The translations under genes were made by a program, and so were the position numbers. Shown in pieces: positions 1-60,157 of a stretch of 60,157 bases of DNA; the first letter of the stretch is position 1, and each line of letters starts with the position of its first letter. This DNA comes from Clostridium sp. (GTDB lineage: Bacteria > Bacteroidota > Bacteroidia > Bacteroidales > Bacteroidaceae). The notes beneath the pieces were generated by a model, which ran no database searches, was not told the DNA's origin, and saw nothing but the letters and a program-made list of their open reading frames with translations. The stretch lies in the NCBI GenBank assembly GCA_023663705.1, contig JAMPGY010000001.1:1-60157 (forward strand), given 5' to 3'.

Positions 1-481
1 TATATGAAAGACAAAAGGTTCAGTTTTAGTTTCATTTATCCTTCACAAACGGTTCTCTTTTTCGGGAAAGCCGCCGATGCCATTCGTAATATTACCTTAC
101 ATGAGACGGAAACGCTAAAGCACGCTAATGCACACCTTCCCGTTTTTGAGAGTAATCCCATCCTGCAATACTCGCCCGCGGGAGGATAATGCGGTGTGCA
201 TGATGGCAATACTGCACGGGGAATGGGCGGTTGTGAAGTTGGAATGACGGAAAGGTGAAGGAAAAGTGAACCTTTTCTCGCTCATTCACAAATAGTTTGA
301 ACCATTGAAGGATATTCTGTATCCAGCCGTATTGCGGGGATGAAGCGGCCTGTTATCCCTGTATGCAGCCGCACGTGCGACCGGCGTTCCGCTCTATGCG
401 TGTCAAACCTTCCGCCGCATGCGTATAATAACCTTATTGTACATGCGTGTGTAGTCACACTATATACGCATACGGCAGCAC

Positions 482-596
482 CTTACGTACGTGTAACGCA
501 GCAGCTTCAGTAAACGTAACGCGGGTCCTTCAGTAGATGTAACGAGCCTCCTTCAGTAGATGTAACGAAGAACGATAAGTAGACATAATGCAGAAA
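482..596. repeat. five tandem 23-bp imperfect repeats
   Basis: Five consecutive 23-base units begin at 482, 505, 528, 551 and 574. Each starts CTTCAGTA or a variant and contains a GTAACG-like core. Copies 3 and 4 share their first 18 bases; the outer copies are more diverged. The period is not a multiple of three and no gene covers the array, so it is not a protein repeat. It is too short and has no spacers, so it is not CRISPR. Confidence 0.8.
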
Positions 597-623
597 CTCA
601 CGGATGTTTCGGGCAGAGCGCCC

Positions 624-681
624 CACAGGTAAGCCCCATGCCAAGCCGCTTACCTGTGACTCATCAAGCCGCTTACCTGTG
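624..681. repeat. short direct and inverted repeats around GCTTACCTGTG
   Basis: The 16-mer AAGCCGCTTACCTGTG occurs at 643-658 and again at 666-681 except for the last base context. Its inverted core CACAGGTAAGC lies at 624-634. The second copy runs into the left arm of the large palindrome, so the region can fold in several alternative ways. Confidence 0.6.
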
Positions 682-721
682 GTTTATCCTCCCGTAAGCT
701 TACGGGAGGATAAACCACAGG
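676..721. repeat. 46-bp perfect palindrome
   Basis: The 23-base arms 676-698 and 699-721 are exact reverse complements with no loop, centred on an AAGCTT site. The sequence contains GGTTTATCCTCCCGTAAG and its complement. Perfect uninterrupted palindromes of this size are unusual in bacterial chromosomes because they extrude as cruciforms. There is no adjoining T-run, so an ordinary terminator is less likely than a mobile-element end, a recombination site or a repeat-family member. Confidence 0.8.
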
Positions 722-1035
722 CTTGTCTAATGCCGTCCCGTTGGCGAGTCCAATACCCCATCCGCAGGCTATTCTAATCTTGTTTGGCTTGCGGAGCATC
801 GGGCGTGCCGGCGGGGCAGGGGTGACCGGGTAGATGACGTAGCTATAATCTGACATGTTCTGCTATCACCGTTGTTATTTGCGTATGCAAATGGAATAGT
901 CTGTCCTTACGAAAGATTTAAATTTTCTTTTTATTTCTATTTGTTTTATAATAGGGGTTTGTGATAAGAAAAAAATGTCCATGTTTGTGTCTGAGATATT
1001 AAAATATAAGGTTTCTATCCTTAAATAGTAACGCA

Positions 1036-1503
1036 ATGAAAGATTTTAAGCCGGAGGATTTTGAATTTACCCCTCGAAATGTTGGTGGGCCGAATTCCAA
1101 TGATTCATCTACGGGACAAGATGAAAACGAAAATAAAAGGGATCTGAATACTTTTTTTAGTGCCTGTCTTTGTCCGACTCAGGTAAATTGTGCCGGTACA
1201 GGGGCATGTACTGCAACTCCAAATACGGATTGCTGTGACATGACAAGGGCTGATGCATGCGTCGAGCCACTTTCGCCCAAATGTACATTTACGTTCGATA
1301 TCCACTGTCAACTTCTGACTACCGACTGTGAAACATCAGTAGGTGAATGCCTTCTTTCTTCTGGTGTGAATTGTGATTTTTCTGTAGACAAATGTTTAAT
1401 TTCCTCAGAAGAGGATTGTCAATTGACTTTAGACCAATGCCCTATTTCCTCTGGAATAGATTGCGGCTTGTCTTTTGATAATTGCATTATTACGGATAAA
1501 TAA
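1036..1503 (+). CDS. cysteine-repeat protein, possible modified-peptide precursor
   Basis: A 155-residue protein of unrecognised family. Residues 1-40 are hydrophilic and acidic, with no signal peptide and no hydrophobic stretch, and include an RNVGGP sequence near residue 15. Residues 44-150 hold 17 cysteines. From about residue 88 the cysteines fall in a regular pattern in which spacings of 7 and 6 alternate, giving a 15-residue period repeated about three and a half times with segments such as CLISSEEDC and CPISSGIDC. The layout of leader plus repeated cysteine core resembles ribosomally made peptide precursors or a metal-binding repeat protein, but no maturation enzyme or exporter is visible nearby. 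The gene is visibly AT-richer than its neighbour at 1630, hinting at separate origin. Function unknown. Confidence 0.75.
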   Translation: MKDFKPEDFEFTPRNVGGPNSNDSSTGQDENENKRDLNTFFSACLCPTQVNCAGTGACTATPNTDCCDMTRADACVEPLSPKCTFTFDIHCQLLTTDCETSVGECLLSSGVNCDFSVDKCLISSEEDCQLTLDQCPISSGIDCGLSFDNCIITDK

Positions 1504-1524
1504 CGCAGGTTTGAATTTTCACCC

Positions 1525-1605
1525 ATGAATAGTCAAAGAATTGAATATAGAGCGTCAGGAGCCTCGCAGGCTGAGGATATGCTAAATGATAAAACGTGTT
1601 TATAA
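1525..1605 (+). CDS. possible 26-residue small protein
   Basis: A short frame beginning ATG at 1525 and ending TAA at 1605, 21 bases after the cysteine-repeat gene. It encodes MNSQRIEYRASGASQAEDM and a short tail ending in DKTCL. There is no strong ribosome site and no family match that I recognise. It is listed because it follows an odd small gene and shares its AT-rich composition; it may be chance. Confidence 0.2.
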   Translation: MNSQRIEYRASGASQAEDMLNDKTCL

Positions 1606-1629
1606 TACCGGTAGCAACATTCAATAATC

Positions 1630-4192
1630 ATGCCCATGAAAAAGGAAATATTCTATTTGTTGTGCCTGCTGTTGCAGCCCGCCTCTGCGTGGAGCCAGTA
1701 TCTGACGAGCGTGGACAGCCTTGTGGCGCGCGTTGACAGGCAGCGGGAAGCTTATCCTCAGGAGAAGATTCATGTCACCACGGACCGCAACGCCTACGTG
1801 GCGGGGGACACGGTGTGGATGCGGCTGCATGTGGTGGACGCCTCCACCCACCGTCCGGTGTCCTGGAGCCGGTATGCCTATGTGGAACTGAAGAATCCGT
1901 TCGATTCCGTGGCCCTGCGGGTGCGCATCGCAGAGAAGGACGGGAAGTATACCGGCTATCTTCCGCTGGAGGCGGGTATGCCGGAGGGGGATTACACACT
2001 CACGGCGCACACGATGTTCATGGACAACGCCGGTCCGGACTATCATTTCCGTCGGAGTGTGCGCGTGACCTCGCCCGTGTCCTACCGCAACGAGATACGT
2101 GCGGAGTACGACTGGAAGGGTGAGCGGCTGGAGGCGCGTCTGCGCTACGTGGATCCGGAGACGGGCGAGCCCCGGGCCTACGACAAGATGTGGTATGCCA
2201 CGGCGGACGGCGAGACACATACGCCCGACATTCAGAAGGACGGCACGGTGCGCCTGCGGCTGAAGGCGAAGGAGAGGGGGCGGCTGTACATCCTGGTGGG
2301 GTACGGGGCTAACCACCGCGCCTTCCTGCACCTTCCGTCGCAGCCCGTGCGCGACTTCGACGTGTCGTTCTATCCCGAGGGCGGCTATGCGGTGGTGGGC
2401 GAGACGTGCCGGATGGCGTTCAAGGCTCTGGATGCGGGCGGACAGGGCATCGACGTGCGGGGCCGGGTGTATGACGACACGGGGGCGGAGGCCTGTTCGC
2501 TCTCCACCCTGCATGCCGGCATGGGCGAGTTCCTCTTCACCCCGAAGGAGGGGCGCACGTATCACGCCCGCGTGACGGCTGCCGACGGCATGGAGAAGAC
2601 CTTCGCGCTGCCCGCTGCGACGTGGCCGTGGTGGGGCGATATGCACGCGCGACACGCTGGTGGTGACGGCCAAGGGTGTGTGCCCCGCGGGCAGCTTCTT
2701 CCTCATCCAGCAGCGCGGCAGGGTGCTGGCCTCGGCTCCGGCCGACCGGGCGCAGGGCTTCTCGCCGGAGTGGTTCTCGGACGGCATCGCTCAGATACTG
2801 CTGGTCAGCGCAGAGGCTCGGGTGCTGAGCGAGCGGCTGGTGTTCCTGCATGCCGGAAAGACGCATTCCGTGGAGGTGAGCCGTGACAAGGTGGCGTATG
2901 CCCCGCGCGAGGCGGTGAGGCTTTCGCTGTCCGGCCTTGGCGCGCGGGGTTCTGTGGCGCTGTCGGTGACGGACAGCGGCTCCGATCCGTCGGACGGCCG
3001 GACCGGTATCGCTGCGCAGCTGCTCCTGCAGGGCGAGCTGAAGGGGCGGGTGGACCATCCGGCGTTCTATCTGGCGGAAGGGCATCTCCACGAACTGGAC
3101 CTGCTGATGCTGACGCACGGCTGGCGACGCTACGACCTGCCCGCGGTGCTGTCGGGGAATATCACCCTTCCGCAACAGCCTCTGGAACAGGGGCAGCAGT
3201 TGTGCGGCACAGTGCGGAGCCTGTGGCGCAACCAGCCCCAGGCGGGTGTCAACGTGTCTGCCTTGTCGCCGGGGCGGAGCATAAAGGCTATGGGGCAGAC
3301 CGACGGTGAGGGTCGCTTCGCCCTGGATGTACCGGACTTCCCCGAGGGCACCTCGTTCGTGCTTCAGGCCTTGCGCAACGACGGGAAACCGGAATACAAC
3401 GTGACGTTTGAGGAATATCCGCCTTCGGCCGCCGCCTACGTGGAAGGCCGGTTCCTGTCGTCCGGGGAACGGGGACGAAAGAGCATGATCGACCCGGAAT
3501 ACCAGCGGATAGCGTTCAACCCGTCCCAGCGGGAGATGCTGCTTCCGGAGGTGGTGGTGACCGAGCGCAAGGGGGCATCGGCCATGGAGAATCTGCTGAA
3601 CATCATGGCCCGGCGCACCTTCGACGCCGACTACCTGAAGGACAACCACGTGACCCACATCGATGAGGTGCTGCGCAAGATTGCGGGGATGCAAATCCGG
3701 GAGGAGAAACTTATCTATCGGGCTAATGAAGTGGCCATTATGATAGACGGGGTAATCATGGAGAACCCTTTAGCCAATAAAGCCACCTTTGCCAATTTTG
3801 ATGATTCGCAAACCAAAAAGAAGAGTATGCACAGAGTCCGTGTCCAACAGCCCGGTGTGCTCTTGACAACGCCGTTTACGGATTTGAAGGAATCCTTGCC
3901 GATGAGTCTGATAAAGCGTATAGATTTCATACCATCCTATATGGCCGTTGTGTTCGGTCCTAAGGGTACTGGGGGTGGAATTTTGAGCGTCACCACCAAG
4001 CGGGGCGATGACCTTGTGAACGATAATGTGCCTCTTCCCATTCAGGTGATTAATCCGCTGGGCACCCAGACGCCGGACGAGAACGGACGCGCCGTGGTGC
4101 CCTTCCATATGCCCGATAATGTACCCGCCGGCTGGAACATCGTGGTGGAGGGACTGGCGGAGGACGGAAGCGTGATAGAGCTGTCCCGTTGA
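1630..4192 (+). pseudogene. frameshifted TonB-plug/MG2-domain protein
   Basis: Two abutting frames make up one protein of about 850 residues. The first (from 1630) has a signal peptide, then the segment around KIHVTTDRNAYVAGD typical of the MG2-like domain of Bacteroidota surface proteins. The second (continuing to 4192) holds the LTHGWRRYDL motif, a carboxypeptidase-like segment, and a TonB-receptor plug-like end after LPEVVVTERK. It has no beta-barrel, as in its relatives. Homology reads naturally in frame 1 to about 2618 and in frame 2 from DTLVVTAKG at 2651. The shift therefore lies in the GC-rich stretch 2615-2655, and may be a true mutation or a sequencing error. It is probably a periplasm or outer-membrane associated protein; substrate unknown. 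Confidence 0.8.
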
Positions 4193-4216
4193 GGTGGGCT
4201 TCAGCATCTGCCACAG

Positions 4217-4262
4217 ACCCTATACCCGCAGCTTGTTTATTGGACAATTGCGGGTATAGGGT
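4217..4262. terminator. hairpin terminator between convergent genes
   Basis: Perfect 14-base arms ACCCTATACCCGCA (4217-4230) and its complement (4249-4262) enclose an 18-base loop. It sits between the end of the TonB-plug gene and the end of rsgA, which face each other, and probably serves both. Confidence 0.75.
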
Positions 4263-4359
4263 GTCTTTCGTCAAAGTCTCTGAAAAACTATTTGGGTGGT
4301 CTTCTATTAAAGCAATACATCGGTTCGATGTCCTTATGCTGTTTTCTGCCGGTGGAGGC

Positions 4360-5325
4360 TCACCGTCCGCTGTGTCCAAGCCGGTACTTCGTCTCGTCTT
4401 TGTCGTCGAGCATGCTCAGATAGGACGTGTAGCGGCTCTGGCTGATGTAGTGATCCTCCACGGCCTGGCGCACGGCGCAGGCCGGTTCGTGGGTGTGGGT
4501 GCAATTGCCGTAGCGGCACTGGGCCGACCATTGGAAAATCTCCTTGAAATAATGAGCCACTTCCTCGCGCTCCATGTCGAACGTGCCGAAACCCTTGATG
4601 CCCGGCGTGTCGATGATGTAGCCTTGCAGCGCATCGGGCGTGTCGGAGGGGCGGGGCAGGGCATACATCTCGCTGAAAGTGGTGGTGTGCATGCCTGTGT
4701 CGTGGGCGGCGGAGATGTCGGCCGTGCGGGCGTTGGCCTCGGGCAGGAGCGTGTTGAGCAGGGTGGATTTGCCCACGCCGCTGTTGCCGGAGAAGAGAGT
4801 GACGCGGCCGGCCAGATGGTGGCGCAATTCGTCGATACCCGTAGCTTGCAGGGCTGAGCAGGCAAGACAGCGGTAGCCGATACTTTCATAGAGATTGACC
4901 AGGGCGTCGAGATAGCTCCGGTCGGCCTCGTCGTAGAGATCCACTTTGTTGAACACCAAGGTGACGGGGATGCGGTAGGCCTCGGCGGAGGCCAGGAAGC
5001 GGTCGATGAAGGTGGTGGAGGTTTCGGGATGACTCACCGTGACCACCAGACAGGCCAGATCGACGTTGGCCGCCAGAATGTGGCTCTGCTTGGATAGGTT
5101 GGAGGCGCGGCGTATGATGTAGTTGCGGCGCTCGTGGATGGCGGTGATGAAGGCCGTGCCCTCGGGATTCGGTTCGATGTCCACGCGGTCGCCCACGGCC
5201 ACGGGGTTGGTGCTGCGAATGCCTTTGAGGCGGAAGTTTCCCTTCACCTTGCATTGAAAAAGCCGGTTGTCGTCCGTGCGGACCACATACCAGCTTCCTG
5301 TGTTTTTGATGACTAATCCGTGCAT
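4360..5325 (-). CDS. rsgA: ribosome small-subunit biogenesis GTPase RsgA
   Basis: A circularly permuted GTPase of 321 residues that checks late maturation of the 30S subunit. An N-terminal OB-fold (about residues 1-70) is followed by the G4 motif NKVD (126-129), then G1 GNSGVGKS (180-187) and G3 DTPG (239-242), the permuted order that defines the family. The C-terminal zinc site is complete: Cys270, Cys275, His277 and Cys283. Its start lies 24 bases after frr on the same strand, so the two translation genes form an operon driven from the divergent region near 5970-6000. Confidence 0.96.
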
Positions 5326-5349
5326 GCGTGATGTGCGTCGGGTTGCGGC

Positions 5350-5910
5350 CTACACGGTCATGATTTCCTTCTCCTTGGCGGCGAGCAGCGTGTCGGTCTG
5401 TTTGATGAAGCGGTCGTGCGCCTTCTGCAGGTCGGCCTCGGCGTCCTTCTCCACGTCCTCGCTCAGTCCGTCTTTGAGTCCTTTTTTCAGTTTGTCGATA
5501 CCGTCGCGGCGGGCATTCCGGATGCTCACCTTGGCCTGCTCCGACTCCTTGCTGCACTGCTTGGCCAGCTGCTTGCGTCGCTCCTCGGTGAGGGGCGGGA
5601 TGCCGAGGCGGATAATCTCGCCGTTGTTTTCGGGCATGATGCCCAGGTCGGAGTCGATGATGGCCTTCTCGATGATGCGGAACATACTCTTGTCCCAGGG
5701 CTTGATGGCTATGGTGCGTGCATCGGGCGTGGTGATGGCGGCCACGTTGTTGAGGGGCACCATCGAACCGTAGGAATCCACGCGTATTCCGTCAAGGATG
5801 CGCACGCTGGCCTTTCCGGCACGGATGTGAGCCAATGACTCTTCCAGATACATCACGGCTTCTTCCATTTTCTCTTCGGCCTCGCTCAGGCATTGCTTTA
5901 CGTCTATCAT
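5350..5910 (-). CDS. frr: ribosome recycling factor
   Basis: 186 residues, the normal length for Frr, which with EF-G splits the post-termination ribosome. The sequence is collinear with the family: the IRAGKAS segment near residue 30, the [17 protein letters not shown] segment in the centre, and the helical C-terminal half with PPLTEERR and SIRNARRD. It is the first gene of the frr-rsgA pair. Confidence 0.97.
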
Positions 5911-5966
5911 ACTATTTTATAGGATAAGTTTTGGTTTAATAAGTATTCGTCTGTGGTTAGTAGGGG

Positions 5967-5998
5967 CAAAAATAGATTTTTTTTTCCTTTTTTGCAAA
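5967..5998 (-). promoter_or_regulatory. Bacteroidota promoter for frr-rsgA
   Basis: On the minus strand TTTG (complement of 5995-5998), a 20-base spacer, then TATTTTTG (complement of 5967-5974). This is the canonical -33/-7 layout and lies about 55 bases ahead of the frr start. A plus-strand TATATTTG at 6027-6034 faces the other way and is the likely -7 element of the polyphosphate polymerase operon. Confidence 0.7.
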
Positions 5999-6141
5999 AG
6001 TCACCCCTTGTTTAAGTTACTTTTTCTATATTTGCAGAGTTGTAGACCGTTTCTGCGCGGCAAGTTTGGGAACTGACATCCCGGATGACGTCCCTGCGGG
6101 ATCGGTCGGCATGTAACCTTTGAACTTAGATTTATTCTATT

Positions 6142-6924
6142 GTGGCTGATTCTGTTTTATTTGACACGGAGATTCAGGGTCTGCTCGCCGAGCTGTCCCC
6201 GATAACGTTGGAGCAAATGTCGTGTATCCGTCTGATGAACCGCACGGACACGAAGTTTGTCACCAACAAGTCTACGCTGGTAAAGCTGCTCCGGCGGGCT
6301 CAGGGCAAATATTACGCCCAGGAAATAGAGGGCAACAGGGTGGCCAACTACCGCACCATCTATTGGGACACGGACGCCCACTATTTCTATCTGGAGCACC
6401 ACAACGGACGGGCACCGCGCCAGAAGGTGAGGGTGAGGACATATCTCGACTCGGACATCACCTTTCTGGAGGTGAAGACGAAGAACAACCATTCGCGCAC
6501 GAAGAAGAAGCGCATCATGGTGCCGGCGCCCGACCGCCTGGTGGAGGCCGGTGGCGACTCCTTTCTGCAGGAGTTGGTGAGAAGGGGACTGGACGACCTG
6601 CATCCCACGGTGCAAAACCGCTTCCAGCGCATCACGCTGGTCAACTACGGCAAGACGGAACGTCTGACCATCGACTTCAACGTGGAGTTTCTCAACCTGG
6701 AGACCGGACGCACGTCCGGCACGGGCAATCTGGTGATTATCGAGCTTAAGCGCGACGGAAACTGCTTCTCGCCTGTGCTGGACATTTTGCGCGAGTTACG
6801 CGTGCAGCCCTCGGGATTCAGCAAATATTGCATCGGGTCGGTGCTCACCAACGAAGCGCTGAAGCGGAATATGTTTAAGGAAAAACTTGTGAATATTAAT
6901 CGTTTGGTAAATAAAATCATTTAA
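6142..6924 (+). CDS. VTC-domain polyphosphate polymerase
   Basis: A 260-residue soluble protein of the VTC family, whose yeast member Vtc4 polymerises ATP gamma-phosphates into polyphosphate inside a triphosphate-tunnel barrel. Tunnel-type basic and acidic residues are visible: NRTDTKF (Lys38), RQKVRVR (Arg97, Arg99), LEVK (109-112), KKKR (121-124) and IELK (200-203). No transmembrane segment; a membrane anchor is probably supplied by the next gene, a DUF4956 protein. The start is GTG at 6142; no ATG lies close to it. First gene of a tightly packed operon running to 10163. Bacterial members are widely annotated as polyphosphate polymerases but product specificity is inferred. Confidence 0.88.
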   Translation: MADSVLFDTEIQGLLAELSPITLEQMSCIRLMNRTDTKFVTNKSTLVKLLRRAQGKYYAQEIEGNRVANYRTIYWDTDAHYFYLEHHNGRAPRQKVRVRTYLDSDITFLEVKTKNNHSRTKKKRIMVPAPDRLVEAGGDSFLQELVRRGLDDLHPTVQNRFQRITLVNYGKTERLTIDFNVEFLNLETGRTSGTGNLVIIELKRDGNCFSPVLDILRELRVQPSGFSKYCIGSVLTNEALKRNMFKEKLVNINRLVNKII

Positions 6925-6933
6925 ACAATACGT

Positions 6934-7620
6934 ATGGATATATTGAACGAAGGCGCACTCTCGGTGGTGACGTTTATGAACATGCCTCTTATCGACCTGG
7001 AGGGCTTATTGGAGTTATTGACACGCTTCCTGATAAATATGGTGGTGATAGGGGTGATCGTGAAGTGCTTCTATTACCCCAAAAGCCGTCGGCGCGACTA
7101 TCTGTTTGCCTTCATGCTGCTGTCGGTGAGCATTTTCCTGCTCATCTATCTGATGGAAGGCTCCAAATTGAAAATCGGTGCTGCGTTGGGGCTGTTTGCC
7201 ATCTTCGGCATCATCCGTTACCGCACGGAGGCCATTCCCATCCGCGAGATGACCTATCTGTTCTACCTGGTGTCGCTGTCCGTCATCAACGGCATGGCCA
7301 CCAAGTTGAGTCTGGCCGAACTGCTGCTGGCCAATGTCATCTTCATCGGCGTGGCCTGGATGTTTGAAAGCAACCGTCTGGTGCACCACGTGTGCAGCAA
7401 GTACATCCGTTACGACAACGTCAACCTGATTCAGCCCGAGAAACGGGGTGAACTGATCGCCGATCTGGAGCGTCGCACCGGATTGAAAATCATTCGCCTG
7501 GATGTGGGCGCCATCGACTTCCTGAAAGATAGTGTGCTCATCCGCATCTACTATAACGAGACGGAACCCACGAACAACACGATGGAAGATGTTACCAAAT
7601 TGCCTAAAAGTTATGAGTAG
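6934..7620 (+). CDS. DUF4956 membrane protein
   Basis: 228 residues with about five membrane segments (roughly 30-50, 56-74, 80-95, 106-122, 126-144) and a soluble C-terminal domain of about 80 residues. The short cytoplasmic motif GIIRYRTEAIPIREMTYLF between segments is the family hallmark. DUF4956 proteins are regularly found next to VTC-domain polymerases, so a role as anchor or exit channel for the polymer is an attractive inference. It starts 10 bases after the polymerase and overlaps the next gene by 8 bases. Confidence 0.85.
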   Translation: MDILNEGALSVVTFMNMPLIDLEGLLELLTRFLINMVVIGVIVKCFYYPKSRRRDYLFAFMLLSVSIFLLIYLMEGSKLKIGAALGLFAIFGIIRYRTEAIPIREMTYLFYLVSLSVINGMATKLSLAELLLANVIFIGVAWMFESNRLVHHVCSKYIRYDNVNLIQPEKRGELIADLERRTGLKIIRLDVGAIDFLKDSVLIRIYYNETEPTNNTMEDVTKLPKSYE

Positions 7621-8440
7621 AAGGTGGCAACGGGCTGTAGCCTGCGTGGCGGCTCTGTGGCTTTTTGTTCCGCAGGGGATGAAAGCGGGAGGCAGAGATG
7701 ACTTCGGGGTGTGGACGGAACTCGAGGCTACCAAGCTGTTACCCTACGGTCTGTCAGTGTCTGTCGGGGGGGAATTCCGCACCAAGGATCTGTCGAAAAG
7801 CGTGGACCGCTGGAGCGGTGAATTGGGCATCGGGTACAAGCCGCTGTCTTTTCTCAAGTTCGGTGCGTCCTACACCTATATCTATGAGTTCAACGCCGGC
7901 GAGCGAAAGGAACACTACAAGGACGACACCGGACTGGAAGCTGACTGGAACGGATGGAACTGGACCGACCATTATTGGGCGCAGAAACACCGCTTCCAGG
8001 GCGACATGACGCTGAGCACCAAGATAGACGGGGTGCTCAAGGTGACGCTGCGCGAGCGCTACCAGTACACCCACCGCGGCGAACAGGATGTGGACCGCAT
8101 GAAGTACCGCTTCAAGAAGGATAAACTCACCCCCAAGCCCGGATATCCGCGTCAGGATGTGAAGCAGAAGGCTGAGAAAAAGACGCAGTATCTGCGCTCG
8201 CGCCTGAAACTGGAACTGGACAAGAAGAAGTGGCGCCTGACCCCCTATGTGGGCATGGAACTTTACAACGACCTGGACGACGGGTGGCGTCTTGATAAAA
8301 CGAAGTTTACCGCCGGTGTTTCCTACAAAGTGGTCAAGCATCATACCCTGTCGCTCGGCTATATGTTCAACAATGATATCGACGAGGATCCCTACGAAGG
8401 CATGCACGCGCTCAACATAGGTTACTCGTTCAAGTTTTAA
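7613..8440 (+). CDS. DUF2490 outer membrane beta-barrel protein
   Basis: 275 residues from the ATG at 7613, which overlaps the stop of the DUF4956 gene (ATGAGTAG). The N-terminal hydrophobic stretch (ACVAALWLFVPQ) is a signal peptide. The rest alternates aromatic and polar residues in amphipathic strands (for example SLSVGGEF, LKFGASYTYIYEF, HTLSLGYMF) and ends in phenylalanine, as outer-membrane barrels do. Matches the DUF2490 pattern. Presence in this operon suggests the system spans the whole envelope. Confidence 0.75.
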   Translation: MSRRWQRAVACVAALWLFVPQGMKAGGRDDFGVWTELEATKLLPYGLSVSVGGEFRTKDLSKSVDRWSGELGIGYKPLSFLKFGASYTYIYEFNAGERKEHYKDDTGLEADWNGWNWTDHYWAQKHRFQGDMTLSTKIDGVLKVTLRERYQYTHRGEQDVDRMKYRFKKDKLTPKPGYPRQDVKQKAEKKTQYLRSRLKLELDKKKWRLTPYVGMELYNDLDDGWRLDKTKFTAGVSYKVVKHHTLSLGYMFNNDIDEDPYEGMHALNIGYSFKF

Positions 8441-8466
8441 ATATAATAAAGGAGAAAAAACACAAT

Positions 8467-8943
8467 ATGAAAAGACAAATAATGGCTTTGGCGCTGATGG
8501 GATGCAGTGCATGCCACACAGTGGTGGCACAGAGCAGGGATTATCTGACGATTCAGACCACACAGACGGAACGGAGCATTGCGCTGGCCAACCTGAAGAA
8601 AATCACTTTCAGCGGCAGCCAACTCATCGCCGATACCGGTGCGGGCGAACTCGCGTTTGACTTGGTCGACATGAAGAAACTTTATTTCGCCGACACGCCG
8701 TCGGCTATCAGTGGGGTGAAGGCTGCCGGTGCTGCTGCGGTGAGCTACGACCGCATGGCCGAGTGTATCCGTGTGGAAGGTAACGAAGGCCGCCTGCAGG
8801 TGACGGTGTACTCTATCAACGGTGCGCAGTGGGTGAACACGAATGTGGAACCGGGCGGAGGTGAAGTGAACGTCTCGACATGGCCCAAGGGGATATATAT
8901 AGTGAAGACGAATGGTGGAACCTTAAAATTCAGCAAACAATGA
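8467..8943 (+). CDS. small secreted protein with sorting-like C-terminus
   Basis: 158 residues. Residues 1-22 are a signal peptide (ends VVAQ). The middle is a short beta-rich segment with KKITFSG and DMKKLYF motifs. The last 65 residues look like a type IX secretion type A sorting domain: the VYSINGAQ core followed by WPKGIYIVKTNGGTLKFSKQ-like residues, close to the consensus found in other Bacteroidota secreted proteins. Its stop overlaps the next start (ATGA at 8940), so the two are translationally coupled. Function unknown. Confidence 0.7.
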   Translation: MKRQIMALALMGCSACHTVVAQSRDYLTIQTTQTERSIALANLKKITFSGSQLIADTGAGELAFDLVDMKKLYFADTPSAISGVKAAGAAAVSYDRMAECIRVEGNEGRLQVTVYSINGAQWVNTNVEPGGGEVNVSTWPKGIYIVKTNGGTLKFSKQ

Positions 8944-10163
8944 AGAAGTTTTTAGCGTTGTGCCTGCTGGCAGTCGGCTTGCCCGTTCTCGCACAGCAAA
9001 ACGTATACATCTGGCAGGGAGGAGACTTTGACAAGGTGGTGCTTGCGCCCACCGAAGATATGCCGTTCACCAATGCCGGAAACACCATCACGATAGGCGG
9101 CAAGGCCTACGATGTGAATCTGATAGACAGCCTGACGTTTGCCACTCCCGTGCTGGACAAAACCGGCAAAGTGGTGGTGAGTTATGCCGGCGGTCAGGCC
9201 ACGGTGTCCATTCCGGCCGGAGTGAGTGGTGTGACAGCCAGTGTGAGTGGAGCACATGTGCAACTCACCTCTACCAACATCACCGATGAGTTGGAATATG
9301 TGCTCGAGGGAGCGTCTGCAAACGGCTCGCTCACCTACACGGGATCCTACAAATGCAAGTTTTATCTCAACGGGCTGCAACTGACCTCTGCCCAAGGGGC
9401 TGCGATCGACATCCAATGCGGCAAGCGTATCGACCTGGTGCTGTTTGAAGGTACCTCCAACACGCTGACCGACTGTGTGGGGGGACTCCAGAAGGCTACC
9501 CTCTATTGCAAGGGACATCTGGAGGTGAAAGGCGGTGGCACACTCACAGTGACCGGGCGCACCAAGCATGCCATCAGCAGCAAGGAATACCTCATCGTGA
9601 AAAAGTCGGTGGGCAAGATAGCCGTGGCCGGTGCCGTGAGCGACGGTATCCACTGCGGTCAGTATTTCCAGATGAACGGCGGCGAGGTGGACATCACCAA
9701 CGTGCAGGGCGACGGCATCCAGGCCGAGGAACTGCTCGACCCCACCAAGGAACTTGACGGACAGATGATTATCCAGGGTGGTGTCATCCGGATAGACGTG
9801 CCGGGAGCCGATGTGAAGGGCTTGAAGTGCGACATGGATCTCACCATCTCGGGCGGCAAGATAGACATTGACGTGACCGGCAACGGTTCCAAGGGTATCA
9901 GCACCAACGCCAGTATGACAGTGGGCGAGGAAGACGGCCCGACGGACATCACCGTACTGGCACGCGGCGGCAAACTGCCTGACCCGGCCGGAGGCACCAC
10001 CAAGTGCATGGGCATCAAGGTAGACTACAACCTCACCGTCACCGGCGGACGCATCACGGTGAAACCCACCGGCGATGACGCACGCGGCATCAAGGTGGAC
10101 GGCACCTATTACTATCGGGGCGGTACGGTGACTCCCGAACCGGACGCCGTGGCCAAGGGTTGA
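8940..10163 (+). CDS. DUF4353 secreted carbohydrate-binding-like protein
   Basis: 407 residues; signal peptide ends at VLAQ. A short N-terminal segment (to about residue 65) has the same type of motifs (DSLTFATP) as the previous gene's product. The remainder is a right-handed beta-helix type repeat with turns such as GAAIDIQCGKRIDLVLFEG, KHAISSKEYLIVKKS and GDGIQAEELL, the pattern of DUF4353, annotated as a carbohydrate-binding domain. DUF4353 proteins often co-occur with VTC-domain and DUF4956 genes in other phyla, which supports a functional link. Last gene of the operon; a strong hairpin follows at 10187. Confidence 0.82.
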   Translation: MKKFLALCLLAVGLPVLAQQNVYIWQGGDFDKVVLAPTEDMPFTNAGNTITIGGKAYDVNLIDSLTFATPVLDKTGKVVVSYAGGQATVSIPAGVSGVTASVSGAHVQLTSTNITDELEYVLEGASANGSLTYTGSYKCKFYLNGLQLTSAQGAAIDIQCGKRIDLVLFEGTSNTLTDCVGGLQKATLYCKGHLEVKGGGTLTVTGRTKHAISSKEYLIVKKSVGKIAVAGAVSDGIHCGQYFQMNGGEVDITNVQGDGIQAEELLDPTKELDGQMIIQGGVIRIDVPGADVKGLKCDMDLTISGGKIDIDVTGNGSKGISTNASMTVGEEDGPTDITVLARGGKLPDPAGGTTKCMGIKVDYNLTVTGGRITVKPTGDDARGIKVDGTYYYRGGTVTPEPDAVAKG

Positions 10164-10186
10164 CCTCACTTTACTTTGTATCTCAC

Positions 10187-10226
10187 AGCGGAACAATCCC
10201 ACAGAGCGGATTGTTCCGCTTGTTGT
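10187..10226 (+). terminator. terminator of the polyphosphate polymerase operon
   Basis: Thirteen-base perfect arms AGCGGAACAATCC (10187-10199) and complement (10208-10220) with an 8-base loop, followed by TGTTGT. It lies 23 bases after the DUF4353 stop. Confidence 0.75.
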
Positions 10227-10253
10227 ATAAATCACCGTATATCGGTTCTTTAA

Positions 10254-14372
<4,119 letters not shown>

Positions 14373-14438
14373 CTACATAAAGAGAAAAGGGCCATTGTTT
14401 GAACGTTATGTCAGCTCAGGATAACAACAGTGGCTTTC

Positions 14439-14476
14439 GGGCGGTCGGGACCGTGAGGTTATGACCGCTCTTTTTT
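14439..14476 (+). terminator. terminator after the GH2 gene
   Basis: GCGGTC (14441-14446) pairs with GACCGC (14463-14468), followed directly by TCTTTTTT. The rest of 14373-14565 shows nothing else. Confidence 0.65.
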
Positions 14477-14565
14477 ACTGCTTCCGGTATAGAGGCTGCT
14501 TTGCCGTCTGTTTCCGTATCTATCGACTAAAATCAGGACTATGACAAGAAAAAGTGTGTGAATCA

Positions 14566-14597
14566 TTTGCACGAACCAAAAAAAACGCTTACCTTTG
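14566..14597 (+). promoter_or_regulatory. promoter of the tRNA-Val pair
   Basis: TTTG (14566-14569), 20-base spacer, TACCTTTG (14590-14597). The first tRNA starts 23 bases later. The same TACCTTTG box precedes the tRNA genes at 44371 and 49995. Confidence 0.8.
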
Positions 14598-14620
14598 CAT
14601 CGCTTTTGAAACGAAAGAAC

Positions 14621-14695
14621 GGGCGTTTAGCTCAGCTGGTTCAGAGCATCTGCCTTACAAGCAGAGGGTCGGCGGTTCGAATCCGTCAACGCCCA
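14621..14695 (+). tRNA. tRNA-Val (anticodon TAC), copy 1
   Basis: Full cloverleaf. The acceptor GGGCGTT pairs with AACGCCC; the anticodon stem TCTGC/GCAGA encloses loop CTTACAA, so the anticodon is TAC and the codon GTA. The T-loop is GGTTCGAATCC. CCA is encoded at 14696-14698. Confidence 0.97.
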
Positions 14696-14730
14696 CCACC
14701 AACCGCATCTTTCGTTTCTGTAAAGTAACC

Positions 14731-14805
14731 GGGCGTTTAGCTCAGCTGGTTCAGAGCATCTGCCTTACAAGCAGAGGGTCGGCGGTTCGAATCCGTCAAC
14801 GCCCA
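14731..14805 (+). tRNA. tRNA-Val (anticodon TAC), copy 2
   Basis: Identical to copy 1 over all 75 bases, beginning 35 bases after it. The base after the discriminator reads CTA rather than CCA, so the CCA must be added after transcription, unlike copy 1. The two share one promoter and the terminator at 14814. Confidence 0.97.
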
Positions 14806-14813
14806 CTAAACAG

Positions 14814-14850
14814 AAGGCCGCATCGCAAAAGATGCGGCCTTATTGTTTTA
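14814..14850 (+). terminator. terminator of the tRNA-Val operon
   Basis: AAGGCCGCATC and its complement GATGCGGCCTT enclose a GCAAAA loop, followed by ATTGTTTTAT. Confidence 0.85.
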
Positions 14851-14928
14851 TATAGGTTTGTGGATGTGGTGTCGTCCGATGGGATATAAAAAAATATCCT
14901 CACACCTGTTGGAGTGAGGATATCAGGG

Positions 14929-15003
14929 TGATTCCGTTGGGACTCGAACCCAAGACCCACGCCTTAGAAGGGCGTTGCTCTAATCCAGCTGAGCTACGGA
15001 ACC
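14929..15003 (-). tRNA. tRNA-Arg (anticodon TCT)
   Basis: Read on the minus strand: acceptor GGTTCCG pairs with CGGAATC (one G-U pair), anticodon stem ACGCC/GGCGT around loop CTTCTAA gives anticodon TCT, reading AGA. T-loop GGTTCGAGTCC. CCA is not encoded. Confidence 0.95.
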
Positions 15004-15126
15004 GACCTTAAAGTGGCGCAAAGGTAGTACTTTCTTTCTACTTTAGCAAATTTTGTGGCGATAAAAACGGGGTGTTGTGTGTCGAACGCCGTTATTTCGA
15101 CACCTCGCGTTTGATGTGGACGGCAG

Positions 15127-15164
15127 ATAAAAAGCCTGCCCTTCCGTCGCGGAGGAGCAGGCTT
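15127..15164 (-). terminator. terminator of the outer membrane protein gene
   Basis: Eight-base arms AAGCCTGC (15132-15139) and complement (15157-15164). On the minus strand the hairpin is followed by TTTTAT. It lies about 55 bases after the stop at 15218. Confidence 0.75.
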
Positions 15165-15217
15165 GGTCAAGTAAATGAAAAATAGATGGCTTGCGCCGAC
15201 TATATCGTGGTGTGGGC

Positions 15218-15946
15218 TTAGAATATATAACCCACGGTGAGGTTGATGGCACGTTCTTGGGCGTTCAGTTCGTCCGTGTGGTCGATGAAGCTCTTCTGTA
15301 CCTCGAAGTCCAGAGCCAGATGCTTCCACTGCGCACCGAGTCCCCATTTGATGCCGACGTTGGCACGTAGGGGATCGCCATACATGTCACTATACTCATC
15401 AGAGTCTATGCCGTATTCTTCGTCTCCGGCAATATAGTTTCCGGCCATGGCGAAGTTGACAAATACGCCCAGACGGGTAGAAACGGCAATATCCTTGTTG
15501 ATGTCGTATCTGTATCCGAGGTTGAACGGAACCCACTCAAACTCGTGCATCTTGAGTTTCACATCGTCTTTGTACGTCTCGTAGTTGGGCACCCAGTATC
15601 CGTAGCTATCGCCGTTTTCCCGGCTGAACTCCACATCGCTTATCTTGTATCCACGGCTGGCAAAGTTGAACTCCATGCCCCAGAACATACCGTGCTTCAT
15701 GAAACGGCGCCATTCGAAGCCCAGTTGATAACCGGTGAGGTTGCCGAGATCATCAATGTCTTTCGCATCGTCTCCTTTGAGCGTGGAGGCAGAGAGACCG
15801 AGGCGGAACTTCCATTCTTTCTTTTTGGCCGGTTTCTGAGGCTGCACCATGTCGTAGTTGGTCAGTACGGTGCGCGATTCAACGAGTTGGGCGAATGATT
15901 CGCCTACCATGCCCAAGGCGAATACGAATAAGAGAATCTTTTTCAT
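15218..15946 (-). CDS. outer membrane beta-barrel protein (porin-like)
   Basis: 242 residues with signal peptide (ends ESFAQ). From about residue 45 there are eight or so amphipathic strands (FRLGLSAST, GYQLGFEWRR, MEFNFASRGYKI, ISTRLGVFVNFA, GIKWGLGAQW, INLTVGYIF), ending in phenylalanine, the outer-membrane insertion signal. It resembles the small OmpA-like/PorT-like barrels common in Bacteroidota. It lies 24 bases downstream of the lipoprotein gene at 15971-16504 and is probably co-transcribed with it. Function unknown. Confidence 0.8.
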   Translation of the reverse strand: MKKILLFVFALGMVGESFAQLVESRTVLTNYDMVQPQKPAKKKEWKFRLGLSASTLKGDDAKDIDDLGNLTGYQLGFEWRRFMKHGMFWGMEFNFASRGYKISDVEFSRENGDSYGYWVPNYETYKDDVKLKMHEFEWVPFNLGYRYDINKDIAVSTRLGVFVNFAMAGNYIAGDEEYGIDSDEYSDMYGDPLRANVGIKWGLGAQWKHLALDFEVQKSFIDHTDELNAQERAINLTVGYIF

Positions 15947-15970
15947 GTATCTGTTTCGTTTTAGTGGGGA

Positions 15971-16504
15971 TTATTGAGCATTGACAATCTTACCGGTCCA
16001 TGTGGCTGTGCGGGGCGCATTGGCCGAAGTGGGTTGCTGCACGGCATTGGGGGTGGGTTCCTGCTTGTAGGTGGTGTTGATCCACTTGTAATCGTCTGTT
16101 GAAGCCGGGCGCCAGTTGACGTACTTGGCCGGATAGCCGGACACGCGGATGCTGACAATACCTTTTCTTACATCGTCTGTGTTGATGTCGTATGTGGCTG
16201 CGATCAGGATGTCGGCATTGTGCTTCTTGGTTTCGGCAAACAACACATACTTCTTGGCCTCTTCTATCTGAAACTCGTAATTGGAAGCCGCGAAGTTGAT
16301 GGGGCGGATGTATTCTTCGCTGGTGATACGTCCTTTCTCTTTCATTACTTCCACATCGCCCACCAACGGAGTCATAAAGGCCTGGAACTTGGGCTCGATG
16401 ATACGGGCCTGCTGTTTGTGATACTCCGTTTTGGAAATGGTCTGCGTGGTGGTGCAACTTGCCAACAAGGCTACGGCCAAGGCCGGAATAAAGAATTTCT
16501 TCAT
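15971..16504 (-). CDS. lipoprotein of unknown function
   Basis: 177 residues. The signal peptide ends in a lipobox LLASC, placing the lipidated cysteine at residue 17. The mature part has a helical segment (about 35-90) and a beta-rich segment with VRKGIVSIRVSGYPAKYVNW, ending in a Pro/Gln/Ala-rich low-complexity tail. No family recognised beyond a typical Bacteroidales envelope lipoprotein. A TACATTTG -7 box (complement of 16549-16556) lies 45 bases upstream. It precedes the outer-membrane barrel gene, suggesting a two-gene envelope unit. Confidence 0.75.
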   Translation of the reverse strand: MKKFFIPALAVALLASCTTTQTISKTEYHKQQARIIEPKFQAFMTPLVGDVEVMKEKGRITSEEYIRPINFAASNYEFQIEEAKKYVLFAETKKHNADILIAATYDINTDDVRKGIVSIRVSGYPAKYVNWRPASTDDYKWINTTYKQEPTPNAVQQPTSANAPRTATWTGKIVNAQ

Positions 16505-16728
16505 GTCTTTGTTTGTTAGTTGGGGTTAATAATTGATTAAAATTGTTGCAAATGTACGAACAAAAGGTAAAATTACCCCCCCCGATAGTTAAATAACTTT
16601 AAAGCTCGAATCTTTGTTGTATAAGTAGGCAAGAAACGGTAGTAAAGCGGCCGATAGAGAACACAGGATAGCCGGACGGGAGAGTAGGCCCGTCCTTCGC
16701 TTGAAAAATGCGGCCATACGTGAGAACG

Positions 16729-17748
16729 TCAGTTTTTCTGCCTTAGCAGCACGTAGATGATGACGGGGGCGCCCAGTACGGGAGTGATGACATTGATGGG
16801 GATAAGGCCGGACTCGCCGGGCAGTGTGCTCACAAGGTTGCAGAGTAGGGTGAGCGACGCACCGATGAGCAGGGTGCAGGGCAGCAGTGTGCGGTGGTTG
16901 GCTGTGGAGGTAACCATGCGGGCCAGATGTGGAACGGATAATCCAATGAAGGCGATTGGACCGCAGAACGCCGTGCATACAGCTGTGAGCAGCCCTGTGG
17001 TGCAGAGCAACAACGTGCGTGTGCGGCGGATGGGAATGCCGAGATTGGCTGCATAGCGATCGCCCAATAATAAAGTGTTGAGCGGTTTGACCAGACAGAC
17101 CGCAGCGGCCAGTCCGGCGGAGATGGCTATGGCAAAAGCCGGCAGACGCTGAAGTGAAACCCCGCCGAAGTGGCCCATCCCCCAAATGATATAGGAGTGT
17201 ACCCCTTCATCGGTAGCCATATAATTAAGCAGTGAGATGGCCGACGACGTAAGATAGCTCACCATGATGCCGGCAATGAGCAATGTGGCGTTGCCGCGCA
17301 ACAGAGAAGAAAGCACCAGCAGGATCACCGTGATGGCAAGTGCCCCTGTCAGGGCGGATCCTATGGTGAGTAGGAAGCCTCCCAGACTGAACGTTCCGGC
17401 AGTCAGTCTCCCGCCGCAAAGCAGCATGGCGACAGCTACACCCAGATTGGCACCGCTGTCAATCCCTAAAATGGACGGACCGGCCAGCGGATTGCGGAAA
17501 GCCGTCTGCAGCAGCAGGCCGGCTGTGGATAAGGCGGCTCCGCACAGCAACGCAGTGGCGGCTTGCGGCAAACGGCTCTGCAGGATGATGAATGTCCACG
17601 ACGGGCGCGAGGCTTCCTGGCCGCAGAGGATGCGCAACACTTCGTCGGTGGGAATGCTCACCGATCCCCAGAATAGGTTGGCGGCTGTGAGCGCCAGGGT
17701 GAGCAACGAGAGACTGGCTATGGTTTGTCGCGACGAGAGGTGCATCAT
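16729..17748 (-). CDS. FecCD/BtuC-family ABC transporter permease
   Basis: 339 residues from the ATG at 17748, which overlaps the stop of the binding-protein gene by four bases. About ten membrane segments, with family motifs: SRLPQAATALLCGAALSTAG near residue 60, NPLAGPSILGIDSGANLG near 90, and FCGPIAFIGLSVPHLAR near 270. These permeases import iron-siderophore, heme or cobalamin with a periplasmic or lipoprotein binding protein and an ATPase. The ATPase gene that would normally follow is missing: 16505-16728 is non-coding. Either an ATPase elsewhere serves it or the locus is decayed. Confidence 0.92.
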   Translation of the reverse strand: MMHLSSRQTIASLSLLTLALTAANLFWGSVSIPTDEVLRILCGQEASRPSWTFIILQSRLPQAATALLCGAALSTAGLLLQTAFRNPLAGPSILGIDSGANLGVAVAMLLCGGRLTAGTFSLGGFLLTIGSALTGALAITVILLVLSSLLRGNATLLIAGIMVSYLTSSAISLLNYMATDEGVHSYIIWGMGHFGGVSLQRLPAFAIAISAGLAAAVCLVKPLNTLLLGDRYAANLGIPIRRTRTLLLCTTGLLTAVCTAFCGPIAFIGLSVPHLARMVTSTANHRTLLPCTLLIGASLTLLCNLVSTLPGESGLIPINVITPVLGAPVIIYVLLRQKN

Positions 17749-18890
17749 GGCAGTGGGGAGAAATAGCGCGGAGTGTGGCCGGGCAACGCCTCGGGATGGA
17801 AGATGGCTACGAAGTCGGCCAACAATCGGTCGGGGTGGAAGGGAGTCTCTTCGTAGAACGGTATCCGGGCGCTGTTGCATCCGTAGATGCGCCCTTGGCT
17901 AAAGGCCTTGAACCGGGTATAGAAGGGATGCTCGGTCTGTAGTCCGGCACGCGTGAGATCGGTGGGGCGGTTGTATTTCACAATCCAGAAGTCAGCTTCA
18001 GCGGCTTGTTCCACCACCGTTTCGGGTGATAAGGCCAGCGATCCGCTGCCATTGCCTCCTTGTGTGGCTGTGCATGCACCGGCGTCGGTATACAGGTGGC
18101 TCACCGTGCTCCGGTTACCGGGCACATACCATGTGCCGCCGGTCACCAGATCGCTTACCACGGTGGGGGGCTTTTCGGTGTTGGTCGAAGCCATCCGGCA
18201 CAGTTCGTTGTAGTGCCGTTCTACCTGGTCGAACAGACTGTCGGCCTGTTCGGCGCGTCCGAACAGCCGACCGTAGAGGCGCATCCACTCAGCGCGTCCC
18301 AAAGGGGATGTCTCCATATAATCGGCACACTCAATGATGGGAATCTGCAACTTCTCCAGTTGTCCGTAGCCACCGCTGTTCTCAAACGGAGACGGCATCA
18401 AGGCATCCGGACGGGCATCGATGATACGTTCCACATCGGGGTTCATAGATCGCCCGAAATCGATCAACGTCCCGTTGTTCACTTCGTGCCGCACTTCGGC
18501 TGGCATATAGTCGGCATCACACACACCGGACACGCCATTCGCCGCGCCCAGTTCGGAGAGCAGGGCATAGTGTACGGCCGAGAAGACGACCGCTCGACGA
18601 ACCGGTGTGCGTACCACGGTGCCCTGAGGCATCGGAGAAGGCAATGAACGCTTGCTGTCCACGAGCAGATAAGTGTGGAGGGTGACCGTGGTGTCCCATG
18701 GATTAAGTAGCCGGACGAGGGTGAAACTGTCGCAATCCGTCATGCTCAGCCAGTGTGCGTGGCGCATCGGGATGGCACGTCCTTCGGTTAGTGTGTCTCC
18801 GGGCGATGCTCCGCTGTGACGCTGGCCACAGGCCACTGTGGTCAGCACTAAGCCGACGAAGGGCAGAAACGTCCGGCAGATTTTCCGCAT
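17745..18890 (-). CDS. BtuF/FecB-like metal-chelate binding lipoprotein
   Basis: 381 residues from the ATG at 18890 (an upstream in-frame ATG at 18926 would put 12 residues before a clear signal peptide). The lipobox TTVAC puts the lipidated cysteine at residue 21. The helical-backbone binding-protein pattern is visible: RRAVVFSAVHYALLSELGAANGVSGV, DVERIIDARPDALMP, and LPIIECADYMETSPLGRAEW-like segments. It is coupled to the permease gene. The operon order (propeller lipoprotein, binding protein, permease) matches B12 loci of Bacteroides, but ligand specificity cannot be read from sequence. Confidence 0.85.
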   Translation of the reverse strand: MRKICRTFLPFVGLVLTTVACGQRHSGASPGDTLTEGRAIPMRHAHWLSMTDCDSFTLVRLLNPWDTTVTLHTYLLVDSKRSLPSPMPQGTVVRTPVRRAVVFSAVHYALLSELGAANGVSGVCDADYMPAEVRHEVNNGTLIDFGRSMNPDVERIIDARPDALMPSPFENSGGYGQLEKLQIPIIECADYMETSPLGRAEWMRLYGRLFGRAEQADSLFDQVERHYNELCRMASTNTEKPPTVVSDLVTGGTWYVPGNRSTVSHLYTDAGACTATQGGNGSGSLALSPETVVEQAAEADFWIVKYNRPTDLTRAGLQTEHPFYTRFKAFSQGRIYGCNSARIPFYEETPFHPDRLLADFVAIFHPEALPGHTPRYFSPLP

Positions 18891-18943
18891 GATAGATGCG
18901 ACAGGGGCGGTGAACGAATGTGTCATGTGGCACTACAACGGAA

Positions 18944-20047
18944 TCAGAGGAACACGGCACGACAGGCTCCGGGACCACCGGTGGTGAAACTGGTGATAAA
19001 AGCACCGGTGCGGTCGAAACGATAGATGGTGGACTGTGACCAGTAGTCCGTGGTGCCGATATACAGGTCACCGTTGTGCGGATCCACCTCCATCATCTGC
19101 ACGTTCTCGCGAGCAAGGTTTTCTACTTCGGGTGAAGGCTGAAGAGGCGAGTTGCTGCTTATGGTTTGTGTCTGCGTGTAGTAGACGCCAAACGTGGTGA
19201 GGCCGGTCAGCCAGTCGGTGGTGCAATAATACACCTTGTGGTCGCCCATGGCCATTTTCAGTGCCGGCACGATGGTGATGTATTCATCGGGGGTACGTCC
19301 GGGTTCCAGGCAGCCCAAGGTGGAGACGGGGGTTGTGTCGTAGTCACCCAGGCAGATGACGTAAATTCGCCCGTCCATCATTTTCACGTCCTGCGGATTG
19401 ACTCCCACGGTGTAGCTGTCCAGGTGCTCCATGGTCGTGGCATCAACGGCTTCCAGCGTGTTATGGTAGGTGAAGGAGAAATTCTCGCCCTTAGTGTAGC
19501 CCTTGGCCACATAGAGCGTGTTGCCGTTTAGAGCGATACCTTCGAGGCAAACGCCCGGTGCCACTTCGGTTGTGGCCTCGGCCTGCATGGTGGCGGTATT
19601 GATGCGTATCACTTTGCCCTCGTAGGTGGAGACATAAAGTTTGCCGTCCTTGGCTGTGAGTGATCGTGGTTGCAGGCCGGCTTTGGTATAGGTGGCCTTG
19701 AGCAATCCGCAGCGTCCCACGCGGTATACGGCATCGGCTCCGGTGGCGGAAATATATACCTGGTCGTCGGCGAGGATCATGTCCTGCCCCGTGTCGCCCA
19801 GACTCGCCTCGTTCTTTGAAGCGAAAAGACCGGTGGTCACCTCGTGCGTGGCGCTGTTGTATAGTGTCAGCGATGCGTCGGTGGTGCCCATACATCCTTG
19901 GTTGAGGATGAGAACATTGTTTTTGAATTCATTTTCCGTTTGTGGGCAGACGGTGCATAAATCGTCCGTGTCGTCCTCGATACATGAAGTGGGGACAACG
20001 GCAATGGAAAGGCCGATGAGGCCGTAGATGATGTTCTTTGTTTTCAT
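18944..20047 (-). CDS. beta-propeller surface lipoprotein, BtuG-like
   Basis: 367 residues from the ATG at 20047. The lipobox VPTSC puts the lipidated cysteine at residue 22, followed by an acidic EDDTDD stretch that often marks export to the surface. The remainder is a YncE/DUF5074-type propeller with blades such as NVLILNQGCMG, DMILADDQVYISATG, LTAKDGKLYVST, EGIALNGNTLYVAKG and QDVKMMDGRIYVI. In Bacteroides the BtuG proteins of this fold cap the B12 receptor BtuB and lie before btuF and btuC, the same order as here. No BtuB gene is next to it, so the name is tentative. Confidence 0.8.
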   Translation of the reverse strand: MKTKNIIYGLIGLSIAVVPTSCIEDDTDDLCTVCPQTENEFKNNVLILNQGCMGTTDASLTLYNSATHEVTTGLFASKNEASLGDTGQDMILADDQVYISATGADAVYRVGRCGLLKATYTKAGLQPRSLTAKDGKLYVSTYEGKVIRINTATMQAEATTEVAPGVCLEGIALNGNTLYVAKGYTKGENFSFTYHNTLEAVDATTMEHLDSYTVGVNPQDVKMMDGRIYVICLGDYDTTPVSTLGCLEPGRTPDEYITIVPALKMAMGDHKVYYCTTDWLTGLTTFGVYYTQTQTISSNSPLQPSPEVENLARENVQMMEVDPHNGDLYIGTTDYWSQSTIYRFDRTGAFITSFTTGGPGACRAVFL

Positions 20048-20080
20048 ATTTCTGCGTCTGTATGATATCGGTTTAGAGTG

Positions 20081-20113
20081 CAAAGATAATGCTTTCCGCT
20101 TAACAAGGACAAA
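20081..20113 (-). promoter_or_regulatory. promoter of the propeller/binding protein/permease operon
   Basis: On the minus strand TTTG (complement of 20110-20113), a 21-base spacer and TATCTTTG (complement of 20081-20088), 33 bases before the start at 20047. I see no cobalamin riboswitch in the short leader. Confidence 0.65.
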
Positions 20114-20137
20114 TGCTATCGGAGGAATTACGTGGGT

Positions 20138-21049
20138 TTACGGATGTTTCCCGGTGTGGATCTCGTTGGCTGCCGGTTTGTTGGCTGCCGTGTGCCGGAT
20201 GAGCTGCGCACGGTAGTGCTCAAAGAGTTTGTGGGAGAGGAAAAGCACCCAATACATGGCAAAAAGGCACACGCCGGACACTGTGTTGTCCAGTCCGAGC
20301 GGAGCGAAGGGTATGGCACAGAAAGAGTACATCAGGCAATAGGTGAGAAGTTTCTGCTCCTGAAACACGCGCCACAGCATGCGCCGGCGGTGACGACCGC
20401 CGATAAAATACATGGTGAGCAGCGTGGCCACGAGGAATACTTTGGTCTCCCACAATGTGCGCAGTCCTGTGGCCGTCTGTTCCGAAAGAGCATCGATATT
20501 GCCCAGCGCATCGGCAGACCAGAAGCGCGACTGGAGGAGCGAGAGTGTGGTGCCGATGGCAAACCCCGTCACCATGGGCCAGCAGGCCAGACGGAAAAAA
20601 CGGCCGCGCTGGAGGTAAGACATGGTGAGGAAAGCCGCACAGAGCGGGATGGTGATGCTGTCGTGGGTGTAGCTGCAGAAGATGCCCATGAGCAGCATCA
20701 GAAAGTAGCCCATGCGAAAGCCGCGTGTGGAAATGCGGTTGTATTGCGAGATGAAAAAAGGCACGATGCACACCGAGATAAGTTCGGCCAATGCCGTCTC
20801 GTCACGTTGGAAGAAAGCCGGCGAGTCGGGGCAGAAGAGCAGGGTGAACAGTCCCGTACCCAGGATTCCGACGGGTGTCCCTCCGGTGCCTGCAATACGC
20901 GCGGTCAGCGCCACAAGCAAGGTGAAGAGGGCGGCGATGGCGGTGTTGATGAATTCCGGTTGCCATACGTAGCCTCCTTCCTTGGGTGTGAGCATGAGCA
21001 GAGCAAACATGACTGCAAACACGGCAAGATAGGCCGACGGGTTTTTCAT
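20138..21049 (-). CDS. multi-pass membrane protein, unknown
   Basis: 303 residues with about eight membrane segments: YLAVFAVMFALLML, TAIAALFTLLVALTARIAG, GILGTGLFTLLFCPDSPAFF, GYFLMLLMGIFCSYTHDS, ITIPLCAAFLTMSYL, GFAIGTTLSLL, KVFLVATLLTMYFIGG and others. No catalytic motif recognised; it has the look of the glucosyltransferase-like/DUF6056 membrane proteins of Bacteroidota, but I cannot be sure. A minus-strand TACTTTTG box at 21069-21076 is its likely promoter, so it is transcribed apart from the uptake genes downstream. It occupies the place where a B12 receptor gene might be expected. Confidence 0.7.
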   Translation of the reverse strand: MKNPSAYLAVFAVMFALLMLTPKEGGYVWQPEFINTAIAALFTLLVALTARIAGTGGTPVGILGTGLFTLLFCPDSPAFFQRDETALAELISVCIVPFFISQYNRISTRGFRMGYFLMLLMGIFCSYTHDSITIPLCAAFLTMSYLQRGRFFRLACWPMVTGFAIGTTLSLLQSRFWSADALGNIDALSEQTATGLRTLWETKVFLVATLLTMYFIGGRHRRRMLWRVFQEQKLLTYCLMYSFCAIPFAPLGLDNTVSGVCLFAMYWVLFLSHKLFEHYRAQLIRHTAANKPAANEIHTGKHP

Positions 21050-21064
21050 ACGTGTCGATTCGTT

Positions 21065-21096
21065 TTTGCAAAAGTACGCAATATTTTTTATATTTG
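21065..21096 (+). promoter_or_regulatory. plus-strand promoter ahead of groES
   Basis: TTTG (21065-21068), 20-base spacer, TATATTTG (21089-21096). It overlaps the minus-strand TACTTTTG box at 21069-21076. If used for groESL it makes a leader of about 300 bases. Confidence 0.6.
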
Positions 21097-21409
21097 CGAA
21101 CCTTCACAAGCACTTCAATACACTATCGGCCGATAGCAAGGCGATCTTATCACGAGAAAAACTCTTTATGTGGGATATGCCGACTGGAGTGTGCGGTTTG
21201 TCCGGGATGTTCGGGCGGTGTGCTTGAATGGCGACTGAACAACAGGGCAGGTGACAGGCTGACAGATGGACGTGTGGGGAAAATGTCGTGACAAAGTGTC
21301 ACACCATGGGCTTTTGGCACGCTTTTCGTTTCACATCGGACAGAGCGCGGTTGTAACCCCGTTGCCGGTATTTAAAGAATATTAACAACTAAACAAAACA
21401 GAAAAGAAT
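21097..21409 (+). other. long groESL leader or upstream region
   Basis: Non-coding stretch of 313 bases. It contains the inverted repeat at 21288-21302 and an AT-rich run (21370-21405) directly ahead of groES. No CIRCE element (TTAGCACTC inverted repeat) is present, so control by HrcA through CIRCE is not indicated. Confidence 0.5.
21288..21302. promoter_or_regulatory. GTGACA-AAG-TGTCAC inverted repeat upstream of groES
   Basis: Perfect six-base arms around a three-base spacer, 108 bases upstream of the groES start. The size and spacing suit a dimeric regulator, but no regulator is known to me for this motif in this phylum. A loose relative (TGACACTTTGTC and GAGTGTCA) occurs near 50130-50155. 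Confidence 0.35.
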
Positions 21410-21682
21410 ATGAGCATTAAACCTTTAGCAGACAGGGTTCTCATCGAACCTGCTCCCGCAGAGACTAAAACAGTGTCCGGTATCATCATTCCCGATACGG
21501 CAAAAGAAAAACCCTTGCAGGGCACAATCATTGCCGTGGGTACGGGAACGAAGGACGAGGAGATGGCGTTGAAAGCCGGTGACGTGGTGTTGTATGGCAA
21601 ATATGCCGGCACGGAGATTGAGCATGAGGGTAAGAAATACCTCATTATGCGCCAAAGCGACGTGGTGGCAATACTCGCTTAA
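21410..21682 (+). CDS. groES: co-chaperonin GroES
   Basis: 90 residues, the seven-subunit lid of the GroEL folding chamber in the cytoplasm. The sequence matches throughout: [10 protein letters not shown] at the start, the mobile loop [34 protein letters not shown] and the C-terminal [12 protein letters not shown]. groEL follows 54 bases later in the usual operon. Confidence 0.98.
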
Positions 21683-21691
21683 TTCCAATAA

Positions 21692-23374
<1,683 letters not shown>

Positions 23375-23401
23375 GCCGACTGTCAGTTAGTGATAAAAGA
23401 G

Positions 23402-23441
23402 GAGAGAAGATGTCTTCAGAGATGTCTTCTCTCTTTTTTTG
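23402..23441 (+). terminator. terminator of groESL
   Basis: GAGAGAAGA (23402-23410) pairs with TCTTCTCTC (23425-23433), followed by a run of seven T. Confidence 0.85.
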
Positions 23442-23457
23442 TTGTATAGTGAGAATG

Positions 23458-23489
23458 TTTGCTTGCTTGTTCGGAATTGCTTATCTTTG
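23458..23489 (+). promoter_or_regulatory. promoter of the GH43 gene
   Basis: TTTG (23458-23461), 20-base spacer, TATCTTTG (23482-23489). It lies 32 bases before the ATG at 23522 and rules out the upstream in-frame start at 23459. Confidence 0.75.
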
Positions 23490-23521
23490 TGCTACACAAC
23501 ATTGAAAACACTTATCACAAC

Positions 23522-24706
23522 ATGACAAATTTTATGATCAAGAGATTTATTGCGACAGTATGGTGCATGCTCGGTCTGTGTGTCCTGCATGCCCAAGATG
23601 ATCTGTTTCGTCCCCGTCAGTTTTGGCCGGACTCAAAGGGGCATCACATTAATGCCCATGGTGGCAATGTCCTGTTTCACGACGGACGCTATTATTGGTA
23701 TGGTGAGAATCGTCCGTTCCGGGGATTTACCACCGAGGTGGGTGTGGAGGTTTATTCTTCCACGGATCTGTTGCATTGGGAGGACGAAGGTGTGGCACTT
23801 TCTGTGTCGGACAGTGCGGGAAGCGTGATAGAACGTGGATGTATCATGGAGCGTCCCAAGGTGGTGTATAATGCAAAAACCGGAAAATTTGTCATGCTGT
23901 TCCATCTGGAGTTGAAGGGGCAGGGCTATGCTGCAGCGCGTGTGGGATTTGCCGTGAGTGATTCTCCGGTGGGCCCGTTCCGTTTTTTGCGGTCGTTGCG
24001 TCCGAATGCCGGTGTGTGGCCGGTGGAGTTCGGTCGAAGAGAGCGCCGGAAGGCCCGGCGCTTGCGTGGCGAGGACTATCGTGAATGGTGGACTCCGGAG
24101 TGGCGTGATGCCGTGGTCAAGGGACTGCTGCTGAACCGTGATTTGTCTGGCGGGCAGATGAGTCGGGATATGACGGTGTTTGTTGATGACGACGGCAAAG
24201 CCTATCATATCTATTCGGCGGAGGAAAATCTCACACTGAATATGGCAGAGCTTACTGAAGATTATCTGGATTATACGGGACGTTATACCCGCATTGCACC
24301 GGGTGGACAAAATGAGGCTCCGGTGGTGATGAAACACGATGGAATGTATTGGCTCATCACAAGCGGATGTACGGGATGGGATCCTAATGAGGCGCGCATG
24401 TTCTCGGCCCCCTCGCTGTGGGGACCTTGGACGCAACACGCCAGTCCGTGTCGAGGTCCGGAAGCCCGGCGTACCTTTGGTGCACAGGGCACATACGCAT
24501 TCCCGGTGCCTGGAAAGGGAGAGGATGCTTACATCTTCATGGCTGATGTGTGGAATCCGCGTCATCTGAGCGAATCCCTTCACGTGTGGTTGCCGGTGGA
24601 ATTTGACACGGCGGGTGTGCCTGTGTTGCGTTGGTGCGACAGTTGGTCTATCGACGAAGCTTTTGGACCGGTGTCGGCAGACAACTCTATTTCAGGCGGA
24701 AAGTAG
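23522..24706 (+). CDS. secreted glycoside hydrolase, family 43-like
   Basis: 394 residues from 23522; a second ATG at 23534 gives a neater signal peptide (MIKRFIATVWCML, cleaved after LHAQ). The five-bladed propeller pattern of GH43 is visible: INAHGGNVLFHDGRYYWYGENR near the start, VYSSTDLLHWEDEG, MERPKVVYNAKTGKFVMLFH, SRDMTVFVDDDGKAYHIYS and NEAPVVMKHDGMYWLITSGCTGWDPN, the last with the likely catalytic Glu-Ala-Pro. The closest style is the galactan-active subgroup, though substrate is uncertain. Its 3' end overlaps that of the convergent gene by 20 bases. Confidence 0.85.
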   Translation: MTNFMIKRFIATVWCMLGLCVLHAQDDLFRPRQFWPDSKGHHINAHGGNVLFHDGRYYWYGENRPFRGFTTEVGVEVYSSTDLLHWEDEGVALSVSDSAGSVIERGCIMERPKVVYNAKTGKFVMLFHLELKGQGYAAARVGFAVSDSPVGPFRFLRSLRPNAGVWPVEFGRRERRKARRLRGEDYREWWTPEWRDAVVKGLLLNRDLSGGQMSRDMTVFVDDDGKAYHIYSAEENLTLNMAELTEDYLDYTGRYTRIAPGGQNEAPVVMKHDGMYWLITSGCTGWDPNEARMFSAPSLWGPWTQHASPCRGPEARRTFGAQGTYAFPVPGKGEDAYIFMADVWNPRHLSESLHVWLPVEFDTAGVPVLRWCDSWSIDEAFGPVSADNSISGGK

Positions 24707-25748
24707 TCAGCACGGCCTTGTGGTCGCTGGGCCAGATGCCAATGGGAGCTACGATGGAGTCCTGTCCGGTTTTGCCGGTGCGTTCGCCCCGACGTATGCA
24801 ACCTTGTGGTCCCACGATGACCGCGTCGGTTAGCGTCAATCCTTTGCAGGGACGGTAGAAAATATAGTCGATACGTTCACGCTCATCGGATTCGGGAGCC
24901 CAAGACAACTGTTTGATGCTTACTACCGGATTGTTGGCCGGATAGGTATATCCCGGATGTGTCACAGGATTGGGATGACGTGTGCGGTAGGCATCTGCGT
25001 AGCCGGCGGCTGTCAATCGTGTGGTGGCAGGCCAGGGGACGATGAGTCCCTGATGGTCGGCACTGTCTCGTGTGACTTCTATCCAGTCCTGGTGTGAAGG
25101 TTCGTTGAAGTCGCCGCCCAGAAATATCAGGCTACCTTGCTGTACTTCTTTTTCGGCATCGGCCAAGAATGCTGTGATCGCTTCGTCACGCATCGACAGA
25201 TTGTTGCGCCGCAATATCTCAGTCACGTCAGTAAGCGGCTCATTCATACGGTGCCAATTGTTGCCGTCGTATCCTCTCACCTCATAATAGGTGTCATTCT
25301 GATAATCCAGATGAGCTGTGTAGACGGCAGTGCGTCGTCCTTCAACATCTGTGGCCAGTTTGTAAATCGTGCCGTGATCTCCCTGGATGGGATATATGGT
25401 GGTTGAGTCGGTGATGGGGTAACGGCTCAGTAGTCCCGAGTCATAACTGTAAAATGAGTAATAAGTGAGTCCGCGTTGGCGTAGCGACTCTGTGATGCGG
25501 TCGCAAAAGCGGGTATTCCGGTAGTTGCGCACTTCACTCAAGGTGACGAAAGTGGGACTGAGGCGGACGATTTCGTCCACCATGGCTTCGTAGCCCCCCT
25601 CTACACTGGTGCCCTCCTGCCATACGTTGAATTGCAGGACGCTGATTTCTCTGGTTGTGCCGCAACTACGTTTTGGAGTGGTGCAGGAGCCGGTCAGCAC
25701 CAGATAACCGGCTGTCAATATAATCTGTAGGATTTTAAAATGTTTCAT
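24687..25748 (-). CDS. endonuclease/exonuclease/phosphatase-family lipoprotein
   Basis: 353 residues from the ATG at 25748, preceded by non-coding sequence. The lipobox LTGSC puts the lipidated cysteine at residue 22, so the enzyme acts in the periplasm or at the surface. EEP-fold motifs are present: LQFNVWQEG, TLSEVRNY, GGDFNEPSHQDW, ERIDYIFYR and the terminal PSDHKAVLTTF. Secreted relatives hydrolyse phosphodiesters (nucleic acids, phospholipids or sugar phosphates); the target is unknown. Convergent with the GH43 gene. Confidence 0.88.
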   Translation of the reverse strand: MKHFKILQIILTAGYLVLTGSCTTPKRSCGTTREISVLQFNVWQEGTSVEGGYEAMVDEIVRLSPTFVTLSEVRNYRNTRFCDRITESLRQRGLTYYSFYSYDSGLLSRYPITDSTTIYPIQGDHGTIYKLATDVEGRRTAVYTAHLDYQNDTYYEVRGYDGNNWHRMNEPLTDVTEILRRNNLSMRDEAITAFLADAEKEVQQGSLIFLGGDFNEPSHQDWIEVTRDSADHQGLIVPWPATTRLTAAGYADAYRTRHPNPVTHPGYTYPANNPVVSIKQLSWAPESDERERIDYIFYRPCKGLTLTDAVIVGPQGCIRRGERTGKTGQDSIVAPIGIWPSDHKAVLTTFRLK

Positions 25749-25881
25749 TGAATATGAATAGATGTGTGTGTGGACAAAGATAAGGCAAAAAAACATTCGT
25801 CTCAATATTCCTGTTCCATTCTTTTCCGTTACACTCCTTTTTTTTTTATTTTTGTACTCAATCAACAACAAAAACATCCTC

Positions 25882-26637
25882 ATGAAATTTATTTCTTGGA
25901 ACGTCAACGGCTTGCGAGCCTGTTGCGACAAAGGCTTCCGCGAGGCGTTCGCCGCCCTTGATGCCGACTTCTTCTGTCTGCAGGAAACGAAAATGCAGGC
26001 GGGCCAACTGGACTTGTCTTTTCCCGGTTATGAGTCGTATTGGAATTATGCCGAGAAAAAAGGCTATTCGGGTACGGCGGTGTTTACGCGTCATACCCCT
26101 TTGGCGGTGAACTATGGGATAGGGATAGACGAACATGACCATGAGGGGCGTGTCATCACCCTTGAGATGGAATGTTTTTTTCTGGTCACGGTATATGTCC
26201 CTAATTCGCAGGACGGATTGCGTCGCTTGGATTATCGGATGAGGTGGGAGGATGATTTCCGGAACTATCTGCTGGAACTGGATAAGCGCAAACCTGTGGT
26301 GGTATGCGGAGATCTCAATGTGGCACACCGCGAGATAGACCTGCGTAATCCGAAAACCAATCGTCGCAATGCCGGTTTCACAGACGAAGAACGTGCTAAA
26401 TTCGGGTCTTTGCTGGAAACCGGTTTCACGGACACGTTCCGCTATTTTTATCCCGATCGGGAAGAAGCCTATTCCTGGTGGTCCTACCGTTTTCATGCCC
26501 GTGAGAAGAATGCGGGGTGGCGTATCGACTATTTCCTCACTTCGGTTCGTCTGAACGACCGGTTGACCGGTGCTTCCATCCATAACGAGGTGTTCGGTTC
26601 GGATCATTGTCCGGTGGAAGTGAATATTGATTTTTGA
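25882..26637 (+). CDS. xth: exodeoxyribonuclease III
   Basis: 251 residues, a cytoplasmic AP endonuclease/3' exonuclease of base-excision repair. Catalytic motifs are all present: SWNVNGLRA at the N-terminus, LQETK (Glu35), CGDLNVAH, GWRIDYFL and the final GSDHCPVE. The start at 25882 begins directly with MKFISWNVNG, as in the family. A TATTTTTG box at 25847-25854 supplies the promoter. It heads a plus-strand run with FKBP, Y-family polymerase and YolD-like genes. Confidence 0.96.
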   Translation: MKFISWNVNGLRACCDKGFREAFAALDADFFCLQETKMQAGQLDLSFPGYESYWNYAEKKGYSGTAVFTRHTPLAVNYGIGIDEHDHEGRVITLEMECFFLVTVYVPNSQDGLRRLDYRMRWEDDFRNYLLELDKRKPVVVCGDLNVAHREIDLRNPKTNRRNAGFTDEERAKFGSLLETGFTDTFRYFYPDREEAYSWWSYRFHAREKNAGWRIDYFLTSVRLNDRLTGASIHNEVFGSDHCPVEVNIDF

Positions 26638-26670
26638 CAGAGACCAACAATCTTCAATGGAATAATTACC

Positions 26671-27072
26671 ATGGCAAACAAACGAGAATATGCACAGGCC
26701 AATATAGATTGGCTGACGGCAAAAGCTGCGGAAGAAGGTGTGAGAGAACTTCGTGGCGGAGTGTATTATAAGATTTTGGCTTCGGGCGATCCCGAAGGCA
26801 AGCATCCCACGGTGAGAAGCATTGTCACAGCCCACTACACCGGTTGGACGATCAATGGCCGTAAATTTGATAGCAGCCGGGGTGGGGTGCCTTTGGCCAT
26901 CCGTTTGGGGGATCTGATCGACGGCTGGATTATAGCTATGCAGCAGATGTGTGTGGGGGATAAATGGGAGATTTACATTCCGGCAGAAAAAGGTTACGGA
27001 CGCTATGCGCAGCCTGGAATACCGGCAGGTTCCACACTGATCTTTGAAATTGAACTTCTGGGTATTGCCTGA
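26671..27072 (+). CDS. FKBP-type peptidyl-prolyl isomerase
   Basis: 133 residues without signal peptide, so cytoplasmic. A short helical N-terminal segment precedes one FKBP domain with VTAHYTGWTINGRKFDSS, the GWIIAMQQMCVGDKWEIYIP core and YGRYAQPGIPAGSTLIFEIEL. It starts 33 bases after xth and ends 3 bases before the polymerase gene, so it travels with DNA repair genes, probably by co-transcription rather than shared chemistry. Confidence 0.95.
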   Translation: MANKREYAQANIDWLTAKAAEEGVRELRGGVYYKILASGDPEGKHPTVRSIVTAHYTGWTINGRKFDSSRGGVPLAIRLGDLIDGWIIAMQQMCVGDKWEIYIPAEKGYGRYAQPGIPAGSTLIFEIELLGIA

Positions 27073-27075
27073 CAC

Positions 27076-28587
27076 ATGCCGGCTAAGCAGCGCACCTATA
27101 TAGCCATTGATTTGAAGTCGTTCTATGCTTCGGTGGAGTGTGTGGAACGTGGGCTCAATCCACTCGACATCCATCTTGTGGTGGCTGATAAGAGCCGGAC
27201 GGAGAAGACAATATGTCTGGCTGTGACGCCTTCCCTCAAGGCGTATGGATTGTCGGGACGCTCGCGGTTGTTCGAGGTGGTGCAGCGTGTGCGTAAAGTG
27301 AACGAAGAACGGCGGTGGAAAGCGCCCCGTTATCGTTTGACCGGCAGATCGGTCAGCGCGGCGGAGCTGGCCACACACCCGGAACTGGAGATGGACTATC
27401 TGGTGGCTCCACCCCGTATGGCTTATTACATCAATTACAGCACGAGGGTATATCAGGTGTATTTAAGGTATGTGGCACCCGAGGATATACATGTCTATTC
27501 CATAGACGAGGTGTTTATGGATGTGACAGCTTATCTTGACACCTACCGCATGACTCCCCGCCAATTAGCCTCAACGATAATACGCGACGTGATGCAGACT
27601 ACCGGGATCACGGCTACGGCAGGTATCGGCACCAATCTCTATCTCAGTAAAGTGGCGATGGATGTTGTGGCCAAGCATATACAGCCGGGACCGGACGGGG
27701 TGCGTGTGGCGGAATTGGATGAGGATACCTATCGCCGGTTATTGTGGACTCATCGTCCGCTGACCGATTTCTGGCGTGTGGGACGCGGCATACAGCAACG
27801 ACTTGAGCCGTACGGCATCCGGACGATGGGGGATATAGCCCGCATGTCGGTGCGTAACGAAAATTTTCTCTATCGTCTGTTCGGGGTCAATGCTGAGTTG
27901 CTCATCGATCATGCCTGGGGATGGGAACCCTGCACGATAGCTCAGGTAAAGGCCTATCGTCCGATGGTGAATTCATTGAGCAGCGGACAGGTGCTCACCT
28001 GTGCTTACACGGTGCGGAAAGCCCGTGTGGTAGCTCGTGAGATGGCGGAGACCTTGGCGCTTGACTTGCTGGACAAACGCTTGGTCACGGATCAGATAAC
28101 ACTTACGATAGGTTACGATGTGGAGAGTCTTGTCCGTCCGGAGATTGCCGAACACTATCAAGGTGAGATTGTGGCGGACCGTTATGGGCGGAGTGTGCCC
28201 AAGCATGCGCACGGTTCCGAAGCATTGGAAAGACAAACCTGTTCTGCCCGCCTCATCACCGAAGCTACGGATCGTTTGTTCGACCGTATTGTCAATGCAG
28301 ACCTATTGGTACGGCGTCTTACACTTGTGGCCAATCATGTGGTGGATGAACGATTGGCCGGTCTGCACCATGCTCCCGTCCAGCTTGATCTCTTTACCGA
28401 CTATGATGTGTTGGCAAGAGAACGGCGCATAGAGAATGAACGCTTGGAACGGGAACGTCGCCTGATGCAGACCACGCTGGCAGTGAAAAAAAAATTTGGG
28501 AAAAACGCATTGCTCAAGGGACTTAACTTCGACGAAGGGGCCACAGCCCGTGAGCGCAATGCACAGATAGGAGGGCATAAGGCATGA
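27076..28587 (+). CDS. Y-family translesion DNA polymerase (UvrX/UmuC type)
   Basis: 503 residues, longer than DinB (about 350-360) and of the UmuC/UvrX-like type. Metal-binding residues are clear: Asp12 in AIDLKSFYASVE with its FY pair, and Asp144-Glu145 in VYSIDEVFMDV. The helix-hairpin region (FWRVGRGIQQRLEPYGIRTMGDIA) and little-finger domain follow. It inserts a block of about 30 residues (near 76-105) before the catalytic SIDE motif. The next gene is a YolD-like protein overlapping by ATGA, the pairing known from Firmicutes. Confidence 0.93.
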   Translation: MPAKQRTYIAIDLKSFYASVECVERGLNPLDIHLVVADKSRTEKTICLAVTPSLKAYGLSGRSRLFEVVQRVRKVNEERRWKAPRYRLTGRSVSAAELATHPELEMDYLVAPPRMAYYINYSTRVYQVYLRYVAPEDIHVYSIDEVFMDVTAYLDTYRMTPRQLASTIIRDVMQTTGITATAGIGTNLYLSKVAMDVVAKHIQPGPDGVRVAELDEDTYRRLLWTHRPLTDFWRVGRGIQQRLEPYGIRTMGDIARMSVRNENFLYRLFGVNAELLIDHAWGWEPCTIAQVKAYRPMVNSLSSGQVLTCAYTVRKARVVAREMAETLALDLLDKRLVTDQITLTIGYDVESLVRPEIAEHYQGEIVADRYGRSVPKHAHGSEALERQTCSARLITEATDRLFDRIVNADLLVRRLTLVANHVVDERLAGLHHAPVQLDLFTDYDVLARERRIENERLERERRLMQTTLAVKKKFGKNALLKGLNFDEGATARERNAQIGGHKA

Positions 28588-28844
28588 ACGGAAATGAATT
28601 TACCGCAGATTGGATTGCATCGCAGCCGACCAATCCGTATGGAGATATTATCCATTTGTCCCATTATGAACCGAAGTTTCATCCGCGTATGTCGGTGGAA
28701 GCCCGTGCAGCTCAGTTTGCTCCCTTTGCCGCTCTCGCGGGGCATGATGAGGCTGTGCATCGTGCGGCCACTGCTTTTCAGCATGCTTTCGACCGGATGA
28801 AAGACGGTGAATGGAGCGAACTGCCGGCTGAGTCTGACGAATGA
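28584..28844 (+). CDS. YolD-like partner of the Y-family polymerase
   Basis: 86 residues, coupled by a four-base overlap (ATGA) to the polymerase. The signature RMSVEARAAQFAPFAALAGHDEAV and the preceding DIIHLSHYEPKFHP match the YolD-like proteins that accompany UvrX-type polymerases. Relatives are thought to regulate or assist the polymerase, in the role UmuD plays for UmuC. No signal peptide. Confidence 0.8.
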   Translation: MNGNEFTADWIASQPTNPYGDIIHLSHYEPKFHPRMSVEARAAQFAPFAALAGHDEAVHRAATAFQHAFDRMKDGEWSELPAESDE

Positions 28845-28854
28845 GTGGAATGCA

Positions 28855-28895
28855 AAAAAAGTTCCTGCTGACCAATTTGTTTGCAGGAACTTTTA
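28855..28895. terminator. bidirectional terminator
   Basis: AAAGTTCCTGC (28858-28868) pairs with GCAGGAACTTT (28883-28893), with A-run before and T-run after. It sits between the convergent YolD-like and DUF2027-Smr genes. Confidence 0.85.
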
Positions 28896-28920
28896 TGGGG
28901 TTATCGTTTATCTGTGTCGG

Positions 28921-30057
28921 TCAGTGGATGGTGACCAGCGTGGCTCCAAATCCATATTCACGGAATGACGCATCCTGATAGGCGCATGATTTGTAGCGGT
29001 ACTTCAGTTCCTTGATGATGGCATTGCGTAGCACGCCTTCTCCCTTACCGTGGATAAAGACAATTTTCTTGCCTTTTTGCGATGTATTCTCATCCATCAC
29101 ACGACGGAATTCTTTCAATTGCACTTCCAGAATCGCACTGTTGTCCAATCCGTTGGTGTTGTCCAGCAATTCGTTGATGTGCAGGTCAATCTCCAGAGGA
29201 CCGTTGGGCTTGGCCGGTTTGCGGATCGGTTGTGAGGCAGGGCGCTCATCGCGGCTTTTCTTCAACAGAGCCTCCTGCAGTTGGGTGGCCTCCACAAACA
29301 TTTGACGGGCAGGTACATCGTTGCGCACGATGTCATATACCAATGCCGGTTCCTCGAAAAAGTCGGAAGGTTGGAATGTGTGTAGTTTGTAAAACTTCAC
29401 AGTGTCAACGCGCAGTTCCACTTGCGCTGCCGGTTTCAGCAAGAATGTCTTCTCCCTTTTGTAGGCTATGCACTGCACGCAAACGTGCTCCATGTCGTTG
29501 AGCTGCGAACGGTCAAACTCTTCCAAGAACAGTTTTGTGTTGGGTTCCACTTCTCCCTGGAAGCGTGTGTGCCAATTGGTACCTTCTGCGCTCAGGTAGG
29601 TGAAGTTGATATAATAGTTGCTGTCGTTTACCAGATAAGCTTCGAATGCCGTACTGCTTATTTGTTTGGGCTCAATGGGAACAAACGCGAGAAACACGTT
29701 CAGTCGGTCGCCTTCGCGACGTTCCTCCGGTTTCGGCCGGAAAGTGATGGGTTTGTCATCTTCGTCATCGTCAAAGGCATGCACATAAGTGTCGGGCTTT
29801 TCTGCACGGAATCGTCCGCTGGGTTGTCCGCCACCATTGAATCCGCTTCCATACGATCCTTTCATACGGTCTCTCTCGCCGGTGTTTACCTTGGCGATGT
29901 TGTAGTCATCGGTTTCTATCACCACGCATTCGCGTATGGGCATCGGGATGTCGAAACCGTCTTCGTCCTGTACCAGCACGGTGTTTTTATCTTGAAAGCC
30001 GGTGACTACGCCGCCGCCCACTTCGCTTAAAAATCTGACTTTATCTCCTATTTTCAT
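28921..30057 (-). CDS. DUF2027 protein with C-terminal Smr domain
   Basis: 378 residues from the ATG at 30057. The N-terminal segment ([21 protein letters not shown]) is a small barrel as in MutS2-associated KOW/Tudor folds. The middle DUF2027 region (about 120-260) is a beta-sandwich. The last 80 residues are an Smr nuclease-like domain with [20 protein letters not shown] and the family ending. It is a phylum-specific architecture of unproven role, perhaps cleaving structured RNA or DNA or acting on stalled ribosomes. A TATCTTTG box (complement of 30079-30086) overlaps the divergent queA promoter box at 30089-30096. Confidence 0.9.
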
Positions 30058-30117
30058 AAAAATGCTTTTTACTCTCCGCAAAGATACGTAATTTTGTATG
30101 ACTATAAAGCAAAGAGC

Positions 30118-31425
30118 ATGCAAGAAACCAAGCATATCCGGATAAAAGATTACGATTACGAGTTGCCCGATGAGCGCATTGCCAAGTATCCGTTGGCCGA
30201 GCGTGATGCGTCGAAACTATTGGTTTATCAGAGTGGTGAGATTCATACGGAGCGTTTCACCGCCTTGCCGGGGTTGTTGCCGAAGGGTGCGTTGATGGTA
30301 TTCAACAATACAAAGGTGATACAGGCGCGTCTTCACTTTCGCAAGGAGACCGGAGCACTCATCGAAGTGTTTTGTCTGGAACCGTTGATCCCCAACGACT
30401 ATGTGCTGATGTTTCAGCGGCAGCACCGTTGCAGCTGGCTCTGTCTGGTGGGAAACCTGAAAAAATGGAAGACCGGAGAGTTGTGCCGGACCGTGGAGAT
30501 TGCCGGCAGCAGGGTGACTCTGCGTGCTCGTCGCATATCCGATGAGGGTACGAGTCATCGTGTTGAATTTGAATGGGATGGCGATGGAGTTACTTGGGCC
30601 GATGTGCTTGAAGCGGTGGGTGAGTTACCTATTCCGCCTTATTTGAACCGTGCCACAGAGGAACGTGACAAGCAGACTTATCAGACGGTGTATTCCAAGA
30701 TCAAGGGAAGCGTAGCGGCTCCGACTGCCGGACTGCACTTCACGCCGCGTGTGTTGGATGAATTGGATGCCAGAGGTATTGATCGTGAGGAAGTGACGCT
30801 TCACGTAGGAGCCGGTACATTCAAGCCCGTGAAGAGTAGGGAGATAGAAGGGCACGAGATGCATACCGAATATATCTGTGTGCACCGTCGGACTGTGGAG
30901 AAATTGATAAAGCATGCCGGTGCCTGCATTGCAGTGGGTACCACATCCGTGCGTACGTTAGAGAGTTTGTATTATATAGGTGTCATTCTGAACCGCAGAC
31001 CCGAGGCTTCGGCGGAAGAATTGCACGTGAGTCAGTGGATGCCCTACGAATATGCCGGGCAGACCCGTCCGGCGGGAAGTCCTGATGACGGACGTCCCGA
31101 GGCGCTAACCACTCTGCAGGCTTTGCACGAAATACTTGCCTATATGGATCGCAACGGTGTGGAGGCTCTTCACACAAGTACACAAATTATCATTGCCCCC
31201 GGTTATTCATTTCATGTGGTTCGCATGATGGTGACCAACTTTCACCAGCCCCAGAGTACCCTGTTGTTGCTTGTCTCGGCTTTTCTGCATGGCGATTGGC
31301 GCTCTGTCTACCGCTATGCATTGGCCGAAGATTATCGTTTTCTCAGTTATGGAGACAGTTCGTTGCTTATTCCTTCGGCTGATTCGGTTGTGGCTCTGTG
31401 CCGTTCTAAAATCGAAGACGCATGA
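30118..31425 (+). CDS. queA: S-adenosylmethionine:tRNA ribosyltransferase-isomerase QueA
   Basis: 435 residues from the ATG at 30118. QueA transfers and rearranges ribose from AdoMet to preQ1 at the wobble base of queuosine tRNAs. Family segments: [16 protein letters not shown] at the start, [39 protein letters not shown] and [16 protein letters not shown]. The upstream TTG at 30094 overlaps a TAATTTTG promoter box, so 30118 is preferred. The next gene, a NUDIX hydrolase, overlaps by four bases. Confidence 0.95.
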
Positions 31426-31934
31426 TAGCCCGGGGACAAGACAACAACGAAGAGATGTTTCCCTTGGTAGACGAGACAGGCAATATCGTGGGAGCTGCTA
31501 CGCGTGGTGAATGTCACAGTGGTGGAAAATTGCTTCATCCCGTGGTGCATCTTCATGTGTTCAATTCCCGTGGTGAGTTGTATTTGCAGAGACGGCCGTT
31601 TTGGAAGGACATACAGCCAGGTCGCTGGGATACAGCAGTGGGAGGGCATGTGGATCTGGGTGAAAACGTGGAGATGGCTTTGCGTCGGGAAGCCGGTGAG
31701 GAACTGGGGTTGTATGGCTTTGATTACGAGCCGTTGGCCCGCTATGTTTTTGAATCGGAGCGGGAACGTGAGTTGGTGTATGTATTCCGTTGTACGTGGG
31801 ATGCCGATGTGGTGCCCAGCGAGGAAACTGCCGGCGGTTGCTTTTGGTCGGTTGGAGACATACGCCGAAATATCGGGAAGGGCGTATTCACCCCTAATTT
31901 TGAACAGGAGTACAAGCGGTTGTTCGGTGTTTGA
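31422..31934 (+). CDS. NUDIX hydrolase
   Basis: 170 residues. The complete Nudix box is visible: Gly75, Glu81, Arg89-Glu90, Glu93-Glu94 and Gly96 within GHVDLGENVEMALRREAG. The layout, with KLLHPVVHLHVFNSRGELYLQRR ahead of it, is like IDI-type or YfcD-type Nudix proteins, which hydrolyse nucleoside diphosphate derivatives. Substrate unknown. It is translationally coupled to queA (ATGA). Confidence 0.9.
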   Translation: MIARGQDNNEEMFPLVDETGNIVGAATRGECHSGGKLLHPVVHLHVFNSRGELYLQRRPFWKDIQPGRWDTAVGGHVDLGENVEMALRREAGEELGLYGFDYEPLARYVFESERERELVYVFRCTWDADVVPSEETAGGCFWSVGDIRRNIGKGVFTPNFEQEYKRLFGV

Positions 31935-32149
31935 GTCTGTTGTGATGACAGGTTGGCAAAAAATAACGAGATTGTTCCTCGCTGCTTGATTTTGGAAAAC
32001 TTCCCTGTTTTTATACAATGGCAAAAGAAATGAATTGTCTTCTTTCTTTTATCTGTAAATCAATTGTTTCTGTGTTATATTTTGTTTCCTGTCAATTCTT
32101 TATTTGGAAAACATTAGAAATATATAAACAAAAATATTTTCTCATTTTC

Positions 32150-32180
32150 TTGCATCTTATGGCGGAAAGACCTACTTTTG
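32150..32180 (+). promoter_or_regulatory. promoter of nrdDG
   Basis: TTG (32150-32152), 20-base spacer, TACTTTTG (32173-32180). Transcription would start about 150 bases before the nrdD ATG. Confidence 0.7.
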
Positions 32181-32258
32181 TGTCCCGATAGAAGGAGAGT
32201 CCTGCTGACTGATAGGGAAAGGAAAGCGGACGTGCGTACATAATGCGATGTGCATCTG

Positions 32259-32286
32259 CCGGATAAGCATCCGGATTTGTTTTTAG
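32259..32286 (+). promoter_or_regulatory. hairpin in the nrdD leader, possible attenuator
   Basis: CCGGAT (32259-32264) and ATCCGG (32269-32274) enclose the loop AAGC and are followed by ATTTGTTTTT. This is terminator-like but inside the leader, 50 bases before the nrdD start. Confidence 0.45.
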
Positions 32287-32336
32287 GATTACTTTCTATC
32301 CCAACCTAATCAGAAATCAAAAACAGAACGTGGATA

Positions 32337-34562
32337 ATGATACAGACAGTAGTAAAGAGAGACGGGCGAATCGTGGGGTTTAACGAGCAAAAGATTGCTG
32401 CTGCCGTGCGCAAGGCTATGATGCACACGGAGCAGGGGGAAGACATGGAATTGGTAGGGCAGATAACAGACCGCATTGCTGTTCGAGGTAAGTCGCAGAT
32501 GACCGTTGAGGCTATTCAGGATGCAGTGGAGCTGGAATTGATGAAGAGCAGCCGCAAGGATGTGGCGCAAAAATATATCGCTTACCGCAATCAGCGTAGT
32601 ATAGCCCGCAAGGCCAAAACGCGTGACCTCTTTTTGGAAATCATCAACATCCAATCGAATGACGTGACGCGTGAGAATGCCAATATGAATGCTGATACAC
32701 CGGCAGGCATGATGATGAAGTTCTCCAGCGAGACCACCAAGCCGTTTGTGGATGACTTTCTGCTCAGCGAAGAGGTTCGTGAGGCTGTCAAGAACAACTA
32801 TATACACATCCACGATAAAGATTACTATCCCACCAAGAGTCTCACCTGTGTGCAGCATCCGCTTGACAATGTGCTCACCAACGGTTTTTCAGCCGGACAT
32901 GGTGAATCCCGTCCGGCCAAACGTATCGAAACGGCCAGCATATTGGCCTGTATTTCTTTGGAAACAGCACAGAACGAGATGCATGGCGGACAGGCTATTC
33001 CGGCTTTCGACTTCTATCTGGCTCCCTATGTCCGTGCCACGTATATTGAGGAAATAAAAATACTCGAAGAACTTTATGTGAGCGACCTGTCCGCTCTCTA
33101 CCACCGTCCTATAGAAGATTATGTGACTCGTTCGTTGGAATGGCTCGGAGGCGATGAACGGCTGGTGCAGCATGCTATCAACAAGACTGTGGCACGTGTG
33201 CACCAGGCTATGGAGGCCTTTATCCATAATATGAATACGATCCATTCGAGAGGAGGCAACCAGGTGGTGTTCAGTTCCATTAACTATGGAACCGACACAT
33301 CCGCCGAGGGACGTTGCATCATTCGCGAAGTGTTGCGTAGCACCTATGAGGGCGTGGGAAATGGCGAGACGGCCATTTTTCCCATACAGATTTGGAAGAA
33401 GAAACGTGGGGTGAGCTATTTGCCCACCGATCGTAACTACGATCTTTATCAATATGCCTGTAAGGTGACGGCCCGTCGTTTCTTCCCCAATTTCATCAAT
33501 CTCGACGCCCCCTTCAACCAAAACGAGTTATGGAGAGCTGATGATCCGAAGCGTTACTTGTGGGAGACGGCCACTATGGGATGCCGTACCCGTGTGTTTG
33601 AGAATCGTTTCGGGCCCAAGACCTCCGTGGGACGAGGTAATATTTCGTTCTCCACCATCAACATCGTGCGTCTGGCGATAGAGTGCATGGGGATTACGGA
33701 TCGTGAGGAGCGTATAGCTTCTTTCTTTGCCCGTCTGGATCACATGTTGGAGGTGACAGCCCGCCAACTGCATGAGCGTTTCGAGTTCCAGCGCACGGCC
33801 TATGCCAAGCAGTTTCCCTTGGTGATGAGTTCGTTGTGGTTGGGGGGTAACCAATTGTCCGGCAAGGACACCATCGCGCCGGTTATCAATCAAGGGACAT
33901 TGGGCATAGGATTCATCGGACTGGCCGAGTGCTTGGTGGCTCTCACAGGAAAGCATCACGGCGAGGATGAGGCATCGCAGGAACTGGGACTGAAGATTAT
34001 TACTTACATGCGTGATCGTGCCAATGAGTTTTCCGAACGGTATCAGCACAACTATAGTGTTTTGGCTACTCCGGCCGAGGGGCTGTCCGGGCGTTTCACA
34101 CGTGGCGACCGCAAGAAATTTGGTTCTTTGCCAGGCATTACGGATCGCGATTACTACACCAACTCCAATCACGTACCTGTGTACTACAAGTGTACAGCCC
34201 GTCATAAGGCTGAGGTAGAAGCCCCCTATCACGATCTGACGCGTGGCGGTCATATCTTCTATGTGGAGATGGATGGTGATGCTACTCACAATCCCGAGGC
34301 CATCATGCGCATTGTGGATTTGATGGATCATTATAATATTGGATACGGATCGGTCAATCACAACCGTAACCGTTGCATGCATTGCGGCTACGAGGATGCC
34401 TCGGCTCATTTGGATGTGTGTCCGAAATGCGGTAGTGACCATATAGACCGTTTGCAGCGCATCACGGGGTATTTGGTGGGCACCACAGACCGATGGAATA
34501 AGGCTAAGTTGGCCGAATTGAACGACCGTGTGGTACACGGACAGGAAGAGTGCAAGGCATGA
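32337..34562 (+). CDS. nrdD: anaerobic ribonucleoside-triphosphate reductase
   Basis: 741 residues, the class III enzyme that makes deoxynucleotides without oxygen using a glycyl radical. The N-terminal ATP-cone (about 1-90) is followed by the ten-stranded barrel with conserved TPAGMMMKFSSETT, ITSILACISLETAQNEMHGGQ-like region and QNELWRADDP. The zinc site is Cys680, Cys683, Cys695 and Cys698; the radical site is Gly711 in RITGYLVG. nrdG overlaps its stop by four bases. A hairpin leader precedes it. Confidence 0.97.
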   Translation: MIQTVVKRDGRIVGFNEQKIAAAVRKAMMHTEQGEDMELVGQITDRIAVRGKSQMTVEAIQDAVELELMKSSRKDVAQKYIAYRNQRSIARKAKTRDLFLEIINIQSNDVTRENANMNADTPAGMMMKFSSETTKPFVDDFLLSEEVREAVKNNYIHIHDKDYYPTKSLTCVQHPLDNVLTNGFSAGHGESRPAKRIETASILACISLETAQNEMHGGQAIPAFDFYLAPYVRATYIEEIKILEELYVSDLSALYHRPIEDYVTRSLEWLGGDERLVQHAINKTVARVHQAMEAFIHNMNTIHSRGGNQVVFSSINYGTDTSAEGRCIIREVLRSTYEGVGNGETAIFPIQIWKKKRGVSYLPTDRNYDLYQYACKVTARRFFPNFINLDAPFNQNELWRADDPKRYLWETATMGCRTRVFENRFGPKTSVGRGNISFSTINIVRLAIECMGITDREERIASFFARLDHMLEVTARQLHERFEFQRTAYAKQFPLVMSSLWLGGNQLSGKDTIAPVINQGTLGIGFIGLAECLVALTGKHHGEDEASQELGLKIITYMRDRANEFSERYQHNYSVLATPAEGLSGRFTRGDRKKFGSLPGITDRDYYTNSNHVPVYYKCTARHKAEVEAPYHDLTRGGHIFYVEMDGDATHNPEAIMRIVDLMDHYNIGYGSVNHNRNRCMHCGYEDASAHLDVCPKCGSDHIDRLQRITGYLVGTTDRWNKAKLAELNDRVVHGQEECKA

Positions 34563-35047
34563 TCCGTGTATTGGACATTATCGAGGAAACTATGGTAGAC
34601 GGTCCGGGGTTCCGGACCGCTATTTATGTGGCGGGATGCGAACATGCCTGTCCCGGTTGTCATAACCCGCAGTCGTGGAGTCGTGAAGGTGGTCGGCCGA
34701 TGCCGGTGGAGGAATTGCTGGAACTTGTGGAGCGTGATGAATGGGCGGATGTCACGTTGACCGGTGGAGACCCGTTTTATCAGGCGGAGGAGGTGGCCGA
34801 TTTGGCTCGTGCCATCAAACAACGTACTTGTAAGAGCGTGTGGTGTTACACCGGTTTCCGTTACGAGCAGATAGTGACTCATGCTGAGATGAAGAAGTTG
34901 TTGCTATGGATTGACGTTTTGGTTGACGGTCCTTATGTGGCAGCTTTGCGTACCACAGAACTACCCTTCCGGGGAAGCAGCAACCAGCGTTTGATCGATG
35001 TTCCGGCTTCTTTGTCCGCTGGTGAGGTTGTGTGCTATGAATTATAG
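34559..35047 (+). CDS. nrdG: anaerobic ribonucleotide reductase-activating protein
   Basis: 162 residues from the ATG at 34559. It is a radical-SAM activase that installs the glycyl radical on NrdD. The iron-sulfur CX3CX2C motif is Cys27, Cys31 and Cys34 (GCEHACPGCHN), with the DGPGFRTAIYVAG leader and the GGDPFYQ segment of AdoMet binding. It is coupled to nrdD and followed by two hairpins. Confidence 0.96.
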   Translation: MIRVLDIIEETMVDGPGFRTAIYVAGCEHACPGCHNPQSWSREGGRPMPVEELLELVERDEWADVTLTGGDPFYQAEEVADLARAIKQRTCKSVWCYTGFRYEQIVTHAEMKKLLLWIDVLVDGPYVAALRTTELPFRGSSNQRLIDVPASLSAGEVVCYEL

Positions 35048-35048
35048 G

Positions 35049-35070
35049 TTGTCTGATCAGACAATTTTTT
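35049..35070 (+). terminator. terminator of nrdDG
   Basis: TTGTCTGATCAGACAA (35049-35064), a 16-base palindrome, is followed by TTTTTT. It begins two bases after the nrdG stop. Confidence 0.75.
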
Positions 35071-35090
35071 GATTAATAGAAAACACCAAC

Positions 35091-35121
35091 GCCCGACAAC
35101 CTTCTGTTCGGTTTGTCGGGC
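35091..35121. terminator. second hairpin between nrdG and the GH127 gene
   Basis: Nine-base arms GCCCGACAA (35091-35099) and TTGTCGGGC (35113-35121). Also acceptable for the convergent GH127 gene that ends at 35164. Confidence 0.6.
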
Positions 35122-35163
35122 GATGATGTTTTATGGATCAGCATGCTGAGATTTGTGATATTT

Positions 35164-38100
35164 TCAAGGTTTCCCGGTTGCTTGTATTTTACCGCCTACT
35201 ATATATATGCCATAGGGAACTCGGGTGCCGGTCGGTATTTCCACTCCGTCGGTTGTGAAGATACTTTCGTTTGTATTTTCTGCGTTTATATTTCGGATAC
35301 TGTTGGGCAGCGGATCGAACGATATGGTCACATCTTCCAGTATGGGGACAGTGTCGTCATTCGGTTGCACAAAGAAATTAAACCCTTTTACATCGTTGTG
35401 GTTCTCGTTGGAGCTGAAGATACCGTCTTCATACAGAAAGGTTCTCCCGTCTGGAGATGTACGGGCGTATGTGCCTGAGACCGTGATTCCGTTTTGGGAA
35501 TAAGCGGATGGCTGCTCTTCCGGGCTTGCCGCTCTCACTCCCGTCAGTTCCAGGTGTTCGGTTGGTCGTGTGGCTTTCAGCAGATATAGTTCACCCTTCT
35601 CAATGCGATTGTTGTCGGTGAAAAACAGGGTTACATGCCCGTTGTTATCGCGTGTCAGGCCGGCATATTTCTTTATATCGGTAAAGAGACCTTTGGCTTT
35701 GGTGGGTGATATGGTAAAGGGTAGACAGGCAGATGTCCATTCACGGTCGGAAAAAGACTTCATTATAATGGTTGTATTGTACAGCCTGTTTGCTTCATAG
35801 GTGTCGTTGTTCTCATCGAGTATGTTAACTTTTAGGGTCGTTTGGAGTTGAGGGTAGCGGATGAGCATCTCCGGCAAGGAATAAAAAGATATGTCGGAGA
35901 TTATCGCGCTATGGTCTGCGGAAGCTGATGTGAGACCGAATACGGTGTTGATGGTTTGGCCGTGACTGGAAAGCAAGTTGATGCTGTCGCTTTTCAGATT
36001 TTCATCCAAACCGGTTTGTGCTATATCCCAAATGAAAAAGCAATCTCCATTCGAGACGTCCTCGTAGCTATAGGTTGGGGCAACCTGTGTGCCTTTGTTG
36101 CATCCGTTGAGCCACCAAAGGTAGGACGAACCGGTTTCGGTTTTGAGACATTGTCCCTTGATGAGCAGATAGGTTTGCGAGGCCGTAATATAGGTGGAGT
36201 CATTGTAGGTTTTGTTGTATTGCAAGGCGATATTGTTGTTGCCGGGTTTGCCGTACACGGTGATGTTGTTGTGTTCGGTATCGTATGTCACACGCTCCAC
36301 GCGATTGGCATCGCCCGGAATCCAATGGTTGCATACGAAGGTATAGGCTTGAGGAGCACGATAGTCTTTTAACAATCGGAGATAGTACAACCCGGGAACA
36401 GGTGTTGAACCTGTAGCGACAAATTTAACCGTGATACTGTCGGGCATATGTCCTTGTTCGTCAACCAGCATGTGTGCTGGCACAGGATATTCCACATTGT
36501 AGAATCCGGTGATCCCCTGTGGCTGTAACTTTACCTCGCAAAGAAGTTTGTCGTTGATATACAGGCTGGAGATACGCCCGGCATCTGCGGAATGATAGCG
36601 GCACATTAGTGATACGTTCTCACTGATGCCCTGTGTGGCCAGTTGGTAGCTGAACCATTGTCCGCTTTGTGCATCTACAAAAAATTCTCCGGCATAAGAT
36701 CCCTTGCCAAACTCTCCTGTAAGTACATGACCTGCATCGCTCTGTTGTTCGCCAGTGGCGACAAAGTCAAGTGTTCGTTCATTCAGGCGTTGGGCGGCCA
36801 GTTCTTCGGCAATCACATCTTCTTTGATGGCATTCCACTGATCGTGGGTCAACTGATTCCAGTAAATCATGTAGCGTGCTTCGTGGATAGTGAAGAATGG
36901 TTGCAGGATGAGATTTGCCCATGACGGAGTATTGTAGAGTCCGCTTCTTATCTTGAAATGAAGTTTTTCTCGGTCGACGACATAGATTGAATCCGGCACG
37001 TTATTCCGTTGTCCGATGAGCATTGGGGCGGAAGTCAGACTGAGTTGGGAACCTTGTGAAGGGGCGTGATCCATGCGCCCTTCACCGGCAAACTGTCCCA
37101 CTAAATTCTCTGTTCCGGTGATGGCGCCCAATAGAACAGGACCGTACCTAAAAGCTACGTAGTCGGTATAATTGGGGCAGGGAAGTACCTCCAGTTGCAT
37201 GGGGAAATCTACAGTCACACGGTCGCCGATCTTCCAGTCACGTTTTATGCCAAGGTAGCTGCCGGGGGTAGATGTTGTTCCTGTTTCTTCACCGTTCACG
37301 CTTACTTTGAATCCTTGTTTGCACCAAGCCGGATGCCTCACAGCAAGCGTAAACCGACCTTCACGATTCACTGTAATGTTGCTGCTTTCTTCATAAGGGA
37401 ACTGTGTCTGTTGTGTGATGTTAAAAGTTTCATTTTTCAGCGTGCTTGCAACAAACAGGTTGACATACAACGTGTCATTTTGAGGAGAATGGGCATATAT
37501 GAACTCTCCATACTTGCTGTGGTTTTCCATACCTGTTCCCACACAGCACCACATGCCTTGGTTCACTTGTGAATACATGCGATAATGTTGCGGTCGCAGA
37601 CTGGTGAAGTAAACATAGCCTCCGGTATGGGGATTCTGGGTGGATAGAATATGGTTGAGCATGGCCTGTTCATAGAAGTCGGCATAGCGTGCATCCTGGT
37701 TATCGGCAAATAGGTCTTCGGTGAGTTTCATCATATTGTTGGTGTTGCAACTCTCCGGTCCGTCGGGATGACTGATGTATTCCGAACAGCGGTTGGCCGG
37801 TAGGAAGTGTTCGCCAATGCTGTTCCCGCCTAATGCTACGGTTCGATGTACGGTAACTTCTTCCCAAAAATTAACGGCAGCTTTTCGATATGGTGTTGTC
37901 ACCGCAGAACCGTCCTTATCATCCTGTTGAGCCAGACGTGCAAAGCCGATATACTTGGGTACTTGTGTGTTGGCATGTTTATTATCGAGAAAGGTTGGAC
38001 TGACAGTTTGCATTCCATCCACCATCACTTGGTGAGAGTATCGTTTGGCTGCCTCCAGATAACGCTCGTCGCCGGTCATTTGGTAGGCATCGACATACAT

Positions 38101-38835
38101 TTCGTTGATGCCTCCATGCTCAGTGTCCAGAATGCTTTGCACTTGTGCATCGGTGAGATTGGCAATCAGATTGACGCCCCAGTCGCATAGCTTCAGAAAA
38201 CAAGTCCGTGCTTTCTCATTACCGCCATACATCCAAGCATCGCGCAATCCGGCATACACCTTATGTAATGTGTAGAGGGGCACATTGCCTCGGTTGTTGT
38301 TATAGCGTGTGAAATTGCCCTTGCGCAGGTCCGTCCATACGTTGTTGTCCGGCAGGCCGCCTATGTAGCCGTACAGACCGTCGGTGTTGTTATCGAATAC
38401 GCTTTGGCATTCGTCCATGCGATCCACCATTTCGTCCATGCGTAGCTTTAGACGGGAACGCATGTCTGTGTCGTGGCTGGCAGCGTAGGCCAGAGCCAAT
38501 GCCGACAAGTAGTGACCGCCCACGTGTCCGTCAAGTCGGAAGTTACCCGACCCCCAATTGGCGAAATTGGGGTATTGTTTTTCCCATTCCGTCAGGCCGG
38601 CCTGGCGGAAGTAGGGCGTCAGCAGACGGTTCATGTCATAGTCCAGCAATAGACGGTCGTTGAGTTCCATTGCCTGCTTGAACACGCCGTCTCCCAGTGT
38701 CACTTCCTGCAGGTCGAACAGGCGTGGATAAAGCTTGCTTTGTGCTTGTGTGTGAATTCCGTGACTAAACAATAAAAATGCTGCTCCCAAAAGACTGATG
38801 CTGCGCAAACGTTTGGATAGGTGAGAGGTTTTCAT
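35164..38835 (-). CDS. GH127/GH146-type beta-L-arabinofuranosidase, multidomain
   Basis: 1223 residues with signal peptide (MKTSHLSKRL... cleaved after HTQAQ). The (alpha/alpha)6 barrel starts near LYPRLFDLQEVTLGDG. The zinc-thiolate site of this family is complete: Glu361 and Cys363 in PESC, and Cys430-Cys431 in WCCVGTGMENHSKYGE, of which Cys430 is the probable nucleophile. After a beta-sandwich (around 560-760) come further carbohydrate-binding-like domains. The end (TRVPYGIYIVGGK) resembles a sorting domain. It releases L-arabinofuranose, probably from plant arabinan or arabinogalactan side chains. Confidence 0.9.
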   Translation of the reverse strand: MKTSHLSKRLRSISLLGAAFLLFSHGIHTQAQSKLYPRLFDLQEVTLGDGVFKQAMELNDRLLLDYDMNRLLTPYFRQAGLTEWEKQYPNFANWGSGNFRLDGHVGGHYLSALALAYAASHDTDMRSRLKLRMDEMVDRMDECQSVFDNNTDGLYGYIGGLPDNNVWTDLRKGNFTRYNNNRGNVPLYTLHKVYAGLRDAWMYGGNEKARTCFLKLCDWGVNLIANLTDAQVQSILDTEHGGINEMYVDAYQMTGDERYLEAAKRYSHQVMVDGMQTVSPTFLDNKHANTQVPKYIGFARLAQQDDKDGSAVTTPYRKAAVNFWEEVTVHRTVALGGNSIGEHFLPANRCSEYISHPDGPESCNTNNMMKLTEDLFADNQDARYADFYEQAMLNHILSTQNPHTGGYVYFTSLRPQHYRMYSQVNQGMWCCVGTGMENHSKYGEFIYAHSPQNDTLYVNLFVASTLKNETFNITQQTQFPYEESSNITVNREGRFTLAVRHPAWCKQGFKVSVNGEETGTTSTPGSYLGIKRDWKIGDRVTVDFPMQLEVLPCPNYTDYVAFRYGPVLLGAITGTENLVGQFAGEGRMDHAPSQGSQLSLTSAPMLIGQRNNVPDSIYVVDREKLHFKIRSGLYNTPSWANLILQPFFTIHEARYMIYWNQLTHDQWNAIKEDVIAEELAAQRLNERTLDFVATGEQQSDAGHVLTGEFGKGSYAGEFFVDAQSGQWFSYQLATQGISENVSLMCRYHSADAGRISSLYINDKLLCEVKLQPQGITGFYNVEYPVPAHMLVDEQGHMPDSITVKFVATGSTPVPGLYYLRLLKDYRAPQAYTFVCNHWIPGDANRVERVTYDTEHNNITVYGKPGNNNIALQYNKTYNDSTYITASQTYLLIKGQCLKTETGSSYLWWLNGCNKGTQVAPTYSYEDVSNGDCFFIWDIAQTGLDENLKSDSINLLSSHGQTINTVFGLTSASADHSAIISDISFYSLPEMLIRYPQLQTTLKVNILDENNDTYEANRLYNTTIIMKSFSDREWTSACLPFTISPTKAKGLFTDIKKYAGLTRDNNGHVTLFFTDNNRIEKGELYLLKATRPTEHLELTGVRAASPEEQPSAYSQNGITVSGTYARTSPDGRTFLYEDGIFSSNENHNDVKGFNFFVQPNDDTVPILEDVTISFDPLPNSIRNINAENTNESIFTTDGVEIPTGTRVPYGIYIVGGKIQATGKP

Positions 38836-38883
38836 GATGTCGGAGTTTTGGTTGATGATATAGGTTTTATTGTCATGTATACG

Positions 38884-38926
38884 AAAAAACCTTTCGCAAT
38901 CCCAACAGCGGAGGGCGAAAGGTTTT
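38884..38926 (-). terminator. terminator of the LptF/G-to-aminotransferase set
   Basis: AACCTTTCGC (38888-38897) pairs with GCGAAAGGTT (38915-38924). On the minus strand it is followed by the T-run complementary to 38884-38889. It lies about 50 bases past the aminotransferase stop. Confidence 0.8.
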
Positions 38927-38977
38927 CGTATGTTCCGGATGCACTATGTGCTGGATAGCGTTATGGCCATCCGGTAA

Positions 38978-40171
38978 TTATTTGAGACGGGACAAGGCTT
39001 CCTTGATACGTCTCATGGCTTCCGTGATGTTTTCGTCGCTGGTGGCATAGCTCATGCGGAAGCACTCGGGCGAGCCGAAGGCGTCACCGCCGACGGTGGC
39101 CACATGTCCGGTTTCGAGCAGATACATGGCAAAGTCCGTAGAATTCTGAATGGTCACGTTGCCGTCTGTCTTGCCGAAGTAACTGCTGCACTTGGGGAAG
39201 AGATAGAAGGCTCCGTGAGGTTCGTTTACTTCCAGGCCGGGAATCTCGCGAGCCAGACTCACGATCAGGTTCTTGCGACGCTCAAAGGCCTGACGCATGT
39301 CTTCCACACATTGTTGTGAACCCACATAAGCGGCTTCGGCGGCCTTCTGTGATACGGAGCACGGACCGCTGGTGTACTGTCCCTGCAACTTATTGCATCC
39401 TTTTACAATCCATTCCGGAGCGGCGATGAAACCGATGCGCCAGCCTGTCATGGCATATGCTTTGGACACACCGTTGATAATCACTGTGCGTTCTTTCATT
39501 TCGGGGAACTGAGCTATGCTTTCGTGTTTGCCCACGTAGTTGATGTGCTCGTAGATTTCATCGGCGATCACGATCACGCGTTCGTGTCTGACCAGCACGT
39601 CGGCCAGTCCCTTCAACTCTTCCTTGGAGTAGACGGAACCGGTGGGGTTACTGGGCGAGCAAAGGATAAGTGCGCGTGTCTGCGGTGTGATGGCGGCTTC
39701 CAGCTGCTCGGGGGTAATCTTGAAGTCCTGTTCGATGCCGGCCTCTACGATGACGGGTTCGCCTTCGGCCAGTTTTACCATCTGAGGATAGCTCACCCAA
39801 TAAGGTGCGGGGATAATCACTTCGTCTCCGGCATTGACTAATGCCATGAGAGCATTGCACACCGATTGTTTGGCACCGTTGGAGCACAGGATCTGTGCCG
39901 GTGTGTAGTCCAGTCCGTTTTCATTTTTTAATTTGGCAACGATAGCTTCGCGCAGGGCAGGATAGCCCGGTACGGGAGAGTAGCGCGAGTAGTTCTCCTC
40001 CACAGCGTGTATGGCAGCCTCTTTGATGTGGTCGGGCGTGTTGAAGTCGGGTTCGCCCACACTCATGTTGATTACATCCACTCCTTGTGCTTTCAATTCG
40101 CTGCTCTTTTGCGACATAGCCAGTGTGGCCGACGGGGAAAGTCTGTTCAGACGGTCTGATAATTGATTCAT
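38978..40171 (-). CDS. pyridoxal-phosphate aminotransferase (aspartate-type)
   Basis: 397 residues, class I/II aminotransferase, subgroup I-gamma style. Lys237 in GVSKAYAMTGWR is the Schiff-base lysine. SPSNPTGSVYS (Asn175) and DEIYEHINY hold the cofactor. The N-terminal MSVGEPDFNTP and the PVPGYPALREAI segment match aspartate/tyrosine aminotransferases. Last of four genes in the minus-strand set 44118-38978, 41 bases after the Bax-inhibitor gene. Cytoplasmic; substrate inferred. Confidence 0.93.
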   Translation of the reverse strand: MNQLSDRLNRLSPSATLAMSQKSSELKAQGVDVINMSVGEPDFNTPDHIKEAAIHAVEENYSRYSPVPGYPALREAIVAKLKNENGLDYTPAQILCSNGAKQSVCNALMALVNAGDEVIIPAPYWVSYPQMVKLAEGEPVIVEAGIEQDFKITPEQLEAAITPQTRALILCSPSNPTGSVYSKEELKGLADVLVRHERVIVIADEIYEHINYVGKHESIAQFPEMKERTVIINGVSKAYAMTGWRIGFIAAPEWIVKGCNKLQGQYTSGPCSVSQKAAEAAYVGSQQCVEDMRQAFERRKNLIVSLAREIPGLEVNEPHGAFYLFPKCSSYFGKTDGNVTIQNSTDFAMYLLETGHVATVGGDAFGSPECFRMSYATSDENITEAMRRIKEALSRLK

Positions 40172-40212
40172 ATCTATAAAAGGATTGAGTTTTTTTACTG
40201 CATCGGAATGGA

Positions 40213-40932
40213 TTACTTGCGTTTGCCCAAAAGGCGCAGCAGGTAGATAAACAGGTTCACGAAGTCCAGATAAAGTGACAGGGCGCCGAGCAAAGCCAGT
40301 TTGCGGGAAGAGTCGTTCACCTCGCTGACGTTTTCGTGTAGTAATTGCTTAATCTTCTGGCTGTCGTAGGCGCAGAGTCCGGTGAAGATGAGCACACCCA
40401 CGCAGCTGATGATGAGGTCGAACATGCTGTTTTGCCAGAACATGTTGACCAGCATGCTGATGATGAGGCCGATTACTCCCATGATGAGTATGCTGCCCCA
40501 CGAACTGAGATCTTTTTTGGTCAGAGTTCCGTAGAGGCTCATGGCGCCAAACGTTCCGGCGGTGATGAATAATGTGGTGGCAACGGATTCTTCGGTGTAT
40601 ACCAACAGGTATACCGACAGGGTAAGTCCGGTGAGGATTGAATAGGCTATGAAGCCCAGTGAGGCCGTGGCGAATGAGATTTTGTTGATGGCAGCCGTCA
40701 AGGCGATAACCACCACGACTTCGGCGATAAGCAGGCCGAAGAAGGTGAACTTAGAACCGTAGATAAAGCTCAGCATTCCCGGACTGTTGACGGTGGTCAA
40801 TGCCGTGAGTCCGGTGATGACCAAGGCGAGGGTCATCCACAGATAAACGTTGCGGAAGAGCGTGGAGGCGGCCGACTTGGTCAGACCTGAACCCGTTGAA
40901 TGGTAGTCCTGTACATAATTTTCTTGTCCCAT
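40213..40932 (-). CDS. Bax inhibitor-1/YccA family membrane protein
   Basis: 239 residues with seven membrane segments, the first after about 30 soluble residues (LFRNVYLWMTLALVITGLTAL). Conserved features include the SLYGTLTKKDLSSWGSIL segment and the final SLYLDFVNLFIYLLRLLG signature of this family. Related proteins are calcium-leak or protease-modulating membrane proteins. It sits 51 bases after ribBA and shares the transcript. Confidence 0.93.
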   Translation of the reverse strand: MGQENYVQDYHSTGSGLTKSAASTLFRNVYLWMTLALVITGLTALTTVNSPGMLSFIYGSKFTFFGLLIAEVVVVIALTAAINKISFATASLGFIAYSILTGLTLSVYLLVYTEESVATTLFITAGTFGAMSLYGTLTKKDLSSWGSILIMGVIGLIISMLVNMFWQNSMFDLIISCVGVLIFTGLCAYDSQKIKQLLHENVSEVNDSSRKLALLGALSLYLDFVNLFIYLLRLLGKRK

Positions 40933-40983
40933 AGTGATACGTTTTATTTAGGATTGATAATGGATAGTAGATTCTCAGACGGT

Positions 40984-42198
40984 TTATTTATTGAAGTGCA
41001 GCGTGTGTCCCATGCGCTCCTTCTTGGTGTGCATGTAGCGCTCGTTGTAGGGATTGGTTTCCACTTCGATGGGGATGTTTTCCACAATTTCCAGTCCGTA
41101 GGCTTCCAGTCCCACGCGTTTCACCGGATTGTTGGTCATCAATTTCATCTTATGCACGCCCAACTCCTGCAATATCTGTGCGCCCACGCCATATTCGCGT
41201 TCGTCGGGCAGGAAGCCCAGGTGGGTATTGGCGTCCACGGTATCCATGCCTTCCTCTTGCAGTTTGTAGGCCTTCATTTTGTTGAAGAGTCCGATGCCGC
41301 GTCCCTCTTGGTTCATGTAAAGGATCACTCCCTTGCCGGCTTCCTCCACCATGCGCATGGCCTTGTGGAGCTGTGCGCCGCAGTCGCAGCGCTGGCTGCC
41401 GAAGATGTCGCCCGTGGCGCACGACGAATGTACGCGCACCAGCACCGCTTCATCCGGTTCCCAGGTTCCCTTGATGAGGGCCACGTGCTCCAGTCCGTTG
41501 CTTATTTGCCGGAACGTGATGTCGCGGAAATGTCCGTAGTCGGTGGGCATGTCCACTTCCGGACCGCGTTCCACCATGGATTCGCGTTTCAGCCGATAGG
41601 CTATCAGGTCGTGTATGCTGATAATTTTCAGGTCAAATTCCTGAGCCACCTTCTGCAACTCCGGCATGCGTGCCATGGTGCCGTCGGGGTTCAGGATCTC
41701 GATCAGCGCGGCTGCCGGTTGCAGTCCGGCCAGCCGGGCCATATCCACGGCAGCTTCGGTGTGTCCGGCGCGGCGCAGCACCCCCTTGTCTTGCGCATAG
41801 AGCGGGTTGATGTGTCCGGGGCGTCCGAAGGTCGTGGGGGTGGATGCCGGATCGGCCAGTGCACGGATGGTGGCGGCACGGTCGTGAGCAGACACTCCGG
41901 TGGTGCATCCCTCCAGTTTGTCCACCGTGACGGTGAACGGAGTGCCGAGCATCGAGGTGTTGTCCTGCACCTGATGGGGCAGATCCAGTTCACGGCTGCG
42001 GGATATCGTGATGGGGGCACAGAGGACGCCCCGTCCGTGTTGGAGCATGAAATTCACTTTCTCCGGAGTGATCATTTCGGCGGCAGTAATGAAGTCGCCC
42101 TCGTTCTCCCTGTCCTCGTCGTCTACCACAATGATAAACTTGCCTGCTTTGAAGTCTGCGATGGCTTCTTCTATAGAGTTTAGTTTAAAGGTTTCCAT
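40984..42198 (-). CDS. ribBA: bifunctional riboflavin biosynthesis protein RibBA
   Basis: 404 residues. The N-terminal half (to about 205) is DHBP synthase with the acidic [11 protein letters not shown] loop and [11 protein letters not shown]; it makes 3,4-dihydroxy-2-butanone phosphate. The C-terminal half is GTP cyclohydrolase II with the zinc cysteines in [17 protein letters not shown], the QEGRGIGL catalytic stretch and VGAQIL. Start follows LptF/G by six bases. No FMN riboswitch is visible because it is internal to the operon. Confidence 0.97.
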
Positions 42199-42204
42199 AA
42201 TCGG

Positions 42205-44118
42205 TTATATATTGTTAGCAATGATTTTCTGAATACGTTTTTCGATATAGATGCAGAACCGTTGGATCTCCTGCATGTCGCGGTAGAGACGCAGACGGTA
42301 GCGCCACACGCGGAAGAAAAAAAACAGTCCCAAGGGGAAGAACAGGCCGGCCGACTGGTTGAGCCGTCGGTTGTGTGAGGGGCGCGTATGCGCGTCGGGC
42401 GACAGGATGGGCAGGTTGTTCAGGGCGTCGATGATGCCGGAGTCGCGGCTGTTGGACAACTCTTCGATAATGCCTTCCATGCGCTGGTTGATGGCAATCA
42501 CCTCGCAGTCTTCCTCGTAACGGAAGAACAGGCGGAAGTAGTTGGGCATGCGTTTCAGACGGGCATGTTGGGCATAGTTGCGGCAGTCCGTCCTCAGTTG
42601 AACCAGTCTTGTCTCCATTTTCGGATAGTCCGGATCGTTCAAAATCACTTCCTTGCGGGCGATACGACGTGTGTCGCGCAGTCCCAGCAGGCGTCGGAAG
42701 AAGGATATGTAGGCTTCCATGTTGAACGCCACGGAATCACGGTTGGCCTTGTAGGTGAGGAAGGCACCGATGGGGGCGAGCACAAACGAACTGAGCCACA
42801 CGCCGAACCAGATTTCCCATTCACCGGATTTGGCCATCTTTTCGCCCGACACATTGACAATGTAGTAGAATATGAAGATGGACACCGACACCACCACCGG
42901 AACACCCAGGCCGCCCTTACGGATGATGGCACCCAGCGGTGCGCCGATGAAGAAGAAGATGATGCAGGCCAGCGACAGGGTGAACTTTTTGTGCCATTCC
43001 AAACGGTGGAGGCGGATGTTGCGGTTCAGGTCGTTGGTGTTCAGCTGGCGGAATTCGTATTCGCTGATGGCGGTCTGTGTCTTGTTCATGGCCGAGCGCA
43101 TGATGCGTTGCTGCATGGGGGTGGATTGTTGCAGAAACAGCGTGTCCAGCGGAGCCGTGGTGGCCACTTTGGCTACGATGGTGGCCGAGTCTGTGCGTCC
43201 GCTGCCGATCGAACGGTTGGTCAGCGAACGGCCGGTTATGCGGTAGGTGGCGTGACCCATGCTGTCGCTCCGGTTGGTCAGCGAGTCCAGTCCCTGTTCG
43301 ATGGCCCGTATGTTTTTGGTGGCTGCGTTGCCGGAAAACAGCGAGGCATCCATCATGTTCAGGTTGTTGTCGAAAGGAATCAGGTCGATTTCTTCAATAA
43401 AGGTTTCACGCATGTAGGGCACATTGGTGCGCTTCATCACGCCGCCCTGGCTCTCCATGTTGCGGAAACGTTCACCGCTGTAGAGGGTCAGTTTCAGGTG
43501 GCGTTTGTCGGCTGTGGATTGTAGACGGGCGGAGTCGGCCAGCACGATCTCCGCATCTTCATATCCCTTGGAGTTGGTGTAGAACATGGTGCCGTAGAGC
43601 ATGCCGGTTTCCTTGTTCTTGTGCTCTACAAAAAGGTTGTAACCGGGCAATTCGTTATAGAAAATACCCTCCGGGATCTCCAGTTCGGGCGACTTCTGAC
43701 GCATGGAGTAAATCAGGGTGTACAGGTCGCGTGTAGCCTGTGGGCTGGTGATGTTCTGAAAATAGAACGACCATCCGGACAGGATGATGGTGAACAGGAA
43801 TATGGGGCGGAGTATGCGGATAAGTGGGATGCCTGCGGCCTTCATCGACAGCAACTCAAAGCGTTCGCCGAAATTGCCGAAGGTGATCAGCGAGGCCAGC
43901 AACACGGCCAATGGGAGTGACATGGGGATCAACGTGAGGCCGGCATAGTAGAAGAACTGCAAGAGCACATCCACCGACAAACCTTTGCCTATCAAATCTT
44001 CCAGATAGCGCCACATGAATTGCATCATGAAGATAAACAGGCAAATAAAGAACGTGCCGGCAAACAGCAGGGCGTAGGATTTGAATACGAATATGTCCAG
44101 CTTCTTGATGAGCCTCAT
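42205..44118 (-). CDS. LptF/LptG-family lipopolysaccharide export permease
   Basis: 637 residues, the YjgP/YjgQ family that forms the membrane part of the LPS exporter with LptB. N-terminal membrane segments (YALLFAGTFFICLFIFMM; GLTLIPMSLPLAVLLAS) and the IVKRPLFLF-like loop precede the periplasmic beta-jellyroll, and a second membrane block (LSLACIIFFFIGAPLGAIIRKGG) follows near 380-400. The long C-terminal cytoplasmic extension of about 190 residues with one more membrane segment is common in Bacteroidales. A TAAATTTG box lies at 44153-44160 (minus). Confidence 0.92.
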   Translation of the reverse strand: MRLIKKLDIFVFKSYALLFAGTFFICLFIFMMQFMWRYLEDLIGKGLSVDVLLQFFYYAGLTLIPMSLPLAVLLASLITFGNFGERFELLSMKAAGIPLIRILRPIFLFTIILSGWSFYFQNITSPQATRDLYTLIYSMRQKSPELEIPEGIFYNELPGYNLFVEHKNKETGMLYGTMFYTNSKGYEDAEIVLADSARLQSTADKRHLKLTLYSGERFRNMESQGGVMKRTNVPYMRETFIEEIDLIPFDNNLNMMDASLFSGNAATKNIRAIEQGLDSLTNRSDSMGHATYRITGRSLTNRSIGSGRTDSATIVAKVATTAPLDTLFLQQSTPMQQRIMRSAMNKTQTAISEYEFRQLNTNDLNRNIRLHRLEWHKKFTLSLACIIFFFIGAPLGAIIRKGGLGVPVVVSVSIFIFYYIVNVSGEKMAKSGEWEIWFGVWLSSFVLAPIGAFLTYKANRDSVAFNMEAYISFFRRLLGLRDTRRIARKEVILNDPDYPKMETRLVQLRTDCRNYAQHARLKRMPNYFRLFFRYEEDCEVIAINQRMEGIIEELSNSRDSGIIDALNNLPILSPDAHTRPSHNRRLNQSAGLFFPLGLFFFFRVWRYRLRLYRDMQEIQRFCIYIEKRIQKIIANNI

Positions 44119-44319
44119 TCTTGCTACAATACTTTTAGTCTGAATACAAGCGCAAATTTACGACAAAAAAGCCACAGCAGAACTATGTTTTATTCTTTTT
44201 TTACGGTTCACCTTATTCTGCCGCGCAGGCGCGACGCTTGCGTGCGCGAGCTATCGTTCCGGCTGTGGAGAGGAAAAAACAGGAGAAAAGAGAAATAAAT
44301 GCATTTTTTTCACGTTTCT

Positions 44320-44351
44320 TTTGCATAATAAAAAAAGAATATCTACCTTTG
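44320..44351 (+). promoter_or_regulatory. promoter of tRNA-Met
   Basis: TTTG (44320-44323), 20-base spacer, TACCTTTG (44344-44351), 20 bases before the tRNA. Confidence 0.8.
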
Positions 44352-44370
44352 CAACCGCAAAACAAAGGAT

Positions 44371-44444
44371 GGCGGGATAGCTCAGCTGGTTAGAGCGCAT
44401 GATTCATAATCATGAGGTCCCGGGTTCAATCCCCGGTCCCGCTA
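44371..44444 (+). tRNA. tRNA-Met (elongator, anticodon CAT)
   Basis: Acceptor GGCGGGA with TCCCGCT, anticodon stem ATGAT/ATCAT around loop TCATAA gives anticodon CAT. T-loop GGTTCAATCCC. It lacks the C1:A72 mismatch of the initiator, so elongator Met is most likely; an Ile2 tRNA (lysidine-modified CAT) cannot be excluded by eye. Confidence 0.9.
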
Positions 44445-44494
44445 CAGGGGGAACAGGTGACAGGTGACGAAAGTCTGGTCGCCTGTTTTTTTTA

Positions 44495-44526
44495 TTTGTT
44501 CTTTTCAATGATGTTTCTTATTTTTG
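44495..44526 (+). promoter_or_regulatory. promoter of DUF4492-cydAB
   Basis: TTTG (44495-44498), 20-base spacer, TATTTTTG (44519-44526). This fixes the DUF4492 start at 44554 rather than the TTG at 44524 inside the box. Confidence 0.75.
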
Positions 44527-44553
44527 TCCTTCAGAAACACTTTGGACACTATC

Positions 44554-44793
44554 ATGAGACACACATGGACACGCATCCGGGACTTGTATGTGGATGGCTT
44601 CCGGGCCATGACATGGGGGCGTGTGCTTTGGTTGATCATCTTGGTCAAGTTGTTTATTCTGTTTTTCGTGTTGCGTTTGTTCTTCTTTCCCGATTATTTG
44701 AGAGAAGCGGTCGGGGCGGATGGAGATAAGGAGGAATTTGTGGGCACGGAGCTGATACGGCGTGCCGCGGAAAACGGCAATCCGATGGAGTAA
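44554..44793 (+). CDS. DUF4492 small membrane protein
   Basis: 79 residues with one long membrane segment (RVLWLIILVKLFILFFVLRLFFF, residues about 22-44) preceded by TWTRIRDLYVDGFRAMTWG, the DUF4492 signature. Members are found immediately ahead of cydA in Bacteroidota; they may be a small oxidase subunit or assembly factor, by analogy with CydX. Spacing to cydA is 21 bases. Confidence 0.85.
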   Translation: MRHTWTRIRDLYVDGFRAMTWGRVLWLIILVKLFILFFVLRLFFFPDYLREAVGADGDKEEFVGTELIRRAAENGNPME

Positions 44794-44814
44794 CCGGATA
44801 TAATCTTTTATGCT

Positions 44815-46362
44815 ATGAATGAATATATAGACACTTCGCTGATAGACTGGTCGAGAGCACAGTTTGCCCTCACGGCTATCTATCATTGGATTTTTGTGCC
44901 CCTGACTTTGGGGCTTGCTCTGATTATGGGACTGATGGAAACGCAGTATTACCGAACCGGACGGGAGGAGTGGAAGCGGATGGCCCGTTTCTGGATGAAG
45001 TTGTTTGGCGTCAACTTTGCCGTAGGGGTGGCTACCGGGCTGATTTTGGAGTTCGAGTTCGGAACGAATTGGAGCAATTATTCGTGGTTTGTGGGCGACA
45101 TATTCGGTGCGCCGCTGGCTATCGAGGGCATTGTGGCGTTCTTTATGGAGTCCACGTTTGTGGCTGTGATGTTTTTCGGATGGGACAAGGTGAGCCGTGG
45201 TTTCCACTTGGCGTCCACTTGGCTCACGGGGATCGGTGCCACGTTGTCTGCCTGGTGGATATTGGTTGCGAATGCTTGGATGCAGTATCCGGTGGGAATG
45301 GAATTCAACCCCGACACGTCCCGCAACGAGATGGTGGACTTTTGGGCTGTGGCCACATCGCCAATGGCTGTTGATAAGTTCTTTCACAGCGTTATGTCCG
45401 GATGGGTGCTGGGTGCTCTGTTTGTTGTGGGCGTCAGTTGTTGGTATCTGTGGCGCCGTCGTGAGCGTGAGTTTGCCCTCTCTTCCATTCGTGTGGCGGC
45501 TTGGGTGGGACTGTTGTCTTCCGTCCTCGTAGTCTGGACCGGCGACGGGTCGGCCTATCAGGTGGCACAGAAGCAACCCATGAAATTGGCCGCTATGGAA
45601 GGTTATTACGAGGGTACGGAGCGTGCCGGACTGGTGGCTTTCGGTGTGTTGAATCCCGGAAAAGACCAACCGGCGGACGGCGTGGAGCCTTTTCTGTTCC
45701 GTATGGAGGTGCCGGGTATGCTTTCGTTGTTGGCTGAGCGGGATGTGGAGGCTTTTGTGCCGGGCATCAACGACCTGCTGCGCGGCGGATACAGGCAGAA
45801 GGATGGCACTCCGGCGCTCTCGGCCGAGGAGAAGATGGCGCGCGGACGCACGGCCATCGAGGCTTTTGCCGGCTACCGGAGGGCAAAGGCCGATGGAAAT
45901 GAGGCTGTGGCCGCACGGCAGCGTGAGCTACTGCGCGAGAATATGCCCTATTTCGGCTACGGATACATCCGCAATGCCAACGACCTTGTGCCCCACGTGC
46001 CGCTCACTTTCTATATGTTCCGCGTGATGGTGATGCTGGGCGGATACTTTATTGTCTTTTTTGCTCTGATGTTGGTGCTGGTTTATCGCCGCTTACTGGA
46101 GCGTTGGCGGTGGACACACTGGGTGGCCATGCTGTCGGTGCCCTTGGGCTATCTGGCCGGTCAGGCCGGTTGGGCTGTGGCCGAGTGTGGCCGTCAGCCT
46201 TGGAGCATTCAGGACATGTTGCCCACTTGGGTGGCCGTGTCGCGTCTGGAGGTATCTTCTGTCCAGACTACTTTCTATCTTTTTCTGATATTGTTTATGG
46301 TCATGTTGGTGGCCGAGTCTTGCATTCTGTTCAAGGCCATACAGGAAGGCCCCGGGAAGTAA
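44815..46362 (+). CDS. cydA: cytochrome bd oxidase subunit I
   Basis: 515 residues, the heme-bearing subunit of the quinol:oxygen reductase that removes oxygen and conserves energy. Nine or so membrane segments. His24 in AIYHWIFVPL is the conserved first-helix heme ligand. Hallmarks: GTNWSNYSWFVGDIFGAPLAIE, HSVMSGW (heme ligand), the quinol loop near PMKLAAMEG, and CGRQPWSIQDMLPT near the end. Short Q-loop, as in most anaerobes. Forms an operon with DUF4492 and cydB. Confidence 0.98.
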   Translation: MNEYIDTSLIDWSRAQFALTAIYHWIFVPLTLGLALIMGLMETQYYRTGREEWKRMARFWMKLFGVNFAVGVATGLILEFEFGTNWSNYSWFVGDIFGAPLAIEGIVAFFMESTFVAVMFFGWDKVSRGFHLASTWLTGIGATLSAWWILVANAWMQYPVGMEFNPDTSRNEMVDFWAVATSPMAVDKFFHSVMSGWVLGALFVVGVSCWYLWRRREREFALSSIRVAAWVGLLSSVLVVWTGDGSAYQVAQKQPMKLAAMEGYYEGTERAGLVAFGVLNPGKDQPADGVEPFLFRMEVPGMLSLLAERDVEAFVPGINDLLRGGYRQKDGTPALSAEEKMARGRTAIEAFAGYRRAKADGNEAVAARQRELLRENMPYFGYGYIRNANDLVPHVPLTFYMFRVMVMLGGYFIVFFALMLVLVYRRLLERWRWTHWVAMLSVPLGYLAGQAGWAVAECGRQPWSIQDMLPTWVAVSRLEVSSVQTTFYLFLILFMVMLVAESCILFKAIQEGPGK

Positions 46363-46393
46363 ACGATGATATGCAAACGAATTTAATACGATA

Positions 46394-47542
46394 ATGATTA
46401 TGTATACCTGTCTTCAACAATATTGGTGGTTTATCATCTCCCTGCTGGGAGGTATATTGGTATTCCTGCTTTTCGTGCAGGGCGGCAATTCGCTGTTGTT
46501 CTGTCTGGGCAAGACGGAGCGTGAACGCCGCATGATGGTCAATTCCACCGGTCGCAAATGGGAATTCACGTTCACCACACTTGTCACCTTCGGTGGAGCC
46601 TTCTTTGCCTCTTTCCCCCTCTTCTACAGTACCAGTTTCGGCGGAGCCTATTGGTTGTGGATGCTCATTCTTTTCACTTTTGTCCTGCAGGCTGTCTCCT
46701 ACGAGTTCCAGTCGCGTGCCGGCAACCTGCTGGGGCGCGGGGTCTATCGTGCGTTCCTGGTGCTCAACGGAGTGGCCGGTCCGGTGTTGCTGGGCGTGGC
46801 GGTATCCACCTTCTTCACCGGTGCCGACTTTGCTGTGGACAAGGGTGGTATGGCCGACCTTGTGGCGCCCGTTGTCAGCCGCTGGACCGGCAGTTGGTAC
46901 GGACTGGAGGCGTTGGCCGTGTGGCGCAACCTGCTTTTGGGATTGGCCGTGTTCTTTCTGGCGCGCATGAACGGTGCGCTCTATTTCATTAACAACATTG
47001 AAGAAGCCGCACTGACAGCCCGTTGCCGTCGCTCGTTGTGGGGCAATGCGGGGGCTTTCCTGTTGCTGTTTGTGGGGTGGCTGGTGGCTTTGTTGCTGGC
47101 CGATGGCTATGCCGTGGACGATTCCACGGGGACGGTCTTCCTCCAGCCCCACAAGTATGCTCTCAATCTCTGGCAGATGCCGTGGGTGGCTGGTATGATG
47201 CTTATGGGAGTGGTGATGGTGCTTGCAGGCCTGGTGCGCACGCTGTATCAGCCGTGGTTTGAGCGGGGTATCTGGTGGACGGGCATTGGCACGGTGCTCA
47301 CGGTGACGGCTCTGCTTCTGCTGGCCGGTTATAACCACACGGCCTATTACCCTTCGCTCCACGATGCCGGCTGTTCGCTCACCCTGTCCAATAGCTGTTC
47401 CGGCTTGTTTACCCTGAAGGTGATGACCGTTGTGTCTGTGCTCATACCTTTTGTGCTGGCCTACATCGTGTATGCCTGGCGCTGCATTGACCGTCGTAAG
47501 ATTACCGACAGCGAATTAGAGGATACGGCCGACCGTTATTGA
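46394..47542 (+). CDS. cydB: cytochrome bd oxidase subunit II
   Basis: 382 residues, partner of CydA, with about eight membrane segments. N-terminal YWWFIISLLGGILVFLLFVQGGNS contains the conserved W-GGN region; TRKWEFTFTTLVTFGGAFFASFPLFYS-type and YEFQSRAG segments match CydB. The end (YTVYAWRCIDRRKIT region) is the usual last helix. The ATG at 46394 may be preceded by another at 46400 as alternative; either gives a full protein. Confidence 0.96.
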   Translation: MIMYTCLQQYWWFIISLLGGILVFLLFVQGGNSLLFCLGKTERERRMMVNSTGRKWEFTFTTLVTFGGAFFASFPLFYSTSFGGAYWLWMLILFTFVLQAVSYEFQSRAGNLLGRGVYRAFLVLNGVAGPVLLGVAVSTFFTGADFAVDKGGMADLVAPVVSRWTGSWYGLEALAVWRNLLLGLAVFFLARMNGALYFINNIEEAALTARCRRSLWGNAGAFLLLFVGWLVALLLADGYAVDDSTGTVFLQPHKYALNLWQMPWVAGMMLMGVVMVLAGLVRTLYQPWFERGIWWTGIGTVLTVTALLLLAGYNHTAYYPSLHDAGCSLTLSNSCSGLFTLKVMTVVSVLIPFVLAYIVYAWRCIDRRKITDSELEDTADRY

Positions 47543-47631
47543 CGGCCGGCGGCTGCCTTTTCCTGGTCATTGTCGTTGCTGTATGTGATTCCTGTTGGGG
47601 ACTGATGGTGGGCTCCGGTCAGGTCGCGCTA

Positions 47632-48312
47632 TCAGGCATCGTGGCTTTTGCCGAAGCATTTCCAGAGGTCTCCTTCCGGATAAGGTGCCGTCACGTCGAT
47701 GGCCTGTTTGGATACGGGATGTACGAAAGATATGTGACGGGCATGCAGGCTGATGCTGCCTCCCGGATTGCTCCGTGGGGCACCGTATTTCAGGTCGCCC
47801 TTGATGGGGCAACCCATCCGGGCCAGTTGACACCGTATCTGATGGTGACGTCCGGTTTTCAGGTCAACCTCCAGCAGGAAGTATCGCTCCGACTCTCCGA
47901 TGAGACGATAGTCGAGAACGGCCTTTTTAGCATCAGTATGCTCATGATCGTAGGCATACGATTTGTTTTGCTTCTCGTTTCGCACCAGCCAGTTTGTCAG
48001 AGTGGCATCGGCTTGTTTGGGTTTCTGTCCCACAATGGCGTGGTAGGTTTTGTGTACATCGCCCGTGCGGAACATTTCGTTTAGCCGGGTCAGTGCTTTG
48101 CTGGTGCGTGCGAACACCACGATACCGCTCACCGGGCGGTCCAGACGATGTACAACGCCAAGAAACACATTGCCCGGTTTACCGTATTTCGTTTTGATGT
48201 AATCTTTTACCGTCTCGTTGAGCGGGGTGTCTCCGGTCTTGTCACCCTGCACGATTTCCGAACTGCTCTTGTTGACGATGATCAGATGGTTGTCTTCGTA
48301 TAATACTTGCAT
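47632..48312 (-). CDS. RluA-family RNA pseudouridine synthase
   Basis: 226 residues, a cytoplasmic enzyme that isomerises uridine in rRNA or tRNA. The catalytic motif HRLDRP is at residues 55-60 with Asp58, preceded by LIIVNKS and followed by KTYHAIV, LEVDLKTGRHHQIRCQLA and ISLHARHISFVHPV. No S4 domain, so it is of the RluC/D-lite or TruC type. It is separated from fabG by an AT-rich inverted repeat, so it is probably transcribed on its own. Confidence 0.94.
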   Translation of the reverse strand: MQVLYEDNHLIIVNKSSSEIVQGDKTGDTPLNETVKDYIKTKYGKPGNVFLGVVHRLDRPVSGIVVFARTSKALTRLNEMFRTGDVHKTYHAIVGQKPKQADATLTNWLVRNEKQNKSYAYDHEHTDAKKAVLDYRLIGESERYFLLEVDLKTGRHHQIRCQLARMGCPIKGDLKYGAPRSNPGGSISLHARHISFVHPVSKQAIDVTAPYPEGDLWKCFGKSHDA

Positions 48313-48346
48313 GGAGATTAGTTCATAGCCAATACGTCAAATTCTT

Positions 48347-48409
48347 AATTCTTAATTCATAATTCATGTTCGGCACGGAAGCGTTATTATGAATTATGAA
48401 TTAAGAATT
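48347..48409. repeat. 21-bp-arm AT-rich inverted repeat
   Basis: Arms 48347-48367 and 48389-48409 are exact reverse complements made of ATTCATAATT-type units, with a 21-base loop containing CGGCACGGAAGCG. It lies between the fabG end and the RluA-type gene. It looks like one of the palindromic AT-rich repeats scattered in Bacteroidales intergenic regions; a miniature element or terminator-like role are both possible. Confidence 0.7.
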
Positions 48410-48419
48410 GTGAATCGGA

Positions 48420-49166
48420 TTACATGTTCATGCCGCCGTCAATCTGGATAACCTGGCCGGATACATAGCCGGAGAGGTCGGAAGCCAGAAAGAGAGCCAC
48501 GTTGGCTACGTCCTCGGGTGTTCCTCCACGGCGCAAAGGAATCTTCTTGCACCATTCGGCGCGTACATCGTCGGGCAGGGCGGCGGTCATGGCCGTTTCG
48601 ATAAAGCCCGGGGCGATGGCATTGGCACGGATGCCCTTGGCGCCCATTTCCTGTGCGATAGACTTGGCCAAAGCAATCATGCCGGCTTTGGAGGCTGAAT
48701 AGTTGCACTGTCCGGCGTTGCCGTGCACACCTACTACGGAAGCCATGTTGATGATGGAACCGCCCTTCTGGCGCATCATGATGGGGGTGCAGGCGTGGAT
48801 AAAGTTGAACGCTGATTTCAGGTTGACGGCGATAACGGCATCCCATTGGGCTTCCGACATGCGCAACATCAGGCCGTCTTTGGTGATACCGGCATTGTTG
48901 ACGAGAATGTCGATTGAACCGAAATCTTCCTTCACCTGCTTCACCACTTCTTCCGTCTGGGCGAAGTCGGCGGCGTTGGAAGCATATCCTTTGGCTTTCA
49001 CGCCATAGGCCGCAATCTCTGCCTCAGTGGCTTGTCCGTTCTCGTCTATTGTCAGATCCGTGAATGCTACGTTTGCTCCTTCGGCGGCAAACTTCAAGGC
49101 GATGGCCTTGCCGATGCCTCGTGCAGCACCGGTCACCAGTGCTGTCTTTCCTGTTAAAAGTCCCAT
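48420..49166 (-). CDS. fabG: 3-oxoacyl-[acyl-carrier-protein] reductase FabG
   Basis: 248 residues, classical short-chain dehydrogenase that reduces beta-ketoacyl-ACP in fatty acid elongation. Cofactor motif TGAARGIG (12-19), NNAG (90-93), and the catalytic Ser143-Tyr156-Lys160 in NYSASKAG. The C-terminal GYVSGQVIQIDGGMNM is typical of FabG. It starts 12 bases after the TetR gene and is probably co-transcribed with it, so lipid synthesis may be tied to that regulator. Confidence 0.93.
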   Translation of the reverse strand: MGLLTGKTALVTGAARGIGKAIALKFAAEGANVAFTDLTIDENGQATEAEIAAYGVKAKGYASNAADFAQTEEVVKQVKEDFGSIDILVNNAGITKDGLMLRMSEAQWDAVIAVNLKSAFNFIHACTPIMMRQKGGSIINMASVVGVHGNAGQCNYSASKAGMIALAKSIAQEMGAKGIRANAIAPGFIETAMTAALPDDVRAEWCKKIPLRRGGTPEDVANVALFLASDLSGYVSGQVIQIDGGMNM

Positions 49167-49178
49167 AATTCTTATAGT

Positions 49179-49772
49179 TTATATATGTTTATATTTGCCT
49201 AAGGCTCTATACACAAGGTTTCTCACCAACGGACGGCTGGTCAGTTCGCTCAGCCCTTCGCCCAGACGGCCGTAGATGTAGGGCACCTCCAGCCCCTTGA
49301 TGCAATAGTGGATGATGTCGGCCACGAGGGGCACGTTTTCCAGTTGGAAGGTGTTCTGTTGGACGCCTTCGTTCAGAATGTCTGTGAGGAAGCGTATTTC
49401 CGACAGGTCGAAATTCTTTCTTACTTTCTCCACCATCCAGATGTTGCGGAAAAATTCGGCACGCAGGTTGCCGTTCCGCAGTACGCTTTCTTTAATCAGG
49501 TTGAGATGGGTGTAGATGAGATCCACTATTTTCTGTTCGGGATGACTGTCCTGTTTCACCACTTCCGACATTTTGTCGGACAGTCGTTCCATTTCAGCCT
49601 CGATTACGGCATAATAGATGTCGTCCTTGCTTTTGAAGTACGTATACAGCGTACGCCGTCCTTTCTCCGAAGCTACGGCGATATCATTCATCGTTGTCTT
49701 CTCAAAGCCGTTTTTGGCAAAGAGCTGTCGAGCTACGTCGACCAATTTCTGTCTTGTTTTCGATGCTGCCAT
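49179..49772 (-). CDS. TetR-family transcriptional regulator
   Basis: 197 residues from the ATG at 49772. The N-terminal helix-turn-helix reads ARQLFAKNGFEKTTMNDIAVASEKGRRTLYTYFKSKDDI, the diagnostic TetR pattern at residues 14-50. The ligand-binding half (about 60-197) has the all-helical form with no recognisable effector. Being next to fabG suggests control of fatty acid genes, in the manner of FabR, and probable autoregulation. Confidence 0.93.
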   Translation of the reverse strand: MAASKTRQKLVDVARQLFAKNGFEKTTMNDIAVASEKGRRTLYTYFKSKDDIYYAVIEAEMERLSDKMSEVVKQDSHPEQKIVDLIYTHLNLIKESVLRNGNLRAEFFRNIWMVEKVRKNFDLSEIRFLTDILNEGVQQNTFQLENVPLVADIIHYCIKGLEVPYIYGRLGEGLSELTSRPLVRNLVYRALGKYKHI

Positions 49773-49939
49773 AATAAATGCAAATGTAGTCCAAAACTTC
49801 CATTTATACAAATAAAACACCTTTGAAACATCGCAGTTTGTCCGGAGGGGGATTATTGGTCGTCCCGGACGATTTGCAGGCAGGCGACGCCGGAAAAGAA
49901 TGAAAAATAATGCATGGACTACATTTTTTTGCTGTATTG

Positions 49940-49971
49940 TTTGGAGCGTATGGTTTAAATGTCTACCTTTG
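49940..49971 (+). promoter_or_regulatory. promoter of the initiator tRNA
   Basis: TTTG (49940-49943), 20-base spacer, TACCTTTG (49964-49971), 23 bases before the tRNA. Confidence 0.8.
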
Positions 49972-49994
49972 CACCCGAAATCAGATGAAAACAT

Positions 49995-50067
49995 CGCGGA
50001 GTGGAGCAGTTGGTAGCTCGCCAGGCTCATAACCTGGAGGTCGTTCGTTCGAGTCGGGCCTCCGCAA
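49995..50067 (+). tRNA. initiator tRNA-fMet (anticodon CAT)
   Basis: The acceptor CGCGGAG faces CTCCGCA, giving the C1:A72 mismatch that marks initiators. The anticodon stem is GC-rich (CCAGG/CCTGG) around loop CTCATAA, anticodon CAT. T-loop GTTCGAGTC. CCA is not encoded. Confidence 0.95.
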
Positions 50068-50074
50068 CAAAGGG

Positions 50075-50105
50075 AAAAAGGGAATCCGGTCGGGTTCCCT
50101 TTTTC
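50075..50105 (+). terminator. terminator of the initiator tRNA
   Basis: AAAAAGGGAA (50075-50084) pairs with TTCCCTTTTT (50095-50104). Confidence 0.85.
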
Positions 50106-50151
50106 ATGTCTTTGCGGGGAGAGCGCCATTCTGACACTTTGTCCTTGAGTG

Positions 50152-50469
50152 TCAGAACTCTATATCCAGATTGATTGGGGAACTTGATGCGATGCCGCCC
50201 GTCTCGTCTGTTTGGGCGGTTTGGGCAAAATGAATAGCCTCGTCCAGTGCGTCCGCGAACTTGTTAAAATCCTCCTTGTAGAGAAAAATCTTGTGCTTCT
50301 CATAGCTGATCACGGGGTTTTGCTCATCTCCGTTTGTGTTTTTTTTGCTTTCGGTCAACGCAAGGTAGAGTTCTCCTCTCCGGTTTTTCTTAACATCTAT
50401 GTAATAGATGCGTTTGCCGGCCTTCACGGTGCGCGAGAATATAATATCCTTCTCGTCTTTCATAATCAT
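50152..50469 (-). CDS. DUF3276 PUR-domain nucleic-acid-binding protein
   Basis: 105 residues from the ATG at 50469; another ATG at 50463 is equally possible, and the frame's longer TTG start at 50490 is less likely. The core DIIFSRTVKAGKRIYYIDVKKNRRGELYLALTESK is the PUR-alpha-like DUF3276 domain of Bacteroidota, which binds single-stranded nucleic acid in solved homologs. The C-terminal tail is acidic and flexible. It faces nusB across a 127-base region. Confidence 0.85.
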   Translation of the reverse strand: MIMKDEKDIIFSRTVKAGKRIYYIDVKKNRRGELYLALTESKKNTNGDEQNPVISYEKHKIFLYKEDFNKFADALDEAIHFAQTAQTDETGGIASSSPINLDIEF

Positions 50470-50596
50470 ACAGTCTTGATTCGTTTTCAAAAATGATGAT
50501 AATTTTTAGAATATCCAAAAAAAAGAAGGAAAAGATATGTTTTGTTGATGTAAAATGTGTAATTTTGCACAATCTTATAAAGAATTGTGTAATTAT

Positions 50597-51520
50597 ATGA
50601 TTAATAGAGAAATCATTCGTCTCAAGGTTGTTCAGATAACATATGCTTTTTATCAAAACAGCGATAAGACCATAGACACGGCGGAAAAGGAGCTGTTTTT
50701 CAGTCTTTCCAAGGCCTACGACTTGTATCAATACCTCCTGTTGTTGCTGGTGGACATCAATCGCATAGCCGTGCGTGCGGTGGAGACGGCGCAGGCACGT
50801 CAGCAACGGTTGCAGACGGCAGAGCCGGTGAGCACCCGTTTTATCGAAAACCGTTTCATCCTGCAGTTGGAGGAGAATTTACAACTCAAGGAATATGCCG
50901 AGGCGCAAAAGCGCTCGTGGGCCGATGAGGAAAGTTTCGTCCGTTCCCTCTATAAGGAGATTACAGAGACAGACTACTACAAGGAATACATGGCCGCAGA
51001 GAGCACCACATATGAAGAGGATCGCGAATTGTGGCGCAAAATATACAAGAATATCGTGTGCAATAACGAGCGTTTGGAATCCATGCTTGAGGACGTGAGC
51101 CTCTATTGGAACGATGACAAATATATTGTTGACACCTTTGTGATGAAGACCATCAAGCGGTTTGAGGAAAAGAACGGAGCCCGTCAGGAGTTGTTGCCTG
51201 AGTTTCGTAGCGATGAGGACCGCGATTTTGCCCACCGCCTGTTCCGTAGCACCTTACTCAATGCCGACTACTATCGCAAACTCATCAGCGGAAGTCTGCG
51301 CAACTGGGATTCCAGCCGCTTGGCACTCATGGACATGCTCATCATGCAGATAGCTTTGGCCGAGATGTTGACTTTCCCCAATATTCCGGTCAACGTGACG
51401 CTAAATGAGTATGTGGACATAGCCAAAGTCTACAGCACGCCCCGTAGCGGATATTATATCAATGGAGTACTCGACCATATCGCCAAGGATTTGATAGCCT
51501 CCAACAAACTGAATAAATAA
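50597..51520 (+). CDS. nusB: transcription antitermination factor NusB, long form
   Basis: 307 residues from the ATG at 50597, about twice the E. coli length, as in most Bacteroidota. The N-terminal MINREIIRLKVVQITYAFYQN is NusB-like and the C-terminal RRRFEARDxx-type core reads RLALMDMLIMQIALAEMLTFPNIPVNVTLNEYVDIAKVY, the RNA- and NusE-binding half. Between them lies an insertion of about 150 residues. A TAATTTTG box is at 50560-50567. It heads the run nusB-yajC-ybbR-coaE. Confidence 0.94.
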   Translation: MINREIIRLKVVQITYAFYQNSDKTIDTAEKELFFSLSKAYDLYQYLLLLLVDINRIAVRAVETAQARQQRLQTAEPVSTRFIENRFILQLEENLQLKEYAEAQKRSWADEESFVRSLYKEITETDYYKEYMAAESTTYEEDRELWRKIYKNIVCNNERLESMLEDVSLYWNDDKYIVDTFVMKTIKRFEEKNGARQELLPEFRSDEDRDFAHRLFRSTLLNADYYRKLISGSLRNWDSSRLALMDMLIMQIALAEMLTFPNIPVNVTLNEYVDIAKVYSTPRSGYYINGVLDHIAKDLIASNKLNK

Positions 51521-51542
51521 ACAACCTAAAAATAATACGAAA

Positions 51543-51866
51543 ATGACAGTAATGACAATCGCACTGCAAGCAGCTGCCAACGGCGGCGGAATGTCGATGA
51601 TCGTGATGATGGTGGCTATCTTTGCCATCATGTGGTTCTTCATGATCCGTCCGCAGCAGAAGAAGCAGAAAGAGATACAGAAGTTCCGCAACAGCCTTGC
51701 CGTGGGCACGGAGGTAATCACCAGCGGTGGCGTGTATGGCAAGGTGAAGTCTATCGACGAGGTCAACAACGTGGTGATGCTCGAGGTGGCCAAAGGAGTG
51801 GAAGTGCGTGTGGACAAAAGTTGCGTCTACGCCTCACTGCAGGACACGGTGGCCGGCAACAAATAA
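51543..51866 (+). CDS. yajC: Sec translocon accessory protein YajC
   Basis: 107 residues. One membrane segment (IVMMVAIFAIMWFFMI, about residues 22-37) followed by RPQQKKQKE, the YajC signature, and a soluble domain with LAVGTEVITSGGVYGKV. It binds SecDF and supports preprotein export. Start is 22 bases after nusB. Confidence 0.97.
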   Translation: MTVMTIALQAAANGGGMSMIVMMVAIFAIMWFFMIRPQQKKQKEIQKFRNSLAVGTEVITSGGVYGKVKSIDEVNNVVMLEVAKGVEVRVDKSCVYASLQDTVAGNK

Positions 51867-51872
51867 ATCCTG

Positions 51873-52874
51873 ATGGACAGGCTGACTGCCAGACGATACG
51901 TAATCAGAACCAAGGAATTCCTGTTGAGTAAGAAGAACAGGGATTTCTTGGTTTTTCTTTTCTCCCTGTTGCTCTCATCCGTATTCTGGTTGCTGAAAAC
52001 GCTCAACGAGACTTATGAGACGGAGATAACGGTGCCTCTCCAACTGGCCAATGTGCCTTCGGAGATAGTCATCACAACCGATCTGCCCGAGGAACTGTCT
52101 GTGACGGTCAAGGACAAGGGCACCGTGTTGATGAACTATCTCTACGGGCCTTCTTTTTCTCCCGTACAGGTGGATTTTGCCAAGTATGAGGACAACCGGC
52201 TGTCCGGCAGGGTGCAACTCATGCCGGCCGATATACAGCGGAACATCTATGCCCAGTTGCTCACTTCGTCGCGTATCGTGTCGGTGAAGCCCGACACGTT
52301 GGAATTCTTTTTCAACCGGGGAATGTATAAGAAGGTGCCCGTGCGCTTGTCCGGAGTGGTGGAGACTACGCCGTCCTACTATCTGGCCGGCATCACCTTC
52401 TCGCCCGATTCCGTAGATGTCTATGCTCCGGCATCTATTCTGGACACCATATCTGCGGCCTACACGCAACCGGTGACCTTCAACAATCTTTCGTCCGATC
52501 GTTCCGACACGTTGGCGATCAGTCATGTGAGGGGGGCTAAGTTCGTACCCTCATCGGTGGCGGTGCTGATGGATGTGGACATCTATACGGAGAAGACGGT
52601 GGAAGTTCCCGTCGGGTGTATCAACTTTCCGGCCAGCAAGGATCTGCGCACCTTCCCTTCGAGCGTGAAGATCACCTTCCGCGTCGGCGCGGCACTGTTC
52701 AAGTCTATCCGTGCCGAGGACTTTGTACTGGCCGTCACCTACGAGGATATTCTGAAGAACAGCAACAGCTCCAAACTTCCCCTGAGTTTGAAAAGCGTGC
52801 CCGCCGGTGTGTCCAATGTGCGTATTGAGCCGGCCGAGGTGGACTATCTGATAGAGGAGGTGGACGAGGAATGA
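51873..52874 (+). CDS. YbbR-domain protein
   Basis: 333 residues. A cytoplasmic head (TKEFLLSKKNRD) and one membrane segment (FLVFLFSLLLSSVFWLL, about 25-42) precede YbbR-type beta domains (about 43-330) facing the periplasm, with motifs such as EITVPLQLANVPSEIVITTDLP. YbbR proteins regulate diadenylate cyclase in Gram-positives; here the role is uncharacterised. It lies between yajC and coaE, a conserved Bacteroidales order. Confidence 0.88.
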   Translation: MDRLTARRYVIRTKEFLLSKKNRDFLVFLFSLLLSSVFWLLKTLNETYETEITVPLQLANVPSEIVITTDLPEELSVTVKDKGTVLMNYLYGPSFSPVQVDFAKYEDNRLSGRVQLMPADIQRNIYAQLLTSSRIVSVKPDTLEFFFNRGMYKKVPVRLSGVVETTPSYYLAGITFSPDSVDVYAPASILDTISAAYTQPVTFNNLSSDRSDTLAISHVRGAKFVPSSVAVLMDVDIYTEKTVEVPVGCINFPASKDLRTFPSSVKITFRVGAALFKSIRAEDFVLAVTYEDILKNSNSSKLPLSLKSVPAGVSNVRIEPAEVDYLIEEVDEE

Positions 52875-53482
52875 AACTCAGGATAGGCATCACCGGCGGT
52901 ATTGGTAGCGGAAAAACCTATGTGAGCGATCTGTTTGCCCGCCGGGGAATCCCCATATATAATTGCGACACCGAGGCCGCCCGTCTGATGCGTACCGACG
53001 GACAGGTGCGCGCGGCGATTGCCGCTTTGCTGGGGCCGGACATTTATCTGCCCGACGGCAGTCTGGACAAGTCTCGCCTGGCTGCCTGGCTTTTTGCTTC
53101 GCCCGATCATGCCCGACAGATCAACGCCATTGTCCATCCGGCGGTGAAGCGCGACTTTGTGCAATGGGCCGGACGTCAGACGGCTGCAGTGGTTGGCATG
53201 GAGAGTGCCATACTGTTCGAGGCCGGTATGGAGGCGTTGGTAGACAGAGTGCTCTTGGTGGATGCGCCCCGTGAGTTGCGTCTGCAGCGGGCCATCCGTC
53301 GCGACGGTTCCACCCGCAGCAAGGTGGAGGCACGCATGAACTGCCAGATGGACGATGGCGAACGTCGCCGCAGAGCCCACGACATACTCTGCAACGACGG
53401 GCATACGGACGTGGAGGCCGCAGTAGACCGCTTGCTGGCTGCATGGCACGAAGGCTCCGCCTGTCCGGACCACGCGCTTTAA
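52871..53482 (+). CDS. coaE: dephospho-CoA kinase
   Basis: 203 residues, the last step of coenzyme A synthesis. The P-loop GGIGSGKT is at residues 8-15, followed by the DTEAARLMRTDG and HPAVKRDF regions that bind dephospho-CoA, and the lid MNCQMDDGERRRRA. Its ATG overlaps the YbbR stop by four bases. It normally sits in this order in Bacteroidales. Confidence 0.97.
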   Translation: MKLRIGITGGIGSGKTYVSDLFARRGIPIYNCDTEAARLMRTDGQVRAAIAALLGPDIYLPDGSLDKSRLAAWLFASPDHARQINAIVHPAVKRDFVQWAGRQTAAVVGMESAILFEAGMEALVDRVLLVDAPRELRLQRAIRRDGSTRSKVEARMNCQMDDGERRRRAHDILCNDGHTDVEAAVDRLLAAWHEGSACPDHAL

Positions 53483-53501
53483 GTTTTTTTTAGCTTCAAC
53501 G

Positions 53502-53533
53502 TTTGATGTTTATCAGGCTATGGCTTATCTTTG
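53502..53533 (+). promoter_or_regulatory. promoter of the DUF5606 gene
   Basis: TTTG (53502-53505), 20-base spacer, TATCTTTG (53526-53533), 38 bases before the ATG. It shows the gene can be transcribed apart from coaE. Confidence 0.8.
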
Positions 53534-53571
53534 TCCCCTGTTTATGTAATTATTTAAAAACACACACGAAA

Positions 53572-54024
53572 ATGTTGGAAACTATTTTAGCTATATCGGG
53601 AAAGCCCGGATTGTATAGACTCGTATCTCGGGGCAACCGCAATCTGATTGTGGAGACATTGGATGCCGCCAAGCGCCGCATGCCGGCCTTTGCCACGGAC
53701 AAAGTCATCTCTTTGGCAGACATTGCCATGTATACCGAAGAAGGTGAGGTGCCTTTGCGCGAGGTGCTCAATAAGGTGAAGGAAAAGGAGAACGGACAAA
53801 AGGCATCTATCGATCCCAAAAAGGCCGGTGCACGCGAGCTGGCCGATTACTTTGCCGAGGTATTGCCCGACTACGACCGCGACCGCGTGTACAACGCCGA
53901 CATCAAGAAGCTCATCTCGTGGTACAATCTGCTGGTGGCTGCCGGTGTCACCGATTTCGACCGTCAGTTGCAGCCCACCGAGGGCGATAACATCGCCGAC
54001 CGCGAGGAACAGTCGGCCGAATAA
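53572..54024 (+). CDS. DUF5606 protein
   Basis: 150 residues from the ATG at 53572 (a frame start at 53503 lies inside the promoter). The N-terminal KMLETILAISGKPGLYRLVS-type segment is a small beta-barrel, and the rest is helical with ADIAMYTEEGEVPLREVL and YNADIKKLISWYNLLVAAG. DUF5606 is specific to Bacteroidota with unknown function, cytoplasmic. The acidic end (DREEQSAE) is typical. Often next to coaE, as here. Confidence 0.9.
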   Translation: MLETILAISGKPGLYRLVSRGNRNLIVETLDAAKRRMPAFATDKVISLADIAMYTEEGEVPLREVLNKVKEKENGQKASIDPKKAGARELADYFAEVLPDYDRDRVYNADIKKLISWYNLLVAAGVTDFDRQLQPTEGDNIADREEQSAE

Positions 54025-54049
54025 AGTTCCACTGTCGGAACGGAGCTAC

Positions 54050-54087
54050 GCAAAAGGGCGGAAACATCAGCGTTTCCGCCCTTTTGC
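54050..54087. terminator. bidirectional terminator
   Basis: GCAAAAGGGCGGAAAC (54050-54065) and its exact complement GTTTCCGCCCTTTTGC (54072-54087), six-base loop. It lies between DUF5606 and the convergent sialidase. Confidence 0.9.
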
Positions 54088-54121
54088 GTGTGTCTGTTTT
54101 GGGAACGTCTGTTCCCCCAAC

Positions 54122-55363
54122 TCAATCGGCCCGGTAGCGTCCGTCGGTGATTATTTCTATGCTCAGCGGGCTGTACACCAGATTGTAGTTGTGGTTGACG
54201 GGATCCACCTCGTAGAAGAAGGCCAGCCGCTTGTCCTTCTGAATGCTGAAGGTGGAGTAGGCCGATCCTTTTTCCGTCACCAGATACGAGCCTCTCCAAT
54301 GGGATGCGAAAAATTCGGGGGTGGAATAATGCATCGGGTCGCTCAGTTCCTTGTAGAAGATGCTCACCCGGGAACGGTCGTTGCCTGCCGGGATGGATTG
54401 CAGGGCCAGATACATGCGGGCATTGTCCTGTGTGCGGCGCACGCGCACGACGGCAATCTCACCGTTGGTGGCGTTGTTGCCCACCTTGATGCCGCCTTCG
54501 CATTTGTCCGATTCCACTACTTTCCCCCATTGGCCGGCGGCCGTTTTCGTGTCGTCGTAGGAGAAGATGTTGAAATACCGTCCGTTCTTCTTGCGACAGC
54601 TCAACACCACGTTGCCGTCCGGCAGTTCCTCACACTTCGGCTCGTCGCCGCCCGGTGCGGGGTCTACGGCAGTTCCTCCGAGCACCTGCCACGACTGGCC
54701 GAAGTCGTCGCTGTAGATGGCAAAACTGCCCTTGTTGGTACACAATGCGGCATACAGGCGGTAATACTTTCCGTGTCTGATGTGCGAGGACTGGCATATT
54801 TTGCCCGAGGCCACAAACAATTTCTGCAGCGTGCCCTGCGGGCGGCTGTCAAACAGACGGTACATGTCGCTTGTGATATCCTCCGGCTGGCTCCAGGTCT
54901 GTCCGCCGTCGTGGCTGTAGAGGCGTGCCACGCGCACCGGTTGCTGGCGTGTGGATTGCCAGTAGGTCACGTTGCCGGCGCCCACGATGAGCAGCAGGGA
55001 GTTGCTCTTGCGGTCGGCCACCAGAGCCGCATCGCCATATCCGCATTCCGGTTCGCCCTTGAATCCGCTGCCGGCAGCCACGGTAAACGCGTCGCCCCAC
55101 GTCCGTCCGTTGTCCCGGCTGATGCGGGCCACGATGTCCACCTGTCCGTTGCCGATGTCGCCTCCGCAGTAGCGGTAGTCACCCATAGCCACGAGGTCTC
55201 CCTTGCGGGTGGTGGCTATGGCCGGTATGCGGTAGGGGACACCTTTCTCCGGCGTCTGAAACAAGCATTGGGTATAGGCGTTGGATTCTTTTTTTTGTGC
55301 CTGCAGGGGGTGGATGGCGCTTGTGGCCAGCAACAGGGAGGTCAGGATGAAAGTTGTTTTCAT
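54122..55363 (-). CDS. exo-sialidase, GH33, compact
   Basis: 413 residues from the ATG at 55363, signal peptide cleaved after PLQAQ. A six-bladed sialidase propeller: YRIPAIATT holds the catalytic Arg-Ile-Pro, and Asp boxes appear as SRDNGRTWG, SHDGGQTWS and SDDFGQSWQ. It probably cleaves terminal sialic acid from host glycans, in the periplasm or at the surface. It is a close paralog of the catalytic part of the 1320-residue protein at 55979-59941 (same GDEPKCEE, CGFGDAALVADR-type segments). A TATATTTG box is at 55392-55399 (minus). Confidence 0.93.
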   Translation of the reverse strand: MKTTFILTSLLLATSAIHPLQAQKKESNAYTQCLFQTPEKGVPYRIPAIATTRKGDLVAMGDYRYCGGDIGNGQVDIVARISRDNGRTWGDAFTVAAGSGFKGEPECGYGDAALVADRKSNSLLLIVGAGNVTYWQSTRQQPVRVARLYSHDGGQTWSQPEDITSDMYRLFDSRPQGTLQKLFVASGKICQSSHIRHGKYYRLYAALCTNKGSFAIYSDDFGQSWQVLGGTAVDPAPGGDEPKCEELPDGNVVLSCRKKNGRYFNIFSYDDTKTAAGQWGKVVESDKCEGGIKVGNNATNGEIAVVRVRRTQDNARMYLALQSIPAGNDRSRVSIFYKELSDPMHYSTPEFFASHWRGSYLVTEKGSAYSTFSIQKDKRLAFFYEVDPVNHNYNLVYSPLSIEIITDGRYRAD

Positions 55364-55739
55364 AGAATGAGTTAATAAAGGGTTTCGGGGACAAATATAC
55401 AAACTTATTTTTTTATTTGCATGCTTTCCCTTGGTTTTTGCCGTTCGGGCTTTTGGGAAGTTTCACGGGTTTTCGCTTGCAGCTCCGTTGGTCGTGTGCC
55501 GTGCGGCGGTCGTTGCCGTATGGTGGGGGCGAAGGCCGGTGTTCTTCTCAACCTTTCGGAGGCCGTGTGAAGGGCGTGATGTCCGTCTGGCAGACGCCAT
55601 TGGGCAGCCTTGCGGAACAATGCGCGGATAACGGTGCGGGCAGGGCGGGGAGTTCTGTGGCGGTCAGGTGCGATAGACGGTTGTTTTAGTCTTTGTTACG
55701 TGTCCTGTTTGCTATTCCGCAGAGCAGGATTGTTGGGAT

Positions 55740-55827
55740 CAACCCGTTATCGAAAAGCAGTCAACTCCCTATCGAAAAGTTGTCAACCCCCTATCGAACG
55801 GTTGTCAACCCGCTATCGAAAACCTCT
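55740..55827. repeat. four tandem 22-bp repeats
   Basis: Units begin at 55740, 55762, 55784 and 55806; each starts CAAC and contains CTATCGAA or TTATCGAA. Copies 2 and 3 differ at few positions. On the minus strand each copy carries TTCGATA and GTTGAC or GGTTGA, and the array is about 380 bases upstream of the compact sialidase start. Confidence 0.85.
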
Positions 55828-55912
55828 CGATGGGATGCCGGAAGGGAAGCACTGCGGCGGATGGGGAAGGAAGAGTGGAGCCGGTGGATGGCTCACTCAA
55901 CGGGCAGACGGA

Positions 55913-55953
55913 AAGCGGGTGCATCGCTTGGGGAATTTGCGATGCACCCGCTT
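55913..55953 (-). terminator. hairpin after the large sialidase
   Basis: Fifteen-base arms AAGCGGGTGCATCGC (55913-55927) and complement (55939-55953), 11-base loop, 25 bases past the stop. The minus-strand 3' flank is TTCCG, weak for a T-run, so it may be a terminator of low efficiency or an mRNA-protecting hairpin. Confidence 0.6.
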
Positions 55954-55978
55954 GGATGAGCCGGAGTGTTTCCGTTGG

Positions 55979-58900
55979 TTATTTCACGATGCGTTTCTGT
56001 CCGCCGGCGATATAGATACCTTTGGGCAGGCCGTCGAGGCTCTTGGCGTCGCGGCGTACGCGGACACCGGAGAGGCTGTAGACGTCATATTGGCCGGAAC
56101 GGGAGATCTCCGTCGCATGGATGCCCGTGCCCGGATCCGGTTCCGTGGTCATGTTGATACGGTATCTGCCGTTGGTAATGGCTTCCACGTCCAGCGGTTC
56201 ATACACCATACAGTAGCCGCCGGGTGTCTCCTCGTAGAAGAAGCCGATGCGGCCGTCGGGTTGCAGACACATGGTGGAGTAGGCCGACTCGCGTGTGGTG
56301 ACCAGCAGACCGAAGTGCCAGTTTTTGGCCAGTTCCAGCGGAGTGCAGGTGGGCTTGTCCATCAGACGGTAGAAGATGCCCACACGGCTGCGGTTGGACC
56401 CTGTGGGGATGGATTGCAGCATAATCTCGCACGGTTCATCGGTGGCATTGTCTATCACGCTCAAGCTCATGATTTCGCCGTTGGTGCTGTTGCCTCCCAC
56501 GGCCAGATCGCCTGCCTCATTGCTGGCCACCACCGTGCCCCAGGAGCCTTCGGCCTTCTCGCGGTCGGTGAAGCTGAACACGTTGAAGTATCGGCCTCCG
56601 GTCTTGCGGCTGCTCAGGATGACGTCTCCGTTGGGCATCTCCTCGCATTTGGGTTCGTCTCCGGCGGGAGCGGGCTTCACATCAGCTCCGCCCAGCACGG
56701 CCCAGGTCTGTCCGAAGTCGTCGGAGTAGAGCACGTGGTTGCGGTCGGGATGGGTCATCACGGCGGCATACAGACGGTAGTAGTTGCCCACTTTGGTGAC
56801 GCGCGACTGGAAGATGCGGCCCGAGCCTACGAATGTTCCCTTCATGTTGGGCAACAGGTCGTAATACATTTGTGTTATATCCTCCGGCTCCGTCCACGTG
56901 AGTCCGCCGTCGTAGCTGTACATGCGGGCTTGCGGTGCGGGATTCTCGCGGGTGGCGTTCCAGAACACGACGCGTCCGGCCACGCAGAGCAGCAGCAGGG
57001 TGTTGCTCTCCCGGTCGGCCACGAGGGCGGCGTCTCCGAATCCGCAGTCGAAGTTCGTTCCGTTGCCTGTACCCTTGGCAATCACTCGCTGGGCGTCCCA
57101 TGTCGCACCGTTGTCCGTGCTGGTGCGGGTCACCAGGTCGATGCGTCCGTTGCCGATGTCGGCACCACACCAGCGCTTGTCGCTCACGGCCACGAGGCGT
57201 TTGTCATGGGTGGTGGCGATGGCCGGTATGCGGTAGGGTGCACCGTCAGCATCGTTGTTGTAGAACAGATATTGCGAGTGGTCGCTCTCGTCCACGCAGT
57301 AGTTTACGCGGATGCTGAGTCCGTCGTCGCCCACAATGGCCTTGTCAATCGACGGGAGTCCGGTCTCTCCGTTCAGGTCGAAGCTCTCCAGCACGTAGCC
57401 GCGCCAGGAGTCTCCGCTCTTGGCAAGCGACACTTTGGTGCCGGCCGGCACGTAGTAGGTGGAAGTGGCCGACTCCTGTGTCACACTGATGGTGGCGCTG
57501 TTCTTGCCGAAGGTCAGTGCCAGTTGTCCCACGCGTGTATTGGTGGGATAAGGAGTACCGCTCACGTTGATGTGCAGGGTGAGCGGGGCATCGCCGCCTT
57601 CCTGGAATTTCCATTTGCAACCTTGGTCGCCGGCGGCATAGAGGCGTATGTCGGCCGGGTTGTCGCCGCCCCAGGGATTCAGTCCCAGTGCGCTGTTGCC
57701 TGCCGGGCAGATGGCGTAGCAGGCGGTGCCGTTGTAGTCGGTTGTCACCAGCTGCCAGGCCGTGGCGTCTGCCGTGTTCTTCATAAGGGTTTCGGTACCG
57801 GAGGCGGTTGCTCCGTTGAGGGCCAGTGCCAGTGTCTCGCCGCTCTGTCGGTTGTAGAGTTTGAAGTTGTCGGCCGTTCCCACCAGACACCACATCTGTT
57901 CCTGAGTGCTCAGGTCGGTGGCCTTGGAATAGGGGTGGGCATTGGCATAGCTTTCGCTCGTGGGCAGAGTGAGGGCGCGGCTGTTGGCCGAGGCGCGTAC
58001 GATGCGCACCCACTTATCTCCGTATGTCGTGCTGAAGCAGTTCATGCTGAAGCGGGCGGTCAGGTTGATCGGACCGGTGAGGGTGGCAATCTCCACACTG
58101 GTGCCCAGTGCTTCGTCGCCGTTGAAGAAGCCTTCAAATTCATACAGGCTGTTTCCGGCACGGCCGGTCAGGGTCGTCTCGGAGATCTGTCCGCCGGTCG
58201 GGAGCGTGAATGTGCCGTTGCCCTCCACGGTCATGCCGTTCCAGCAGAAGATGCCGTCTGCATCATCGGTGGAGCAGGTAATATTGATGGCGGGTTTATT
58301 GCTTTCATCCACAAACTCGATGAAGCCGAAATCTGCGCTGTATTGGGTGGTTGTCTTGTCGTAGTTGGGGTGGGAGGACTGGTCGAATCCCTTCTGGCTG
58401 GTGATCACCAGATAGCGGCTGGCGGCGTCGCCATAGAGGGTCACGCCGTTTTCCATGCGTGCTGAGGAGGCTATGGTGAAGTTGTAGGCCGTTTCGGACA
58501 GTGCTTTGAATCCGAAGTAACGGCCGCTTCCGTTGCGCAACACATATTTGCCTCCGTCGGTCACGGTGCAGGTCCACAGATAGTTCTCGGCTCCGTTGGT
58601 CTTGCTCTCGCTCAGGCTCAGCGTGCCGTTATTGTCATAGAAGTAGAAGCGCGTGTCCGTTTGGTTCACGTAGTGGTCGCTGTAGAGGTAATAGGTCTTT
58701 CCGTCCAGAGGCAGCCCCACGGGTTGTTCTACGGTGGGTGTCGTCGGTGCTTCTTCCTCCTCGCTTTCTCCGGGGATTTCCACGGCCGGTGTCTCGGCAA
58801 ACAGGAAGTCGCTGGTGCAGTCGGTGTACGTCTTGTCCGAGGTACGCTGGCTGTAGGAGAATCCGCTGCCGTCGTTCTTCACCAGCAGGTATTTGCCGGC

Positions 58901-59941
58901 TGTGTTGGCCAGGAGCGGCATGTGTCCTTCGGTAATGGCGTCTTCGGCCGTGATGGTGAAGTCGTAGGGTACGGCGGACAGGGTGCGGAAGGCCAGATAT
59001 TTGCCGTTTCCGTTGCGGAAGCGGAACGTGCTGCCGGCCGCCGTGCACTTCCACACGTAGGCTTTGTCGTCGGCGTTGAGGGTGTTGTTCAGGCTCAAAG
59101 TGCCGTCCTGTTCACACAGATAGTAGGCCACATCCTCGCCGTCCAGCCGGTTGTCCGAACTGATATGGTAATATTTGCCTTGTTGCGGACGCAGTTCCGA
59201 CAGAGGCGGAACAACATCGATGGTGTATGCCAGCCCTTCGGTTGCGGCGGGCAAGTCTGTCTTTTCCCCGAGGGTATATCCTTCGGGCAGTCCGGCTTCC
59301 ACTTCGTGTTGCAGCGGGTAGATGCCTTGCGGCAGTTGCAGTGTGGCGGTGGTCTTTATCTGTCCCGTGTAGATGTTGCGGTAGTTGAGTGTCACGCTCA
59401 CGGTGCCGCTGCTTTCCACGCGCTTCACCTCGTGGATGGTGAAGGGATGGGGAGAAGTCCATGAGGCCAATATGCCGGGGTTGGCATTCAGGAAGCGTCC
59501 GTCTTCCACGTTACCTCTTATCTGGAAGATACCCGGTGTGTTGAACTGTGCGGAGTTTTCGCCGGCATAGGCCTCTATCACATAGTCGGAGGCAGTCTCG
59601 GACAGGGTGAAGTTGGCATTGCTGTTGACGGCCGGGATGTATTTGCCGCTTTCGGTCTGGAAGCGGAACGTGCCGTCCTCTCCGTTCCGGATGGTAAGCA
59701 CATACCGGCTGCCGACATTGCCGGATCCGGGTTTGTTGATGTGTATCTGTGTGCCGTTTTCAAAGCACAGTCCGCCGCGTTCGGCGTGCATGTCTTGTAG
59801 TACATACGTTTGTCCGCTCACGATTTGGTCGGGCGATGTGATGGGCAGGTACTTCACGGCGTATGCCGTGGTCTGAGCATTCAGGCTGCCCGCTGCCAGC
59901 AGAAACAGCAGAGTCTGCAGGGCTGAGTAGAGTTTTCTCAT
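55979..59941 (-). CDS. large multidomain sialidase with lectin-like modules and sorting-like end
   Basis: 1320 residues; signal peptide ends at LNAQT. Residues about 25-880 hold four lectin-like (ricin/MIR-type) modules; two are clear duplicates near 250-385 and 415-545, each with GKYYHISSD/GKTYYLYSD, DGTLSL/NGTLSL and NGNGKYLAF/NGSGRYFGF. The propeller (about 885-1260) has PYRIPAIATTHDKRLVA and Asp boxes STDNGATWD, SYDGGLTWT and SDDFGQTWA. The last 50 residues (YDVYSLSGVRVRR ... LPKGIYIAGGQKRIVK) look like a type IX sorting domain. It is likely a surface or secreted sialidase that binds glycans while cleaving them. A TATATTTG box is at 60007-60014 (minus). Confidence 0.92.
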   Translation of the reverse strand: MRKLYSALQTLLFLLAAGSLNAQTTAYAVKYLPITSPDQIVSGQTYVLQDMHAERGGLCFENGTQIHINKPGSGNVGSRYVLTIRNGEDGTFRFQTESGKYIPAVNSNANFTLSETASDYVIEAYAGENSAQFNTPGIFQIRGNVEDGRFLNANPGILASWTSPHPFTIHEVKRVESSGTVSVTLNYRNIYTGQIKTTATLQLPQGIYPLQHEVEAGLPEGYTLGEKTDLPAATEGLAYTIDVVPPLSELRPQQGKYYHISSDNRLDGEDVAYYLCEQDGTLSLNNTLNADDKAYVWKCTAAGSTFRFRNGNGKYLAFRTLSAVPYDFTITAEDAITEGHMPLLANTAGKYLLVKNDGSGFSYSQRTSDKTYTDCTSDFLFAETPAVEIPGESEEEEAPTTPTVEQPVGLPLDGKTYYLYSDHYVNQTDTRFYFYDNNGTLSLSESKTNGAENYLWTCTVTDGGKYVLRNGSGRYFGFKALSETAYNFTIASSARMENGVTLYGDAASRYLVITSQKGFDQSSHPNYDKTTTQYSADFGFIEFVDESNKPAINITCSTDDADGIFCWNGMTVEGNGTFTLPTGGQISETTLTGRAGNSLYEFEGFFNGDEALGTSVEIATLTGPINLTARFSMNCFSTTYGDKWVRIVRASANSRALTLPTSESYANAHPYSKATDLSTQEQMWCLVGTADNFKLYNRQSGETLALALNGATASGTETLMKNTADATAWQLVTTDYNGTACYAICPAGNSALGLNPWGGDNPADIRLYAAGDQGCKWKFQEGGDAPLTLHINVSGTPYPTNTRVGQLALTFGKNSATISVTQESATSTYYVPAGTKVSLAKSGDSWRGYVLESFDLNGETGLPSIDKAIVGDDGLSIRVNYCVDESDHSQYLFYNNDADGAPYRIPAIATTHDKRLVAVSDKRWCGADIGNGRIDLVTRTSTDNGATWDAQRVIAKGTGNGTNFDCGFGDAALVADRESNTLLLLCVAGRVVFWNATRENPAPQARMYSYDGGLTWTEPEDITQMYYDLLPNMKGTFVGSGRIFQSRVTKVGNYYRLYAAVMTHPDRNHVLYSDDFGQTWAVLGGADVKPAPAGDEPKCEEMPNGDVILSSRKTGGRYFNVFSFTDREKAEGSWGTVVASNEAGDLAVGGNSTNGEIMSLSVIDNATDEPCEIMLQSIPTGSNRSRVGIFYRLMDKPTCTPLELAKNWHFGLLVTTRESAYSTMCLQPDGRIGFFYEETPGGYCMVYEPLDVEAITNGRYRINMTTEPDPGTGIHATEISRSGQYDVYSLSGVRVRRDAKSLDGLPKGIYIAGGQKRIVK

Positions 59942-60157
59942 TGCGATGTGTGGATAAAGGGTTAATGAATAAGTGTGTATTGTCCGGATCTATCAACGGA
60001 CGCAAACAAATATACGACTTAATTCTAATATGTTCGGTCTGTTCGGGTGTCTTTCTATTGTTTTCGGGCTAAAAAGAGTGTTTTTCCGAAACAAAAATCC
60101 CGCCTGACTTCGTCAATGCGTACCCCAAAAATCATCTGAGAAAAGAGGGGCGATGCG

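Follow-up and report, generated by a model that had tools for sequence, protein, structure and literature searches.

The window analysed here, the first 60,157 bases of contig C11 (333,589 bases; position 1 is the contig start), contains near this end an intact gene for a 155-residue protein with 17 cysteines, many of them set in a 15-residue repeat. Judged from sequence, this looks like a real gene of a narrow lineage, as argued by its codon-position pattern, the length of its reading frame and a promoter-like site in front of it. Its product may, as we tentatively propose, be an acidic, cytosolic repeat protein with a cysteine ladder, lineage-specific and encoded by a probably acquired gene. 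The host genome (2.74 Mb in 43 contigs) is rated 96.4% complete and, to judge by its genes, probably belongs to a Bacteroidota. What the first-pass annotation observed about the gene as a whole is confirmed, and its interpretation is partly supported.

Layout of the gene and its product

The features of the region are collected in Table 1. The 155-codon ATG frame, the 17 cysteines and the 26-codon frame behind the gene are all present as first described, and the latter frame is probably not a gene. Cysteine accounts for 11% of the product and is odd in number. All 17 cysteines fall within the 112 residues 44–155 and none within residues 1–43, and the protein has one histidine. The front had been called acidic; it is Cys-free over 43 residues, but its acidity is mild (9 Asp/Glu, 5 Lys/Arg), and the cysteine part is the more acidic of the two (17 Asp/Glu, 4 Lys/Arg). 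Hydropathy reveals no hydrophobic N-terminal stretch or signal peptide, as had been stated: of all 11-residue windows that begin within residues 1–35, the most hydrophobic has a Kyte-Doolittle mean of 0.41.

Table 1. Features at the left end of the window (positions within the window).
Feature	Position	Strand	Basis
Intergenic-element copy, start cut by contig end	1–725		blastn to contig C8 (L045), MAFFT extension
23-bp tandem repeat, 3.3 copies, within the element	492–567		Tandem Repeats Finder
Perfect 46-bp palindrome within the element	676–721		inverted-repeat search
Promoter-like site: TTTG, 18 bases, CATGTTTG	958–987	+	pattern scan; ends 48 bases before the ATG
Cys-repeat protein ORF, 155 aa	1036–1503	+	intact ATG frame, 155 codons
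Residues 1–43, Cys-free, mildly acidic, without signal peptide	1036–1164	+	composition, hydropathy
Residues 44–155, part with 17 Cys	1165–1500	+	segment and period analysis
Residues 105–155, three regular 15-residue units (x7/x6) and one partial	1348–1500	+	period analysis
26-codon frame	1525–1605	+	ORF listing; no NCBIfam match
MG2-domain/plug-like gene	1630–4192	+	MG2 above cut-off; Plug 17.6 bits, below cut-off 23.9

The cysteine repeat

The gaps between the 17 cysteines measure 1, 5, 5, 7, 0, 7, 7, 7, 6, 6, 7, 6, 7, 6, 7 and 6 residues, and the mean spacing is near 7.5 residues. The first five are irregular; the last seven (Cys98 to Cys150) alternate strictly between 6 and 7, which bears out the reported 7/6 alternation with a 15-residue period. 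Comparing the sequence from Cys44 onward with itself at offset 15 gives 26 identities, where shuffled sequences average 7.2; in 20,000 shuffles, no offset between 5 and 30 yielded as many. The pattern had been placed in the back half with the near-consensus C-x-(I/L)-S-S-x-x-(D/N)-C. The regular 6/7 spacing is indeed found there, but the motif is wider: 15 of the 17 Cys-to-Cys segments, across the whole cysteine part, are 6–8 residues long, with the typical form C-x-(hydrophobic)-(S/T)-...-(D/N). Segments of this common kind include CDMTRADA, CTFTFDIH, CLLSSGVN, CDFSVDK, CLISSEED, CQLTLDQ, CPISSGID and CGLSFDN, and others, e.g., CVEPLSPK and CPTQVN, fit poorly. Ser or Thr stands at +3 of 12 of the 17 cysteines (shuffle mean 4.1; 0 of 20,000 shuffles as high) and at −4 of nine; Leu, Ile, Phe, Met, Val or Ala is found at +2 of 11 (24 of 20,000 shuffles) and Asp or Asn at −1 or −2 of 11 (5 of 20,000). 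Because the positions +2, +3 and −1/−2 were picked after the sequence had been viewed, and because the units are themselves related, these figures express the strength of the pattern and do not describe independent events.

Evidence for a real gene and for its acquisition

Agreement between the three regular 45-base units is highest at second codon positions (13, 13 and 11 of 15, or 37/45), lower at first positions (8, 11 and 10 of 15, or 29/45) and lowest at third positions (8, 6 and 6 of 15, or 20/45). Together with the finding that Tandem Repeats Finder detected no 45-bp tandem array in positions 1–2000, this order suggests a repeat that was kept at the protein level rather than a young DNA minisatellite, and we read it as a mark of protein-level constraint. 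An ATG frame of at least 155 codons arose in one of 2000 dinucleotide shuffles of positions 880–1625. The Bacteroides promoter consensus is TANNTTTG; the pattern used here, TTTG N17-24 NANNTTTG, was loosened at the first base of the consensus, as the site at 958–987 fails to match otherwise; it occurs 18 times in the window, where 5.25 occurrences are expected. No match to it lies between 988 and 5966, so the MG2/plug gene downstream might share the promoter of the cysteine-repeat ORF. A sigma-70 style scan of positions 1–1700 returned five sites against 2.7 expected, and no terminator was found in the same range.

The gene is AT-richer than its surroundings, as had been noted: its GC content is 0.41, that of the window as a whole 0.54, and the sequence on either side of the gene is more GC-rich. 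By codon position the values are 0.44, 0.47 and 0.31, and the last of these, compared with 0.54–0.81 in nine host genes, suggests that the gene was probably acquired. Its codon-adaptation-like value is 0.50 against 0.66–0.82 in the nine host genes, which were also the reference.

Search for relatives

The search for homologs with the same cysteine period that had been proposed as a check yielded no credible relative in genomes, contigs, phages, plasmids, Pfam, NCBIfam or PDB, and every search made agrees with the earlier remark that no family with this layout was known. The protein had no match at E 10 in Pfam, NCBIfam or the PDB sequences. Matches were obtained in three of 101 genomes when its own genome and 100 relatives were searched (itself and two rejected), in two of 393 genomes of the order (itself and one rejected) and in two of 395 genomes of the phylum (itself and one rejected); these samples overlap and comprise one genome per species. 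The rejected candidates comprised a short tandem DNA repeat matched in three frames, with VNCQLS spelled in two of the frames listed (G031), a match with an internal stop that overlaps an ORF in another frame (G059), a further match with a stop inside, judged by eye (G109), and two frames over a tandem DNA repeat (G699). With the 45-residue leader alone, only the protein itself was found among 399 family genomes. Pattern searches returned 21 stretches in GTDB contigs and four in IMG/VR, none confirmed as a relative, in searches that reach close relatives only and may omit the gene's own genome. Phages and plasmids gave no credible relative, whether the protein or the DNA of positions 1–1640 was compared, and neither did PADLOC; in PHROGs a match to phrog_13588 at E 0.096 was taken as chance.

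The spacing of seven cysteines at x7/x6 occurs in at least 120 stretches of viral contigs and at least 118 of GTDB contigs, with at least 328 matching frames in them. None of the matches listed carries the unit motif, and their frames are Cys-saturated or tandem low-complexity. One of them (L205) has Ser/Thr at −4 of all seven cysteines but is saturated with Cys, Arg and Ser and was rejected; another (L078), a frame of 101 residues made up of tandem units that are almost identical, also has Ser/Thr at −4 of 7/7 cysteines. In the literature, no protein with this cysteine layout is described in the titles or abstract openings of a small sample of papers.

Genomic surroundings

The gap beside the gene had been described as palindrome-rich. 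The 46-bp palindrome and three other inverted repeats are present in positions 1–1640, but the gap is a copy of a repeated element that also occurs on contig C8 (L045). Positions 4–163 and 225–537 match that contig with 68% identity over 161 and 314 aligned positions (blastn), and in a MAFFT alignment the likeness continues across the palindromes as far as about 725. Shorter matches (36–94 bases) turned up at three more loci (L320, L286 and L321, the last one weak, E 0.001) within the 185 kb of this genome that the comparison covered. Rfam miRNA matches at 674–723 are below the gathering score and reflect only the palindrome hairpin. As these alignments indicate, both the palindromes and the 23-bp repeats are explained by a repeated element some 700 bases long, which may also lie behind the contig break. 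Since these repeats belong to the element, what is special at this place is the AT-rich block of about 740–1625 between the element and the MG2 gene. On C8 the element copy (L045, about 6490–7220) ends shortly before a 30% identical MG2/plug paralog; the element thus stands directly before an MG2/plug gene on C8, whereas in the window the cysteine-repeat block stands between the two.

The MG2/plug-like gene changes frame between about 2630 and 2660, an interruption that may be real or an assembly error; uninterrupted relatives occur elsewhere, the best of them 48% identical. At five loci of other genomes (L037–L041), where ORFs of at least 40 aa were listed if longer than 100 aa or above 4% Cys, no gene with the cysteine repeat is listed beside MG2/plug relatives, and the few short Cys-rich frames are without the repeat. 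A genus relative (G010, contig C24; L042 and L043) carries an array of at least eight long MG2/plug-like ORFs over 28 kb, and short ORFs between some of them have fronts that look lipoprotein-signal-like by eye.

The gene rsgA is present in 17 of 18 genus genomes, the own one included, and its neighbourhood was compared in 14 of the 16 relatives carrying it. In 13 of these 14, rsgA is followed on this side by an ORF of 154–158 aa and/or one of 331–332 aa, with first residues alike, which we take for NfeD- and FloA-like; just one of the pair is listed at L307, L308, L309 and L313, and neither at L315. These presumed NfeD-/FloA-like ORFs are absent from the corresponding place in the window, so the place of the cysteine-repeat gene looks lineage-specific.

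RiPP machinery in the genome

At E 0.001 the genome gave no match to LanC-like (PF05147), C39 peptidase (PF03412), YcaO (PF02624) or MNIO (PF05114) models, for which control searches were positive in 1, 8, 5 and 2 of 14 genomes, respectively. The partner expected for a lanthipeptide precursor (LanC), a double-glycine or PCAT-exported peptide (C39), a YcaO-modified peptide or an MNIO-modified Cys peptide was thus not seen. The same searches cover the window, and no modifying enzyme was recognised in it downstream of the gene. There are 17 radical SAM matches in the genome, 16 of them over the cut-off, and the only one inside the window (34628–34864) is presumably an NrdG-type activase, which it resembles. 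Five of the 17 proteins were scanned against NCBIfam; the other twelve we take, from their sequence, for non-RiPP enzymes. Among the five, L298 is the CXXX-repeat maturase TIGR04115 (636 bits, cut-off 350), with PapB as second-best family (185.8 bits, below the cut-off of 340), L290 is an anaerobic sulfatase maturase and L300 is YgiQ-like; none reaches the CefB or PapB cut-off. L289 (G000, contig C11, about 179 kb) is a B12-type, HpnJ-like radical SAM protein at 363 bits, below the cut-off of 577.6. L294 (G000, contig C15, 1768–2154), a radical SAM protein of 346 residues, reaches no NCBIfam cut-off; it adjoins an ORF that we assume to be RecA-like, and no cysteine-repeat gene is listed in its neighbourhood.

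Contig C24 carries a CXXX-repeat RiPP cluster (7124–9957, minus strand; L320) with a TIGR04117-type precursor, the TIGR04115 enzyme L298, and TIGR04119 and TIGR04116 proteins. The precursor (TIGR04117 at 50.1 bits, cut-off 50) is 103 residues long, with 13 cysteines arranged as CXXX repeats and an RR pair in its front; it shows no meaningful similarity to the cysteine-repeat protein (best BLASTP E 0.58). Nine selected Bacteroidales RiPP clusters include a C39 transporter in seven cases and a radical SAM enzyme in eight, and lanthipeptide biosynthesis is called not a common Bacteroidales trait (PMC10352776). PapB accepts Cys-Asp distances of 0 to 6 if the substrate carries a leader (PMC9413430), a tolerance that leaves a trans-acting maturation of the cysteine-repeat protein barely open.

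Possible nature of the protein

We infer expression, fold, location and function of the protein as follows. Residues 44–155 would form a stack of 6–8 residue turns, mostly starting with Cys and having a hydrophobic residue at +2, Ser/Thr at +3 and Asp/Asn near the end. Cysteines and hydrophobic residues at alternate positions would fit short strands of a two-sided solenoid, with the cysteines forming a ladder inside, like the buried, reduced ones of cytosolic leucine-rich or pentapeptide repeats. Residues 1–43 would be a flexible tail, and the protein would stay in the cytosol and bind through a rigid, acidic surface to a partner that might itself bind nucleic acids. The 15-residue period and unit motif far above shuffles, the repeat kept at the protein level, the placing of the promoter-like site, the acidic core and the hydropathy of a protein with no signal peptide favour a cysteine-ladder protein. 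Against it stand the single-sequence AlphaFold2 prediction, which yielded no model of use (a mean pLDDT of 35.9 over all 155 residues and of 48.4 over residues 75–155), the irregular first five gaps, the Pfam and PDB searches with no match at E 10, and the want of a relative to show conservation of the units.

We consider it rather unlikely that the gene is a young or decaying orphan that has no settled function and arrived with AT-rich DNA next to the repeat element. The searches with no relatives, the AT-richness, the GC3 and codon-adaptation-like values outside the range of the nine host (and reference) genes, the other genes beside rsgA in 13 of the 14 genus relatives compared, and the adjoining gene with its interrupted frame all fit such an origin; but the frame is intact and the first two codon positions have preserved the repeat as the third diverged, a state that is difficult to account for unless selection has acted after the repeats arose. 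We regard as unlikely that the protein is a RiPP precursor, one of the functions offered in the first-pass annotation, in which residues 1–43 would serve as leader and the cysteines of residues 44–155 would be linked by an enzyme to nearby Ser/Thr or Asp, giving a chain of small rings. The sharp split of the sequence (0 of 17 cysteines in residues 1–43), the Ser/Thr at +3 of 12 and −4 of 9 of the 17 cysteines and the Asp/Asn shortly before 11 of them would suit such a precursor, and the same genome has a CXXX-repeat RiPP system as well as L294, the radical SAM protein below all NCBIfam cut-offs. The second-best score of L298 for PapB also points this way, given the Cys-Asp distances reported for PapB (PMC9413430). 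The proposal is nevertheless weakened, because a genome rated 96.4% complete has no LanC, YcaO, C39 or MNIO match and its sole recognised RiPP-type radical SAM gene, on another contig, has beside it a different precursor with an unlike front; moreover, all but two of the nine Bacteroidales clusters in PMC10352776 have the C39 transporter that is unmatched here.

The two other functions put forward earlier appear very doubtful. A thiol or metal buffer, in which the 17 cysteines would hold zinc, copper or iron-sulfur clusters, would agree with the high cysteine content, the acidity and the missing signal peptide. However, metallothioneins have CxC/CxxC clusters, and the 16 gaps here include one CxC, one CC and no CxxC, so that the regular 6–7 residue gaps make a metal store weak; with them go recurring hydrophobic and Ser/Thr residues, needless for a plain metal store, and a single histidine. 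An exported, disulfide-bonded repeat protein that leaves by a route without a Sec signal is just as improbable. The even cysteine spacing would fit a disulfide ladder of the type seen in insect antifreeze solenoids; yet there is no signal peptide, no C39 peptidase match and an odd number of cysteines, and the secreted protein suggested before finds no support in the sequence.

Comparison with known systems

The CXXX-repeat targets (TIGR04117/TIGR04114), found in the same genome, are likewise small, and in them, too, a front free of Cys precedes a long part with periodic Cys. They differ from the cysteine-repeat protein in having Cys every four residues, whereas its mean spacing is near 7.5 with no gap of 3 among 16, and in having a front with an RR pair and TIGR04115/04119/04116 encoded adjacent, whereas its front is different and none of these was seen in the window; in NCBIfam at E 10 it matches neither TIGR04117 nor TIGR04114. 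The Cys-every-fifth (CefB; layout taken from the name of the model) and ranthipeptide (PapB) substrates are also Cys-periodic, the latter also with Asp near Cys, but their spacing is another one. Class I/II lanthipeptides, too, have Ser/Thr at a fixed distance before many cysteines, but the genome studied here has no LanC match. Cys-ladder solenoids (insect antifreeze, leucine-rich, pentapeptide) share the short unit in which set positions are taken by Cys or hydrophobic residues; their unit length and motif differ, and the protein has no Pfam or PDB match at E 10.

To our knowledge, the small proteins with periodic cysteines described so far are either substrates of radical SAM enzymes, in which the period is 4 or 5, or solenoids whose ladders are buried. 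It is a long shot that the protein represents a new Cys-periodic class with a unit C-x-(hydrophobic)-(S/T)-...-(D/N) of 7–8 residues, which would either be serially cross-linked (Cys to Ser/Thr or Asp), with an unrecognised enzyme or else the genome's CXXX maturase working in trans as the catalyst, or fold as a new Cys-ladder solenoid. A protein so regularly spaced, at about 7.5 residues, for which neither a relative nor a known maturase was found, would be a new scaffold or a new modification substrate. Should the gene be just an unsettled orphan, it would still illustrate a repeat protein that selection has apparently maintained within a narrow lineage.
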